A stretch of DNA of 54,891 bases, from contig QOUO01000011.1 in the NCBI GenBank assembly GCA_003862195.1, forward strand, positions 1-54,891. Reading direction: 5' to 3'. Position numbers and translations under genes: made by a program. Below are positions 1 through 54,891 of the stretch, piece after piece. Under the pieces are notes generated by a model that made no database searches, was not told the DNA's origin, and saw nothing but the letters and a program-made list of their open reading frames with translations. Source of the DNA: Coriobacteriaceae bacterium. GTDB lineage: Bacteria > Actinomycetota > Coriobacteriia > Coriobacteriales > Atopobiaceae. How positions within the stretch are numbered: the stretch's first letter is position 1; every line of letters begins with the position of its first letter.

Positions 1-18
1 AAAATATTCGATTCTGGC

Positions 19-46
19 TTGCGCGGGCGGCAATGTCTGTTATAGT
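19..46 (+). promoter_or_regulatory. Probable promoter of the tRNA-Asn pair
   Basis: A -35-like TTGCGC (19-24) and a -10 TATAGT (41-46) are separated by 16 bases. Transcription would start near 53, about 13 bases before the first mature tRNA. The match is by eye only. Confidence 0.6.
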
Positions 47-65
47 TCCTAACGCACTAAGAAAT

Positions 66-140
66 TCCCCGGTGGCGCAGTGGTAGCGCAGCTGACTGTT
101 AATCAGCGTGTCGCAGGTTCGAACCCTGCCCGGGGAGCCA
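66..140 (+). tRNA. tRNA-Asn (anticodon GTT), copy 1
   Basis: The acceptor stem pairs TCCCCGG (66-72) with CCGGGGA (130-136). It is followed by discriminator G137 and a genome-encoded CCA (138-140). The anticodon loop carries GTT at 98-100 and the T-arm GGTTCGAACCC is canonical. It decodes AAC/AAU. A second identical gene follows after three bases, and the two probably share one transcript. Confidence 0.97.
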
Positions 141-143
141 TAT

Positions 144-218
144 TCCCCGGTGGCGCAGTGGTAGCGCAGCTGACTGTTAATCAGCGTGTCGCAGGTTCGA
201 ACCCTGCCCGGGGAGCCA
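144..218 (+). tRNA. tRNA-Asn (anticodon GTT), copy 2
   Basis: This is identical to the gene at 66-140, including the encoded CCA (216-218), and is offset by 78 bases. The rho-independent terminator starting at 227 closes the two-gene unit. Confidence 0.97.
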
Positions 219-226
219 GGACTTTC

Positions 227-265
227 GAGGCCGGGGGAGAAGATCCTCCGGCCTCTGCTTTTCTC
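227..265 (+). terminator. Terminator of the tRNA-Asn unit
   Basis: A 12-bp stem (227-238 with 244-255, one G-U pair) with loop GAAGA is followed by TGCTTTTCTC. The tail overlaps a TTCTCGCCC copy of the repeated motif at 261-269. Confidence 0.85.
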
Positions 266-377
266 GCCCGCCAAGGGCAACTCCAACACTCGCGGGTGCT
301 CTTTCGCTCTTTATATGGCGAGGCCATGCCCCGTGCTAGCATTTCCATGTCATGTGACCCGATGCTTCGGAGGCAAA

Positions 378-1199
378 TTGAACGCCGAAAAGAACGCCGC
401 GACGATCTCCGCAAAGGACGCGTGGTATCCGCCTGCCAAGAGGGACCGATTCATCCTCAAGCAGCTCGTTTCCAAGGACTTCAAGCTCAAGTACCGCAGG
501 AGCGCGCTTGGCGTCGTGTGGAGCGTCCTGAACCCGCTTCTGATGATGCTCGTCATGGCGGCCGTCTTCGGATCGTTCATGAGGTACAACGACCCGTCGC
601 TCGGCAACTACGCCGTCTACCTGATCCTGGGCAACACGGCCTTCCAGCTCATGAGCGACGCGACCAGCCAGGGCATGAACTCCATCATCTGGGCGTCCTC
701 GCTGCTCAAGAAGGTCAAGATCAACCGCTACGTCTTCCCGGTGCAGAAGGTGCTCTTCGCCGTCGTCAACTACGGCTTCTCGCTCATCGCCATCGCGCTC
801 GTCATGGTCGTGGAGCGCGTCCCGCTCACGTGGACCGCGATCCTCATGCCGTACGCCCTGGCGACCCTCATGGTGTTCTGCATCGGCCTGTCGCTCCTGC
901 TCTCCGCCGCCGCGGTCTTCTTCCGCGACGTCATCCACCTCTGGAGCGTCGTGCTCACCGCGTGGACGTACGCGACCCCGCTCTTCTATCCCTTCAAGAT
1001 CCTCCCGCACTGGATGCAGGTCGCGGAGCACTTCAACCCCATGTACATCTACATCACCTACATCCGCGACGTGGTCCTCTACCACACGGTTCCGTCCGTG
1101 AACATGCACATCGCCTGCCTGGGCTTTGCCGTCGTCGCGCTCGCGATTGGCTATGCGGTCTTCCATAGGCACGAGCACAAGTTCATCCTCTACATCTAA
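378..1199 (+). CDS. Polysaccharide/teichoic acid ABC exporter, permease (Wzm/TagG family)
   Basis: This is an integral membrane subunit of an ABC-2 type exporter that moves lipid-linked polysaccharide across the cytoplasmic membrane. I chose the TTG at 378 because a GGAGG lies at 369-373; it gives 273 residues, the usual length. The N-terminus has the family pattern (KRDRFILKQLVSKDFKLKY, then RRSALGVVWSVLNPL), followed by about six hydrophobic segments ending in FHRHEHKFILYI. The ATPase gene follows after 22 bases, so this is a Wzm-Wzt/TagGH pair. The glycosyltransferase downstream suggests the substrate is a surface glycan. The exact substrate (teichoic acid, O-antigen-like polymer or other) cannot be read from the sequence. 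Confidence 0.9.
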   Translation: MNAEKNAATISAKDAWYPPAKRDRFILKQLVSKDFKLKYRRSALGVVWSVLNPLLMMLVMAAVFGSFMRYNDPSLGNYAVYLILGNTAFQLMSDATSQGMNSIIWASSLLKKVKINRYVFPVQKVLFAVVNYGFSLIAIALVMVVERVPLTWTAILMPYALATLMVFCIGLSLLLSAAAVFFRDVIHLWSVVLTAWTYATPLFYPFKILPHWMQVAEHFNPMYIYITYIRDVVLYHTVPSVNMHIACLGFAVVALAIGYAVFHRHEHKFILYI

Positions 1200-1221
1200 C
1201 GCGATTGGGATAGGTTCAGCC

Positions 1222-2001
1222 ATGGCAAACATCCTCAAGCGTCCCCCGATTCCGCCCGAGGACGCCGAGACCGTCATCGACGTCGATGACGTCTCCATGA
1301 TCTTCAACATCGCCTCCGAGCAGTTCAACTCGCTCAAGGAGTACTTCATCGCCGCGATGCGCCACGAGCTCAAGTTCAAGGAGTTCCGCGCGCTCAACCA
1401 CATCAGCTTCAAGGTCAAGCGCGGCGAGGCGTTTGGCCTCGTGGGCACCAACGGATCCGGCAAGTCAACCATGCTCAAGATCATCGCGGGCGTGCTCGAG
1501 GCCTCCGAGGGCACCTGCACGGTGCGTGGCACCATCGCCCCCCTCATCGAGCTGGGCGCCGGCTTCGACATGGAGCTCACGGCCAAGGAGAACATCTACC
1601 TCAACGGCGCGCTCCTGGGCTACCGCAAGGAGTTCATCGACGAGCACTTCCAGGACATCGTGGACTTCGCGGAGCTCCAGAACTTCATGGAGATGCCGCT
1701 CAAGAACTACTCGTCCGGCATGGTGGCCCGCATCGCCTTCGCCATCGCCACGATCACGGAGCCGGACATCCTCATCGTCGACGAGACGCTCTCGGTCGGC
1801 GACTTCCTCTTCCAGCAGAAGTGCGAGCGCCGCATCAAGGAGCTCGTCGACTCCGACGACGTCACCGTTCTTCTCGTCAGCCACAACATCGACCAGGTGG
1901 AGCGCCTGTGCGACCGCGTGTGCTGGATCGAGAAGGGCCAGGAGCGCATGGTCGGCCCGACCGACGAGGTCTGCGCCGCATACAAGAATCTGGGGAAGTA
2001 A
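1222..2001 (+). CDS. Polysaccharide/teichoic acid ABC exporter, ATPase (Wzt/TagH family)
   Basis: This is the nucleotide-binding subunit that powers the permease encoded just upstream. The 259-residue protein has Walker A GTNGSGKST near residue 75, the signature YSSGM near 163, Walker B ILIVDET near 184 and the switch histidine in LLVSHN. The insertion before Walker A (SLKEYFIAAM then EFRALNHISF) is typical of the TagH/Wzt group. It ends at YKNLGK, so it lacks the C-terminal glycan-binding domain of long Wzt proteins and is the short TagH-like form. ATG 1222 is chosen because it begins just after the permease stop. An in-frame upstream extension would run into the permease gene. Its stop shares one base with the next start. 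Confidence 0.92.
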   Translation: MANILKRPPIPPEDAETVIDVDDVSMIFNIASEQFNSLKEYFIAAMRHELKFKEFRALNHISFKVKRGEAFGLVGTNGSGKSTMLKIIAGVLEASEGTCTVRGTIAPLIELGAGFDMELTAKENIYLNGALLGYRKEFIDEHFQDIVDFAELQNFMEMPLKNYSSGMVARIAFAIATITEPDILIVDETLSVGDFLFQQKCERRIKELVDSDDVTVLLVSHNIDQVERLCDRVCWIEKGQERMVGPTDEVCAAYKNLGK

Positions 2002-3134
2002 TGGCTCAGGACCAGGACATCGACGTCAGCGTGATCGTCCCGTGCTACAACACGGAGGCGTTCCTCGACCAGGCGCTTACAACGTGCGAGAAGAACGACA
2101 GCTGCAGGCTCGAGATCATCGCCGTGAACGACGGCTCCACGGACGGCTCGCTCGCCATCATGCGCGAGCACGAGGCCCGCGACCCGCGCGTGCGCGTGAT
2201 CGACAAGGAGAACTCGGGCTACGGCGCCAACATGAACCGCGGCATCCGCGAGGCGCGCGGCACCTACATCGGCATCCTCGAGCCCGACGACTACCTGCGC
2301 CCCCACATGTTCGACACGCTGTTCGAGGCTGCCGAGCGCCACGGCATGCCCGACATGGTCAAGTCGCCCTACATCCGCGTCTGGATGCCCACGACCCCGC
2401 AGGAGCGGCTCTACAACTGCGCCTACTACCACCGCATCAAGCCCGTGGACGAGCCCTTCACGCTCAAGGACTGCCCGCGCCTGATCCGCCACCACCCCTC
2501 GATCTGGTCAGCCATCTACCGCAAGGGCTTCCTGCAGGATAACGACATCACCTTCATGGAAGTCCCCGGCGCCGGCTGGGTCGACAACCCGTTCCTCATC
2601 CAGACCTGTGTCCTCGCCAAGTCGATCGTCTACATCGACGAGCCGTTCTACTGCTACCGCGAGGACCTTCCCGGCTCCTCCTCCGTGCTGCGCAAGGCGG
2701 GCCTCGCGTTCGAGCGCTGGGGCAACATGGCCGACCTGGTGGAGAAGTACGGCGTCACGGACCGCGGCATCCTCGAGTCGCTCTACATCATCGGCTTCAG
2801 GTACGCGGGCGGCGCAATCGGTGACTTCGGCCTGGACGAGCCCCAGATCCACGAGTGGGTCACGCAGATGTTCCGCCGCATGGACCCCAACATCGTGGCG
2901 GGCATCGCCGCGCTGTCTGGCTCGTTCAAGCACACGTACTTCGAGCTCACGGGCTACCCCGCGGTCAAGTTCAGCGACCTGCCCTACATCGGCAACCTGG
3001 TGAACGAGTTCTTCTACAGCTGGCGCATCAACGGGCCGGGCTTCGCGTTCTCGCGCCTCGGGCTCTTCGCGAGGCGCCGTGCTGCGGAGAAGGGTCTCGC
3101 CAAGCCCACGAGCACCCACTCGGCCTCGATCTAA
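2001..3134 (+). CDS. Family 2 glycosyltransferase
   Basis: This cytoplasmic, membrane-associated GT-A glycosyltransferase adds a sugar from a nucleotide-sugar donor to a growing surface glycan. The 377-residue protein opens with the GT2 hallmark VSVIVPCYNTEAFLDQ. It then has VNDGSTDGS near residue 41 and the acidic EPDD near 95, which would bind metal and nucleotide diphosphate. The remainder (a conserved-looking VPGAGWVDNPFLIQT segment, then FYCYREDLPGSSS) resembles the acceptor domain of teichoic acid/capsule transferases. The ATG overlaps the ATPase stop by one base (TAATG), so the two are translationally coupled. Donor and acceptor are unknown. A strong terminator follows at 3186. Confidence 0.88.
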   Translation: MAQDQDIDVSVIVPCYNTEAFLDQALTTCEKNDSCRLEIIAVNDGSTDGSLAIMREHEARDPRVRVIDKENSGYGANMNRGIREARGTYIGILEPDDYLRPHMFDTLFEAAERHGMPDMVKSPYIRVWMPTTPQERLYNCAYYHRIKPVDEPFTLKDCPRLIRHHPSIWSAIYRKGFLQDNDITFMEVPGAGWVDNPFLIQTCVLAKSIVYIDEPFYCYREDLPGSSSVLRKAGLAFERWGNMADLVEKYGVTDRGILESLYIIGFRYAGGAIGDFGLDEPQIHEWVTQMFRRMDPNIVAGIAALSGSFKHTYFELTGYPAVKFSDLPYIGNLVNEFFYSWRINGPGFAFSRLGLFARRRAAEKGLAKPTSTHSASI

Positions 3135-3185
3135 GGCCGGCCGGCAGGGCCCGAGCGACCCAATCTCAATCGGAATTTGGAACAT

Positions 3186-3224
3186 GGCCACCACCACGAC
3201 GCAGAGTCGGGTGGTGGCCCTTTT
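3186..3224 (+). terminator. Terminator of the polysaccharide export operon
   Basis: A perfect 10-bp stem GGCCACCACC/GGTGGTGGCC (3186-3195 with 3210-3219) is followed by CTTTT. It separates the glycan operon from the pyr operon. Confidence 0.9.
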
Positions 3225-3260
3225 CGTGCGCTTGGCAGGTGCCCGTGCGGGGGAGGGTGC

Positions 3261-3273
3261 GTCCTTCTCGCCC
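3261..3273 (-). repeat. Copy of the 13-mer GGGCGAGAAGGAC (minus strand), intergenic
   Basis: The 13-mer lies in non-coding DNA between the glycan operon terminator and the pyr promoter. It therefore cannot be explained by codon use. See the finding on this motif. Confidence 0.75.
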
Positions 3274-3341
3274 GCGTGTTCCGTTCCTGAAAGGCGGCGC
3301 TCCGTCCCCGGTGCGAGTTTGGTGTTTGGGCAAATTGGTGA

Positions 3342-3369
3342 TTGCTTCCGGCGGGAAAGTGCGTATATT
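3342..3369 (+). promoter_or_regulatory. Probable pyr operon promoter
   Basis: A -35-like TTGCTT (3342-3347) and a -10 TATATT (3364-3369) are spaced by 16 bases. Initiation near 3376 would give a leader of about 127 bases before pyrR, long enough to hold the attenuator described next. Confidence 0.6.
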
Positions 3370-3394
3370 GAATAACGACCTTTAACTCGGTGCG

Positions 3395-3490
3395 AGACGC
3401 CGGCAAGGAACATACACGCCCTGCGGGGCTTGGGACTGCCTTCCTGACGTCTGTGTGCCGTGGTAACGGGACATTGGCGTCTTTTGTTTT
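3395..3490 (+). promoter_or_regulatory. Probable pyr transcription attenuator (antiterminator/terminator)
   Basis: A terminator hairpin pairs GACGTC (3446-3451) with GGCGTC (3476-3481). It has an inner CCGT/ACGG stem with loop GGTA, and TTTTGTTTT follows (3482-3490). Upstream, AGACGCC (3395-3401) is exactly complementary to GGCGTCT (3476-3482), so it can form a competing antiterminator. Such alternatives upstream of pyrR are the classical target of PyrR in Gram-positive bacteria. I could not locate a convincing consensus PyrR-binding loop. Confidence 0.65.
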
Positions 3491-3502
3491 GGAAGGAGTG
3501 CC

Positions 3503-4075
3503 ATGGCTGAGAACAAGCCGAAAGCGGTCATCATGGATGGCCAGGCGATGGAGCGCGCGGTGACCCGCATCGCGCACGAGATCGTCGAGCACAACGAAGG
3601 TGCGGATGACATCGCCCTCGTCGGCATCATCCGTCGCGGCGAGACGCTCGCGACGAAGCTCGCTGATGCCATCGAGTCGATCGAGGGCAAGCGCCCGCCC
3701 GTGGGCTCGCTCGACATCAGCTTCTACCGCGACGACTTCATGCGCAACGTGGCGCCCGTGCTGCACGGCACCAACATCCCCTTCAACATCGACAACGCGA
3801 ACATCGTGCTGGTTGACGACGTCCTGTACACGGGCCGCACCGTGCGCGCGGCGCTCAACGCCCTCACGGACTACGGCCGCCCCAAGACGGTCCAGCTTGC
3901 CGTGATGGTCGACCGCGGCCACCGCGAGCTGCCCATTCGCGCCGATTACGTTGGCAAGAACGTGCCCTCGTCCCACGAGGAGGACGTGCGCGTCTGCATA
4001 GAGCCCCTCGACGACCGCAACAGCGTCGAGATCTGGGACATCAATGTCGAAAAGAAAGCCGGAGGTGCGAACTAG
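3503..4075 (+). CDS. pyrR: PyrR: pyr regulatory protein / uracil phosphoribosyltransferase
   Basis: This type I phosphoribosyltransferase regulates the pyr operon by binding its leader RNA when UMP/UTP are high, and may also convert uracil plus PRPP to UMP. The 190-residue protein has the PRPP-binding loop IVLVDDVLYTGRT (about residues 96-108), a GIIRRGETLA loop near residue 36, and the PyrR-type SLDISFYRDD. The start ATG has a strong GGAAGGAG (3491-3498). It is the first gene of the operon, just after the attenuator, and its stop directly abuts the pyrB ATG. The length is normal and nothing is missing. Confidence 0.95.
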   Translation: MAENKPKAVIMDGQAMERAVTRIAHEIVEHNEGADDIALVGIIRRGETLATKLADAIESIEGKRPPVGSLDISFYRDDFMRNVAPVLHGTNIPFNIDNANIVLVDDVLYTGRTVRAALNALTDYGRPKTVQLAVMVDRGHRELPIRADYVGKNVPSSHEEDVRVCIEPLDDRNSVEIWDINVEKKAGGAN

Positions 4076-5014
4076 ATGCTTTCCGTCAAGAACCTCATCG
4101 ACACGTACAGCCTGACCGCCGATGACATCACGCAGATCCTCGACACGGCGGCGGCGTTCGAGTCGGTCAACAACGGGCGCGTGATCAAGAAGGTGCCCGC
4201 CCTGCGCGGCCGCACGATCGTGAACCTGTTCCTCGAGCCGTCCACCCGCACGAAGAGCTCCTTCGAGCTGGCCGAGAAGCGCCTGTCCGCGGACTCGCTC
4301 TCCATGGGCGGCAGCACCTCCTCCGTCGTCAAGGGCGAGAGCCTTGCCGACACCATCCAGACCATCGACGCCATGAACGTCGACATGTTCGTCTGCCGCG
4401 CCCGCCTCGCCGGCACGCCGCAGAAGATCACCGAGAACACCGACGCCGTCGTGATCAACGCCGGCGACGGCAAGCACCAGCACCCCACGCAGGCCATGCT
4501 CGACCTGTACACCATCCGCAAGCACTTCGGCCACCTCGACGGCCTCAAGGTCGCCATCGTGGGCGACCTCGCGCACTCCCGCGTGTGCGGCTCGCTGGCC
4601 CCCGCGCTCAAGACCATGGGCGCCGACGTCACGCTCGTCGGCCCCCCGACCTTCCAGGTCGACGACCCCGACTGGTTCGGCTGCCCGCAGACCTCGAGCC
4701 TCGACGAGGTCATCGAGGACATGGACGTCGTCTACATGCTGCGCGTCCAGCTTGAGCGCATGGAGGGTGCGACCATCCCGTCCCGCCGCGAGTACAACCG
4801 CCTGTACGGCCTCGACATGAAGCGCGTCAACCGCATGAAGGACAACGCGATCATCTGCCACCCGGGCCCCATGAACCGCGGCATGGAGATCAACGCCGAC
4901 GTAGCCGACTGCGCGCGCTCTAGGATTCTGAACCAGGTCAACGCTGGTGTCCTCACCCGCATGGCCGAGATGTACCTGCTTCTGGGAGGAGAGAACAATG
5001 GCATTTCTGCTTAA
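4076..5014 (+). CDS. pyrB: Aspartate carbamoyltransferase catalytic subunit
   Basis: It catalyses carbamoyl phosphate + L-aspartate to N-carbamoyl-L-aspartate, the committed step of UMP synthesis. The 312-residue protein carries the carbamoyl-phosphate loop STRTKSSFE (from residue 56) and the HPTQAMLDLY motif near 136. It ends with the family pattern HPGPMNRGMEI. No pyrI regulatory gene is adjacent, so control probably lies in the leader RNA. Zero bases separate it from pyrR, and it overlaps pyrC by 17 bases. Confidence 0.96.
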   Translation: MLSVKNLIDTYSLTADDITQILDTAAAFESVNNGRVIKKVPALRGRTIVNLFLEPSTRTKSSFELAEKRLSADSLSMGGSTSSVVKGESLADTIQTIDAMNVDMFVCRARLAGTPQKITENTDAVVINAGDGKHQHPTQAMLDLYTIRKHFGHLDGLKVAIVGDLAHSRVCGSLAPALKTMGADVTLVGPPTFQVDDPDWFGCPQTSSLDEVIEDMDVVYMLRVQLERMEGATIPSRREYNRLYGLDMKRVNRMKDNAIICHPGPMNRGMEINADVADCARSRILNQVNAGVLTRMAEMYLLLGGENNGISA

Positions 5015-6290
5015 GGGAGCTCACGCCGTCGACCCGCAGGTGGGCCTCGACGAGGTCGTGGACGTCCTTCTCGACGGCGACTCCATCGCCGAGGTGGGAC
5101 AGGACCTCGAGGCGCCCGAGGGCGCCGAGGTGATCGACGCTGCCGGCAAGTACCTGGTTCCCGGCCTCGTCGACATGCACGTGCACTTCCGCGACCCCGG
5201 CTTCGAGTACAAGGAGACCATCGAGACCGGCTCGCGCGCCGCGACGCACGGCGGCTTCACGGACGTCGCCACGATGCCCAACACCGACCCCGTGACCGAC
5301 ACGGGCACCGGCATCCGCTACCAGATCGACCGCGGCCGCGCCGCCGGCCTGTGCCACATCCGCCCGATCGGCGCGCTGACGAGGGGCGAGAAGGGCGAGG
5401 CCCTCGCGGAGATCGGCGACATGGTGCTCGAGGGCGCCTGCGCCTTCAGCGACGACGGCCACGGCGTGCAGAGCGCCGGCATGATGCGCACCTGCATGGG
5501 CTACGTGTCGCAGTTCGACCGCGTCGCCATCGCGCACTGCGAGGACGAGTCGCTCACCGTCCACGGCGTCGTGAACGAGGGCAAGGCCTCCACGCGCCTC
5601 GGCATGTTCGGCTGGCCTGCGCTCGGCGAGGAGCTCGAGATCTACCGCGACATCGAGATCTGCCGCCTCACGGGCTGCCCGCTGCACATCGCCCACATCT
5701 CCACGGAGAAGGGCCTCGACCTCGTGAGGGCCGCAAAGGCCGATGGCCTGCCCGTCACCTGCGAGGTCACGCCGCACCACCTCTTCCTCAACGAGGACGA
5801 CATCGACAACACCTACAACACCAACCTCAAGATGAACCCGCCGCTGCGCCTCGAGAGCGACATGATGGCGCTGCGCAAGGGCATCGTCGACGGTTCGATC
5901 GACTGCCTCGTGACCGACCACGCGCCGCACGCCAAGCACGAGAAGGACTGCGAGTGGGAGATCGCGTTCTTTGGTACGATCGGCCTCGAGACCTCGCTTC
6001 CCCTCATGCTCACCAACATGGTGCGCACGGGCGAGATGGGCTGGGACAGGCTCGTCGAGGTCATGGCCGTCAACCCTCGCAAGGTCCTCAGGCTCAAGCC
6101 GGTCAAGATCGAGGCGGGCTCCAAGGCCGACCTCACCCTGATCGACCCTGACCGCGAGATCAAGGTGACCGAGGACTACTTCGAGAGCAAGTCCAAGAAC
6201 TCCGCCTTCCTCGGCGAGACGCTCATGGGCGTCGCCACCGACGTCTTCGTCGACGGCAAGCACACCCTGGACAACTGCGTCGTCGCCTAG
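4998..6290 (+). CDS. pyrC: Dihydroorotase (class I)
   Basis: This zinc amidohydrolase cyclises N-carbamoyl-aspartate to dihydroorotate. The 430-residue protein has the metal-binding DMHVHFRDPG (His61, His63) and substrate Arg65. It also has KAHIxE-type histidines in the middle (HIAHIST) and the catalytic aspartate in TDHAPHA near 306. That pattern and length match the class I (PyrC/Bacillus-type) enzyme. The ATG at 4998 has GGGAGGAG at 4984-4991 inside pyrB, and the 17-base overlap implies coupled translation. It is followed by a 75-base gap with a strong hairpin before pyrK. Confidence 0.96.
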   Translation: MAFLLKGAHAVDPQVGLDEVVDVLLDGDSIAEVGQDLEAPEGAEVIDAAGKYLVPGLVDMHVHFRDPGFEYKETIETGSRAATHGGFTDVATMPNTDPVTDTGTGIRYQIDRGRAAGLCHIRPIGALTRGEKGEALAEIGDMVLEGACAFSDDGHGVQSAGMMRTCMGYVSQFDRVAIAHCEDESLTVHGVVNEGKASTRLGMFGWPALGEELEIYRDIEICRLTGCPLHIAHISTEKGLDLVRAAKADGLPVTCEVTPHHLFLNEDDIDNTYNTNLKMNPPLRLESDMMALRKGIVDGSIDCLVTDHAPHAKHEKDCEWEIAFFGTIGLETSLPLMLTNMVRTGEMGWDRLVEVMAVNPRKVLRLKPVKIEAGSKADLTLIDPDREIKVTEDYFESKSKNSAFLGETLMGVATDVFVDGKHTLDNCVVA

Positions 6291-6310
6291 CGGACGACAC
6301 CCGTACTATC

Positions 6311-6346
6311 ATGGTGGCGTGGGCGCTCGTGCGTCCGCGCCACCAT
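6311..6346 (+). promoter_or_regulatory. Strong stem-loop between pyrC and pyrK
   Basis: ATGGTGGCG (6311-6319) pairs perfectly with CGCCACCAT (6338-6346). An inner GGGCG/CGTCC stem extends it to about 15 pairs. Only TCTTG follows, so it is a poor terminator. It could be a processing or stability element that sets pyrK-D-F levels. A TATCAT at 6307-6312 could also be an internal -10, but no -35 is convincing. Confidence 0.5.
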
Positions 6347-6365
6347 TCTTGAAAAGGGGGTTCAC

Positions 6366-7157
6366 GTGCAGCCAAGCTCAAAGGTGCACCTGTACGACTT
6401 CGAAGTGGCGTCAAACGACGCGGTGGGCGAGAAGGTCTACCGCCTCGTGATGAGGTCCCCCGAGCTTGCGAGCGAGCTCAGGCCCGGGCAGTTCATGAAC
6501 GTGGCCGTTCCCGGGGATGCCTCCCACATCGTGAGGCTGCCCTTCTCGTTTGCCTCGACCGATCCCGAGGCCGGCACGGTCGAGCTGATATACGCCGTGG
6601 TCGGGGAGGGAACCCGCAGGCTGAGCGAGATGCCCGCGGGCTCCACGTCGACCGTCGTGGGCCCCTGCGGCAACGGCTGGGACGTCAAGCCCGGCGGCCG
6701 CGCGCTCGCGGTAGCCGGCGGCGTCGGCGCGCCCCCCGTGATCGCCGCGGCCCGCGCGCTTGCGGAGGCCGGGCGCGAGGTGGACGTGGTGCTGGGTGCC
6801 CAGACCAAGTCGAGGCTCTGGGGGGAGGACGATGCGCGCGCCCTGGGCGCCGGCGAGGTGGTCGTGACGACCGACGACGGCAGCTACGGCATGCGCGGCT
6901 TCACCACCCAGGCGATGGAGGCGCTTCTCGCCCGCCACGAGTACGACCTCGTGGTGACGTGCGGCCCGGCCGTGATGATGGCCGGCGTGGCAAGGCTCGC
7001 GGAGGGTGCCGGCGTCGCCTGCCAGGCGTCGCTCGAGCGGATGATGACCTGCGGCTTTGGCGCGTGCAGCACCTGCAACGTGGCCATGCGCGCCGGCGGA
7101 TACAAGTCGTGCTGCATGGACGGGCCCGTGTTCGACGCAAGCGAGGTGGCATGGTGA
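6366..7157 (+). CDS. pyrK: Dihydroorotate dehydrogenase electron transfer subunit (class 1B)
   Basis: This FAD and [2Fe-2S] protein passes electrons from PyrD's FMN to NAD+, acting in the cytoplasm as a PyrK2D2 complex. The 263-residue protein has a ferredoxin-reductase-like FAD domain (RPGQFMNVAVP, then RLPFSFAS) and an NAD-binding GGVGAPPVIAAA. The cysteine cluster is CGFGACSTC (Cys229, 234, 237), with Cys249 as the fourth ligand. The GTG start at 6366 is preceded by an AGGGGG ribosome binding site. The 7-base overlap with pyrD fits obligate subunit pairing. Confidence 0.95.
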   Translation: MQPSSKVHLYDFEVASNDAVGEKVYRLVMRSPELASELRPGQFMNVAVPGDASHIVRLPFSFASTDPEAGTVELIYAVVGEGTRRLSEMPAGSTSTVVGPCGNGWDVKPGGRALAVAGGVGAPPVIAAARALAEAGREVDVVLGAQTKSRLWGEDDARALGAGEVVVTTDDGSYGMRGFTTQAMEALLARHEYDLVVTCGPAVMMAGVARLAEGAGVACQASLERMMTCGFGACSTCNVAMRAGGYKSCCMDGPVFDASEVAW

Positions 7158-8077
7158 GCGACGTGAGCATGGCCGTCGACCTCGGCGGCATCAAGATGAA
7201 GAACCCCATCAACACCGCCTCGGGCACCTTCGGCAACGGATGGCAGTTCGAGGGGTTCTACGACGTGGGGCAGCTGGGCGCCATCACGACCAAGGGCTGC
7301 GCGGCGGAGCCTTGGGACGGCAACCCCGCGCCCAGGATGTGCGAGCTGCCCTCGGGCATCATGAACTCCGTGGGCCTGCAGAATCCCGGCGTGAGGGAGT
7401 TCGTGAGGAGCTACGGCGACTACCTGCAGGGCCTGGAGGAGCGGGGCTGCCGCGTGATCTGCCAGGTCGCGGGGCACTCGATAGAGGAGTACGTGCGCGC
7501 GCTCGAGCTCTTCGAGGAGCTGGCACCCTTCGCCTCGGGGTTCGAGATCAACATCTCGTGCCCCAACGTGAGCCGCGGGGGAGCGGCCATGGGCGCGACG
7601 CCGGAGGCCGCGGCCGAGGTCATGGCCGCCGTCCGCCCGCGCACCAAGCGACCGATTGTGGTCAAGATGGCCCCGCACGACGTGGCGGAGATCGCCCGCG
7701 CGCTCGAGGCCGAGGGCGCGGACGCGCTCTCGCTCATCAACACGATCCCGGGCATGGCGATCGACGTGCGCACGCGCAGGAGCAAGCTCTCGCGCCCCAC
7801 GGCGGGCGTGTCCGGCCCCGCCATACACGCCATCGCGGTCCGCATGGTGTGGGAGGCCCACAAGGCCGTCTCCATACCGCTCTGCGGCATCGGCGGCGTG
7901 ACCTCGGGCGAGGACGCGGCGGAGTTCATACTCGCGGGCGCCACGGCGGTGTCCGTGGGCACGCAGAACCTGGTCGACCCCACGGCGGCGCCGAGGATCC
8001 TGGGCGAGCTTACGGACTGGGCGGCCTCGCAGGGCGTAAGCGACATCAACGAGCTGATTGGAGCCTTCGAATGCTAA
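7151..8077 (+). CDS. pyrD: Dihydroorotate dehydrogenase catalytic subunit (class 1B)
   Basis: It oxidises dihydroorotate to orotate using FMN, with NAD+ as final acceptor through PyrK. The 308-residue protein shows NPINTASGTFGNG at the N-terminus and FEINISCPN with Cys137 as the catalytic base of the soluble class 1 enzymes. It also has NTIPGMAIDV and the FMN phosphate site GIGGV. The catalytic cysteine (rather than serine) and the neighbouring pyrK both indicate class 1B. The ATG at 7151 overlaps pyrK by 7 bases; a GTG one codon later is an alternative start. Confidence 0.96.
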   Translation: MVSDVSMAVDLGGIKMKNPINTASGTFGNGWQFEGFYDVGQLGAITTKGCAAEPWDGNPAPRMCELPSGIMNSVGLQNPGVREFVRSYGDYLQGLEERGCRVICQVAGHSIEEYVRALELFEELAPFASGFEINISCPNVSRGGAAMGATPEAAAEVMAAVRPRTKRPIVVKMAPHDVAEIARALEAEGADALSLINTIPGMAIDVRTRRSKLSRPTAGVSGPAIHAIAVRMVWEAHKAVSIPLCGIGGVTSGEDAAEFILAGATAVSVGTQNLVDPTAAPRILGELTDWAASQGVSDINELIGAFEC

Positions 8078-8796
8078 CTGAGGAACAGGCAAGGGATTCT
8101 GTCATCGTCGCGCTCGACTGCGACCACGCGACGGCGCTCGACCTCGCGGAGAGGCTCGAGGGCAGGGCCCGCTGGGTCAAGGTGGGCATGACGCTCTTCT
8201 ACGCGGAGGGGCCCGCCGTCGTGCGGGAGATGCGCGAGCACGGCCTCAAGGTGTTTCTCGACCTGAAGCTCCACGACATCCCGTTCCAGGTCAAGGGCGC
8301 CGCACGCTCGGCGTCGCTCACCGGCGCCGACCTGCTGTCCATACACGGCCTCGGCTCGTCGGCCATGGTGCGCCAGGCGCGCGAGGGCGTCGAGGAGGCG
8401 GCCGAGGAGCGCGGCGGCGACCGCACGAGGCTCGTGGCGATCTCCGTGCTCACGAGCATGGACCAGGCGGCCCTCTCCGAGGTGGGCATCGACGTGCCCG
8501 TGGAGCAGGAGGTCGCTCGCCTCGCCAAGATGGCCGTGGGCGCCGGTTCCGACGGCATCGTCTGCTCGCCCATGGAGGCCCGCCAGATGCGCGAGCTCCT
8601 TGGCCCCGATGCGCTCATCGTGACGCCGGGCGTGAGGCCCGCTGGCTCCGACGTGGGCGACCAGAAGAGAATAGCGACCCCCTCGCGCGCAATCGAGGCC
8701 GGGGCGTCGAAGCTCGTCATAGGCCGCCCGATCACGCAGGCCAAGGACCCCGTGTCGAGCCTCGAGTCCATCGTGGAGGAGCTCTGCGAGGCGTAG
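8071..8796 (+). CDS. pyrF: Orotidine 5'-phosphate decarboxylase
   Basis: It decarboxylates OMP to UMP, the last step of the pathway. The 241-residue protein contains the catalytic array DLKLHDIP (Asp64, Lys66, Asp69). It also has the phosphate-binding loop TPGVRP and VIGRPIT near the C-terminus. The ATG overlaps the pyrD stop by 7 bases. pyrE, the preceding enzyme of the pathway, is not in the operon or in this window, so orotate phosphoribosyltransferase must be encoded elsewhere. No clear terminator follows; the next 190 bases hold only weak hairpins. Confidence 0.96.
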   Translation: MLTEEQARDSVIVALDCDHATALDLAERLEGRARWVKVGMTLFYAEGPAVVREMREHGLKVFLDLKLHDIPFQVKGAARSASLTGADLLSIHGLGSSAMVRQAREGVEEAAEERGGDRTRLVAISVLTSMDQAALSEVGIDVPVEQEVARLAKMAVGAGSDGIVCSPMEARQMRELLGPDALIVTPGVRPAGSDVGDQKRIATPSRAIEAGASKLVIGRPITQAKDPVSSLESIVEELCEA

Positions 8797-8985
8797 ACAG
8801 GCAATACAGGCCCTCTACGTGGAGAAATGGCCCCGAATTGTGTATTTCGGCCCCTGATGGAGGGCATTTGCGCTACAAACCCTTGTAAAATGGGTATCCA
8901 ATTGGCAAACTACGTACTTGCGATTGACGGCTCGCCCATATTCACATGGGCCGCAACCTTGAAATAACAATTGTTTGGAGGAACC

Positions 8986-9294
8986 ATGGCACTACCTCAG
9001 CTTACCGACGAGCAGCGCAAGGCCGCACTGGAGAAGGCGGCTCAGGCTCGTCACGAGCGCGCTGAGCTTCGCGAGAAGATCAAGAAGGGCGAGATTTCCC
9101 TCGAGGACGTTCTCGACTCCGAGGATCCCATCGCGAGCCGCATGAAGGTCTCTGCCCTCATCGAGTCTCTTCCGGGATATGGCAAGGCCAAGGCCACCAA
9201 GATCATGGACGAGCTCGGAATCTCTGCAACCCGTCGCGTCAAGGGCCTGGGCGCCCGCCAGCGCGAGCAGCTTCTCGAGGTGCTTTCCAAGTAA
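8986..9294 (+). CDS. mihF: Actinobacterial integration host factor (mIHF)
   Basis: This small nucleoid-associated DNA-binding protein is the actinobacterial mIHF type, unrelated to enterobacterial HU/IHF. The 102-residue protein has an N-terminal charged helix (LTDEQRKAALEKAAQARHER). It then has the family core VSALIESLPGYGKAKA, which forms the helix-two-turn-helix that contacts DNA. ATG 8986 has an excellent TTTGGAGGAA site just upstream. Mycobacterial and Streptomyces homologues bend DNA and affect nucleoid shape and gene expression. gmk and rpoZ follow directly, the usual actinobacterial order. Confidence 0.93.
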   Translation: MALPQLTDEQRKAALEKAAQARHERAELREKIKKGEISLEDVLDSEDPIASRMKVSALIESLPGYGKAKATKIMDELGISATRRVKGLGARQREQLLEVLSK

Positions 9295-9882
9295 GTGAGT
9301 AGGAAACCGCGTTTATTCGTCATTTCCGGACCGTCAGGCGCAGGGAAGGGGACGCTCGTCTCGGCAATTCGAGAGGAGCGTCCCGACCTGGGCCTGACGG
9401 TTTCTGCGACGACGCGCCCGCCGAGGCCGCATGACGTGCCGGGCGTGACCTATCACTTCCTGAGCGACGAGGAGTTCGACCGGCGCGTGGCGAACGGTGA
9501 CTTCCTCGAGTGGGCCGACGTGCACGGCCACAAGTACGGGACGCTTCGCAGCGAGGTGGACCGCCTGATCGACGCCGGCAAGTCGGTCATCCTGGAGATT
9601 GACGTCCAGGGCGCCTTCAACGTGAGGCGCATCTATCCCGACGCGGTGCTGATCTTCATCGAGCCGCCCTCGCTCGAGGTGCTCGAGAGCCGCCTGCGCG
9701 GCAGGGGCACCGAGGACGAGGCGTCCATCGAGCTCAGGATGAGAAACGCCCGCCACGAGATGGAACTCGCCGACCGCTACGACGAGCGCGTCGTGAACGA
9801 CGACCTCGCGAAGGCCGTGAGCGACCTCGGCGATGTACTTGAAAGATACGAGACGGATGGAGGCAACTCCTCATGGCAGTAA
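9295..9882 (+). CDS. gmk: Guanylate kinase
   Basis: It phosphorylates GMP to GDP with ATP. The 195-residue protein has the P-loop SGPSGAGKGT (residues 11-20), the GMP-binding SATTRPPRPHDVPG and the YGTLRSEVD segment. The GTG start immediately follows the mihF stop, with GAGGTG about ten bases upstream. It overlaps rpoZ by 10 bases, so the small operon is tightly packed. Confidence 0.96.
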   Translation: MSRKPRLFVISGPSGAGKGTLVSAIREERPDLGLTVSATTRPPRPHDVPGVTYHFLSDEEFDRRVANGDFLEWADVHGHKYGTLRSEVDRLIDAGKSVILEIDVQGAFNVRRIYPDAVLIFIEPPSLEVLESRLRGRGTEDEASIELRMRNARHEMELADRYDERVVNDDLAKAVSDLGDVLERYETDGGNSSWQ

Positions 9883-10166
9883 CCAAGCCCGAGATCGACG
9901 ATCTTCTCGCCAAGACCGAGCACAACCCGTTCCTGCTCTGCACCATCGCGAGCAAGCGTGCATGCGACATCAACAACATGATCCGTGGCCAGCACCTGCG
10001 CGTGACGGCCATCCAGGACTTCGATGACATCACGACCGTCGTGTCCGGCGAGGACACCGTCTCCGTCGCGATGAACGAGATCGAGGACGGCACGTTGGGC
10101 TTTGACAAGGACGCGTTCGACGAGGAGATCAAGGGTTCGAACGCGCTCGTCGACCACAACCTGTAA
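9873..10166 (+). CDS. rpoZ: DNA-directed RNA polymerase omega subunit
   Basis: This structural subunit helps fold and assemble the beta-prime subunit. The 97-residue protein carries the family core around CTIASKRACDINNM (the conserved A-xx-RA-x-I helix). Its acidic C-terminal tail is longer than the core. The start ATG lies inside the last codons of gmk with GGAGGC upstream. The mihF-gmk-rpoZ order is typical of Actinomycetota and supports the call. Confidence 0.92.
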   Translation: MAVTKPEIDDLLAKTEHNPFLLCTIASKRACDINNMIRGQHLRVTAIQDFDDITTVVSGEDTVSVAMNEIEDGTLGFDKDAFDEEIKGSNALVDHNL

Positions 10167-10169
10167 GCC

Positions 10170-11417
10170 ATGACTGACAGGGTTTGCCTCGTCCACTACC
10201 ACGAGATCGGCCTCAAGGGCAAGAACCGCTCGACCTTCGAGAACCAGCTCGTGACGAACCTCCACAGGTCGCTGCGGGACTTCGAGGTGGAGGACATCAG
10301 GCGCATAAGCGGCCACGTGCTCGTGACCGCCAAGGACGGCATGGCCACCGACGAGATGGCGCATGCCATATCGCGCGTGCCGGGCGTGGCGCGCGTGAGC
10401 GTCGCGTACCTGTGCGGGCTCGATGAGGACGAGTACTGCGCCGCAGCCGTGCGCGCGCTGGGCGAGGCGGGGGACTTCGACTCGTTCAAGGTGCACGCGC
10501 GCAGGTCGTCCACCAACTACCCGCTCCACACGCTGGACATGAACCGCCTGGTGGGAGGCGTCCTGTGCGAGAAGTTCCCCACCAAGAAGGTCGAGATGCA
10601 CCATCCCGACGTCACGGTCATCGTGATGGTCGTGAACCAGAGCGTGTACGTGTACACGGACACGGGCGCCGGCGTGGGCGGGCTTCCCGTGGGTACGGCC
10701 GGCAAGGTCGTGACGCTGCTCTCGAGCGGGTTCGACTCTCCCGTCGCCACGTGGATGGTGGGAAGGCGCGGCGCCGTGTGCGTGCCCGTGCACTTCTCGG
10801 GCCGTCCCATGACCGCGGACACGAGCGAGTACCTGTGCCAGGACATCATCAACGCGATGGCGCCCTCCGGCATGGTCGGCAGGCTGTACGTGGTCCCGTT
10901 TGGGCAGAAGCAGCGCGAGATTTCGCTCTGCGTGCCCCAGAGCCTGCGCATCATCACGTACCGCAGGGTCATGTTCGCGGTGGCGGAGCGCATCGCTCAG
11001 ATCGAGGGCGCCAAGGCGCTCGTGACGGGCGAGTCGCTGGGCCAGGTGGCCTCGCAGACGCTCGAGAACATCTCCGTGGTTAACGAGATGGTGCACATGC
11101 CCGTCCTGAGGCCGCTCATCGGCTCCGACAAGCAGGAGATCATGCGCCGCGCCGAGGAGATCGGCACGTACGACATCTCCGCGCAGGACGCGGCCGACTG
11201 CTGCACGCTCTTCATGCCGCGCCGCCCCGAGACGCACGCGAAGCCCGACATGGTGCACGAGGCGTGGGACTCCTTCGACCACGACGCCATGATCGACGAG
11301 CTGGTGCGCAACGTTGAGTACGTGGACTTTGACCAGTGCCCCTCCTACAAGCCGCCCAAGCAGCTGAGGGCCCGTCACAGGGAGCTGGCGCCCGCCGAGT
11401 TCGAGGGAAGCCGCTAG
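10170..11417 (+). CDS. thiI: tRNA 4-thiouridine synthase / thiazole sulfur transferase
   Basis: ThiI adenylates U8 of tRNA and inserts sulfur to make 4-thiouridine; in some bacteria it also feeds sulfur to thiamine synthesis. The 415-residue protein has the N-terminal ferredoxin-like region, a THUMP domain (about 60-165), and an AANH/PP-loop domain. The PP-loop reads SSGFDSP near residue 186 instead of the common SGGxDSP. A cysteine pair occurs in DCCTLFMPRRPET. It has no C-terminal rhodanese domain, as expected for Gram-positive forms. No cysteine desulfurase gene is adjacent. It begins three bases after rpoZ. Confidence 0.93.
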   Translation: MTDRVCLVHYHEIGLKGKNRSTFENQLVTNLHRSLRDFEVEDIRRISGHVLVTAKDGMATDEMAHAISRVPGVARVSVAYLCGLDEDEYCAAAVRALGEAGDFDSFKVHARRSSTNYPLHTLDMNRLVGGVLCEKFPTKKVEMHHPDVTVIVMVVNQSVYVYTDTGAGVGGLPVGTAGKVVTLLSSGFDSPVATWMVGRRGAVCVPVHFSGRPMTADTSEYLCQDIINAMAPSGMVGRLYVVPFGQKQREISLCVPQSLRIITYRRVMFAVAERIAQIEGAKALVTGESLGQVASQTLENISVVNEMVHMPVLRPLIGSDKQEIMRRAEEIGTYDISAQDAADCCTLFMPRRPETHAKPDMVHEAWDSFDHDAMIDELVRNVEYVDFDQCPSYKPPKQLRARHRELAPAEFEGSR

Positions 11418-11505
11418 AGGCGCTTTCTTGCGGCTGGCTTTGCGTGACCCCGTCAGAGACGCGCAAGGCAACTGTCATACCAAATAACTTTACCGTGCGA
11501 TTTTG

Positions 11506-11538
11506 CCACCCCCGGTCCCAACATGGGATTGGGGGTGG
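11506..11538 (+). promoter_or_regulatory. 15-bp hairpin covering the comEA ribosome binding site
   Basis: Bases 11506-11520 pair with 11524-11538 without interruption (two G-U pairs), leaving the triloop ACA. The 3' arm GGGGGTGG (11531-11538) is the only plausible Shine-Dalgarno for the comEA ATG at 11545. No T-run follows, so it is unlikely to be a plain terminator. Confidence 0.65.
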
Positions 11539-11544
11539 TTGCGT

Positions 11545-12357
11545 ATGGCGCAGACGGGGGCGAGAAGGACGGGGCGTTCCGGCGGCGGGGGCCTGCCGCG
11601 CAGGTACGGGCTCGAGGGCAGGAGGGGCGTCGTGATTGCGGCCGTCGTGCTGGTGGCGGCGCTGTGCGCGGTGGGGGCCATTGCCCTGCCGCGCGTGGGG
11701 GACGGCGGCTCGTTCGAGGTCGAGCGCGCGGATGGGACGGCGTCTGGGGGGAAGGCCTCCTCCGGCAAGGCCGCGGGGGAGAAGGGCGACTCGGGGGACT
11801 CCGGTGACTCGGGGGACTCCTCCGCCGGGAAGTCCGCTGCTACGTCGACGTCCCGCGCGACCACGGTCAGGAGCGTGGTCGTCGTGCACGTGGACGGTGC
11901 CGTGCGGGCGCCGGGCGTGTACGAGCTGCGCTCGACCACGCCGCGGGTGGACGACGCCGTGCGCGCCGCGGGAGGGCTTGCCGAGGACGCGGACACGACC
12001 TCGATCAACCTGGCCTCCATCGTGAGCGACGGGCAGAAGATCCACGTGCCGGCAGAGGGCGAGGAGGTGACGGCTCAGGAGCAGGATGCCGGGACCGCGG
12101 GCGCGGTTGCCACGGACGGTGCGACGGGAACGACGGGCGCGACTGGCACCCAGGCGCAGGATGCGGGCAAGGTGAACATCAACACGGCCGACGTGACGCA
12201 GCTCCAGCAGCTGCCGGGCGTGGGCGAGGCGACGGCCAAGGCGATCGTGGAGGACCGCCAGAACAACGGGGCGTTCTCGACCCCGGAGGACCTGATGCGC
12301 GTGTCCGGCATAGGCGAGAAGAAGTTCGAGCGCATGAGGTCGATGGTCTGTGTCTGA
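11545..12357 (+). CDS. comEA: ComEA competence DNA receptor
   Basis: This membrane-anchored protein binds incoming double-stranded DNA during natural transformation and passes it to ComEC. The 270-residue protein has a short basic N-terminus and one membrane helix (about residues 28-48). A low-complexity Gly-Asp-Ser spacer follows. It then has an SLBB domain (VVVHVDGAVRAPGVYEL) and a C-terminal helix-hairpin-helix pair (VNINTADVTQLQQLPGVGEATA). I chose ATG 11545, which follows GGGGGTGG; an in-frame TTG at 11503 would lie in the hairpin arm. It overlaps comEC by 8 bases. The first codons contain the repeated 13-mer in a frame that reads GARRT. Confidence 0.93.
   Translation: MAQTGARRTGRSGGGGLPRRYGLEGRRGVVIAAVVLVAALCAVGAIALPRVGDGGSFEVERADGTASGGKASSGKAAGEKGDSGDSGDSGDSSAGKSAATSTSRATTVRSVVVVHVDGAVRAPGVYELRSTTPRVDDAVRAAGGLAEDADTTSINLASIVSDGQKIHVPAEGEEVTAQEQDAGTAGAVATDGATGTTGATGTQAQDAGKVNINTADVTQLQQLPGVGEATAKAIVEDRQNNGAFSTPEDLMRVSGIGEKKFERMRSMVCV
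11558..11570 (+). repeat. Copy of the 13-mer GGGCGAGAAGGAC inside comEA
   Basis: Here the motif is read as Gly-Ala-Arg-Arg-Thr, not as the Gly-Glu-Lys frame seen in other genes. Codon preference for GEK therefore cannot explain it. Confidence 0.75.
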
Positions 12358-14731
12358 CGGAGGGTGGGTTCCCAACAGGCCGCACATTCCCTTCTCGCTC
12401 TACCTGCTGTGCGCCGGGTTCGCGACGTGCCAGGCCGTGCTTTCGCTGGGCACGAGGATTGGCGCGACGTGGCAGGTGCTGCTGGTTGGCGTGGCACTTC
12501 TCGCCCCCTGCGCCCTTGCGCTGCGGCGCGACCGCGGTGGGGTGGCGCTGCGCGGGTGCGCGGTCGCGTCAGTCTGCCTGCTCTGCGCGTGCGCGGCGTC
12601 CGGGCTCGTGGGGACGATGGACGCGACGGCCGCGGTCCTGGGTCGGGTCGCCGTGTCGTCGTGCGAGCTCAGGGTCGAGTCGGACCCCTCGCTCGGGAAG
12701 CGTGGCTACCGGGCCCGTGCCGGCGTGTGGCGCGGCGGCGAGCGCCTGGGGGACGTGTGGGTCACGTCCGAGCGGCGATTTGGCACGGGCTGGCGGCTCA
12801 GGGCCGTGGGGCGGTTCTCGCGCGGGAAGGGGGAGTGGCGCGCCTTTGCGCGGCGGCAGGGCGTCTGCGGAACCGTGAACGTGGTGCACGTGATCGAGGC
12901 GCGGCCGCCCACGGGACTACGTGCCGCCATCGAGGGCGTCAGGTCACACGTGCTCAAGGGGATGGCACCGCGGAGCTCGCCCGCGAGGGCGATACTCGCG
13001 GGGAGCGTCTGTGGCGACAGGGACGCCCTGCAGGAGCTTGGGCTGGACGACGTTTTCGCGATTTGCGGGGTGGCGCACCTCGTCGCGGTGTCCGGCGGGC
13101 ACATCGCCATCGCCTCCGCCATCGTCGGGCGGCTGCTCGGCAAGAGCCGCCTCGTGCCGGCGTGGCGCATCGCGATACTCGTGGCGGTGACGGGACTGTT
13201 CGTGGTCTTCTGCGGCGCGCCGGTCTCCGCCGTGAGGTCGTGGCTCATGTGCGGGGTGGCGTTTGGGTCGAGGCTCGCCGGGCGGAGGGCGCACTCGCTC
13301 TCGGCCGTGTGCGTGGTCGCGCTGGGAATGCTGACGCTCGACCCGGGCGTCACGGGGCAGCTCGGCTTCACGCTCTCCGTCGTGTCCGTCGTCGGGCTCT
13401 GCATCCTCTCTCCCTACATGGGCTACGTGCTGAGGGTGGCCTTCCCGACGCCGCGGCTGCCGCGGGGCCTGCCCGCGCGGGTGCGCTCGAGGGTGGAGTC
13501 GACCTACGGCTCCTCGCGAGACGTCGTGGCGGCGTGCCTCGTGGCGCAGCTGGTCACGGGGCCCATCACGTGCTCCACGTTCGGCACGCTCTCGCTCGTG
13601 GCGCCACTGGCGAACCTCCTTCTGGCACCGCTCTTCTCCCTGCTCGTGGGGGCGGGCATGGCCTACTCCTGCCTGGGTGGGGTGCGCCCGCTCGCGTCCC
13701 CGTTCCTGCTGGCGTGCGACGTCGCGGGCGGCCTGGTGGCGCGGCTCCTGGGGTGGATGGCGGGGCTGCCGCTCGCCTCCGTAGCCGTGAGCCTCGACCT
13801 CGCCCCGGCCTGTGCGGTCACGGTCGCGCTCGTGGCGGCGCTGCTCGTCGCGTGGCCACGTCCCCGGCGGGGCCCCATGCTCGCGGCCCTGGGGGCCGCC
13901 GTGCTCCTGGCAGGGTGCCTGCTGCTGAGGTGGCGGTTCCTCTCGCCCGCGCGCGTCTGCGTGCTCGACGTTGGACAGGGGGACGCCATCCTCGTGCAGG
14001 ACGGAGCCGCCGCGGTGCTCGTGGACACGGGTCCCGACGACAGCTGCGCCAAGGAGCTCGGGAGGCTGCACGTGACGCATCTGGACGCCGTCGTGATCAC
14101 GCACCTGCACGACGACCACTACGGCGGGCTTGCGTCGCTGCGCGGGAACGTGTCGTGCGACCGGGTCGTCTTTGCGGACGGCGTCACGGGAGGGATGCCC
14201 ACTGAGGTCCGCAAGGCGGCGCGCGACCTGGCCGGCAGTCGCGTGGGCGAGGTGGGCCTGGGCGACACGGTGCGCGTGGGCAGGTTCGCCCTCAGGGTGG
14301 TGTGGCCCGAGGGGCCCGTCGACGGTATGGACAACGAGGACTCCATCGAGCTCGCGCTCGCGTTCGACAGCGGGGGAAGGAGGATGAGCGGGCTCCTCAC
14401 GGGCGACGCGGAGGAGGACCAGACGGGGGAGGCCCTCAGGCACGGCCGCGTGGGCGACGTGGACTTCCTCAAGGTGGGGCACCACGGCTCGCGCGTATCG
14501 ATCGACGCCGCGGAGGCCCGGCGCCTCGACCCGGAGGTCTCCGTCGCGAGCGCGGGCCGCGGCAACAAGTACGGGCATCCCTCGCCGGACTGCGTGAGGG
14601 TGCTGCGCAAGAGCGGTTCCACGTTCCTCTGCACCATGGACGTGGGCACCGTCACCCTCGAGCCGGGCGAGAAGGGCGTCCGCGTGAGCGTGGAGCGCGG
14701 CCGCGGCAGCACCGCGTCCTTTGTGGCATGA
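12350..14731 (+). CDS. comEC: ComEC DNA translocation channel with metallo-beta-lactamase domain
   Basis: This polytopic membrane protein is proposed to conduct single-stranded DNA into the cytoplasm during transformation. The 793-residue protein shows N-terminal hydrophobic segments and the competence domain with HLVAVSGGHIAIASA. Many further helices follow. A C-terminal metallo-beta-lactamase domain (from about residue 540) opens with VLDVGQGDAILVQ and carries THLHDDHYGG near 584 and later GHHGS. The three-domain architecture (OB-like, Competence, beta-lactamase) is complete. It starts at GTG 12350, overlapping comEA. ComEA/ComEC imply DNA uptake capacity, but the pilus genes (comG-like) are not in the window. 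Confidence 0.95.
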   Translation: MSDGGWVPNRPHIPFSLYLLCAGFATCQAVLSLGTRIGATWQVLLVGVALLAPCALALRRDRGGVALRGCAVASVCLLCACAASGLVGTMDATAAVLGRVAVSSCELRVESDPSLGKRGYRARAGVWRGGERLGDVWVTSERRFGTGWRLRAVGRFSRGKGEWRAFARRQGVCGTVNVVHVIEARPPTGLRAAIEGVRSHVLKGMAPRSSPARAILAGSVCGDRDALQELGLDDVFAICGVAHLVAVSGGHIAIASAIVGRLLGKSRLVPAWRIAILVAVTGLFVVFCGAPVSAVRSWLMCGVAFGSRLAGRRAHSLSAVCVVALGMLTLDPGVTGQLGFTLSVVSVVGLCILSPYMGYVLRVAFPTPRLPRGLPARVRSRVESTYGSSRDVVAACLVAQLVTGPITCSTFGTLSLVAPLANLLLAPLFSLLVGAGMAYSCLGGVRPLASPFLLACDVAGGLVARLLGWMAGLPLASVAVSLDLAPACAVTVALVAALLVAWPRPRRGPMLAALGAAVLLAGCLLLRWRFLSPARVCVLDVGQGDAILVQDGAAAVLVDTGPDDSCAKELGRLHVTHLDAVVITHLHDDHYGGLASLRGNVSCDRVVFADGVTGGMPTEVRKAARDLAGSRVGEVGLGDTVRVGRFALRVVWPEGPVDGMDNEDSIELALAFDSGGRRMSGLLTGDAEEDQTGEALRHGRVGDVDFLKVGHHGSRVSIDAAEARRLDPEVSVASAGRGNKYGHPSPDCVRVLRKSGSTFLCTMDVGTVTLEPGEKGVRVSVERGRGSTASFVA

Positions 14732-14756
14732 TAGGAGGCCGAGCGATGGGAGGGAC

Positions 14757-15728
14757 ATGGCTAAGGCAGCGCTTCTGCCCGCGTACCTGGCGGTCGGCGC
14801 GGACGAACTCAAGAGCCGCGAGGTCCAGACGAGGCTCAAGGGCCGCCTGGAGAAGGGCCTCGAGGCGTTCAACCTCGACGAGAGGGTCGCCGGCCCGGAC
14901 ATGGTGCCGGGAGACCTCATCGCGTCGCTCAACACGATTCCCATGGGCTCCGGGTTCAGGCTCGTGCTCGTGACGAGGGCGGAGAAGCTCCCCAAGCCCG
15001 TGTCCGAGGCCATCATCACATACCTCAAGAACCCCAACCCGGGGTGCACGCTCCTGCTGGTCGCGACGTCGCTCGCCAAGTCGACCCGGCTCTACAAGGC
15101 CGTCAAGGCCGTGGGGCCGCACGCGGTAATCGACTGCGCGCCCGTGAAGCGCTGGCAGCTCGCGCCGAGGGTGGTGCGCATGGCGGCGCACTACGGCCTC
15201 GCGATGGACGAGCGCGCCGCCGCCGAGCTCGTGAGCAGGGTGGGCGAGTCCACCACGATGATCGACGCGCAGCTGAGGTCGCTCGCCGCGCAGTGCCGCG
15301 AGAGCGGCCAGGCGACCGTCGCGGACGTGGAGCGCATCGTCGCGAGGACCGCCGAGGTCAAGCCGTGGGACTTCCTGGACGCCGTGTGCGACCGCGACGC
15401 CGCAAAGGCGCTCGGGCTCTATCACCTGATGCAGAACCCGTCGCAGATCGCGCTCACGTCGCTCCTGTGCGGGAGGCTGCGAGAGCTCGTGTGCGCGAGG
15501 TCGCTCGCGGCGCGCGGCCAGGGCGGCATGCTCGCGCAGGAGCTCGGCAAGCAGCAGTGGCAGGTCAAGAACCACCTGCGCTGGGCGCTGAGGTTCGCGG
15601 ACGGCGAGCTTGAGGCGTGCCTTGGGCGTGCGGCCGCGTGCGAGCGCGGTCTGAAGTCCGGCGACGACCCGGAGACCACGTTCCTCTCGCTCGTGCTCTT
15701 CGTGTGCGGAAAGGGAGTCGCGGCCTAG
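14757..15728 (+). CDS. holA: DNA polymerase III delta subunit
   Basis: This clamp-loader subunit opens the beta sliding clamp. The 323-residue protein has the HolA pattern of an N-terminal AAA+-like fold without Walker motifs. A central KRWQLAPRVVRMAAHYG segment and a C-terminal collar (QNPSQIALTSLLCGRLREL) follow. ATG 14757 has GGGAGGG just upstream. It follows comEC by 25 bases, the usual comEC-holA-rpsT neighbourhood of Gram-positive genomes, and it converges with rpsT on the opposite strand. Confidence 0.93.
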   Translation: MAKAALLPAYLAVGADELKSREVQTRLKGRLEKGLEAFNLDERVAGPDMVPGDLIASLNTIPMGSGFRLVLVTRAEKLPKPVSEAIITYLKNPNPGCTLLLVATSLAKSTRLYKAVKAVGPHAVIDCAPVKRWQLAPRVVRMAAHYGLAMDERAAAELVSRVGESTTMIDAQLRSLAAQCRESGQATVADVERIVARTAEVKPWDFLDAVCDRDAAKALGLYHLMQNPSQIALTSLLCGRLRELVCARSLAARGQGGMLAQELGKQQWQVKNHLRWALRFADGELEACLGRAAACERGLKSGDDPETTFLSLVLFVCGKGVAA

Positions 15729-15795
15729 CCCGCCCCAACCGCATGCGTACACGGCAGCGGGCCTATCGACCAGGCTCGCAGTGGTCTATCGGCAC

Positions 15796-15825
15796 AAAAA
15801 AGACCCCGTCCTGTCGGGCGGGGTC
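15796..15825 (-). terminator. Terminator of rpsT
   Basis: On the minus strand GACCCCG and CGGGGTC (15825-15819 with 15808-15802) form a stem followed by seven U residues (complement of 15796-15801, then beyond). On the plus strand only purines follow, so it serves rpsT rather than holA. Confidence 0.92.
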
Positions 15826-15856
15826 GAAGGCTTTGCCTTGTGCGTCGTGCGCATGA

Positions 15857-16120
15857 CTACCTGATGGAGTTCACGAGCTTCTGGACGCCGGACTTGCGGT
15901 TGGAAGCCTGGTTCTTGTGGATGATGCCCTTGGAGGCAGCCTTGTCCAGAAGGCGGTTGGCCTTGTTGGCGGCAGCCTGTGCGGCCTCGACGTCCTTGGC
16001 GTCGACGGCAGCGCGGACGCCCTTGACGGCGGTCTTCAGCTCGGAGCGGACTGCCTTGTTGCGCATGCGCGCCTTCTCGGCGGTGATGATGCGCTTCTTC
16101 TGAGACTTGATGTTAGCCAC
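15857..16120 (-). CDS. rpsT: 30S ribosomal protein S20
   Basis: S20 binds 16S rRNA early in small-subunit assembly. The 87-residue basic helical protein begins [17 protein letters not shown] and has [16 protein letters not shown] near the end, both family hallmarks. The start is a GTG (16120-16118, minus) preceded by AAAGGAA. A longer in-frame upstream reading would add a non-conserved extension and is rejected. A promoter lies about 100 bases upstream. The leader would be long enough for autoregulation, which is known for S20 elsewhere, although no specific element is recognised here. Confidence 0.96.
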
Positions 16121-16217
16121 GTGCGGTTCCTTTCGGTTCTGATCCTTGAGGCCTCTATATTCTGAGGTGAAGGACGTGGGGTTATCCGACACCTGACACG
16201 GCGAGGTCGACTCACGG

Positions 16218-16247
16218 AGTATAGCAGAAGGAACGCCCGCATGTGCA
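16218..16247 (-). promoter_or_regulatory. rpsT: Probable rpsT promoter
   Basis: Read on the minus strand, TGCACA (16247-16242) and TATACT (16223-16218) are spaced by 18 bases. Initiation near 16211 would leave a leader of about 90 bases. Confidence 0.5.
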
Positions 16248-16315
16248 GGAACTTTGCGGCTCGCCCAGCGCCTCGCGCGCAAATTCACATACTCTTCCAA
16301 ACGAGGAAGCGCGGC

Positions 16316-16343
16316 TTGGCAGGAAGCGGCCGTGGGTTATGAT
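16316..16343 (+). promoter_or_regulatory. lepA: Probable lepA promoter giving a leaderless transcript
   Basis: TTGGCA (16316-16321) and TATGAT (16338-16343) are spaced by 16 bases. The expected start of transcription, 7-8 bases after the -10, coincides with the ATG at 16351. Confidence 0.6.
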
Positions 16344-16350
16344 GGTTCGC

Positions 16351-18162
16351 ATGGAAAAGACAGACATCTCTCACATCCGCAACTTCTCGATCGTTGCGCA
16401 CATAGACCACGGCAAGTCCACCATCTCGGACAGGATCCTCGAGCTCACCCACACGGTGCAGGAGCGGGACCTCGAGTCGCAGATGCTGGACTCCATGGAC
16501 ATCGAGCGGGAGCGCGGCATCACCATCAAGAGCAACGCCGTCCGCGTCATGTACGACGCCGACGACGGCGACCGCTACATGTTCAACCTGATCGACACCC
16601 CGGGGCACGTCGACTTCACCTACGAGGTCTCGCGCTCGCTTGCGGCCTGCGAGGGCGCCGTGCTCGTCGTGGACGCCACGCAGGGCGTCGAGGCCCAGAC
16701 CGTCTCAAACGCGAACCTCGCGATGAACGCAAACCTGGACATCGTGCCCTGCATCAACAAGATCGACCTCCCCTCGGCCCACCCGGACGAGGTGAAGGAG
16801 GAGATCGAGGAGGACCTCGCCATCCCCGCCGAGGACGCCGTGTGCGTCTCCGGTAAGACGGGCGAGGGCATCCACGACCTGCTCGAGGCCATCGTCTACC
16901 TCGTGTCGCCGCCCAAGGGCGACGCGAAGGCCCCGCTCAAGGCGCTCATACTCGACTCGTACTTCGACGAGTACCGCGGTGTCGTCGCGACGGTCCGCGT
17001 GTTCGACGGCCGCATCCGCAAGGGCGACCACCTGCGCATGATGGCGCTGGGCGACACCTTCCTCTGCGACGGCGTGGGCTGCAAGCGCCCGCTCGAGACC
17101 TCCCTGGACGAGCTCGGCGTGGGTGAGGTCGGCTACGTGGTGACGGGCCTCAAGGACCCCGCGCTCGTCAAGACCGGCGACACCATCACGTACGAGGACA
17201 ACCCCTGCGCGGAGCCCTGCCCCGGCTACCACGAGGCAAAGCCCATGGTCTTCACGGGTCTCTTCCCCATAGACAACAAGCAGTACGAGAACCTGCGCGA
17301 CGCGCTCGAGAAGCTCAAGGTCAACGACCCGTCGCTCACCTGGACACCCGAGACGTCCGTCGCGCTTGGCTTCGGCTTCCGCGTGGGATTCCTCGGCCTT
17401 CTCCACATGGAGGTCGTGAAGGAGCGCCTGGAGCGCGAGTTCGGGCTCGACCTCATCGCGACGACCCCCTCCGTCAACTACCACGTGTACAAGACGGACG
17501 GCACCATGATCGAGATCACGAGCCCGCAGGACCTGCCCGACGTCACGCGCATCGAGCGGATCGAGGAGCCGTACCTCAAGGCCAAGGTCATCGTCCCTCC
17601 GGACTTCATGGGCGCCGTCATGCAGCTCGTGATCGACCACCGCGGCGAGACCAGGGACATGGTCTACCTGTCCGAGAAGTCGGTCGAGATGCACTTCGAC
17701 ATCCCGCTGGCCGAGCTCATCCTGGACTTCTTCGACCAGCTCAAGAGCCGCACCAAGGGCTACGCCTCGCTCGACTACGAGATGGGCGACTACCGCCCGA
17801 GCGACCTCGTGAAGCTCGACATCCTGCTCGCGGGCGAAGTCGTGGACGCGCTCAGCTTCATCGTGCACCGCGACAAGGCCTACGACATGGCCCGCGCCCT
17901 GTGCGACAAGCTGAAGGAGATCATCCCGCGCCAGCAGTTCGAGGTGCCCATCCAGGGCGCCATCGGCAACAAGATCATCAGCCGCTCCACCGTCAAGGCG
18001 CACCGCAAGGACGTCCTGGCCAAGTGCTACGGCGGCGACGTCAGCCGCAAGCGCAAGCTGCTCGAGAAGCAGAAGGAGGGCAAGAAGCGCATGAAGTCCA
18101 TCGGCTCGGTGGAGGTGCCGCAGGAGGCCTTCCTGGCCGTGCTCAAGGTGGACGACGAATGA
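16351..18162 (+). CDS. lepA: Elongation factor 4 (LepA), ribosome-associated GTPase
   Basis: This EF-G-like GTPase acts on ribosomes in assembly or stalled-translocation rescue. The 603-residue protein has the G1 motif AHIDHGKST (near residue 16) and switch [10 protein letters not shown]. It also has NKIDLP (G4) and the LepA-specific C-terminal domain ([10 protein letters not shown]-like [18 protein letters not shown], then [11 protein letters not shown]). In-frame ATGs also lie at 16339 and 16342. I prefer 16351 because the earlier ones fall in the -10 hexamer and have no good ribosome binding site. It overlaps the next gene by 4 bases. Confidence 0.95.
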
Positions 18163-19250
18163 GCGCCGCCACGCTTCCCGAGGACGCAACGCCTACGCAG
18201 ATCCTCGACGCCCTCGCCCCCGCGGCGGGCCTGGGCGAGAAGGTCGACCCCTTTCCCCGCGAGGGCGACCTCGCGTCGCGGCTGGCTTCCGCCCGCTACC
18301 TGCTCGCGCCGATGGCCGGCGTGACGGACTCGGCATACCGCCTGATGGCGCGCCGTGGCGGGGCGGGCCTCGCCTACACGGAGATGGTCTCCGTCGCCGG
18401 CATCCACTTTGGCGGACGCGGCGGCGGCCAGAAGACCTGGGAGCTCGTCATCCCCGCGGATGAGGAGCCGGACATCGCGGTGCAGCTCTTCGGCAGCAAG
18501 CCGGAGCAGTTCCGCGAGGCGGCCGCCCGCGTGCAGGAGCGCCTGGGCAGCAAGCTCGCCCTGATCGACATCAACATGGCATGCCCCGTGCCCAAGGTCA
18601 CGCGCAAGGGCGAGGGCTCGGCCCTGCTGGACAGCCCGGAGCTCGCGGCCGAGCTCGTGCGCGCGTGCGTGGAGGAGTCGACGGTGCCCGTGACCTGCAA
18701 GATCCGCCGCAGCCGCACGCCGGGGCCCGAGCAGGCTCCGGACTTCGCGCGCGCCATGGAGCAGGCGGGCGCCTCGGCCGTCGCGGTCCACGGCCGCACG
18801 GCGAGCCAGCTCTACCGCGGCAAGGCGGACTGGGGCTGCGTACGCCACGTCGCGGACGCCGTGTCCATCCCCGTCATCGGCTCCGGCGACGTGCTCGACG
18901 CGCACGCCGCGGCGGACATGCGCGCCCGGACGGGCGCGACGGCCGTCATGGTGGCACGCGGCTCCTACGGAAACCCGTGGCTCTTCTCGGCCGCGCGGGC
19001 CGTCGACGGGGGAGAGGAGCCACCCACCCCCTCGTACGCCCAGCGCCTGGCCGCGTTCGAGTGCCACGTGCGCCTGCTCGCGGCGACGCACGCCCACCTG
19101 GCGAGGGCGCGGAGCCTCGCGGGATGGTACTTCAAGGGGATGCCGTACGCGGCCGAGTGGCGCAACCGCGCCATGGCGTGCGTCACGCTCGAAGACTACC
19201 TGGGGCTCGTGCGCGAGCTCGAGGGCCGGCTCGACGCCTGGGCGGAGTAG
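18159..19250 (+). CDS. dusB: tRNA-dihydrouridine synthase
   Basis: This FMN and NADPH-dependent enzyme reduces uridines in the tRNA D-loop. The 363-residue protein has [14 protein letters not shown] at the start of the TIM barrel and the catalytic cysteine in [10 protein letters not shown] (Cys142). It also has [16 protein letters not shown] and the FMN-phosphate region [11 protein letters not shown]. An extra N-terminal stretch of about 45 residues precedes the barrel. Family membership is clear; the B subgroup is inferred from overall similarity to Gram-positive Dus. The ATG overlaps the lepA stop. Confidence 0.92.
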
Positions 19251-19253
19251 CCC

Positions 19254-20528
19254 GTGGGCGCCGAGAGCTGGGAGGGGCGCTTGCACGCGGCCGGCGCGCA
19301 GGCGCTCTACGTGCACGTCCCCTTCTGCAGGAGCAAGTGCGCGTACTGCGACTTCTCGTCGTGGGCCACGCGTGCGGACGACCCGCTGGTCGCGGCGTAC
19401 GCGGCCTCGGTCGGGCGCATGCTCGCGCAGGCGGAGGCCGCGGGGCTCCTCGAGGGCTGCCGGACCGGCTACCTGGGCGGCGGCACGCCCACGCTCATGG
19501 GGTCCGCGGTCGGCGGCCTCCTCGCGCGCATGGCGCCGCACTGCCCGCGAGAGCTCTCCTGCGAGGCCAACCCGGACTCGCTCGACGATGCCACGCTCGC
19601 GGCCATCGCGTCCAGCGGCGCAACGCGCGTCTCCGTGGGGGTGCAGAGCACCTCGGACGCGGAGCTCGCGGCGCTGGGGCGCATCCACACGTCGGCGCAG
19701 GCGACGTCCGCCCTCAGGCGCGCGGTGGCGGCCGGGCTCGACGTCTCGTGCGACCTCATGTGCGCCATCCCAAGGCAGGGCGAGAAGAGCTGGCGCCGGA
19801 GCCTCGACGACGTGCTGGCCGCGGGCGTGGGCCACGTGAGCGTCTACCCGCTGCAGATCGAGGAGGGCACCGCCTTCGGCCGCCGCTACGCGGTCGGGGA
19901 CCCGGCGTTCAACTCCGAGGACGTGCAGGCCGCGCGCATGGCGCAGGCCGAGCACGCGCTCGCGGCGGCGGGCCTCCATCGCTACGAGGTGGCGAGCTAC
20001 GCGCGGCCGGGCAAGTCCTGCGCGCACAACCGCGCATACTGGACGGGCGTGCCGTACCTGGGCCTGGGCACCGGGGCCTCCGGCATGCTCGCGGCCGAGG
20101 GCTACGCTCATCTGCGCGCCGTGGCGCCGCAACTGCCGCCCGCACCCGAGGACGCGGCCCGCGTGCGGCTCACCGTCACGAGCGGCAGGCGCCAGGTCGC
20201 GGCGGCATCGGGCCTTGCGGGGCTCGACTTCGACCTCGAGTTCCTGACGGAACCCCAGGCCGCGGCCGAGGACCTGATGCTGGGGATGCGCCTCACCGAG
20301 GGCGTGGCGGAGGGCCTTCTCGCCCATGCGCGGAGCGTACTCGGGGCGGGCCGCGTGGACGGCGCCCTGGCGGAGGCCGCGGCGGAGGGCCTCGCGCACG
20401 CGACGCCCGCAGGCGGCCTTGCGCCCACGGAGCGGGGGTGGCTCCTGGGCAACGAGCTCTTCGGCCTCATGTGGGGCCTCGCGCCCGGCACGGTCGCGAG
20501 CGCGAGCGCGCGGGCCACGGGCGCCTGA
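19254..20528 (+). CDS. hemW: HemW-like radical SAM protein (heme chaperone)
   Basis: This radical SAM protein of the HemN/HemW group is thought to insert heme into apoproteins rather than oxidise coproporphyrinogen. The 424-residue protein starts at GTG 19254. It has YVHVPFCRSKCAYCDF with cluster cysteines Cys25, Cys29 and Cys32, the GGGTPT loop, and VSVGVQS. It also has CAHNRAYWTG, the HNxxYW motif typical of HemW. The HemN-specific extra N-terminal cysteine pattern is absent. It sits beside lepA and dnaJ, a common Gram-positive arrangement. Confidence 0.92.
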   Translation: MGAESWEGRLHAAGAQALYVHVPFCRSKCAYCDFSSWATRADDPLVAAYAASVGRMLAQAEAAGLLEGCRTGYLGGGTPTLMGSAVGGLLARMAPHCPRELSCEANPDSLDDATLAAIASSGATRVSVGVQSTSDAELAALGRIHTSAQATSALRRAVAAGLDVSCDLMCAIPRQGEKSWRRSLDDVLAAGVGHVSVYPLQIEEGTAFGRRYAVGDPAFNSEDVQAARMAQAEHALAAAGLHRYEVASYARPGKSCAHNRAYWTGVPYLGLGTGASGMLAAEGYAHLRAVAPQLPPAPEDAARVRLTVTSGRRQVAAASGLAGLDFDLEFLTEPQAAAEDLMLGMRLTEGVAEGLLAHARSVLGAGRVDGALAEAAAEGLAHATPAGGLAPTERGWLLGNELFGLMWGLAPGTVASASARATGA

Positions 20529-20560
20529 CCTGCGCCTGCGCGGTGGTGATTTGCTGCGCC

Positions 20561-20586
20561 GGCGCCGCGCGTGAATAAGCGGCGCC
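20561..20586 (+). other. GC-rich stem-loop between hemW and the first dnaJ-type gene
   Basis: GGCGCCGC (20561-20568) pairs perfectly with GCGGCGCC (20579-20586) around the loop GCGTGAATAA. There is no T-run, so it is a weak terminator at best. A TAGAAT at 20596-20601 just downstream may be the -10 of the next gene. No CIRCE or HAIR heat-shock repeat is visible here. Confidence 0.4.
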
Positions 20587-20682
20587 GCCAATGGATAGAA
20601 TCGTTGAACGAACGTGCCCGATTCTGTCGGGACGTGCGCCGGTCGGCGCTTTGGTAGGACACGACACGCTGGGGGATCCCTC

Positions 20683-21804
20683 ATGGCAGGAATGGACGAG
20701 AAGGACTACTACGCGATCCTGGGGGTCTCCCCTGACGCCTCGACGGACGAGATCCGCAAGGCCTTCCAGCAGAAGGCCCGCAAGCTCCACCCCGACGTCA
20801 ACAAGGCGCCGGACGCGGAGGAGAAGTTCAAGGAGGTCTCGGAGGCCTACGCCGTCCTCTCGGACGAGCAGAAGCGCAAGCGCTACGACGCCATGCGCTC
20901 GGGCTCGCCGTTTGCGCAGGAGGGCTACGGCACCCCCTCGTACGGCGGCTCCGGGCAGGACCCGTTTGGCGGGTACCCCTTTGGCTGGGGCTTCCCGTTT
21001 GGCGGGACGGGCTACCGCAGGGCCACGACCACGCGCTCGCGCGCGTACAACCCCAAGGCGGGCGCGGACGTCGTCATGCAGCTCGACCTGGACGACGAGA
21101 CGGCCCGCAAGGGCGTGAGGCGCGGCTTCACGTACCAGCGCTACGTCGCGTGCGACGTGTGCCACGGCACCGGCTCCGTGCGCAGCGAGCACGCGGAGAC
21201 CTGCCCCACCTGCGGCGGAACGGGGCGCATCAGCCTCGACCTCACGGGACTCTTCGGCTTCGGCATGATGGAGATGGAGTGCCCGGAGTGCGAGGGCGTG
21301 GGCAAGGTCGTGGCGGACCCCTGCGAGGCCTGCGGCGGCTCCGGCCGCGTGCTCTCCGCGAGCGAGGTCGTGGTCGAGGTCCCGGCCGGCAGCCATGACG
21401 GGGACGAGGTCCGCGTCAAGGGCATGGGCAACGCCGGCACCAATGGCGAGTCCTCGGGCGACTTCGTGTGCCGCGTGGGCGTCGCTTCGGAGCGCGTCAA
21501 CCAGCGCCAGGCCATGGGCATGCAGACGCTCGGCTTCCTGATCCCGTTCGTGGTCCTGGGTGCCATCACGGGCACGCTCTCGGCCATGCTGCCGTTCATT
21601 CTCATCATGGCCGCGGTCTGCGCGTACTCGCTCTATCGCGGCGGTGGGCTCGGCAAGAGCAAGACGTGGTGGAAGCACGCCGGAACGTCGGTCGCCAACG
21701 GAGCGGTCTCGGGGCTCCTGCTCGCATTCCTCATGGTGCTCATGTTCAGCTGCGGCAGCGCCAACTACGGCTACTACGGCTACGGACCGGGCGCAAGAGG
21801 GTAG
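20683..21804 (+). CDS. DnaJ-type cochaperone with C-terminal membrane helices
   Basis: This is a J-domain protein expected to stimulate a DnaK ATPase at the membrane. The 373-residue protein has a complete J domain (residues 8-70, HPD at 36-38) and a Gly/Phe region ([14 protein letters not shown]). Four zinc CxxC motifs lie at about 157, 174, 200 and 214, followed by the start of the substrate-binding domain ([19 protein letters not shown]). After [11 protein letters not shown] the normal second beta domain is missing. Two or three hydrophobic segments (about 283-322 and 337-357) replace it, and the tail is [12 protein letters not shown]. The J and zinc parts are intact, so it is not simply a broken gene. 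A canonical dnaJ follows 81 bases later. Confidence 0.88.
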
Positions 21805-21827
21805 AACATACCCTGAAATGACCTTCT

Positions 21828-21846
21828 GCCGCCCCGCGTGGGCGGC
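21828..21846 (+). terminator. Weak terminator-like hairpin between the two dnaJ-type genes
   Basis: GCCGCCC (21828-21834) pairs with GGGCGGC (21840-21846), followed by TCTTCGTG. The U-tract is poor, so read-through into dnaJ is likely. Confidence 0.45.
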
Positions 21847-21885
21847 TCTTCGTGTTCGTGTACAAACCAGGTGGGGGAATCGCAA

Positions 21886-23088
21886 GTGGCAACAAAGGAC
21901 TACTACGAGGTGCTCGGCGTCGAGCGTGACGCGGATGCCAAGACCATCAAGCGCGCGTTTCTGAAGAAGGCGCGCAAGCTGCACCCGGACGTCAACAAGG
22001 CGCCGGACGCCGAGGCCAAGTTCAAGGAGGTGAACGAGGCCTACTCCGTGCTGTCGGACGAGCGCAAGCGCGCCAACTACGACCGCTACGGCACGGCGGA
22101 GGGCCCGGGCGGCTTCGGCTCGGACTACGTGGACATGTCGGACATCTTCGGCGGCGGCTTCGGCATCGACGACATCTTCGACTCCTTCTTCGGCGGCGGC
22201 AGACAGGGCGGCGCCTCGGGTGCCGCGGCGCGCACGCGCGGACGCGACATGGGCATCACGCTCAAGATCACGCTCGCGGAGGCCGCGGCGGGCTGCATCA
22301 AGACCATCGCCTACGACCGCCTCGCGCCGTGCGACGACTGCAACGGCACGGGCGTGGCCGAGGGCGGCCACGTCAAGACGTGCGAGAAGTGCCACGGCAC
22401 GGGCCGCGTCGTTCAGGTCCAGCGCACCATCTTCGGCCAGATGCAGACCCAGACGACCTGCCCCGACTGCGGCGGCACCGGCAAGGTGGTCGACAAGCCG
22501 TGCGAGACCTGCGAGGGCCAGGGCCGCACCCCCTCGCGCGAGACCGTCGACGTCGAGGTGCCGGCGGGCGTGCACTCCGGCCAGAGCCTCAGGGTCAAGG
22601 GCAAGGGCGAGGCCGGCGTCCGCGGCGACGCGTCCGGCGACCTGGTCGTCCGCATCGAGGTCGCGGAGGACAAGACGTTCCAGCGCCAGGGCGACGACCT
22701 CTTCTGCCGCGTGAGCGTCGACTCGCTCGAGGCCATCGTGGGCGCGACCGTCCACATGGACGGCATCCTCGAGGGCGACGACGTCGTGGTCGAGGTCCCC
22801 GCGGGCTGCCGCTACGGCGAGCAGATCCGCATCGAGCGCATGGGCATGCCCCGCATGGGCACCACGGCGCGCGGCAGCCTGATCGCCGTCGTGGAGGTCG
22901 TGCCGCCCAAGGGCCTCACCCCCGACGAGCTCGAGGACATCCGCGACATCGTCTCCTCGCGCCGCGACGCCAGCGCGTCCGAGCAGGAGGGCGAGAAGGA
23001 CGAGGCCCCGCACGCGGAGGCCGGTGCCAACGCCGAGCCCAGAAAGCCCAAGTTCAAGCACCGCGGCCGCCGCAGCAGGTCCAAGTGA
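21886..23088 (+). CDS. dnaJ: Chaperone protein DnaJ
   Basis: This canonical type I Hsp40 delivers substrates to DnaK. The 400-residue protein has the J domain (HPD at 33-35), a Gly/Phe region with SDIFGGGFG, and four CxxCxGxG zinc repeats (CDDC, CEKC, CPDC, CETC). It has both beta-barrel substrate domains and a charged disordered tail after EDIRDIVSS. The start is GTG 21886 with GGTGGGGGAA upstream; an upstream in-frame start lacks conservation. The tail contains a copy of the 13-mer read as GEKD. hrcA and grpE are not adjacent. It overlaps the next gene by 4 bases. Confidence 0.96.
22989..23001 (+). repeat. Copy of the 13-mer GGGCGAGAAGGAC in the dnaJ tail
   Basis: It encodes Gly-Glu-Lys-Asp in the non-conserved charged tail. 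The following residues (EAP) match those after the copy at the Era N-terminus (26428). Confidence 0.7.
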
Positions 23089-24368
23089 GCGGGGCCAACG
23101 GCGCGCGCGTCGCGATCGTCAACCTCGGCTGCAGGGTCAACAGGGTCGAGGCCGACGTCATAGCGGCCGAGCTCGAGCGGCACGGCTGCAGGCTCGTGGG
23201 CGAGGACGAGGCGGATGCCATCGTCGTCAACACCTGCGCCGTCACGGGCGAAGCCGAGGCTAAGACCAGGAAGACCGTCCGCCACGCGGCCCTGCGTCCG
23301 CAGCGGCCGGTCGTCGTGGCGACGGGCTGCGTCGCGAACCTCTTCGCGGACGAGCTCAGGCAGCTGGCGGAAAACGTCGTCGTGCAGGGCAACAAGGCCG
23401 CGGTCGCGGCCACGGTGCTCGAGCGCCTCGGCATCGCGGGGGACGCGTCGTGCGCGGATTCCGTCGTGAGCGTCACGCCCACGCCCACCGGCCGCATGCG
23501 CCCCGGCATCAAGATCCAGGACGGGTGCGACAACCGCTGCACGTACTGCATCGTGTGGAAGGCGCGCGGCAGGTCGCGCTCCATGGATGCGGCGGAGGTC
23601 GTCTCGCGCGTGCGCCAGAGCGTTTCACGCGGCGCGCGCGAGGTCGTGCTCACGGGCATCAACCTCGGGCGCTTCTCCGCCGTGGGGGAGGACGGCGGCA
23701 GGGTCTCGCTACCGGGGCTCCTCGACCTTCTCCTCAGCAAGACGGACGTGGAGCGCATCAGGCTCTCGTCCATCGAGCCGCCCGACGTGACGGACGAGCT
23801 GCTCCGCACCATGGCGGCCGGCGGCGAGCGCGTGGCGCCGTTCCTGCACGTGTGCCTGCAGTCCGGCTGCGACGCGACGCTTCGCCGCATGGGGCGCGTG
23901 TACGACACGGCGTTCTTCTCGGGCGTGGTCGACCGCGCGCGGGAGCTCGTGCCGGGCATCGCGCTGGGGACGGACCTCATCGTGGGCTTCCCCGGCGAGA
24001 CGGACGCGGACTTCGGGGAGTCGCTCGCGTTCTGCGAGCGCATGGCCTTCGCCAAGATGCACGTCTTCCGCTACTCCAGGCGTCCCGGCACGCCCGCCGC
24101 GACGGCGCCCGGGCAGGTCGACCCCCACGTCATCGCGGAGCGCGGCCGCCGCATGCGCGACCTCGCCGCACGGATGCGCCACGACCAGGCGGGCGCCCAC
24201 GTGGGCGCCGACGAGCTCGTCGTCGTGCAGTACCCGGGCCGCGGCGTCACGGGCGGGCTCTTCGACGCGCTGGTCGACCCCGCCTACCCGCTCGACTCGC
24301 TCGTGCGCGTGCGGGCCCGCGCCGTCCTGCCCGACGGCACGCTGGACTGCACCACGCAGCCCGCGTAA
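23085..24368 (+). CDS. mtaB: MtaB: tRNA t6A37 methylthiotransferase
   Basis: This radical SAM methylthiotransferase converts t6A37 to ms2t6A37 in ANN-decoding tRNAs. The 427-residue protein has the MTTase domain with [11 protein letters not shown] (Cys16), VNTCAVT (Cys51) and ATGCVANL (Cys near 82) for one cluster. CDNRCTYC (Cys148, 152, 155) binds the radical SAM cluster, and a short TRAM-like C-terminus follows. The NLGCxVNxxE signature distinguishes MtaB from MiaB and RimO, both of which also occur in this window. The GTG start overlaps the dnaJ stop, the same neighbour as in Bacillus subtilis (dnaJ-...-yqeV). Confidence 0.94.
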
Positions 24369-24408
24369 CGGCGGCTGGGACGGCCGCCCCGTCTGGGGCG
24401 GTCCGAAC

Positions 24409-24417
24409 GGGCGAGAA
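24409..24417 (+). repeat. Intergenic GGGCGAGAA copy upstream of phoH
   Basis: A perfect 9-mer lies in the 92-base gap between mtaB and phoH, just after a GC-rich hairpin (CCGCCCC/GGGGCGG) and just before a -10-like TATCAT (24425-24430). It is in non-coding DNA. Confidence 0.7.
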
Positions 24418-24460
24418 AAGCGGCTATCATGGGTGCGAGGACACCCGCGCTTGGAGGAAC

Positions 24461-25450
24461 ATGGAACCTACCCACATCAGGCTCACCATACCGGACACCG
24501 TCGACCCGACGCTGCTCATGGGCCCCGCCGACACGCACCTTCGCCGGATAGAGGACGCGTTCGACGCCATGGTCACCGTGCGCGGCAACCAGGTGAGCGT
24601 GATCGGGCCCACGCAGGAGGCCGACGCCGTGGTCGCGGTGTTCACGCGGCTCATCCGCGACATCGAGGCCGGCGGCGCGCCCACGTCCGAGGACGTGGAC
24701 CTCGTCATCGGGCAGGTCTCGCACGGGGCCAGGCAGGGCGACGCGCCCGCGGGCGACGTCCTTCTCACCTATCGCGGCCGCGCGATCCGCCCCAAGACGG
24801 AGGGCCAGGCGCGCTATATCGAGGCCATCCGCGACAACACGATCACCTTTGGCCTCGGCCCCGCCGGCACGGGCAAGACGTACCTCGCCATGGCGATGGC
24901 GGTTGCGGCGCTCAGGCGCCGCGAGGTCGGGCGCATCGTGCTCACGCGGCCCGTGGTCGAGGCGGGGGAGTCGCTCGGCTACCTGCCGGGCACGCTGGAG
25001 GAGAAGCTCGATCCCTACGTGCGGCCGCTCTACGACGCGCTGTTCGACATGACGGACGCCGAGCGGGCAAACTCCCTGGTCGAGCAGGGTGTGATAGAGA
25101 TCGCGCCGCTCGCGTTCATGCGCGGGCGCACCCTCAACGGCGCGTTCGTGATCCTGGACGAGGCCCAGAACACCACGCCCGACCAGATGAAGATGTTCCT
25201 CACGAGGCTTGGCTTTGGGTCCAAGTTCGTGGTGACGGGCGACGTCACCCAGCGCGACCTGCCGGGAAGGAGCGGGCTCGACTCCGCGCGCGCCGTGCTC
25301 GCGGGCGTGGACGACATCGCCTTCGTGGAGCTGGGCAGGAACGACATCGTGAGGCACTCGCTGGTCGCGCGCATCGTCGACGCGTATGATAGGGCCGAGC
25401 GCACCGAGCGCCAGCGTCCCCCAAGGAGGGCGGTTCATGATGGAGAATAG
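24461..25450 (+). CDS. phoH: PhoH-family ATPase (YbeZ/PhoH-like)
   Basis: This cytoplasmic RNA-associated P-loop ATPase is regularly paired with YbeY in rRNA processing. The 329-residue protein has an N-terminal KH-like segment ([18 protein letters not shown]), Walker A GPAGTGKT (133-140) and [16 protein letters not shown]. Walker B is [14 protein letters not shown], and [10 protein letters not shown] follows. ATG 24461 has TTGGAGGA upstream. The last 14 bases overlap ybeY. The biochemical role of the family is still debated; helicase-like activity is proposed. Confidence 0.94.
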
Positions 25451-25943
25451 CTACGACGTCGTGCTCGAGGAGGGCGTGTCCAGCCCCGTGAGCGAGCAGG
25501 AGATCCGCGAGGACATCGACCTCGTGCTCGCAAGCGAGGGCGTGGAGCGACCCTGCATGGTGTCGGTCTCGATCGTCTCGGACGAGCGCATGCACGAGCT
25601 CAACCTCCAGTGGCGCGGGATGGACCGGCCCACGGACGTGCTCTCGCTCGAGTGCGAGCGCCCGGACGACCCGGACCTCGCACCGGGGGAGCCCTGCGAG
25701 CTGGGCGACATCGTGCTCGCGCCGGACTACATCGCGCGCCAGGCCAAGGGCTTCGGCACCACGCCGGCGGACGAGTGCCGGCTGCTGCTCGTGCACGGCA
25801 CGCTGCACCTCTTGGGCTACGACCACCTCAAGGACGAGGAGGCCGAGGTCATGGAGGCCCGCGAGGACGAGCTCCTCGCCAAGATCAAGACCGACCACGC
25901 GATCGACCACGTGACGCTCACGCGCCACAGGGACGGTGAGTAG
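25437..25943 (+). CDS. ybeY: Endoribonuclease YbeY
   Basis: This metal-dependent endoribonuclease acts in 16S rRNA 3' end maturation and 70S quality control. The 168-residue protein carries the zinc motif HGTLHLLGYDH (His120, His124, His130) and RPTDVLSL. Two consecutive ATGs (25437, 25440) are possible starts; AAGGAGGG at 25423-25430 suits either. It overlaps phoH and is followed two bases later by a kinase gene. This order (phoH-ybeY-dgkA-era-recO) is standard in Gram-positive bacteria. Confidence 0.95.
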   Translation: MMENSYDVVLEEGVSSPVSEQEIREDIDLVLASEGVERPCMVSVSIVSDERMHELNLQWRGMDRPTDVLSLECERPDDPDLAPGEPCELGDIVLAPDYIARQAKGFGTTPADECRLLLVHGTLHLLGYDHLKDEEAEVMEAREDELLAKIKTDHAIDHVTLTRHRDGE

Positions 25944-25945
25944 CC

Positions 25946-26332
25946 ATGATTCCCGGACGGACGCCAAGCCATCCGTCTTTTAGGAGGAGCTTCCTCTTCG
26001 CGCTGCAGGGCTTCCGCACGGCGGTGCGCCAGGAGCGCAACATCAAGGTCATGCTCGGCGGAGCGGCCTTTGCCATCGTGATGGGCATCGTGTTGCGCAT
26101 CGGCCCCACGGACTGGGCCGTCGTGGCCGTGTGCTGCGGCATGGTGCTCGCGGCCGAGCTCATCAACACCGCGATCGAGACCGTGGTCGACCTCGTCTCG
26201 CCGGAGTTCCATCCGCTCGCCGGACGCGCCAAGGACATCGCGGCGGCGGCCTCGTGGCTCCTCAGCATCGCGGCGGCCATCGCCGGGCTCTGCGTCTACG
26301 GCCACGCACTGCTCGAACTTCTCGCCCACTAG
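25946..26332 (+). CDS. dgkA: Diacylglycerol kinase-family lipid kinase (probable undecaprenol kinase)
   Basis: This small trimeric membrane kinase phosphorylates undecaprenol or diacylglycerol with ATP. The 128-residue protein has a basic amphipathic N-terminus and then three hydrophobic helices. The catalytic motif is AAELINTAIETVVDLVSPEFHPLAGRAKD, with Glu in the E-LINTA segment and the HPLAxxAKD loop. In Firmicutes the ybeY-linked homologue uses undecaprenol, recycling the wall-lipid carrier; that substrate is inferred here. Its end carries a TTCTCGCCC copy (26319-26327). Confidence 0.9.
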   Translation: MIPGRTPSHPSFRRSFLFALQGFRTAVRQERNIKVMLGGAAFAIVMGIVLRIGPTDWAVVAVCCGMVLAAELINTAIETVVDLVSPEFHPLAGRAKDIAAAASWLLSIAAAIAGLCVYGHALLELLAH

Positions 26333-26395
26333 GCGGGCCGGACGGCGCGGCCGCGCCAGCACAACGTGACACACCAGACCCACAAGGGGGTTGCA

Positions 26396-27340
26396 ATGGA
26401 AGACATCCAGGGCACCGGTGCCCAGTCGGGCGAGAAGGACGAGGCGCCGTTCAGGAGCGGCTTCGTCGCGCTCGTGGGCAGGCCTTCCGTCGGCAAGTCG
26501 ACGCTCCTGAACGCGGCCGTGGGCGGCAAGGTCGCCATCACGAGCCCCGTCGCCCAGACAACGCGCCGCCGCATGCGCGCAGTCGTCAACAGGCCAAACG
26601 CGCAGATCGTGATCGTGGACACGCCGGGCCTGCACAAGCCCAAGGACGCCCTGGGCAAGGAGCTCAACAAGGTGGCGCTCGGCGAGCTCGCGGACGTGGA
26701 CGTGGCGGCGTTCCTCGTGGACGCGACCAAGCCCGTGGGCAGGGGGGACGAGTGGGTCGCCAGGCACGTGGACGCCTCCGACGCCCCGTACAAGCTGCTC
26801 GTCATCACCAAGGCGGACCTCGCCAAGCCCGAGCAGGTCACGGCCCAGCTCGAGGCGGCCTCGGCCCTGGCTCGCTTTGACGACACGATCGTCGTGAGCG
26901 CGCGCGAGGGCTTCAACGTGGACGCCTTCGTGTCCATGGTGGCCGAGCACCTGCCCGAGGGCCCGCGCTGGTTTCCCGAGGACATGGACTGCGACGCCAC
27001 GGACGAGGAGCTCGTGGCGGAGTTCGTCCGCGAGAAGGTCCTGCTCAACCTGCGCCAGGAGGTGCCGCACTCCGTGGGCGTCATCTGCGACGACATCGAC
27101 TGGGCCAAGGACGGTCACGCCTCGATCCGCGCCACGATCATCGTGGAGCGCGAGAGCCAGAAGGGCATCGTGATCGGCCGCGGCGGCTCCATGGTCAAGC
27201 GCATCGGCACGCAGGCGCGCAAGGACATCGAGCGCCTCTTCGACGCGAGGGTCTTCCTCGACATCCAGGTCCGCGTGCAGCCGCAGTGGCGCCGCGACCA
27301 GAACGAGATCCGCCGCCTCGGCTACGACTACGAGGAGTAG
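26396..27340 (+). CDS. era: GTPase Era
   Basis: This GTPase checks 30S assembly by binding the 3' end of 16S rRNA. The 314-residue protein has G1 GRPSVGKST (about 28-36), switch II DTPGLHKP and G4 TKAD. The C-terminal KH domain includes ERESQKGIVIGRGG. ATG 26396 follows AAGGGGG. The N-terminus is longer than usual: about 20 charged residues precede FVALVGRP, encoded partly by a 13-mer copy. Confidence 0.95.
   Translation: MEDIQGTGAQSGEKDEAPFRSGFVALVGRPSVGKSTLLNAAVGGKVAITSPVAQTTRRRMRAVVNRPNAQIVIVDTPGLHKPKDALGKELNKVALGELADVDVAAFLVDATKPVGRGDEWVARHVDASDAPYKLLVITKADLAKPEQVTAQLEAASALARFDDTIVVSAREGFNVDAFVSMVAEHLPEGPRWFPEDMDCDATDEELVAEFVREKVLLNLRQEVPHSVGVICDDIDWAKDGHASIRATIIVERESQKGIVIGRGGSMVKRIGTQARKDIERLFDARVFLDIQVRVQPQWRRDQNEIRRLGYDYEE
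26428..26440 (+). repeat. Copy of the 13-mer GGGCGAGAAGGAC at the era N-terminus
   Basis: It encodes Gly-Glu-Lys-Asp within a non-conserved N-terminal extension of Era. The following bases also match the dnaJ copy at 22989 (both give EAP). Confidence 0.7.
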
Positions 27341-27349
27341 CCGCGACCC

Positions 27350-28102
27350 ATGGCAGGCAGGCGGACCACACGGACCAAGGCGATCGTCCTCGACCACAGG
27401 GCCCAGCTGGGCGAGAAGGACCTCATCCTCACGCTTTTGACCGAGGACGGGGAGCGCGTGGACGCCGTGGCGAAGGGCGCCCTCAAGCCCGGCGGCAGGC
27501 TCGCCGCTAGGGTGGAGCTCTTCTGCGAGACGGACTTCCTCCTGGCGCAGGGCAGGAGCCTCTCCATCGTGACGGAGGCCTCCGTCGTGAACCCGCACGC
27601 GGGCCTGCGCGGCGACCTCTCGCGCGTGAGCGCCGCGTCGTGCGTGTGCGAGGTGGCGCGCCTCACCTGCTTCGAGGACGTGGGCGACCCGTACCTGTAC
27701 GCCATCTGCTCGCGCGCGCTCACGGCCTGCGAGCAGGCGCCCGACCAGGAGCGCCTCGACCTCGTGGTGGCGGCGTACGCGTTCAAGGTCACGGCCCACG
27801 GGGGCTGGAGGCCGGAGCTCCGGCGTTGCACGCTCTGTGGCGACGAGGACGTCTCGTTCTTCTCGCCCAAGGCCGGCGGCATGCTGTGCTCGAGCTGCGC
27901 AAAGGACGTGGCCGGGGCCGTGCGCATGGGCCCCTCGGGGCGCGACCGGCTCCAGTCGCTCATCAAGTCCACGTTCGACCAGATCCTGGCGATGGAGGCC
28001 GACGTGGGCACCACGACGGAGCTCGTGAGCCTCGCGCACGTATGGTGCGCCACGCACCTGGACGCGCGCCTCAGGACCTTCGAGTTCATGCTCAGCCTGT
28101 AG
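27350..28102 (+). CDS. recO: DNA repair protein RecO
   Basis: RecO helps load RecA onto SSB-coated single-stranded DNA together with RecR. The 250-residue protein has an OB-fold N-terminal domain (AIVLDHRAQLGEKDLILTLLT) and a central helical domain. A zinc site uses CTLC (near 159) and CSSC (near 183). It begins nine bases after era. The conserved LGEKDLI segment is encoded across another copy of the 13-mer; here the amino acids are themselves conserved, so the match may be coincidental. Confidence 0.93.
   Translation: MAGRRTTRTKAIVLDHRAQLGEKDLILTLLTEDGERVDAVAKGALKPGGRLAARVELFCETDFLLAQGRSLSIVTEASVVNPHAGLRGDLSRVSAASCVCEVARLTCFEDVGDPYLYAICSRALTACEQAPDQERLDLVVAAYAFKVTAHGGWRPELRRCTLCGDEDVSFFSPKAGGMLCSSCAKDVAGAVRMGPSGRDRLQSLIKSTFDQILAMEADVGTTTELVSLAHVWCATHLDARLRTFEFMLSL
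27409..27421 (+). repeat. Copy of the 13-mer GGGCGAGAAGGAC in recO
   Basis: It encodes Gly-Glu-Lys-Asp in the conserved LGEKDL segment of RecO. This copy may simply reflect protein conservation plus codon use. Confidence 0.5.
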
Positions 28103-28303
28103 GCCGCCGCGCCTGCCGTGCGGACGTGCGCAAAATGTGTGCGCGGTCTGGTGATTGGCCCCCACGTGCGGATTTTGCGGCCGAGAAGTGCGCGGCGGCC
28201 GTCGACGTGGTAACCTATGCGAGTCCGTACCCCCTACTTGGTGGCCCGCCCAATGCCAGACGGCCAACCCAGTTCGGGGCGTATCTATGTGAAAGGGGTT
28301 TTC

Positions 28304-28582
28304 ATGGCAGTCACCAAGGAGCGCAAGGCCGAGCTCATCAAGCAGTACGGCAAGAACGAGAAGGACTCCGGCTCCGCCGCCGTCCAGGTCGCCCTGCTGA
28401 CCGAGCGCATCAAGGGCCTCACCGAGCACGTCAAGTTCCACAAGCACGACCACCACACCCGTCGTGGCCTGCTGATGCTCGTCGGCCAGCGTCGTCGCCT
28501 CCTGTCCTACATCAAGAAGCAGGACATCGAGGAGTACCGCAGCCTCATCAAGAGCCTCGGCATTCGCGACAACATCCAGTAA
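28304..28582 (+). CDS. rpsO: 30S ribosomal protein S15
   Basis: S15 binds the central domain of 16S rRNA. The 92-residue protein matches the family over its full length ([40 protein letters not shown]). ATG 28304 follows GAAAGGGG. The 200 bases upstream hold no other gene and probably contain the promoter and leader; TAACCT near 28211 is a possible -10, without a clear -35. pnp follows, the near-universal rpsO-pnp arrangement. Confidence 0.97.
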
Positions 28583-28598
28583 CACAAGGTGTTAAGAG

Positions 28599-28625
28599 GA
28601 GGGCGCCGGCATGGCGCTCTCTTTG
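28599..28625 (+). terminator. Terminator-like hairpin between rpsO and pnp
   Basis: GAGGGCGCC (28599-28607) pairs with GGCGCTCTC (28613-28621, one G-U) around GGCAT, followed by TTTGT. A shorter AACAC/GTGTT hairpin sits just after the rpsO stop. Partial termination or processing here would separate S15 and PNPase levels. Confidence 0.65.
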
Positions 28626-28634
28626 TATGACGGC

Positions 28635-28656
28635 CCGCCTGCAAAGGGGCAGGCGG
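28635..28656 (+). promoter_or_regulatory. Stem-loop in the pnp leader
   Basis: CCGCCTGC (28635-28642) pairs perfectly with GCAGGCGG (28649-28656), twenty bases before the pnp ATG. In enterobacteria a pnp leader hairpin is cut by RNase III and used by PNPase to control its own mRNA; a similar role here is an inference. Confidence 0.55.
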
Positions 28657-28676
28657 AGATAAGAGGAAAAAGGAAA

Positions 28677-30911
28677 ATGGCAAAGGTTACGCACGAGTTC
28701 GACCTCTACGGAAAGCACTACAAGCTGGAGACGGGCGAGCTCGCAAAGCAGGCCACGGGCGAGTGCCTGGTGTCCTGCGGCGACTCCACCGTCAACGTGA
28801 CGGTCGTCGTCTCGAAGGAGCGCAAGAACTACGACTTCTTCCCCCTGACGGTGGACTACATCGAGAAGATGTACGCCGTCGGCCGCATCCCGGGCGGCTA
28901 CCTCAAGCGCGAGGCTCGTCCGAGCGAGAAGGCCACCCTCACGGCCCGCATGATCGACCGTCCCATCCGCCCGTCCTTCCCCGACGGCTTCAGGAACGAG
29001 GTCCAGATCGTCGCGATGCCGCTCGTCGCGGACCAGGTCAACTCCGTCGACACGATCTGCATCATGGGCGCCTCCGCGGCGCTGACCGTGGGCGGCGTGC
29101 CGTTCGAGGGCCCGCTCGCCGGCGTGCGCATCGGCCGTGACGTCGAGACCGGCGAGTTCCTCGTGAACCCGACGTACGAGGAGCGCGACAACTCCGACCT
29201 CGACCTCGAGCTCGGCGGCTCCGCCACGTTCATCAGCATGCTCGAGGCGGGCGCCAAGGAGATCTCCGAGGAGGACATGCTCGCGGCCATGGCCTTTGGC
29301 CAGGAGGCCATCGCGGCGTTCTGCAAGGAGGAGGAGAAGTTCTTCCAGAAGTGCATCGAGGTCAACGGCCCGTTCCCGAAGCGCGAGTACGTGCTCGACG
29401 AGCCCATCCCCGAGGTGCACGAGCGCGTGTTCGCCCACTTCGACGAGATGTCCGCCGCCCTCAAGGACGCCGACAAGCTCTCCCGCATGGACAAGGTCGA
29501 GGCCCTCAAGGAGTCCATCAAGGCCGAGTTCACCGAGGAGGAGCAGGAGGAGTGGGACCGCGCCATCCCCGTCGAGCTCAAGAGCCTCGAGAAGCACGCC
29601 ATGCGCAAGATGGTCGTCGAGACCGGCGAGCGCGTTGACGGCCGCACCGCGACCGAGGTCCGCCCGCTCATGGTCAAGCCGAACTACCTGCCGCGCGTGC
29701 ACGGCTCCGGCCTCTTCCAGCGCGGCCAGACCCAGGTGCTTTCCGTCTGCACCCTCGGCATGCTGAACGAGTGGCAGCGCCTCGACACCATCGAGCCGGT
29801 CGACGGCAAGCGCTACATCCACCACTACAACTTCCCGCCGTTCTGCACCGGCGAGACCGGCCGCATGGGCTCGCCCAAGCGCCGCGAGATCGGCCACGGC
29901 AACCTGGCCGAGCGTGCCCTTCTCCCCGTTATCCCCTCGGAGGAGGAGTTCCCCTACACCATCCGCGTCGTGTCCGAGGTCATGGAGTCCAACGGCTCCA
30001 GCTCGATGGCGTCGACCTGCGGCTCCACGCTCGCGCTAATGGACGCCGGCGTGCCCATCAAGCGCCCCGTCTCCGGCGTCGCCATGGGCCTCATCCAGGA
30101 GGAGGGCAAGACCGTCGTCCTGACCGATATCCAGGGCCTCGAGGACTTCCTGGGCGACATGGACTTCAAGGTCACCGGCACCACCAAGGGCATCACGGCC
30201 ATGCAGATGGACAACAAGGCCACCGGCCTCACGCCCGAGATCCTGAAGCAGGCGCTCAAGCAGGCGCACGAGGGCCGCATGTTCATCCTCGACGCGATGC
30301 TCGACAAGATCCCCGCGCCGCGCGAGCACGTCAAGGCGACCGCGCCGCAGATCATCAGCCTCAACATCCCCACGGACAAGATCCGCGACGTCATCGGCTC
30401 TGGCGGCAAGGTCATCCGTGGCATCCAGGACGACACGGGCGCCACGATCGATATCCAGGAGGACGGCTCCGTCTTCATCGCGGGCACCAACGGCGCCGGC
30501 GAGGAGGCCGCGGAGCGCATCAAGGCCATCGTGAAGGTTCCCGAGGTGGGCGAGGAGTACACCGGCCGCGTCGTGAACATCCAGCCGTTCGGCGCGTTCG
30601 TCGAGCTGCTGCCCGGCAAGGACGGCCTGCTACACATCAGCCGCGTCGCCAAGGGTCGCGTGGAGAAGGTCGAGGACGTCCTCAACGTGGGCGACGAGGT
30701 CAGGGTCAAGGTCATCGAGGTGGACGAGAAGGGCAAGATCAGCCTCGACCGCCTTGACAAGCCCGAGGCCCCGGCTGGCTCCGAGCGTAGGGGCGAGCAC
30801 AAGAGCGAGAGGCACGAGGGCGAGCACCGTCGCCGTCGCCACGTTGGCGACAAGGGCGGCAACGCCGGCAACGGCGAGCAGCGCCAGCCCAGGCGCCACC
30901 ACGAGGGCTAG
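28677..30911 (+). CDS. pnp: Polyribonucleotide nucleotidyltransferase (PNPase)
   Basis: This phosphorolytic 3'-5' exoribonuclease degrades mRNA. The 744-residue protein has two RNase PH domains (ARPSEKATLTARMIDRPIRP; second with GETGRMGSPKRREIGHG and SSMASTCGSTLALMDAGVP) and an intervening alpha domain. A KH domain (KIRDVIGSGGKVIRGIQ, near 570) and an S1 domain (EYTGRVVNIQPFGAFVEL, near 622) follow. A disordered Arg/His/Gly-rich tail of about 45 residues follows. ATG 28677 has AAAGGAA just upstream. A strong terminator closes the unit. Confidence 0.97.
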   Translation: MAKVTHEFDLYGKHYKLETGELAKQATGECLVSCGDSTVNVTVVVSKERKNYDFFPLTVDYIEKMYAVGRIPGGYLKREARPSEKATLTARMIDRPIRPSFPDGFRNEVQIVAMPLVADQVNSVDTICIMGASAALTVGGVPFEGPLAGVRIGRDVETGEFLVNPTYEERDNSDLDLELGGSATFISMLEAGAKEISEEDMLAAMAFGQEAIAAFCKEEEKFFQKCIEVNGPFPKREYVLDEPIPEVHERVFAHFDEMSAALKDADKLSRMDKVEALKESIKAEFTEEEQEEWDRAIPVELKSLEKHAMRKMVVETGERVDGRTATEVRPLMVKPNYLPRVHGSGLFQRGQTQVLSVCTLGMLNEWQRLDTIEPVDGKRYIHHYNFPPFCTGETGRMGSPKRREIGHGNLAERALLPVIPSEEEFPYTIRVVSEVMESNGSSSMASTCGSTLALMDAGVPIKRPVSGVAMGLIQEEGKTVVLTDIQGLEDFLGDMDFKVTGTTKGITAMQMDNKATGLTPEILKQALKQAHEGRMFILDAMLDKIPAPREHVKATAPQIISLNIPTDKIRDVIGSGGKVIRGIQDDTGATIDIQEDGSVFIAGTNGAGEEAAERIKAIVKVPEVGEEYTGRVVNIQPFGAFVELLPGKDGLLHISRVAKGRVEKVEDVLNVGDEVRVKVIEVDEKGKISLDRLDKPEAPAGSERRGEHKSERHEGEHRRRRHVGDKGGNAGNGEQRQPRRHHEG

Positions 30912-30941
30912 TCACAGCCTGGCATAGGCCAAACTGACACG

Positions 30942-30978
30942 AGCGGGGAGCCTCCAACCCGGGGCTCCCCGCTCTTCT
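30942..30978 (+). terminator. Terminator of pnp
   Basis: AGCGGGGAGCC (30942-30952) pairs with GGCTCCCCGCT (30963-30973), followed by CTTCTCG. The stem is perfect and the tail is moderately pyrimidine-rich. Confidence 0.85.
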
Positions 30979-31031
30979 CGTATGCGGAACATAAATTCTT
31001 CTACGGCTGGCGTCACCGTTGATAGACGGCG

Positions 31032-31151
31032 TCAGCCCCGGAGGTACTTGACGAGTGCCGCACAGAGAAGGACGAGCGCGACCGGCTCGGCGAAGTCCTT
31101 GACCGTGGTGAACACGGAAAGCAGCGTGGCGAACACTACCTCTGGCGTCAT
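31032..31151 (-). CDS. Possible 39-residue membrane peptide
   Basis: I do not recognise this gene. A minus-strand reading frame of 40 codons starts at ATG 31151-31149, with an AGGAG six bases upstream, and ends at TGA 31034-31032. The product begins MTPEVVFATLLSVFTTV, then a charged KDFAE, then a hydrophobic stretch PVALVLLCAALV, and ends KYLRG. It is one membrane helix with a positive C-terminal end, the shape of small membrane peptides and type I toxins, but no family match can be claimed. It lies in a 553-base gap between pnp and rnj that has no other credible gene. An imperfect hairpin follows the stop and a long one precedes the start. Confidence 0.45.
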   Translation of the reverse strand: MTPEVVFATLLSVFTTVKDFAEPVALVLLCAALVKYLRG

Positions 31152-31165
31152 GGGTTGCTCCTAAC

Positions 31166-31215
31166 CTCGGGATACCCGGCCGTCTTGGTGGGCATATACA
31201 GGACGGCCACTCGAG
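31166..31215 (-). promoter_or_regulatory. Imperfect long hairpin upstream of the small membrane peptide
   Basis: GGCCGTC (31178-31184) pairs with GACGGCC (31202-31208). CTCG (31166-31169) pairs with CGAG (31212-31215) outside it. On the minus strand it would sit in the leader, about 15 bases before the start codon. Bases 31216-31378 hold no other feature I can support. Confidence 0.4.
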
Positions 31216-31378
31216 GTGGAGTATGCGACGTGGAATGCTGTATGGAAGCTGAAATCCGTCGCTCTTCTCCCAAAGGTAGTTTTTGGCGAGCGCGCTCCTT
31301 GGGGTCGCGCGCCGGAGGGGCTTGGCCCTGTACGGGCGAAAACCACACCCGCATCACTAAACAAAGACCCCGGCACAC

Positions 31379-31384
31379 TACAAT
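31379..31384 (+). promoter_or_regulatory. rnj: Possible -10 of rnj
   Basis: TACAAT matches the -10 consensus at five of six positions and lies 81 bases before the rnj ATG. No good -35 is seen 16-18 bases upstream, so the call is tentative. Confidence 0.35.
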
Positions 31385-31464
31385 AGGTGTTTGCGAAATG
31401 TCCGACAGCACGAGGCTGCCGAGAAGATATGGATCGTGACACCTGTCGAAAGGATAATTGGACA

Positions 31465-33129
31465 ATGGCAAAAAAGCAGACGCCGCTGAGGATCATTCCC
31501 TTAGGCGGCCTGGACGGTATTGGCAAGAACATGACCGCCTTCGAGTACGGGAGCGACATGGTTCTCGTCGATGCGGGCCTCATGTTCCCGGATGACGAGC
31601 AGCCCGGCATCGACCTGGTGCTGCCCGACTACTCCTACGTGCTCGAAAACGAGGACAAGCTCCGCGGCATCATCATCACGCACGGCCACGAGGACCACAC
31701 CGGCGCCCTGCCGTACCTCCTGATGGACCTGGGCAAGAAGGTCCCCATCTACTCCTCCAAGCTGACGCTCGGCATGATCGAGGCCAAGCTGCAGGAGTTC
31801 AAGATCAACTCGCCCAAGTTCCGCGAGGTCAAGAACGGCACCCACATCAACCTGGGCGTCTTCAGCATCGACTTCTTCAGCATGACGCACTCCATCCCGG
31901 CGGCGCTCGGCGTGTACATGAGGACGCCAGCGGGGTCCGTGCTCCACACGGGCGACTTCAAGCTCGACCAGACGCCGATCGACGGCGTCACGCCCAACTA
32001 CCAGGCGATCTGCCGCTTTGGCACGCTCGGCATCGACCTGCTCATGTCCGACTCCACCAACGCGACGCGCCCCGGCTTCACCCCGTCCGAGGCGGCCGTG
32101 GGCCCGCAGCTGCGCCACATCATCAAGAACGCGACCGGCAGGGTCTTCGTGGCGTCGTTCTCGAGCCACATCCACAGGCTCCAACAGGTGTGCGACGCCG
32201 CCACCGCCGTTGGCCGCAAGGTCGTGGTGACGGGCCGCTCCATGGTCAACAACACCAAGATCGCCCGCGAGCTCGGCTACCTCAAGATCTCGCAGGAGGA
32301 CATAATCGACGCGTACGACGTGAAGGACATCCCTGACGACAAGATCGTCGTGCTCTGCACGGGCAGCCAGGGAGAGCCCCTGAGCGCGCTCGGCCGCATG
32401 GCGGCGGGGGAGCACAAGTCCTTCACCATCACGGCAGATGACACAGTCATCATCAGCGCGACGCCGGTCCCCGGCAACGAGAAGAGCGTGCAGTCCATAA
32501 TCAACGCGCTCTCCAAGATCGGCTGCACCGTGTACGACAGGTCCAACACGCTCGTGCACGTTTCCGGCCACGCGAGCCAGGAGGAGCTCAAGCTCATGCT
32601 CGCCATGACCAAGCCGAGGAACTTCATGCCCGTCCACGGCGAGGCCGTGCACCTGCGTGCGCACGCCAAGCTGGGCCAGCAGATGGGCATCCGCCCCGAC
32701 CACATCTTCGTGGCGGACAACGGCGACACGCTCGAGATGCGAAACGGCGAGGTCAAGTGGGGCAAGCCCGTGGAGTCCGGCGTCGTGTACGTCGACGGCC
32801 TCTCGATCACGGACGCCGACCCGATCGTCTTCCGCGACCGCCAGAAGCTCGCGAGCGACGGCATCGTGACCTGCGTCGTCACCGTCGCGAAGCGCGACCG
32901 CAAGGTGGGCGACGTCGACATCGCCTGCAGGGGCGTCTCGTTCAACAACAACGATCAGCTCATCTCGGAGGCGCAGGCCGTCGTGAGGGACCACGTCTCC
33001 GCAACCGCAAGCAAGGAGGGCTCGAGCGTGGACATGCTCAGGAAGAACGCACGCAACAGCCTCTCCAACTTCCTCTGGAGCAAGACGCACACGCGGCCGA
33101 TGGTCATCCCGGTCGTGATGGAGGTTTAG
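31465..33129 (+). CDS. rnj: Ribonuclease J
   Basis: This dual endo- and 5'-3' exoribonuclease of the metallo-beta-lactamase/beta-CASP family is central to mRNA decay and rRNA maturation. The 554-residue protein has the zinc motif THGHEDHTGA (His73, His75, Asp77, His78) and LHTGDFKLD. It also has the beta-CASP motifs (SDSTNATRPG; SFSSHIHRLQQ) and VSGHASQEEL. The C-terminal domain ends TRPMVIPVVMEV. ATG 31465 has GAAAGGATAA upstream. It is a single rnj gene; no J1/J2 pair is visible. It precedes ftsK, a common actinobacterial order. Confidence 0.95.
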   Translation: MAKKQTPLRIIPLGGLDGIGKNMTAFEYGSDMVLVDAGLMFPDDEQPGIDLVLPDYSYVLENEDKLRGIIITHGHEDHTGALPYLLMDLGKKVPIYSSKLTLGMIEAKLQEFKINSPKFREVKNGTHINLGVFSIDFFSMTHSIPAALGVYMRTPAGSVLHTGDFKLDQTPIDGVTPNYQAICRFGTLGIDLLMSDSTNATRPGFTPSEAAVGPQLRHIIKNATGRVFVASFSSHIHRLQQVCDAATAVGRKVVVTGRSMVNNTKIARELGYLKISQEDIIDAYDVKDIPDDKIVVLCTGSQGEPLSALGRMAAGEHKSFTITADDTVIISATPVPGNEKSVQSIINALSKIGCTVYDRSNTLVHVSGHASQEELKLMLAMTKPRNFMPVHGEAVHLRAHAKLGQQMGIRPDHIFVADNGDTLEMRNGEVKWGKPVESGVVYVDGLSITDADPIVFRDRQKLASDGIVTCVVTVAKRDRKVGDVDIACRGVSFNNNDQLISEAQAVVRDHVSATASKEGSSVDMLRKNARNSLSNFLWSKTHTRPMVIPVVMEV

Positions 33130-33133
33130 CCAC

Positions 33134-35836
33134 ATGGCGTCAAACCGCAGCTCAAACGCACAACAGAAGAGAAGGAAGGGCACGTCTTCCAAGGCGTCCC
33201 GCGCACGCGGCAGGCGCCAGCCGGTGGCGCCCGCCCGTGGGTCCGCGGCAAACGACATCCTGGGCGTGGCACTGGTCGTCGTGGCCGTCGTCATGTTCCT
33301 CTCGCTCGTGGTGCCCACCAGCGCCCCGGTGACGAGGGCGCTCGGGGAGGCGCTCACGCTGCTGTTTGGCGTGGGGGCGTTCCTGTGCCCGCTCGCGCTC
33401 ATCGTGTTCTCCACCACGTTCTTCGTGGAGCACGAGGAGCCCGTCAGCAAGCGCGTGGCCGTGGGCCTCGCGCTCGTGGTCGTGGCGATTCTGGGCATCC
33501 TGAGCATCAACATGCCCAACGCGGAGGCTAACCCGGGTCTGGTCATCGCGATGGAGTCCGTGGGCTCGCGCGGCGGCTACGTGGGCGGTGCCGTCGCGTG
33601 GTGCCTGCTCAAGAGCGTGGGCGCCACCGTGGGCAACGTCGTGCTCGTGGGCGTGATCGCCGCGGGCTGCATCGTCTGCGGGTTCTCGCTCTCCGGCGCC
33701 GTGCAGAAGCTGCGAGAGCGCATGCAGGGGCTCTCCGAGTCCCGCGAGGCCGCGCGCCAGGACCGCCTTGCCCGCAGGAACCTGGGGTTTGACGGCCAGG
33801 CCGCCATGATGGACGAGACCGCCGACATGTACGACGGCGACGCCGTGGAGCCGCTGGGCCGCCGCAAGACGACGCTGCTCAGGCGCAACCGCGTCGAGGC
33901 CGCCGCCGACGCTGAGTCCGAGGGGGCCGTGCCCGAGGAGGACCAGCCCACGACGCTTCTCTCCAACGCAAAGACGACGCTCCTCAGGCGCCGCAAGAAG
34001 CACCCGCCCCTGGACGAGGACGAGGCCGTGCCCGCAGGTACCGCGGGCGAGAGGGACGCGGACGACGCCGCGGAGGACAGCACCCGGAATGCGGGCGCGA
34101 CCCAGGCGGCGGCCCCCGCGGCCGCAGCAGCGGCTACCAAGCCCGCCGAGCCCGCGGTGCCGGACTTCCTGAAGCAGGCCAAGGGCTCGGGCATCGGCCG
34201 GGGAGGGTCCTCGGACAGCGCGCGTGCCACGACCAAGGCGGCGCGTCCTTCTCGCCCGAGTGCGACGCCTGCCGTGCAGACCGCCATCCCGCAGGTCGCG
34301 GCCGCGGCGTCGACGGCGGCGCGCAGGGCCGCCGCGCCCAAGGACGTCAAGCGCCCGGGCGACGGGTCGGAGGACTACGAGCTGCCGCCGTTCTCGATGC
34401 TGAGCTCCAACCCCAACAGCGCCAACTCCGCCTCGAGCAAGGAGGAGCTGGACGAGACCAAGGAGCGCCTGCAGGGGACGCTGCGCGAGTTTGGCCTCAC
34501 GAGCCGCGTCGTGGACTACGTGAGCGGCCCGCTCGTCACCACGTTCCGCATCGAGATGGGCGAGGGGGAGCGCGTCAGCAAGATCAAGAACCTTGAGGAC
34601 GACATCGCCCTCACGCTCGCCGCCGAGAAGGTGCGCATCTTCGCACCAATCCGCGGCACGTCGTACGTGGGCATCGAGATTCCCAACAGCAAGCGCGCAA
34701 ACGTGCACCTGGGCGACGTCCTGCCGCACGCGACGGGCGGCCCGCTCGAGGTGGCAATCGGGCGCGACTCCGCGGGCAAGCCCGTCGTGGCGGACATCGC
34801 CAAGATGCCGCACATGCTCGTCGCGGGCACCACCGGCTCCGGCAAGTCCGTTCTCATCAACTCCATGGTGATGTCGCTCCTCATGCGCACCACGCCCAAG
34901 CAGGTGCGACTCATCATGATCGACCCCAAGCGCGTCGAGTTCACCTGCTACAACGGGCTCCCGCACCTGTACGTGCCGGTCGTGACCGACCCTCGCCAGG
35001 CTGCGAGCGCCCTGCAGTGGGCCGTGTCCGAGATGGAGCGCCGCCTCAAGGTGTTCGAGCGCGCCGGCGCCAGGAACATCAAGGTCTACAACCAGATGTG
35101 CACGACGGGCAAGCTGTCCGAGATGGACAACCCTCCCGAGCCCATGCCCTACATCGTTGTGGTGATCGACGAGCTGTCCGACCTCATGATGACGGCGGGA
35201 AAGGACGTGGAGGCCTCCATCGTCCGCATCGCGCAGCTCGCGCGTGCGGCGGGCATCCACCTGGTCATCGCGACGCAGCGACCCTCGGCAAACGTCGTGA
35301 CCGGCCTCATCAAGTCGAACATCGACAGCCGCGTCGCCCTCAAGGTGTCCTCGGGCATCGACAGCCGCGTCATCCTGGACGAGACGGGCGCGGAGCGGCT
35401 CCTGGGCAACGGCGACATGCTCTTCAAGGACCGGGGCCTCGCTCCCAAGCGCGTGCTCGGCTGCTACACGTCCGACGACGAGATCGAGGCCGTCGTGGGC
35501 TTCATCCGCGACCAGGCCGAGCCCGACTACCACAACGAGATTCTCTCGCAGGTGGTGCCTGGGCAGCCCGGCGGCGGCCACGCGGACGTGGGCGAGGACG
35601 ACGACCCGCTCGTGTGGGAGGCCGCGCAGATTGTTGTGGACTCTCAGCTCGGTTCGACCTCCGGGCTGCAGCGGCGGCTCAAGGTGGGCTACGCTAGGGC
35701 AGGTAGGATCATGGACATGCTCGAGTCCAAGGGCGTGGTGGGCCCCCCGGAGGGGTCGAAGCCACGCGAGGTACTTTTGGACAAGGACGGCCTTGAGGAG
35801 CTCAGGACCGCCGAGGCACAGTTTCGGGAGGTGTAG
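33134..35836 (+). CDS. ftsK: FtsK/SpoIIIE DNA translocase
   Basis: This membrane-anchored ring ATPase pumps chromosomal DNA through the division septum. The 900-residue protein has a basic N-terminus and four membrane helices (about 40-190). A long Ala/Pro-rich linker follows (about 230-430). The motor has Walker A GTTGSGKSVLINSMV (from residue 565), Walker B VVVIDELSDLM, IATQRPSANVVTG and FKVSSGIDSRVILDE-type sequence. A C-terminal gamma winged helix (LQRRLKVGYARAGRIMDMLE) would read orienting sequences. ATG 33134 follows GATGGAGG. The linker carries a 13-mer copy in reverse orientation. Confidence 0.96.
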   Translation: MASNRSSNAQQKRRKGTSSKASRARGRRQPVAPARGSAANDILGVALVVVAVVMFLSLVVPTSAPVTRALGEALTLLFGVGAFLCPLALIVFSTTFFVEHEEPVSKRVAVGLALVVVAILGILSINMPNAEANPGLVIAMESVGSRGGYVGGAVAWCLLKSVGATVGNVVLVGVIAAGCIVCGFSLSGAVQKLRERMQGLSESREAARQDRLARRNLGFDGQAAMMDETADMYDGDAVEPLGRRKTTLLRRNRVEAAADAESEGAVPEEDQPTTLLSNAKTTLLRRRKKHPPLDEDEAVPAGTAGERDADDAAEDSTRNAGATQAAAPAAAAAATKPAEPAVPDFLKQAKGSGIGRGGSSDSARATTKAARPSRPSATPAVQTAIPQVAAAASTAARRAAAPKDVKRPGDGSEDYELPPFSMLSSNPNSANSASSKEELDETKERLQGTLREFGLTSRVVDYVSGPLVTTFRIEMGEGERVSKIKNLEDDIALTLAAEKVRIFAPIRGTSYVGIEIPNSKRANVHLGDVLPHATGGPLEVAIGRDSAGKPVVADIAKMPHMLVAGTTGSGKSVLINSMVMSLLMRTTPKQVRLIMIDPKRVEFTCYNGLPHLYVPVVTDPRQAASALQWAVSEMERRLKVFERAGARNIKVYNQMCTTGKLSEMDNPPEPMPYIVVVIDELSDLMMTAGKDVEASIVRIAQLARAAGIHLVIATQRPSANVVTGLIKSNIDSRVALKVSSGIDSRVILDETGAERLLGNGDMLFKDRGLAPKRVLGCYTSDDEIEAVVGFIRDQAEPDYHNEILSQVVPGQPGGGHADVGEDDDPLVWEAAQIVVDSQLGSTSGLQRRLKVGYARAGRIMDMLESKGVVGPPEGSKPREVLLDKDGLEELRTAEAQFREV
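34245..34257 (-). repeat. Copy of the 13-mer GGGCGAGAAGGAC (minus strand) in the ftsK linker
   Basis: The coding strand reads GTCCTTCTCGCCC, translated Arg-Pro-Ser-Arg-Pro in the disordered linker. This is unrelated to the Gly-Glu-Lys reading. A one-mismatch forward copy lies nearby at 34044. Confidence 0.75.
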
Positions 35837-35839
35837 CAC

Positions 35840-37672
35840 ATGGCGCGTCCTCGCTTCAGCGAGATGCTCGTGGACAGGAGGCGGCAGCTGGGCCTTTCCG
35901 TCAAGCAGGCCTCGGACGTGCTGCGACTCAAGGAGGACGTCCTCATCGCCTTCGAGGAGGGCGACTTCGACGCCATGCCAAAGAGCGGCTATGCGCAGGG
36001 CATGCTGTCGAGCTACGCCCGCTACCTTGGTATCAACTCCCGCGAGCTCATAAACCAGTTCACGCGCGACCTGCACGACTGGGAGCGCCAGAGCGCCGCG
36101 GCGCGCTCGCGCGCAAGGAGGTCCCGCAGGGGAGAAGAGCCCGTGTACGAGCTCCCGGGCGACCAGGAGTCGAGGCGCGCCGGCTACCGCGGCAGCCCCG
36201 GTCTTCTCCCCACCTCGGGCGGCTTCGCGGGCGACCTGTCGACGTACTCGACCGTGTCCTCGCCGCGCTCGAGGAACTCCCGCTCCACGCAGCTCGTGAA
36301 CTACCGCCAGCGCCAGGCCAACCGCGCCGCGGGGGACACCCCGCGCCAGCGCGCCGGCTATGGCAACGGCTACCGCGACGGCGGCGGCTCGTACCGGCAG
36401 GACGGCTGGGGCTACCAGTCCTACGAGGGCCCTGCGACTGAGGTGGGCTACCGCGGACCCGCGATCGAGGACGCGTACGAGGCGAGGCGCCAGGTGCCCC
36501 GCGGCTCCTACGACACCGAGCGTCGCTACACGTCCCGTGACGTGGCGCCGCGCGGCGAGAGGCGCAGGGGCTCCCAGGGCCAGGGCCGCTACCTGCGGCA
36601 GGCAGACGAGTACGGAAACTACGCCCGCTACACGGGAGACGAGGGCCGTGCCGAGCGCTCGGCCCGCGACAGCGTCGTGTACCAGGACGTGCCGGGCCAG
36701 TACGTGGACGACCTCAGGTACGAGGGCGCGCGTCCCTACGAGGCCGCCTCGACGCGGTCGGGACGCCAGTCCTCGCGCAACATCGCGAACCCGCAGCGCC
36801 CCAACGTGCGCAGGCGCCAGTCCTCGAGGCGTGGCCGCGACCAGCGGCAGCGCTCCGAGCGCGACCGTCGCAGGCGCCCGCAGCATGGCGGCCTGCTTGG
36901 GCTCGTGGAGGCGTTCTTCTCGGACGGAAGGCGCGCCATCGCCTTCGCCGTGTTCGCCGCGGCCATCATCATCACGGTGGTCATCATCTCGTCGGTGAGC
37001 TCGTGCGTGGGCAACCAGAACGCCACCCCCAGCAAGAGCGTGTCGGTCTCGACCTCCAGCACGAAGAGCTCGAGCAGCAAGGACGACTCGTCGAGCAGCT
37101 CGAGCACCTCCAAGAAGGCAGCGGAGGCGGCCGCGGCAGCAGCCACGGCCAAGAAGACCGCCCAGGAGGAGAAGGACGCCAACACGGTCACGAAGGTGAC
37201 CGTCTCGGTCGCCGACGGAGAGGTCTCGTGGGTCGAGATCACCCTCGATGGCAAGAGCGTCGTGGCGGAGCAGATCACCGGCTCGTGGAAGAAGACCTAC
37301 ACGGTGACGGACTCCATCTCGATCCAGGTGAGCAACCCGACGGCCGTCACGGTGAAGAAGAACGGCAAGATCCAGAAGTTCGACTCCAAGACGGCCGGCG
37401 TGGGCTCCATCACGATCCAGGGCACGAAGGTGACGAGCACCGACACGAGCGACTCGAGCTCCTCCGACACGAGCTCGACCTCGAGCACGAACGGAACCAC
37501 GTCCACGACCTCTGACACCACATCCGGCACGTCAGGCACCACGAGCGGTACCACTACGGGCACGACCACGACAAGCGGGACGTCCACAACCGGCAACACG
37601 ACCTCGGGCACCAGCACGACCTCTGGCACCGGCACGAACTCCGGCACCACCACCACGACAACGAGCAACTAG
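35840..37672 (+). CDS. rodZ: RodZ-like membrane protein with N-terminal HTH and Ser/Thr-rich tail
   Basis: This is probably a cell-shape/division scaffold of the RodZ type, which bridges cytoskeleton and envelope. The 610-residue protein has an N-terminal Xre-like helix-turn-helix (LGLSVKQASDVLRLKEDVL, then GYAQGMLSSYARYLGI, residues 6-72). A very long Arg/Tyr/Gly-rich cytoplasmic linker extends to about 350. One membrane helix follows (about 363-385). An extracellular DUF4115-like beta domain (WVEITLDGKSV, then VSNPTAVTV, about 450-535) follows. The last 75 or so residues are almost entirely Ser, Thr and Gly, resembling glycosylated wall-spanning stalks. Typical RodZ is 300-350 residues, so both linker and tail are enlarged. 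ATG 35840 follows GGGAGGTG. Confidence 0.82.
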   Translation: MARPRFSEMLVDRRRQLGLSVKQASDVLRLKEDVLIAFEEGDFDAMPKSGYAQGMLSSYARYLGINSRELINQFTRDLHDWERQSAAARSRARRSRRGEEPVYELPGDQESRRAGYRGSPGLLPTSGGFAGDLSTYSTVSSPRSRNSRSTQLVNYRQRQANRAAGDTPRQRAGYGNGYRDGGGSYRQDGWGYQSYEGPATEVGYRGPAIEDAYEARRQVPRGSYDTERRYTSRDVAPRGERRRGSQGQGRYLRQADEYGNYARYTGDEGRAERSARDSVVYQDVPGQYVDDLRYEGARPYEAASTRSGRQSSRNIANPQRPNVRRRQSSRRGRDQRQRSERDRRRRPQHGGLLGLVEAFFSDGRRAIAFAVFAAAIIITVVIISSVSSCVGNQNATPSKSVSVSTSSTKSSSSKDDSSSSSSTSKKAAEAAAAAATAKKTAQEEKDANTVTKVTVSVADGEVSWVEITLDGKSVVAEQITGSWKKTYTVTDSISIQVSNPTAVTVKKNGKIQKFDSKTAGVGSITIQGTKVTSTDTSDSSSSDTSSTSSTNGTTSTTSDTTSGTSGTTSGTTTGTTTTSGTSTTGNTTSGTSTTSGTGTNSGTTTTTTSN

Positions 37673-37680
37673 GCATGACG

Positions 37681-37717
37681 GGCCAGCGCAAGGCGCCACG
37701 GCGGCGCCGCGCTGGCC
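37681..37717 (+). other. Large GC-rich hairpin after the rodZ-like gene
   Basis: GGCCAGCGC (37681-37689) pairs with GCGCTGGCC (37709-37717), and an inner GGCGCC pairs with GGCGCC around ACGGC. That gives 15 pairs with a two-base bulge. No T-run follows, so it may be a stability or partial termination element rather than a strict terminator. Confidence 0.55.
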
Positions 37718-37759
37718 GAGTCGTGCCACATGGGCACATGGCAGACGAGAGGAGACCAC

Positions 37760-38257
37760 ATGGCTAAGGAGTCGAGCTTCGACATCGTTTCCACCGTCGA
37801 CCTCCAGGAGGTCGACAACGCCTACCAGCAGGCCGCGCGCGAGCTCACGCAGCGCTACGACCTCAAGCAGAGCAACGCGAGCATCGAGTTCTCGAGGAAG
37901 GACGAGGCGTTCACCGTGTCCGCCCCGTCCGAGTTCGTGCTCGGGCAGGTTCAGGACGTGCTGAACGGCAAGCTCACGAAGCGCGGCATCGAGCTGAGCG
38001 CCCTGTCCTGGGGCGACGTCGAGCCTGCGACGGGGGCGACGGTCAGGCGCCGCGCACGCCTGGTGCAGGGAATCGACAAGGACGTCGCAAAGACGATCTC
38101 GAAGGACATCCGCGACCTCAAGCTCAAGTGCAAGGCGACGATCGAGGGCGACAAGCTCCGTGTGAGCTCCCCGTCCAAGGACGTCCTGCAGAGCGTGATC
38201 GCGGCACTAAAGGAAAGGGATTATGGACAGCCTCTCCAGTTCACAAACTACCGATAG
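37760..38257 (+). CDS. yajQ: YajQ-family nucleotide-binding protein
   Basis: This small cytoplasmic protein belongs to a family whose Xanthomonas members bind cyclic di-GMP and act with a transcription factor. The 165-residue protein matches across its length (SSFDIVSTVDLQEVDNA; TISKDIRDLKLKCKATI, ending LQFTNYR). I chose ATG 37760, with GAGAGGAGA upstream, over a start ten codons earlier. The last 35 bases overlap rimO. No cyclic di-GMP enzymes are in the window, so its ligand here is unknown. Confidence 0.9.
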   Translation: MAKESSFDIVSTVDLQEVDNAYQQAARELTQRYDLKQSNASIEFSRKDEAFTVSAPSEFVLGQVQDVLNGKLTKRGIELSALSWGDVEPATGATVRRRARLVQGIDKDVAKTISKDIRDLKLKCKATIEGDKLRVSSPSKDVLQSVIAALKERDYGQPLQFTNYR

Positions 38258-39605
38258 CGCCTCCACGGGCGAGAAGAACGGGCAGAACTGCCTGTTCGTC
38301 ACCCTGGGGTGCGCCAAGAACGAGGTCGACACCGACCGCATGCGCGCCCTTCTCCTCGATGCCGGATACGGCGAGGCGGAGGACGTCGACGGCTGCGACG
38401 TCGTGATCATCAACACGTGCTCCTTCCTGGCCTCGGCCACCTCGGAGTCGATCGACACCACGCTCGACCTCGCCGACGAGGTCAAGTCCGGCGTGAGGAG
38501 CAAGCCCATCATCATGTGCGGCTGCGTCCCCTCGCGCTACGGCGACGACCTGGGCGAGCAGCTCCCCGAGGTGTCGGCGTTCGTGAAGGCCGACGAGGAG
38601 GACGGCATCGTCTCCGTCGTCGACGGCGTCCTGGGCGTCTCCGGGCGAGAAGAGCAGGACGAGTCGGGCGCGATGCTCCGCACCATCGAGGGAACGAGTG
38701 CCTTCGTCAAGATCAGCGAGGGCTGCGACCGGTTCTGCGCGTTCTGCGCGATTCCCTACATCCGCGGCCGCTACCACTCGCGCCCGGAGGAGGAGATCCT
38801 CTCCGAGGTGCGTTCGCTCATGGAGGGTGGCGTGCGCGAGGTCGTCCTCATCGGGCAGGACACGGGAATCTGGGGCAGCGACCTTGGAGACGGCCGCACG
38901 CTTGCCTACCTCCTCAGGCGCGTTGCCGAGGTCGTGCGCCCGTACCACGGCTGGATCCGCGTCCTCTACCTCCAGCCCGAGGGGATGACCGAGGATCTCA
39001 TCGCGACCATCCGCGACGTGGACGAGGTCCTTCCCTACATCGACATCCCCATCCAGCACTGCAACGAGCGCGTGCTCAAGAGCATGGGCAGGAGCGGCTC
39101 GACGCAGCAGCTGAGGGAGCTCTTCGCGAGGCTTCGCGAGCAGATCCCCGGCATGGTGCTCAGGACGACCGGCCTCGTGGGCTTCCCTGGCGAGACCGAG
39201 GAGGAGTTCGAGGAGCTTCTGGACTTCTTCAAGGAGGAGGAGTTCGACTACATGTCCGTCTTCCCGTACTCGCGCGAGGACGGGACCAAGGCCGCCACGA
39301 TGGACGGCCAGGTGGACGAGGACGTTAAGATGGAGCGTGCGCAGCGCCTGCTTGACGTTGCGGAGGAGCTGGGCTTCTCTGCGACCGCGAAGCACGTGGG
39401 CGAGCGCGTGAAGGTGATAATCGACGGCGTCGATGAGACGGACGACGGCGTCGAGCTCATAGGGCACACGTGGTTCCAGGCGCCGGACTGCGACGGCGCC
39501 GTGCACATCGAGTCGGGTGAGGCAGCGGTCGGAGACGTCGTGACGGTGGACCTCGTGGACTCGTTCTGCTATGAGCTGGTTGGCGAGATCGTGGATGGAG
39601 AATAG
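38223..39605 (+). CDS. rimO: RimO: ribosomal protein S12 methylthiotransferase
   Basis: This radical SAM enzyme adds a methylthio group to the conserved aspartate of ribosomal protein S12. The 460-residue protein has TLGCAKNEVDTDRM (the RimO-type CAKN-VD motif), INTCSFL and CGCVPSRY for the auxiliary cluster. CDRFCAFC binds the radical SAM cluster, and a C-terminal TRAM domain follows. It starts inside yajQ (GGAAAGGGA upstream). The first 25 residues are a non-conserved extension; they include GEK encoded by a motif copy (38267). A second copy (38643) is read in another frame. Confidence 0.95.
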   Translation: MDSLSSSQTTDSASTGEKNGQNCLFVTLGCAKNEVDTDRMRALLLDAGYGEAEDVDGCDVVIINTCSFLASATSESIDTTLDLADEVKSGVRSKPIIMCGCVPSRYGDDLGEQLPEVSAFVKADEEDGIVSVVDGVLGVSGREEQDESGAMLRTIEGTSAFVKISEGCDRFCAFCAIPYIRGRYHSRPEEEILSEVRSLMEGGVREVVLIGQDTGIWGSDLGDGRTLAYLLRRVAEVVRPYHGWIRVLYLQPEGMTEDLIATIRDVDEVLPYIDIPIQHCNERVLKSMGRSGSTQQLRELFARLREQIPGMVLRTTGLVGFPGETEEEFEELLDFFKEEEFDYMSVFPYSREDGTKAATMDGQVDEDVKMERAQRLLDVAEELGFSATAKHVGERVKVIIDGVDETDDGVELIGHTWFQAPDCDGAVHIESGEAAVGDVVTVDLVDSFCYELVGEIVDGE

Positions 39606-39609
39606 CAAT

Positions 39610-40209
39610 ATGTCTGACAAGAAGAAAAGCATCTGGACCCCGGCGAACGTTGTCACCACGATCAGGGTGGTCTTCGTACCCATCTGGCTCGCGGCGGCGG
39701 AGCTCTGCGGCGCCAGCGACGGCAAGTCGCTCTCGGGCACGGCGCTTTTCGCGGCGCTGTTCTACATCGTCCTCTCGCTCACGGACAAGCTCGACGGCTA
39801 CCTGGCGCGAAGCAGGAACGAGGTCACGACCTTCGGCAAGTTCCTCGATCCAATCGCGGACAAGCTCGTGGTCATCGTGTCCCTCTGCTTCCTCCTCGAG
39901 CAGGGCGAGGTCTCCGCGTGGGTGCTGCTGATCATCGTGGCCCGCGAGTTCCTCGTATCGGGCCTGCGCATGGTTGTCGCATCCGAGGGAACGGTCATCG
40001 CCGCGAGCAACCTCGGCAAGTGGAAGACGGCCACGACGATGGTCTCGATTTCCGGCCTCCTGCTCTGCCGTGCGCTTCCTGCAGGCGCTTTCCACACGGG
40101 GCTGCTTGGCCTCTCCAACGTACTGCTCCTCATCGCGGTCGTGCTCACCGCTTGGTCGGGAATCGACTACTTCGTGAAGTCCTGGAAGTTCATCGCGGAC
40201 GCAGACTAG
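39610..40209 (+). CDS. pgsA: CDP-diacylglycerol-glycerol-3-phosphate 3-phosphatidyltransferase
   Basis: This membrane enzyme makes phosphatidylglycerophosphate, the precursor of phosphatidylglycerol. The 199-residue protein has the CDP-alcohol phosphotransferase motif as DGYLARSRNEVTTFGKFLD, extending to PIAD. It begins with TPANVVTTIRVVFVPIW, and four or five further hydrophobic helices follow. I prefer ATG 39610 (TGGAGA upstream) over an in-frame upstream start inside rimO. A strong terminator follows. Confidence 0.93.
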   Translation: MSDKKKSIWTPANVVTTIRVVFVPIWLAAAELCGASDGKSLSGTALFAALFYIVLSLTDKLDGYLARSRNEVTTFGKFLDPIADKLVVIVSLCFLLEQGEVSAWVLLIIVAREFLVSGLRMVVASEGTVIAASNLGKWKTATTMVSISGLLLCRALPAGAFHTGLLGLSNVLLLIAVVLTAWSGIDYFVKSWKFIADAD

Positions 40210-40226
40210 CCAAAGATGCTGTCGAA

Positions 40227-40261
40227 GCGGGGGTCGGGGACAGCCTGACCCCCGCTTTTTG
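40227..40261 (+). terminator. Terminator after pgsA
   Basis: GCGGGGGTC (40227-40235) pairs perfectly with GACCCCCGC (40247-40255), followed by TTTTT. It separates the rnj-pgsA unit from recA. Confidence 0.95.
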
Positions 40262-40344
40262 TAAAGGTAGCGCGGACGGGAAGATTCGCGCTAGACATAG
40301 GAAATGTAACTGTCAGGCCGCCGTCCTATCATCTATACAAGTCG

Positions 40345-40373
40345 TTGACTTAGAACGGGTGTTCGTATAGTAT
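40345..40373 (+). promoter_or_regulatory. recA: recA promoter
   Basis: The -35 TTGACT (40345-40350) is followed by two overlapping -10 candidates: TATAGT (40366-40371, 15-base spacer) and TAGTAT (40368-40373, 17-base spacer). A LexA box lies between the hexamers. Confidence 0.8.
40353..40364 (+). promoter_or_regulatory. LexA operator of recA
   Basis: GAAC-GGGT-GTTC is a perfect match to the Gram-positive/actinobacterial SOS box core GAAC-N4-GTTC. It fills the spacer of the recA promoter, so bound LexA would block RNA polymerase. Confidence 0.9.
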
Positions 40374-40396
40374 GCGAGGAAAGGCGGGAGAGGAGC

Positions 40397-41497
40397 ATGA
40401 TGGCAAAGTCTAAGGGCACGGTCCGCGAGGTTCACGAGAAGACCTATGGAGAAGAACGCGACAAGATGATCGAGGCAACCACGTCTGAGATCATCAAGAA
40501 GTTTGGCAAGGGCTCGATCATGAGGTATGGCGACGATGGTCCCGACCTCGAGATCGAGGCGATTCCGACCGGGTCATTGGCCCTTGACGCCGCGTTGGGC
40601 ATCGGTGGCGTGCCGCGAGGCAGGATCATCGAGATCTACGGTCCCGAGTCATCGGGCAAGACGACCCTGTCACTCGAGATTCTGGCCGAGGCTCAGGCAA
40701 TGGGCGGCGTCGTGGCGTTCATTGACGCGGAGCACGCGCTAGATCCCGGATATGCGGCACGCATTGGCGTGGACATCGACGAGGTGCTCATCTCGCAGCC
40801 GGACACCGGCGAACAGGCCCTGGAGATCTGCGACATGCTTGTCCGCTCCGGTGCGATTGACGTCGTGGTCGTGGACTCGGTCGCGGCGCTCGTTCCCCGT
40901 GCCGAGATCGAGGGCGAGATCGGTGACACGACGGTTGGACTCCAGGCGCGCCTTATGAGCCAGGCCCTCAGGAAGCTTGCCGGCTCGCTGGCCAAGTCAA
41001 AGACGACCTGCATCTTCATCAACCAGCTTCGTGAGAAGATTGGCGTCATGTTCGGCAACCCCGAGACCACGCCTGGTGGCCGTGCCCTCAAGTTCTTCTC
41101 TTCGGTGCGCATGGACATTCGCCGCATTGACTCGATAAAGAAGAACGGCGAGGTCATCGGCAACCGCGTGAGGGTCAAGGTTGTCAAGAACAAGGTCGCT
41201 CCTCCCTTTAAGCAGGCCGAGTTCGACATCATGTATGGCACGGGCATCTCCAAGGAGGGCTCGATCCTGGACATGGCCGTAGACTATGGCGTCGTGGACA
41301 AGAGCGGCTCCTGGTTCACTTACGAGACCGAGCGACTTGGACAGGGCAGGGAGGCCGCCAAGGAGTTCCTCGCCGAGAATCCCGACCTCAGGGACGAGAT
41401 CGACCACAAGGTTAGGGTGGCATGCGGACTCGAGCTCGGTGACGAGCGAGTTGGCGAGCCCGTGGACAAGTCCGATGACGGGGCGAAAGAGGAGTAG
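40397..41497 (+). CDS. recA: Recombinase RecA
   Basis: RecA drives strand exchange and acts as the coprotease that triggers LexA self-cleavage. The 366-residue protein has Walker [10 protein letters not shown] (82-90), [10 protein letters not shown], loop L1/L2 regions ([20 protein letters not shown]) and an acidic C-terminus ([10 protein letters not shown]). Adjacent ATGs at 40397 and 40400 are both possible. No intein interrupts it. The SOS box in its promoter and the lexA gene 9 kb away complete the circuit. Its stop overlaps the GTG at 41497 that could start recX. Confidence 0.97.
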
Positions 41498-41502
41498 TGC
41501 CC

Positions 41503-42159
41503 GTGAAGGATTGGGAGATTCGGCTCCCCGAGAACAAGAGGGCGAGGCTCGGCATGGGGAGACCCACTGCCGAGCTCGTGCTCAGGCAGTCCGGAGGCGA
41601 TTCGAGACGAAGAATCCCTTTAGCCGTGGCACGACGCATCCTGAAGCGTAACGAGGACGACAGCCTCTATCCCCTGACGGCGGAAGAACTAATGGCCCTT
41701 GAGACGAAGGTCGAAAGGGTGTGCTGCTCTCAGAGGGCGGAGGATCTACTCAACAGGAGGGGATACTCCTCAGAGGAGATGCGTGACAAGCTTCGTCAGG
41801 ATGGGTACTCAAAAGAGCTAGTCGACGAGTATGTGCGGCGAGCCGTTGAGGTAGGGCTCCTGGACGATAGCAGGTATGCCGAATCGTTCGCGCGTTCCAA
41901 GGTCGCTGCCGGATGGGGAGAGCGAAAGATCGCCTTGGCCCTCAGGGGAAAGGGCATCGACATCAAGGAGCTTGAGGACTGGCCCGATGACATGTTCAGT
42001 CACGAGGACGAGTTTGAAAGGGCGCTCGAACTTGCGAGCAGAAAGAGGTTCTCGGAGAAGAACAGGTTCCAGAAAGTAATGCGGTTCGTGTGCGGAAGAG
42101 GCTTCGACACGGGTGTCGCATATGAGGTTGCGCGCCGCGTCTGCGATGAGGGGACATGA
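41503..42159 (+). CDS. recX: RecA regulator RecX
   Basis: RecX caps or destabilises RecA filaments and limits SOS and recombination. The 218-residue protein has the RecX three-helix repeats (RGYSSEEMRDKLRQDGYSKE; DDSRYAESFARSKVAAGWG; GERKIALALRGKGI). An N-terminal extension of about 75 residues precedes them. GTG 41503 is 8 bases after GAGGAG and is preferred over the GTG at 41497, which is too close to it. Co-transcription with recA means both are SOS-induced. Confidence 0.9.
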   Translation: MKDWEIRLPENKRARLGMGRPTAELVLRQSGGDSRRRIPLAVARRILKRNEDDSLYPLTAEELMALETKVERVCCSQRAEDLLNRRGYSSEEMRDKLRQDGYSKELVDEYVRRAVEVGLLDDSRYAESFARSKVAAGWGERKIALALRGKGIDIKELEDWPDDMFSHEDEFERALELASRKRFSEKNRFQKVMRFVCGRGFDTGVAYEVARRVCDEGT

Positions 42160-42204
42160 CGATAGGTCGACCCCAAAAGCTCTCTTCAGAGATTGAAAAT
42201 GATT

Positions 42205-42244
42205 CCCGACACGGTATGCGGTTTAACCACTTTGCCGTGTCGGG
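42205..42244 (+). terminator. Probable terminator of recA-recX
   Basis: CCCGACACGG (42205-42214) pairs perfectly with CCGTGTCGGG (42235-42244), followed by ATGCTTCTCTCTTTC. The stem is strong and the tail is pyrimidine-rich but interrupted. Confidence 0.65.
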
Positions 42245-42309
42245 ATGCTTCTCTCTTTCGGAGGTCGAACTTACGGTCACGGTATCTATTTGGCGAACGG
42301 TACATTAGT

Positions 42310-42338
42310 TTGACAGTTTGAACGGATATACATAGGAT
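42310..42338 (+). promoter_or_regulatory. rny: rny promoter
   Basis: A perfect -35 TTGACA (42310-42315) is 17 bases from TAGGAT (42333-42338). Initiation near 42345 gives a leader of about 168 bases. Confidence 0.75.
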
Positions 42339-42344
42339 TAATAA

Positions 42345-42512
42345 TGCCGTTTGAGTATTTCCTCGACTGCTGCCATTGCAGTTGATATTTATATTTGCAC
42401 GTTGATTTACTGACAAAGGCTTCCAGGCTTGGATTTTCCTCTGATGGCGGGTTCTGCCAGAAATGGCAGTCTCCTGAACGACCATTGCTAAAGCATTCAT
42501 CAAGGAGTCCAC
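42345..42512 (+). promoter_or_regulatory. Long structured leader of rny
   Basis: The leader contains a perfect 6-bp stem CTGCCA/TGGCAG capped by the GNRA-type loop GAAA (42454-42469). A weaker stem GACTGC/GCAGTT lies further upstream. AAGGAG at 42501-42506 is the ribosome binding site. It matches no riboswitch class I know. Confidence 0.45.
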
Positions 42513-44063
42513 ATGGAAGTGATTATTGGCATTGTCTGCCTAGCGATAGGCGCCGTCGTCGCATATCTCGTAGTGTCCGGCGGTAACAACTCTAAGGTAC
42601 AGGAAGCCAACAGGTCGGTCGAAGAGGCCAAACAGCAGGCTGAGAGGATTGCCTCCGACGCGCGTCATGACGCGGAGACCGCAAAGAAGGCAGCCATCGT
42701 CGAGGCCCGCGAGGAGATTCTCCAGCTCAAGCAGAAGTCCGAGGCCGACGAGAAGAAGCGTAAGCAGGAGATTCAGAAGCTCGAGAACAGGATCATGCAG
42801 CGCGAGGAGTCCCTCGACAGGAGGAACGACGCGCTCGACCGCAAGGAGCACCAGCTTTCGAGCCTGCAGGGTCAGATTGACAAACGCAAGAGCGATGTCG
42901 ACAAGCTTTTCGCCAAGCAGACGTCCGAGCTCGAGCGCATCGCGGACCTCACGAGGGAAGACGCCCACAAGGAGCTTCTCGACAGGGTGCGTGCCGAGTC
43001 CGTTCGAGACGAGGCGCAGATTCTCCGCGAGTCCGAGCAGCGTGTCAGGGCACAGGCGGACAAGACGGCTCGCGAGATCGTGTCGACGGCAATCCAGCGT
43101 TGTGCTGCCGACCAGGCCGGTGAGATCACGGTTACGTCCGTGCACATTCCCTCCGACGACCTCAAGGGCCGCATCATCGGCCGAGAGGGCCGTAACATCA
43201 GGACCTTCGAGCAGGTGACCGGCGTCTCCCTCGTCATTGACGACACGCCGGAGACCGTCGTTCTGTCGAGCTTCAACCCTGTTCGCCGCGAGACGGCAAG
43301 GGTCACGCTCGAGAACCTCATCGCGGACGGCAGGATTCATCCCGCACGCATCGAGGAGATGTACAAGAAGGCGGAGAAGCTCGTCAACGAGCGCGTGCAG
43401 GAGGCTGGCGAGCAGGCTGCGTTCGACGCCGGCATTCACGACCTTCACCCCGAGCTGATCAAGACGCTCGGCGCGCTGCGATACCGCACCTCGTTCGGCC
43501 AGAACGTACTGCAGCACTCCATCCAGGTAAGCGAGCTGTGTGGAATCATGGCGTCCGAGCTCGGCCTTGACCCCGCTCCCGCCAAGAGGGCCGGCCTTCT
43601 CCACGACCTCGGCAAGGCGATAGACCACGAGGTCGAGGGGCCGCATGCCGTCATCGGTGCCGACCTGTGCCGCAGGTACGGAGAGAAGCCCGAGATCGTG
43701 CATGCCATCGAAGCGCACCATGCTGACATCGAGCCCAACACCGTCCTCGATGTTCTCGTTCAGGCGGCAGACGCTATTTCCGCCGCACGACCTGGCGCTC
43801 GCCGCGAGTCCGCGGAGAACTACATCAAGAGGCTCGAGAAGCTCGAGGAGATCTCGAACGCACATGAGGGCGTCGAGCGCACCTACGCTATGCAGGCAGG
43901 TCGCGAGCTTCACGTCATGGTGGAGCCCGAGAAGGTCTCCGACTCCGAGGCGACCGTCCTCGCCCACGACATCGCAAAGCAGATCGAGGACGAGATGGAG
44001 TACCCGGGCCAGGTTCGCGTGGTCGTGATCCGCGAATCCCGTGCGGTCGACATCGCGAAGTAG
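42513..44063 (+). CDS. rny: Ribonuclease Y
   Basis: This membrane-tethered endoribonuclease initiates mRNA decay. The 516-residue protein has one N-terminal membrane helix (VIIGIVCLAIGAVVAYLVV), a long coiled coil (about 30-195), a KH domain (GRIIGREGRNIRTFE, near 225) and an HD domain (LLHDLGKAIDHE, near 362). Its length matches the Bacillus enzyme. With PNPase and RNase J also here, the window encodes three main decay nucleases. It is followed by an ATPase gene after four bases. Confidence 0.96.
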   Translation: MEVIIGIVCLAIGAVVAYLVVSGGNNSKVQEANRSVEEAKQQAERIASDARHDAETAKKAAIVEAREEILQLKQKSEADEKKRKQEIQKLENRIMQREESLDRRNDALDRKEHQLSSLQGQIDKRKSDVDKLFAKQTSELERIADLTREDAHKELLDRVRAESVRDEAQILRESEQRVRAQADKTAREIVSTAIQRCAADQAGEITVTSVHIPSDDLKGRIIGREGRNIRTFEQVTGVSLVIDDTPETVVLSSFNPVRRETARVTLENLIADGRIHPARIEEMYKKAEKLVNERVQEAGEQAAFDAGIHDLHPELIKTLGALRYRTSFGQNVLQHSIQVSELCGIMASELGLDPAPAKRAGLLHDLGKAIDHEVEGPHAVIGADLCRRYGEKPEIVHAIEAHHADIEPNTVLDVLVQAADAISAARPGARRESAENYIKRLEKLEEISNAHEGVERTYAMQAGRELHVMVEPEKVSDSEATVLAHDIAKQIEDEMEYPGQVRVVVIRESRAVDIAK

Positions 44064-44067
44064 GAAC

Positions 44068-45150
44068 ATGCCTGGGGATTCAAAAGACCTCGTAGACTTC
44101 GTCGCTGCTATGGGAGGCGAGCGTTCCCTCAAGGTGGAGGAGAACTACGGAGACGGATTCGTCCGTCTCCGTGTCGCCGAGGCCGAGCGCAGGCAGGCCA
44201 AGCATGACATCCGCTGTGTGGAGGACGTCGTAATCGAGATGCTGCGCAACTCGAGGGACGCCGGCGCCCAGAACATCTTCGTGGCGACTACGCGCGAAGG
44301 CAACGTTCGAACGACCACGATTCTCGATGACGGGTGCGGCATCCCCGACGACATGCACGAGAGGATATTCGAGGCGCGCGTCACCTCAAAACTCGAGTCT
44401 GTTCACATGGACAGGTGGGGTATCCACGGCAGGGGCATGGCGCTGTACTCCGTCCGCGAGAACGCCGAGTCGGCTGAGGTCGTGAGCTCCGAGCCTGGCA
44501 AAGGCTCGGCGATTCGTGTTGTGACAAATGCCAAGAGCCTTGGCGAGCGCAAGGACCAGTCGACCTGGCCCTCCCTGGGGAAGGACGAGGACGGAAAGCA
44601 GACCATAGCGACAGGTCCGCACAACATAATCAGGACGTGTTGCGAGTTTGCCTTAGAGGAGAGGGGTCGCTGCGCCGTATACATCGGCTCGCCTGCCGAG
44701 ATCGTTTCGACCATTCGCAGGAGGGTGACGCCCTCGCTTGACGGTTCCGCGCTTCTCTTTGTGGACGACCTGTCGGAGCTTCCCGTTCTCGAAAGGATTC
44801 CCGCTGCGGCAGACGCAGGCGAGCTCATTCAGGTCGCGAGGTCGCTCGGGCTTGAGATGAGCGAGCGGACGGCGCATCGCATAATTGCGGGTCAGATCAA
44901 GCCACAGCGAAACGTCCTCTCGAAGATGACGCACAAGAGCGACAAGTCCATCCAAAGGGCCGTTGACCTCATGCGCGACAGGCGTGGCATGAAGATCTCC
45001 AAGTCAGACGTGGAGGAGTTCTCTCGTGCGGTCGAGAAGGACTTTCGAATACTAGCCGACAGGTATTACCTGAGCCTTGCAGACGATCCCCACATCAGGG
45101 TGTCTAAGGGGAAGATTGTCATCACGTTTGACGTTGATGAGGCTGATTAG
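44068..45150 (+). CDS. GHKL-type ATPase of unknown function
   Basis: I do not recognise a named gene. The 360-residue protein begins with a GHKL ATP-binding fold like that of MutL, Hsp90 and histidine kinases. The N box is VIEMLRNSRDAGA (Glu57, Asn61, Asp64), G1 is LDDGCGIPDD (Asp88-Gly91), G2 is GIHGRGMALYSV (118-129), and GKGSAIRV follows near 145. There is no histidine phosphoacceptor helix, sensor or receiver. The C-terminal 120 residues are basic and helical (ERTAHRIIAGQIKPQRN, then HKSDKSIQRAVDLMRDRRG) and may bind nucleic acid. It lies between rny and spoVS and starts four bases after rny, so it is probably translated from the rny transcript. MutL-like clamp or chaperone roles are guesses. 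Confidence 0.8.
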   Translation: MPGDSKDLVDFVAAMGGERSLKVEENYGDGFVRLRVAEAERRQAKHDIRCVEDVVIEMLRNSRDAGAQNIFVATTREGNVRTTTILDDGCGIPDDMHERIFEARVTSKLESVHMDRWGIHGRGMALYSVRENAESAEVVSSEPGKGSAIRVVTNAKSLGERKDQSTWPSLGKDEDGKQTIATGPHNIIRTCCEFALEERGRCAVYIGSPAEIVSTIRRRVTPSLDGSALLFVDDLSELPVLERIPAAADAGELIQVARSLGLEMSERTAHRIIAGQIKPQRNVLSKMTHKSDKSIQRAVDLMRDRRGMKISKSDVEEFSRAVEKDFRILADRYYLSLADDPHIRVSKGKIVITFDVDEAD

Positions 45151-45180
45151 ATTTCCTGTATTGAAATTATCTCAGGAAAT
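45151..45180 (+). promoter_or_regulatory. 8-bp inverted repeat after the GHKL gene
   Basis: ATTTCCTG (45151-45158) and CAGGAAAT (45173-45180) form a perfect inverted repeat with a 14-base AT-rich centre, starting right after the GHKL stop. No T-run follows on either strand, so an operator or stem-loop upstream of spoVS is more likely than a terminator. The remaining bases to 45244 show no convincing promoter. Confidence 0.5.
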
Positions 45181-45244
45181 GGTAGCTTTATCTGAATACG
45201 CAGTTTAAGCGCACTAGTTCGCATCGTAATGGGAGTCACGCAAG

Positions 45245-45565
45245 ATGGAGTTTCTCAAGGTCTCCAGCAAGTCATCCCCGGCTTCGGTTGCCGGGGCGAT
45301 TGCGGGAATGGTAAAGGACGGCGTGCCCGTCAACATGCAGGCCGTCGGTGCCGGTGCCGTCAACCAGGCGATTAAGGCGATTGCCATTGCCAGGGGGTTC
45401 CTCATCCCGACGGGCGTGGACATCTCCTGCGCCCCCACGTTTGCGGACATCCAGATCAATGGGGACAGCCGCACGGCCATAAGGATTGCCGTATACGTGC
45501 ATAGGCTGGGCCCCACCTCGAACACGGAGACATCCCCGCAGGACGACGCAACGGAGTTGGTATAG
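45245..45565 (+). CDS. spoVS: Stage V sporulation protein S (SpoVS)-like, Alba-family protein
   Basis: This small Alba-like nucleic-acid-binding protein affects division and spore coat assembly in Bacillus and also occurs in non-sporulating bacteria. The 106-residue protein matches strongly over the first 85 (LKVSSKSSPASVAGAIAGM, then GAGAVNQAIKAIAIARGFL, then FADIQINGDSRTAIRIAV). It adds a hydrophilic tail of about 20 residues beyond the usual 86. ATG 45245 follows GGGAG. It sits between the rny-GHKL pair and miaB; the rny-spoVS neighbourhood is also seen in Firmicutes. No sporulation genes are in the window. Confidence 0.93.
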   Translation: MEFLKVSSKSSPASVAGAIAGMVKDGVPVNMQAVGAGAVNQAIKAIAIARGFLIPTGVDISCAPTFADIQINGDSRTAIRIAVYVHRLGPTSNTETSPQDDATELV

Positions 45566-45566
45566 C

Positions 45567-46937
45567 TTGTCAAGAGTGCAAGAGCTCGTCGGAAAGACCT
45601 ACCACGTCAGGACGTTCGGCTGCCAGATGAATCTGCACGATTCCGAGCGCGTGGCAGGTCTGCTCGATGATTGCGGCTGCATACAGGTCGAGGACTCGGC
45701 AGAGGCTGACATCGTCGTCTTCATGACGTGCTCCGTCAGGGAGAAGGCGGACACGCACTTGTATGGCGAGGCATCAAACCTCGTACGGCTCCCCGATGCC
45801 CCAGACGGTCGCCGCGTGGTCGCGATTGGCGGCTGCATCGCCCAGCGTGACGGCGAGGCCCTCAAGAAGAAGATTCCAAACGTGGACGTCGTGTTCGGAA
45901 CGAGCGCCCTTGCCTCCCTTCCAGGCCTTCTCGTCAAGGCATTTGACGAGAAGGACGGCAAGTCCGTGTTCGTGGACACCGTCGAAGAGGGGAGGGGGTT
46001 CTCGACCGAGCTCCCCAGCCATCGCGAGCAGCAGTTCCACGCCTGGGTACCCATCATGACGGGCTGCAACAACTTCTGCACCTATTGCATAGTCCCCTAT
46101 GTGCGCGGCCGCGAGAAGAGCCGCGTGTTCGAGAGGATCGTCGACGAGTGCGACCGCCTCGTGTCCGATGGCGTCCGTGAGATCACGCTTCTCGGGCAGA
46201 ACGTAAACTCATATGGCCGTGACCTGTATGGCGAGCTTCGCTTTGCGGAACTTCTCCGTGCCGTCGGCAAGACTGGGGTTGAGCGGATCAGGTTCACTTC
46301 CTCGAACCCGAAGGACCTCTCGCCGGAGATCATTGCTGCCATGGCCGAGACCCCTAACGTGATGCCACACCTTCACCTTGCCGTGCAGAGTGGCTCCACA
46401 CGCGTCCTCAAGGCCATGAACCGCAGCTATACGAGGGAGAAGTACATCGACCTGGCAAAGCGGATTAAGTCCGTCATCCCAGGCATCGCGCTCTCGACGG
46501 ACATTATCGTGGGCTTCCCAGGCGAGACCGAGGAGGATTTCCAGCAGACGCTGTCGCTCGTCTCCGAGGTCGGCTTTTCATCTGCCTACACGTTCATCTA
46601 TTCGAAGCGCCCTGGTACGCCAGCTGCGAAGATCGAGGACGATACTCCGAGGGAGGTTGTCCAGGATCGTTTCGACCGCCTCGCAAAGCTGGTCGAGGAC
46701 CTTGCGCATGAGGCAAACCAGGTTGACTTGGACACGACTGTGACGTCCCTTGTCGAGGGTACCTCCAAGAAGGACGGCTCCGTGCTCGTGGGTCACAGCC
46801 CCAAGAACCAGACGGTGCTGTTTGACCTACCCGTAGGCGCTGCCGCGAGCGACTACATCGGAAAGATGTGCGACGTCCACGTTGACGTCGCGAAGACATG
46901 GTATCTGCGTGGAAAGCTCGTTGGCGACCCGCGATGA
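45567..46937 (+). CDS. miaB: MiaB: tRNA i6A37 methylthiotransferase
   Basis: This radical SAM enzyme turns i6A37 into ms2i6A37 in UNN-decoding tRNAs. The 456-residue protein has FGCQMNLHDSE (Cys19), CSVREKA and GCIAQRDGE for the auxiliary cluster. CNNFCTYC (Cys167, 171, 174) is followed by IVPYVRGREKSR, and a TRAM domain ends the protein. The TTG at 45567, ten bases after ACGGAG, is the best start; GTG 45576 is too distant from that site. miaA, which makes its substrate i6A, overlaps the end by four bases, so both steps are coupled. Confidence 0.95.
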   Translation: MSRVQELVGKTYHVRTFGCQMNLHDSERVAGLLDDCGCIQVEDSAEADIVVFMTCSVREKADTHLYGEASNLVRLPDAPDGRRVVAIGGCIAQRDGEALKKKIPNVDVVFGTSALASLPGLLVKAFDEKDGKSVFVDTVEEGRGFSTELPSHREQQFHAWVPIMTGCNNFCTYCIVPYVRGREKSRVFERIVDECDRLVSDGVREITLLGQNVNSYGRDLYGELRFAELLRAVGKTGVERIRFTSSNPKDLSPEIIAAMAETPNVMPHLHLAVQSGSTRVLKAMNRSYTREKYIDLAKRIKSVIPGIALSTDIIVGFPGETEEDFQQTLSLVSEVGFSSAYTFIYSKRPGTPAAKIEDDTPREVVQDRFDRLAKLVEDLAHEANQVDLDTTVTSLVEGTSKKDGSVLVGHSPKNQTVLFDLPVGAAASDYIGKMCDVHVDVAKTWYLRGKLVGDPR

Positions 46938-47872
46938 GCACGAGGGGCCGCGTCATAGCCATCGTCGGGCCGACGGCATCTGGCAAGAGCCAGCTTGCCG
47001 ATGAGGTCGCGGCAAGACTTGGCACTGCAGTCATATCGGTTGACTCGATGCAAGTCTATCGAGGCATGGACATCGGTACGGCTAAGACGCCTCCTGAGGA
47101 GCGCAAGGTACCACTGGAGATGGTTGATGTTGCCGATGTCGGCACTGACTTCTCCGTGCAGATGTTCCAAGACATGGCGCGGGGCTGCGCGGACGACCTC
47201 ATCTCACGAGGCCTAGTGCCGGTCCTGTGCGGCGGAACGGGTCTGTACCTTGATGCGGTGATTGACGAGATGGAATTTCCAAAGGGGCAGACAAACGGCA
47301 AGGTGCGTCAGCACTACGAGGAGATTGCGAAGACCCAGGGAGGGGAGAAGCTCTTCTCGATTTTGATGGAACGCGACCCGGAAAGCGCGCGGCTCATCCA
47401 TCCCAACAACGTTAGACGTGTAGCGCGTGCCCTTGAGATGCTGGACGATGGAACGTCGTATGCAGTGCAGCATCAGGGACTCAAGTCACACAGGCCGCAC
47501 TATGACGCCCTCATCTTCGGAATAGACCGCCCTCGCGAGCAGCTGTACGATCGCATTGACCGGAGAGTTGACCAAATGGTAAGTGATGGCCTCGTACAGG
47601 AGGTCAGAGCGCTGCTTGCAAGGGGGCTTAGGGAGTCGACGACGGCGAGCCAGGCAATAGGGTACAAGGAAGTTATCGCGTATCTCGACGGCCAATGCGA
47701 TATGGGCGAGTGCGTTACGACCATCAAAACCAGGTCCAGGCGATATGCCAAGCGGCAGCTATCGTGGCTGAGACGCGACGGCAGAACCCGGTGGATCGAC
47801 ATGAACGAGGTCTCGCTTGACGATGCTGCTGAACGCATTGTCAGCGAGTATCAAGGATTGGGAGACAATTAG
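46934..47872 (+). CDS. miaA: tRNA dimethylallyltransferase
   Basis: It transfers dimethylallyl from DMAPP to A37 of tRNA. The 312-residue protein has the P-loop IVGPTASGKSQLA, DSMQVYRGMDIGTAK, the GGTGLYLDAVID segment and ASQAIGYKEV. The ATG overlaps the miaB stop (ATGA). Its own stop shares one base with the hflX GTG, giving a miaB-miaA-hflX chain typical of many bacteria. Confidence 0.96.
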   Translation: MSTRGRVIAIVGPTASGKSQLADEVAARLGTAVISVDSMQVYRGMDIGTAKTPPEERKVPLEMVDVADVGTDFSVQMFQDMARGCADDLISRGLVPVLCGGTGLYLDAVIDEMEFPKGQTNGKVRQHYEEIAKTQGGEKLFSILMERDPESARLIHPNNVRRVARALEMLDDGTSYAVQHQGLKSHRPHYDALIFGIDRPREQLYDRIDRRVDQMVSDGLVQEVRALLARGLRESTTASQAIGYKEVIAYLDGQCDMGECVTTIKTRSRRYAKRQLSWLRRDGRTRWIDMNEVSLDDAAERIVSEYQGLGDN

Positions 47873-49167
47873 TGGGAAGGTTCGAGCCTCGATCTACAGC
47901 TCTGGTTCCAGAAAGAGCAATTCTCGTTGGAGTCGACAACAGCAAGTCCGAGTGGCCAATCGAGGAGTCGATGGACGAGCTTGAGAGGTTGGCTCACACT
48001 GATGGGGCCGAGGTCGTCTATAGGCTCACGCAGCGTCTCGACACCCCAGTCCCAAAGACCTTTATTGGAAGCGGTAAGGTCGAGGAACTCGTTACGCTCG
48101 TACACAATCTGGATGCGGACGTCGTGATCTTCGATGACGAGCTCAGTCCGTCGCAGCAGTCGAATCTTGAACGTGCAGTGGGCCGAAACGTCAAGGTGAT
48201 CGACAGGACCGCGCTCATCCTGGATATCTTTGGAGAGCATGCAAAAACGAACGAGGGCAGGCTGCAGGTGCAACTTGCCCAACTCCAGTATGTGTATCCG
48301 AGGCTTCGCGGAATGTGGAGCCATTTGGTGGGGGAGCAGACAAGGGGCGGAATAGGCAGCAGGTTTGGACAGGGTGAGAGCCAGCTCGAGGTTGACCGAC
48401 GTCTTGTGAGAAAGAGGATATCCTGGCTGAAGCGTGAGCTTGAGAAGCTGGAAACTAGGCTGGGAGTACGAAGCAAGGCCCGCTGGGATTCTGGCGTGTA
48501 CAGGGTCGCACTCGTTGGATACACGAATGCGGGGAAGTCAACGCTCCTAAACAGGCTCACAAATGCTGGCGTTTACGTGCAAGACGAACTGTTCGCGACT
48601 CTGGACCCCACGACCCGCTCATTGGAGCTGGAAGAGGGCCGGAAGATTACCGTAACAGATACAGTCGGATTCATTCAGAAGCTTCCGACGATGCTGGTGG
48701 AGTCATTTAAGTCGACTCTCGCCGAAGTAACTGCCGCCGATTTGATAATCAAGGTTGTTGACGCGTCAGACAGGAATAACGAGAAGGAAATTGACGCGGT
48801 GGATTCGATCCTAAGCGAAATCGGGGCCGATGAAATAGATTCGATCATCGTGTTCAACAAAGTTGATTTGATAGACGACTCCAGGAGAGCTTCAATACTT
48901 GCGGCGCATCCAAATTGTGAGTTCATATCGGCCAAGGATGGGTTTGGCATCCGTGGCCTGCTGTACAGAATCGCAAACGAGGCTTCCAAGGGAGACGAGC
49001 TGCTGACCGCAGTCGTTCCCTATGAGAAGGGGCTTCTCGTTAAGATGGTGCACGAACGATGCCAAGTAGTCCGTGAAGAGTACCAACAAGATGGTCTCTT
49101 TGTGACCGTAAAAGCACCGAAGCGGATGGCGGAGGTGCTTAAGCCATATGAATGCGATAGCGAGTAG
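47872..49167 (+). CDS. hflX: Ribosome-splitting GTPase HflX
   Basis: HflX dissociates stalled 70S ribosomes, often after heat or antibiotic stress. The 431-residue protein has the HflX N-terminal glycine-rich region (GEQTRGGIGSRFGQGE), G1 GYTNAGKST (near 216), DTVGFIQKLP (switch II) and NKVDLI (G4). A C-terminal domain completes it. The GTG start overlaps miaA by one base. Codon usage is clearly less GC-biased than upstream genes. It converges with the minus-strand gene ending at 49196; only 28 bases separate them and no terminator is evident. Confidence 0.95.
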   Translation: MGRFEPRSTALVPERAILVGVDNSKSEWPIEESMDELERLAHTDGAEVVYRLTQRLDTPVPKTFIGSGKVEELVTLVHNLDADVVIFDDELSPSQQSNLERAVGRNVKVIDRTALILDIFGEHAKTNEGRLQVQLAQLQYVYPRLRGMWSHLVGEQTRGGIGSRFGQGESQLEVDRRLVRKRISWLKRELEKLETRLGVRSKARWDSGVYRVALVGYTNAGKSTLLNRLTNAGVYVQDELFATLDPTTRSLELEEGRKITVTDTVGFIQKLPTMLVESFKSTLAEVTAADLIIKVVDASDRNNEKEIDAVDSILSEIGADEIDSIIVFNKVDLIDDSRRASILAAHPNCEFISAKDGFGIRGLLYRIANEASKGDELLTAVVPYEKGLLVKMVHERCQVVREEYQQDGLFVTVKAPKRMAEVLKPYECDSE

Positions 49168-49195
49168 ATGAGACTCCCAGTTTCAGAGCGAATGG

Positions 49196-49948
49196 CTACT
49201 GAATGAACAGCATCGTCAGAAGCAAAAGAACTGGCTGGTGGAATACATATATCGCGAGGGCGTGTCTACCTACGAACTCCAGTGGACTACAGTGAAGCTT
49301 CTCAAACCACGTGGCATATCCAGCATTGTGGTGACACGCAGAAAAGGCAGCTCCAGAGAGATAAAGGAAGACGAAGGGAATTAACGGATAATAATCGCCC
49401 GAACTGAAGGTCGGACTGGGAAATCCGGCCCAGGAGAGCCATCCACAGTCATAGAGCTGATGAGGAAGCCGAAGAGCAAGACCGAAGTTTCCGAAATACC
49501 CTGACGGAACATGCAGACAGAGCAAGAAGCATATCGCCATGATTATCGATATGAGATTTCCCTTAACATGAACTCCGACTCTGTCAAGAACAAAGCAGGT
49601 CAACGTGCATGCACCCATGCAGAAGATGATTCCGAAGTTTATAGGAATATCCACTCTGGCAAGGGTTGTGACCACGAAAATGAGAAGAGCGACCGCCAGG
49701 TATTTCAAGGACCTTTTGAAATTGTTGCGTGAGTAGGAGAACATGCACCCAGCAATAAAAACGAAGGTCCACGAGATTGTTGCACGCCAAACGTCGATGA
49801 ATGGTGAGGCGAAGAATCCGAGACGTAAGCCGGCGATGAATTTCAGGTCATAGCAAAAATGGAACAGCACCATGGATATGACGGAGAAGCCTCTGATCAC
49901 ATCAAAGGCGTGAATTCGACCCTTTTGGCCGGACTCTACTGATTCCAT
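49196..49948 (-). CDS. DUF1624/HGSNAT-like membrane protein (putative acyltransferase)
   Basis: The 250-residue integral membrane protein belongs to the group of heparan-alpha-glucosaminide N-acetyltransferase-like (DUF1624) proteins. It starts RIHAFDVIRGFSVISMVLFHFCYDL and has seven or so hydrophobic helices. A final GRHALAIYVFHQPVLLLL segment is typical of acyltransferase-3-like folds. The usual acceptor would be a surface sugar, but the substrate is unknown. It follows lexA after 11 bases on the same strand with AGGAGA upstream, so it may be co-transcribed with lexA and thus DNA-damage responsive. That link is an inference. Confidence 0.75.
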   Translation of the reverse strand: MESVESGQKGRIHAFDVIRGFSVISMVLFHFCYDLKFIAGLRLGFFASPFIDVWRATISWTFVFIAGCMFSYSRNNFKRSLKYLAVALLIFVVTTLARVDIPINFGIIFCMGACTLTCFVLDRVGVHVKGNLISIIMAICFLLCLHVPSGYFGNFGLALRLPHQLYDCGWLSWAGFPSPTFSSGDYYPLIPFVFLYLSGAAFSACHHNAGYATWFEKLHCSPLEFVGRHALAIYVFHQPVLLLLTMLFIQ

Positions 49949-49959
49949 CGGCCGTTCTC

Positions 49960-50640
49960 CTAAGAGATCGATCTGAACAGTCCCGTAACCTTACCAAGGA
50001 TAACAGGGTTCTTCACGTAAATCGGCTCCATGGAGTCGTTCTCTGGCTGGAGACGAATGCGATTGCTCTCCCGATAGAACGTCTTGACCGTTGCCGAGTC
50101 ATTGATTAGTGCCACAACAATCTCGCCGTCATGGGCATCATGCTGTTCCTTGACCACGATGTAATCACCGTCCAGAATCCCGGCGTTGATCATCGAGTGT
50201 CCGCGAACACGAAGAACGAACGAGCTTGAGTCCCCCACTATGCTCGTAGGCAACTGGATGGTTTCCTCAACGTTCTGCTCCGCGAGAATCGGAATTCCTG
50301 CTGCGACCCTACCTACGAGAGGCAAGCTTATCGTGCCTTTGTCGAGGTCTTGACTTATATGAGCATACCCAGAGTCCGAGCGAGATGCCCCGCCGTTTGG
50401 TGATGCAGAGTCTTGCTGCGCATTGGTAACGACCTCGATGGTACGCGGCTTCTTGGAGTCACGCTTTATATAGCCACGTTCTTGGAGGACCTTTAGGTGC
50501 ATGTGCACTGTGGAGGGAGAAGCTAGCCCGACCGCGCGACCAATCTCACGCACCGATGGGGGATACCCATGCTCGTTCGTGTATTCGCAGATGAAATTGT
50601 AAATGTCTGCCTGACGCTTGCTGATGTGGTCCTTTGACAT
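49960..50640 (-). CDS. lexA: SOS response repressor LexA
   Basis: LexA represses SOS genes until RecA filaments trigger self-cleavage. The 226-residue protein has a winged HTH (TNEHGYPPSVREIGRAVGL, then STVHMHLKVLQERGYI, residues 8-66) and a linker. The peptidase domain has the Ala114-Gly115 cleavage site in GRVAAGIPI, Ser149 in RGHSM and Lys186 in SATVKTFY. ATG 50640 is preceded by AAAGGAGGAG on the minus strand; the longer upstream reading is rejected. Its promoter region contains LexA boxes, so it is autoregulated. Confidence 0.97.
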   Translation of the reverse strand: MSKDHISKRQADIYNFICEYTNEHGYPPSVREIGRAVGLASPSTVHMHLKVLQERGYIKRDSKKPRTIEVVTNAQQDSASPNGGASRSDSGYAHISQDLDKGTISLPLVGRVAAGIPILAEQNVEETIQLPTSIVGDSSSFVLRVRGHSMINAGILDGDYIVVKEQHDAHDGEIVVALINDSATVKTFYRESNRIRLQPENDSMEPIYVKNPVILGKVTGLFRSIS

Positions 50641-50662
50641 GGCTCCTCCTTTGTTATGGAAC

Positions 50663-50691
50663 AGTTTACGACAGTAAGCTCGAATTCGCAA
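50663..50691 (-). promoter_or_regulatory. lexA: lexA promoter
   Basis: On the minus strand TTGCGA (50691-50686) and TAAACT (50668-50663) are spaced by 17 bases. The first LexA box (50690-50701) overlaps the -35. Confidence 0.6.
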
Positions 50692-50701
50692 ACAAATGTT
50701 C
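50690..50701 (+). promoter_or_regulatory. LexA box 1 (lexA side)
   Basis: AAAC-AAAT-GTTC has one mismatch to GAAC-N4-GTTC. It overlaps the -35 of lexA and would mediate autorepression. Confidence 0.75.
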
Positions 50702-50709
50702 GCATTGTA

Positions 50710-50737
50710 TTGACTCAAACACATGTTCTTCTATAAT
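50710..50737 (+). promoter_or_regulatory. Promoter of the yneA-like gene
   Basis: TTGACT (50710-50715), a 16-base spacer and a perfect TATAAT (50732-50737) form one of the strongest promoters in the window. Initiation is expected near 50744. Confidence 0.85.
50717..50728 (+). promoter_or_regulatory. LexA box 2 (inside the yneA-like promoter spacer)
   Basis: AAAC-ACAT-GTTC has one mismatch to the SOS core and lies entirely between the -35 and -10. Confidence 0.8.
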
Positions 50738-50738
50738 C

Positions 50739-50750
50739 GTACCTATGTTC
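50739..50750 (+). promoter_or_regulatory. LexA box 3 (at the transcription start)
   Basis: GTAC-CTAT-GTTC has one mismatch in the left half and covers the expected start of the yneA-like transcript. Confidence 0.6.
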
Positions 50751-50753
50751 TAC

Positions 50754-50765
50754 GCACAAATGTTC
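50754..50765 (+). promoter_or_regulatory. LexA box 4 (leader)
   Basis: GCAC-AAAT-GTTC has one mismatch and lies in the early leader of the yneA-like gene. Confidence 0.6.
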
Positions 50766-50835
50766 CGTAAATGAAATTAATGTCCTCGGGACTTGATACA
50801 ACACAACCAAGATCACGAGGAGAAGAGAGAAGAAC

Positions 50836-51306
50836 ATGAACGAAAGCAACGACAAGTACTCTGCAGCGTTTGAGACATATGGTTCTTTGGCACTTGAGCC
50901 CAGCATGAACCGGTTGATTCTTATTGATGGCGAACGTGATTCTGGACGTAATCTTAGCGGTGAAGGTACTTTGGCTGATGATGCCAGAGATCACGTTAAG
51001 AACCAGAGGATTGCTGGTAGGAGCATCCTCGCTATGGCGGTTGTCGTTGTGGCGTTTGTCCTGGTTACTGGTGTTGCAGGCGCAATTCTGAAGGCAAATG
51101 TCGTAAAGTCGTCGCTCGACAATGCAAAGCTGACGACCGTCACGGTTGATTCGGGGTCCACGGTTTGGGGATACGCTTCCAAGTGCAATGTTAAGGGGGC
51201 CTCCACCGGCGAGATCGCGCAGTGGATTGAAGACGCGAATGGGATCAAGCAGGGGAAGCTCGTTGCTGGCGAAAGTCTTCAGCTCCCAAACTTTGAGGAA
51301 CAATAA
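50836..51306 (+). CDS. SOS-controlled division inhibitor-like protein (YneA-like, membrane helix plus LysM)
   Basis: It probably halts division during DNA damage, like Bacillus YneA. The 156-residue protein has a polar N-terminal region of about 60 residues and one membrane helix (about 63-86). A C-terminal LysM-like segment follows (TVTVDSGSTVWGYA to GESLQLPNF, about 101-152). Helix plus LysM, divergence from lexA and LexA boxes in the promoter are the YneA signature. The N-terminal cytoplasmic part is longer than in YneA (about 105 residues total there). The start follows AGGAGAAG. Function is inferred from architecture and context. Confidence 0.85.
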   Translation: MNESNDKYSAAFETYGSLALEPSMNRLILIDGERDSGRNLSGEGTLADDARDHVKNQRIAGRSILAMAVVVVAFVLVTGVAGAILKANVVKSSLDNAKLTTVTVDSGSTVWGYASKCNVKGASTGEIAQWIEDANGIKQGKLVAGESLQLPNFEEQ

Positions 51307-51370
51307 GTTTCTGATCTCCGTGCAAAGTATTTCGTGAAAAGAAGCAATTTGCCCCTAAGCGGTCATATTT

Positions 51371-51392
51371 ATGAGATTTGTGTTAATCTCAT
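51371..51392 (+). other. Perfect hairpin upstream of nrdR
   Basis: ATGAGATT (51371-51378) pairs with AATCTCAT (51385-51392) around TGTGTT, 26 bases before the nrdR start. TCTGTGATTTG follows, so it is at best a weak terminator of the yneA-like gene. It could also influence nrdR expression. The rest of 51307-51417 shows no clear promoter. Confidence 0.45.
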
Positions 51393-51417
51393 TCTGTGAT
51401 TTGATGGAGGTGGCAAG

Positions 51418-51882
51418 GTGCGGTGTCCGAAGTGCGGTTGCAGCGAATCGAAGGTTGTCGATTCGAGGCCATCTGAGAATAACGATGCAATCAGGCGTAG
51501 GCGAGAGTGCGTTAAGTGCGGTACGCGCTTTACAACGTATGAGCGACGCGAAGAGATGCCCCTCATCGTCATCAAGAAGGATGGGTCCAAAGAGACTTTC
51601 GACAGGCAGAAGATCATGCGGGGTCTCGTTGCGGCGACAGTAAAGCGCGACGTGCCACTCTCCAAGCTCAATGCCCTTATCGATGACATCGAGTCTTACC
51701 TGAGGGATAACGGTAAGACTGAGGTGGAGTCGCAAGAGATCGGGAAGCTCGTACTCCAGAGGCTCATCGATATCGACAAAGTCGCATACGTGCGCTTTGC
51801 TTCGGTGTATAGGGACTTCAAGGACGTGGACGAGTTCAACGCGGAGCTTAGGAGCCTTGCCAATGAGCAGACCAGAGATTGA
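51418..51882 (+). CDS. nrdR: Transcriptional repressor NrdR
   Basis: NrdR represses ribonucleotide reductase genes when dATP is high. The 154-residue protein has a zinc ribbon (Cys3, Cys6, Cys31, Cys34 in RCPKCG and CVKCGTRFTTYE) and an ATP-cone domain (VIKKDGSKETFDRQKIMRGL onward). It starts with GTG 51418 after a strong GGAGGTGG. It overlaps dut by 20 bases. lexA-yneA-nrdR-dut groups DNA damage with dNTP supply. Confidence 0.96.
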   Translation: MRCPKCGCSESKVVDSRPSENNDAIRRRRECVKCGTRFTTYERREEMPLIVIKKDGSKETFDRQKIMRGLVAATVKRDVPLSKLNALIDDIESYLRDNGKTEVESQEIGKLVLQRLIDIDKVAYVRFASVYRDFKDVDEFNAELRSLANEQTRD

Positions 51883-52309
51883 GCTGCGCGTACGGAGGCT
51901 TTCTGGAGACGTTGAGCTTCCGAAATATGCGTATAGTGGCGACGCGGGACTCGATTTGAGGGCGAATGAGAGTCTGTCTCTTAGGCCCTTCGAAAGGCGT
52001 TTGATTAGCACGGGTATTGCCATTGCAATTCCTGAAGGATATGCGGGGTTTGTCCAACCTCGAAGCGGACTGGCTCTGAGACTTGGACTGTCCTTCCCAA
52101 ATACGCCGGGACTGATCGACTCCCACTATCGCGGCGAGCTTAAGGTCTGCGCGGTCAATCTTGATCCTGAGAAAACAATTTCAATCGAGAAGGGCGAGCG
52201 TATCGCCCAGCTTGTCATACAAGAGGTGCCAATGGTGAATCTCGTCGAAGTCGACGAGTTGGACCAGACGGATCGCGGCACCGGTGGATTTGGTTCAAGT
52301 GGCGTCTGA
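51863..52309 (+). CDS. dut: Deoxyuridine 5'-triphosphate nucleotidohydrolase
   Basis: It hydrolyses dUTP to dUMP, keeping uracil out of DNA and feeding dTMP synthesis. The 148-residue protein shows the trimeric dUTPase motifs: DAGLDLRA, PRSGLA, the Gly-Leu-Ile-Asp then YRGEL catalytic segment, GERIAQLVI and C-terminal RGTGGFGSSG. ATG 51863 lies inside nrdR. Length and all five motifs are normal. Confidence 0.96.
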   Translation: MSRPEIELRVRRLSGDVELPKYAYSGDAGLDLRANESLSLRPFERRLISTGIAIAIPEGYAGFVQPRSGLALRLGLSFPNTPGLIDSHYRGELKVCAVNLDPEKTISIEKGERIAQLVIQEVPMVNLVEVDELDQTDRGTGGFGSSGV

Positions 52310-52367
52310 CGCCATTGAATAGGCCTTTGGGTCTAGTTGTATCCGTATTTTGTTTTGGGGGGGAATT

Positions 52368-53696
52368 TTGGACAAGCTATTTCACATGAGCGAGAGGGGG
52401 ACGTCGATGGGCGACGAGCTCCGCGCTGGCCTTACGACGTTCCTCGCGATGGCTTACATCATCGCGGTTAACCCTGCCGTGCTGAGCGGGGCTGTTATTG
52501 GCGCTGATGGGAAGCCCATGACTGGTGCTCTCGTCACCGCGACTTGTGTTGGCGCCGGCATCATGACCATTATCATGGGCCTTGCTGCAAACAGGCCCCT
52601 TGCTTGCGCATCTGGCCTTGGCGTCAACGCAATGATTGCTGCCGTGACCCCCACCATGTGTGGCGGCGACTGGCATGAGGCAATGGGAATCGTCTTCGTC
52701 GAGGGCGTCGCAATCCTCATCCTCGTTCTCTGTGGTCTCAGAGAGAAGATCATGGAGGCAATTCCCGTGAGTCTGAGGCACGCCATATCCGTAGGCCTTG
52801 GCTTGTTCATCGCCATGATCGGCCTTGTTGACGCCGGTATTGTCGTTGCTGGCAAGGGCACGATCGTGACCCTCGGCAACGTCTACTCTCCGACATTCAT
52901 CGTCGGCATGCTCTCCATCGTGATTACTCTGATTCTTTCCGCGCTCCACGTGAACGGCGCCATCCTCTTCGGCATCATCATCTCGGTCATCATCGGCATT
53001 CCCCTTGGCGTGACTACCGCGCCCAAGGGTATCGTTGACGCCCTCGATTTCTCGACCGTTGGCGCTCCCTTCATGACCACGAAGGGCGTCATGGGCCTTG
53101 CGAAGGTGTTTGCGAACCCCAACGCCCTCATCTTCGCGTTCTCTCTCATGATGTCGGACTTCTTCGACACGATGGGAACTGCGGTCGCCGTGGCGAAGAA
53201 TGGTGAGTTCCTGACCAAGGACGGTAACGTCGAGAACATCCGCGAGATTCTCGTTGTCGACTCCGCCGCCGCTGCAGTCGGTGGCTTCATGGGCGTCTCC
53301 TCCATCACGACGTTCGTCGAGTCCGCTTCTGGCGCTGCTGACGGTGGTCGCACTGGTCTCACCTCCGTTACGACTGGCGTCCTGTTCATCATCGCAGCCT
53401 TCTTTGCTCCTGTGATTTCCGTCGTGAGCACGGCTGCGACGTGTGGTGCGCTTGTGTACGTCGGATTCCTCATGATGTCCGAGGTCCAGGAGATCGAGTG
53501 GACTGACCTGCTCCAGGGCTTCCCCGCATTCCTCACGACCGCTGGCATCGCTATGACCTATTCCATTTCCGCTGGCATCGGCCTTGGCTTCATTGCCTAT
53601 GGCGTCACCGCAGTCGTTACCGGCAAGGTGAAGGAAATCAAGCCGCTCATGTGGGTGGCAATCGTCGCCTTCATCATCTACTTCCTCATGTCATAG
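52368..53696 (+). CDS. NCS2-family purine (guanine/hypoxanthine-type) permease, AzgA/PbuG group
   Basis: This proton-coupled nucleobase importer belongs to the AzgA-like branch. The 442-residue protein begins DKLFHMSERGTSMGDELRA, followed by GLTTFLAMAYIIAVNP, the branch signature. It also has GLGVNAMIA, MSDFFDTMGTAVAVA and SSITTFVESASGAADGGRTG, all shared with PbuG/PbuO. About 12-14 hydrophobic segments are present. The TTG at 52368 follows GGGGGGGAA and matches the conserved N-terminus; ATG 52386 would cut it. No purine riboswitch is recognisable in the 58 bases upstream. Substrate is inferred from family. Confidence 0.9.
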   Translation: MDKLFHMSERGTSMGDELRAGLTTFLAMAYIIAVNPAVLSGAVIGADGKPMTGALVTATCVGAGIMTIIMGLAANRPLACASGLGVNAMIAAVTPTMCGGDWHEAMGIVFVEGVAILILVLCGLREKIMEAIPVSLRHAISVGLGLFIAMIGLVDAGIVVAGKGTIVTLGNVYSPTFIVGMLSIVITLILSALHVNGAILFGIIISVIIGIPLGVTTAPKGIVDALDFSTVGAPFMTTKGVMGLAKVFANPNALIFAFSLMMSDFFDTMGTAVAVAKNGEFLTKDGNVENIREILVVDSAAAAVGGFMGVSSITTFVESASGAADGGRTGLTSVTTGVLFIIAAFFAPVISVVSTAATCGALVYVGFLMMSEVQEIEWTDLLQGFPAFLTTAGIAMTYSISAGIGLGFIAYGVTAVVTGKVKEIKPLMWVAIVAFIIYFLMS

Positions 53697-53711
53697 GGGA
53701 TTCGATCCTAC

Positions 53712-53741
53712 GGGGCTCGGCTCGTCCGAGCCCCTTTCTTT
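53712..53741 (+). terminator. Terminator between the two permeases
   Basis: GGGGCTCGG (53712-53720) pairs perfectly with CCGAGCCCC (53726-53734), followed by TTTCTTT. It lies only 30 bases before the next ATG, so that gene needs its own start or read-through; attenuation is possible but no antiterminator is clear. Confidence 0.9.
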
Positions 53742-53770
53742 ATGCGTAAATTCGTGGGGAAAGGAGAACG

Positions 53771-54891
53771 ATGGCAAGAAACAAGAGACAGATTATTGGA
53801 GTCGACGACCGCGTGTCCGTCGGTCGAGCGATTCCGCTTGGTATCCAGCATATGATGAGCATGTTCGGCTCGACGGTGCTCGTTCCCGTGCTCACCGGGC
53901 TGAATCCCAACGTGGCCATCATGTGCTCTGGAATCGGCACAATATGCTACCTGCTCGTTACCAGGAACAAGATCCCCAGCTACCTTGGAAGCTCATTCGC
54001 CTTCATCAGCCCGATTCTTGCCGCCACAGCTGCAACGGGCAGCATCCATACGGCGCTATCTGGCGTAGTGGTGGCGGGATTCGTCTTTCTAGCCGTTGCC
54101 GGCATCATCAAGCTGGTGGGTACCGGATGGCTTGACAGAATTCTTCCGCCCGTGCTTGTGGCGTCGGTAATGGTCGTTATCGGCGTCGGCCTTTCTGCGA
54201 CGGCCGTGAAGATGGCGCTGAACTCGTCGACTGACAAGTTCGTTGCGACGGGTGCGATTGTGGCCGCAATCACGCTTGCTGCTGCAGTCGTGTTCTCTAG
54301 TATGGGTGGCCTCATTGGTACGCTCCCAATCCTTCTTGCAATAATCGTCGGCTACGTCATCTCGGGCTTCCTCGGCCTCGTTAACTTCAAGCCCGTCGTC
54401 TCTGCGCCCTGGATTGGCCTTCCACCTGTTCAGACCCCGCACTTCGACCCCGGTGCCGTTGCGCTCATAGCCCCAGTTGCGCTCGTGGTCGTAATCGAGC
54501 ACATCGGCCACCTGCTTGCCGTGGGAGAGATCGTTGGTAAGGACTATCGTCCCATGCTTCCTCGTTCGCTTGCGGGCGATGGCATCTCCACGGTCATCTC
54601 CGGCTTCCTCGGTGGTCCTCCTACCACCACGTATGCCGAGAACATCGGCGTTATGAGCGTCACGAGGGTGTACTCGACCCAGGTCTTCTGGTACGCGGCG
54701 GGATTCGCGCTCCTGGTTGGAGGGTTCTGCCCAAAGCTTGCGGCGTTTATCGACTCCATTCCCGTCCCCGTCATGGGTGGCGTCTCCCTGCTGCTGTTTG
54801 GCCTTATCGCGTCCAACGGCCTTAGGATGCTCGTTACCAACAAAGTGGACTTTGACGAGAACCGCAACCTCATGATTGCGTCCGTGGTGAT
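53771..54891 (+). CDS. uraA: Uracil permease (NCS2, UraA/PyrP type), 3' end outside the window
   Basis: This is a proton-coupled uracil importer. ATG 53771 follows AAGGAGAA. 373 residues are present of an expected 420-440, and the frame is open to the window edge. The N-terminus RAIPLGIQHMMSMFGSTVLVPVLTGLNP is the UraA pattern. Later segments include SYLGSSFAFISP, VVVIEHIGHLLAVGEI with the conserved glutamate, and GGPPTTTYAENIGVMSVTRV. It would provide uracil for salvage next to the pathway controlled by PyrR. A terminator sits just upstream. Confidence 0.93.
   Translation, partial: MARNKRQIIGVDDRVSVGRAIPLGIQHMMSMFGSTVLVPVLTGLNPNVAIMCSGIGTICYLLVTRNKIPSYLGSSFAFISPILAATAATGSIHTALSGVVVAGFVFLAVAGIIKLVGTGWLDRILPPVLVASVMVVIGVGLSATAVKMALNSSTDKFVATGAIVAAITLAAAVVFSSMGGLIGTLPILLAIIVGYVISGFLGLVNFKPVVSAPWIGLPPVQTPHFDPGAVALIAPVALVVVIEHIGHLLAVGEIVGKDYRPMLPRSLAGDGISTVISGFLGGPPTTTYAENIGVMSVTRVYSTQVFWYAAGFALLVGGFCPKLAAFIDSIPVPVMGGVSLLLFGLIASNGLRMLVTNKVDFDENRNLMIASVV

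Follow-up and report, generated by a model that had tools for sequence, protein, structure and literature searches.

A DnaJ-derived protein of Coriobacteriia with predicted membrane helices in place of CTD2 and the dimerization domain

In the window, the whole 54,891-nucleotide stretch of DNA analyzed here, we identified a gene for a predicted membrane-anchored J-protein that we call J-TM (20683-21804; this and all features below lie on the forward strand). J-TM is likely an integral inner-membrane J-protein that derives from a duplicated class A DnaJ in the Coriobacteriales and brings DnaK to the cytosolic side of that membrane. Its domain content, its break point relative to DnaJ, its lineage-wide conservation, the purifying selection acting on it and the predicted helical bundle with its polarity were all obtained by computation, and from these we infer membrane insertion, DnaK stimulation and the class of clients.

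Domain content and the break from class A DnaJ

The J-TM open reading frame, which has homologues in many genomes, encodes 373 amino acids followed by a stop. The protein begins with a J domain (residues 8-69, 20704-20889; Pfam PF00226, E 2.9e-26), the HPD motif of which (residues 36-38, 20788-20796) is unchanged in 65 of 65 aligned relatives. A Gly/Phe-rich linker, predicted to be disordered (residues 73-122, 20899-21048; pLDDT below 50 for residues 78-122), leads into CTD1, the first beta-sandwich domain (residues 130-276, 21070-21510), as placed by Pfam, AlphaFold2, a fold search and pairwise alignment. Inserted in CTD1 is a zinc domain with four CXXCXGXG motifs (residues 157-221, 21151-21345; PF00684, DnaJ_CXXCXGXG, E 6e-14), and all eight of its cysteines, as well as most of the J domain, are invariant among the 65 relatives. 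The first-pass annotation of this DNA had described the J domain, the Gly/Phe region and the four zinc motifs as intact, and it was right on each; the canonical class A dnaJ that it placed 81 bases after the J-TM stop is also there (21886-23088, 400 amino acids, GTG start).

This neighboring DnaJ passes the NCBI equivalog model DnaJ_bact (TIGR02349) with 386 bits, whereas J-TM, at 245 bits, stays below the cut-off of 377.2. Pairwise alignment of the two proteins gives 46% identity for residues 7-276 of J-TM and no similarity beyond, so that the break at residue 276 coincides with the end of CTD1; the Pfam DnaJ_C profile is likewise matched only up to position 81 of 152. Alignment and the AlphaFold2 model agree that CTD2 and the dimerization domain are both absent and that membrane helices stand in their place. 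The replacement of the second substrate domain by such helices had been noticed at first pass, but the loss goes further than was claimed and includes the dimerization domain. A fold search with J-TM matched DnaJA2, S. pneumoniae DnaJ and Ydj1, and the best 50 matches were to DnaJ domains only. When J-TM tails were searched against Pfam for a known membrane family, only DnaJ_C and scattered weak matches were returned, the best of the latter being DUF6404 (0.007, three of 25 tails) and DUF6773 (0.013, one tail).

Class A J-proteins consist of a J domain, a G/F region, CTD1, a zinc domain, CTD2 and a dimerization domain (PMC12799103). J-TM has the first four of these parts, including the four-motif zinc domain inserted in CTD1, and lacks the last two; it is thus derived from class A without being a full member. 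It also falls outside class C of the DjlA/DjlB/DjlC type, since it has a G/F region, a zinc domain and CTD1 in addition to its helices.

Membrane topology and possible function

The AlphaFold2 model, built with 65 relatives, has a pLDDT of 82.5 overall and of about 94-97 across most of the membrane part, with the G/F region disordered. It contains three helices, in agreement with hydropathy: helix 1 (residues 274-296, 21502-21570), helix 2 (residues 299-319, 21577-21639) and helix 3 (residues 327-362, 21661-21768), which starts with an interfacial Trp-Trp pair before entering the membrane. Each exceeds a pLDDT of 90, and the "two or three" hydrophobic segments counted by eye can now be set at three. 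The loop between helices 2 and 3 (21640-21675) is positive, with a mean net charge of +3.0 over residues 317-334 and acidic residues nearly absent from 324-334, and ends in the conserved Trp-Trp (329-330); the turn between helices 1 and 2 is uncharged. The positive-inside rule thus predicts a cytosolic location for the J domain and the helix 2-3 loop and an external one for the C-terminus. The outer end would carry a variable Gly/Tyr-rich tail (21754-21801), delimited by sequence comparison. This tail, reported at first pass, is present here but does not define the family, as it occurs in some members only, ranges from 6 to 26 amino acids and is poorly conserved.

A variant form fits this topology. 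In one sub-lineage (L201, L203, L205, L210 and L213-L215), a fourth hydrophobic helix, terminating in Arg-Arg, takes the place of the outer cysteine and the tail, and AlphaFold2 places the helices of this form at residues 264-287, 289-308, 316-345 and 347-370. Four helices would return the positive C-terminus to the inside, as expected if the three-helix form ends outside. Together, the conserved hydrophobic helices, the charge pattern and the four-helix variant strongly support, by computation, the membrane tethering proposed at first pass, and J-TM is predicted to be an integral membrane protein with its J domain in the cytosol. The hydrophobicity of helix 1 is no more than moderate (hydropathy-window average of about 1.5-2.0), and a turn of a few residues joins it to helix 2, so the two could instead form a re-entrant hairpin.

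In the mechanism that we favor, a class A DnaJ would have been duplicated in Coriobacteriales and its CTD2 and dimerization domain replaced by the three-helix bundle, inserted with the N-terminus in and the C-terminus out. The J domain, G/F linker, zinc domain and CTD1 would then face the cytosol, where the J domain with its HPD motif would stimulate ATP hydrolysis by DnaK at the membrane, while the zinc domain and CTD1 would capture unfolded segments there, for instance those of nascent or damaged membrane and exported proteins. The DnaK recruitment suggested by the first-pass annotation is backed by the invariant HPD motif and J domain, and the invariant HPD motif, together with a constrained CTD1, is consistent with both recruitment and client capture. 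Among close pairs of J-TM sequences, pN/pS was 0.15 for the J domain, 0.22 for CTD1 with the zinc domain, 0.47 for the membrane part and 0.61 for the tail, and among the canonical neighbors it was 0.09 for the J domain, 0.22 for CTD1 and 0.27 for CTD2 with the dimerization domain, ratios that are rough given the high G+C content and the divergence. Judged from these sequence comparisons, J-TM is under purifying selection; its front end appears to be constrained much like that of a working DnaJ and its membrane part more weakly. The faster evolution of the membrane part counts against the mechanism that we favor.

It is possible, though we would not call it likely, that J-TM is a dedicated co-chaperone, in which the bundle binds one particular complex, such as a transporter or the Sec/YidC insertion site, and CTD1 is no more than a remnant or spacer, so that the protein acts in the manner of DjlA or DjlC and not as a generalist. 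The conserved positions of the membrane part (G284, P288, W329-330, G340 and C357) suggest packing or a partner, DjlA is reported to regulate a specific efflux pump in Caulobacter (PMC10754441), and DjlB and DjlC are tail-anchored (PMC8215388). However, constraint on CTD1 and the zinc domain as in a generalist DnaJ is not expected of a mere spacer, and no gene for a membrane protein is conserved next to J-TM, its neighbors being hemW, dnaJ and mtaB.

A Ser-Cys pair (residues 356-357, 21748-21753), located by conservation and pattern match, stands at the predicted outer end of helix 3. Cys357 is found in 97% of the first 48 J-TM sequences, directly preceded by Ser in 87%. One could imagine that J-TM is a distinct, lineage-specific type of J-protein, with a class A front and a polytopic membrane rear in which embedding replaces CTD2 and dimerization, and that the outer Ser-Cys is modified in most members, either lipidated or serving as an external contact or sensor; we regard this as rather improbable, but the Hsp70 system would then be wired to the outer face of the membrane. 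Still less do we expect lipoprotein-like processing, with Ser-Cys acting as a lipobox, the Cys lipidated by Lgt and the short tail perhaps cut free. A PROSITE lipobox-like residue pattern fits the site in 51 of 65 sequences, and helix 3 has the right orientation, with its N-terminus inside. Nevertheless, a lipobox normally ends an N-terminal signal peptide and this site ends the third C-terminal helix; the residue before the Cys is Gln in a sister species of the same genus and Lys, Met, Thr or Asn in others, and the four-helix sub-lineage lacks this Cys. A disulfide-linked dimer through the outer Cys was also considered and is less likely, as a search for VKOR alone found it in none of eight genomes.

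Distribution, gene order and ancestry

Each of the 111 genomes sampled from the window's own family, Atopobiaceae (f1), has an essentially full-length J-TM homologue in the same frame, with E-values of 1.6e-79 or better, and so do 60 of 61 genomes of a Collinsella-type family (f3), the sixty-first (G383) holding an interrupted copy with unknown bases near by. Two of three genomes of a third family (f5) also carry the gene, one of them twice in tandem. In that genome (G357, L070:1498-3924), the tandem pair lies upstream of the canonical dnaJ and is identical except for the first ~100 bases, which may reflect a recent duplication, gene conversion or an assembly effect. Families f1 and f3 most likely correspond to Atopobiaceae and Coriobacteriaceae. 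Among the best 80 of 212 relatives are Olsenella, Parafannyhessea, Tractidigestivibacter, Thermophilibacter, Atopobium and Collinsella, and nearly all of these 80 are assigned to Coriobacteriia, the rest bearing broader labels such as actinobacterium. The search for the same architecture across Coriobacteriia that the first-pass annotation called for thus returned it in most genomes of three families.

Of 396 genomes sampled across the phylum, only those of f1 and f3 matched the C-terminal J-TM model over its whole length; the other matches listed extended no further than roughly its first half, which ordinary DnaJ also has. Elsewhere in the sampled class or phylum, the matches thus appear to be ordinary DnaJ only. 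Relatives in the genome collection were recovered by an alignment-based scan, a single-sequence scan having given no match, and the J-TM tail as sole query recovered almost no relatives (4/140) because it diverges fast. An apparent loss of canonical dnaJ in Olsenella phocaeensis (G044) was rejected, the gene being broken by unknown bases at an assembly gap.

In nearly all loci of sufficient length, the gene order is hemW - J-TM - (hrcA) - dnaJ - mtaB, whereas genomes without J-TM have hemW - hrcA - dnaJ; in the window, gene-order comparison places hemW at 19254-20528 and mtaB at 23085-24368. A GC-rich, terminator-like hairpin (21828-21846), identified by consensus match only, separates J-TM from dnaJ, so the two genes need not share a transcript. 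Seven f1 genomes contain hrcA and J-TM together, with hrcA between J-TM and dnaJ where the order could be read (G019 and L172 from the loci; G012, G016, G020, G021 and G060 from coordinates), which indicates that J-TM entered upstream of hrcA and that hrcA was lost later. The Atopobiaceae-type genomes that keep HrcA are a minority, and their copy is divergent (L117, L172 and L186; f1 genomes G012, G014, G016, G020, G021 and G060). Since hrcA is absent from most J-TM genomes, the control of heat-shock genes there must rest elsewhere.

This pattern bears on a further reading that we find unlikely, in which J-TM senses membrane stress or regulates the DnaK pool: it would hold DnaK or DnaJ at the membrane, release it under stress and so feed heat-shock repressors, a role that would have gained weight once hrcA was lost. 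J-TM sits in the hrcA-dnaJ gene cluster, and hrcA is missing from 45 of 52 f1, 18 of 18 f3 and 3 of 3 f5 genomes tested and present in 15 of 15 f2 genomes. However, the seven genomes that keep both genes, the absence of hrcA from f4 and f8 genomes that lack J-TM as well, and the absence of any DNA-binding or sensor domain from J-TM all speak against it. Because of the same seven genomes, we also rejected the idea that J-TM is a substitute for hrcA.

A maximum-likelihood tree of the region common to DnaJ groups all 28 membrane forms in one clade with support of 100, in which f5 branches outside f1 and f3, matching the tree of canonical DnaJ. The single clade and the position of f5 indicate a single origin of the gene, older than the split of those families, followed by vertical inheritance. 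That J-TM is a frameshift, chimera or pseudogene, for which nothing speaks beyond the odd architecture of one sequence, can be dismissed: the frameshift near 21480 and the confinement to one genome named at first pass are both ruled out by 65 relatives that read across 21480 in the same frame and by ~170 sampled species that share frame and architecture, the gene is under apparent purifying selection, and a search of all frames of the J-TM tail and spacer DNA for a CTD2 relic gave nothing above chance.

Relation to known J-proteins

Class A J-proteins such as bacterial DnaJ and yeast Ydj1 contain, like J-TM and in the same order, a J domain, a G/F region and CTD1 with an inserted zinc domain, but they go on to CTD2 and the dimerization domain where J-TM has three membrane helices. 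Ydj1, DNAJA1 and DNAJA2, also of class A, are attached to membranes through a farnesyl group and serve to deliver proteins there (PMC9798423). They resemble J-TM in that the membrane anchors a front end of class A type, for J-TM by prediction; however, Ydj1, DNAJA1 and DNAJA2 keep CTD2 and the dimerization domain and have a lipid anchor in place of the predicted helices. By analogy, Ydj1 and its human relatives would be the nearest functional parallel to J-TM.

DjlA, DjlB and DjlC combine a cytosolic J domain with an inner-membrane anchor, as predicted for J-TM, but have neither the zinc domain nor the CTD1 that J-TM possesses. In DjlA, the anchor is N-terminal and the J domain C-terminal. DjlB and DjlC have a C-terminal anchor and resemble DnaJ in the J domain only (PMC8215388). 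Sec63/ERdj2 is a multi-helix membrane J-protein that works with Hsp70 at the membrane (PMC9798423). Unlike J-TM, its J domain is lumenal and lies between membrane helices, and it has no class A substrate domains.

The genome of the window encodes two other J-proteins: a zinc-less CbpA-type protein at a contig edge, and a class C protein of 355 amino acids (L004:1435-2502, contig C74) with a J domain near its N-terminus, several hydrophobic segments and no zinc domain. Together with canonical DnaJ, these bring the J-proteins of the cell to four, among which J-TM would be a specialist. The open-access literature that could be searched, which does not extend to the large J-protein surveys of Barriot 2020 and Malinverni 2023, yielded no account of membrane helices joined to a class A front end, and priority for this architecture is not certain.

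From a biological perspective, J-TM keeps CTD1 and the zinc domain but not CTD2 or the dimerization domain, so that the roles of the two pairs can be told apart, and it serves as a natural experiment in which parts a J-protein of class A needs. Proteostasis at the actinobacterial plasma membrane is, to our knowledge, poorly known, and here two whole families, including the common human gut Collinsella and oral and vaginal relatives of Atopobium, have fixed a gene whose product would keep the DnaK machinery at the membrane.
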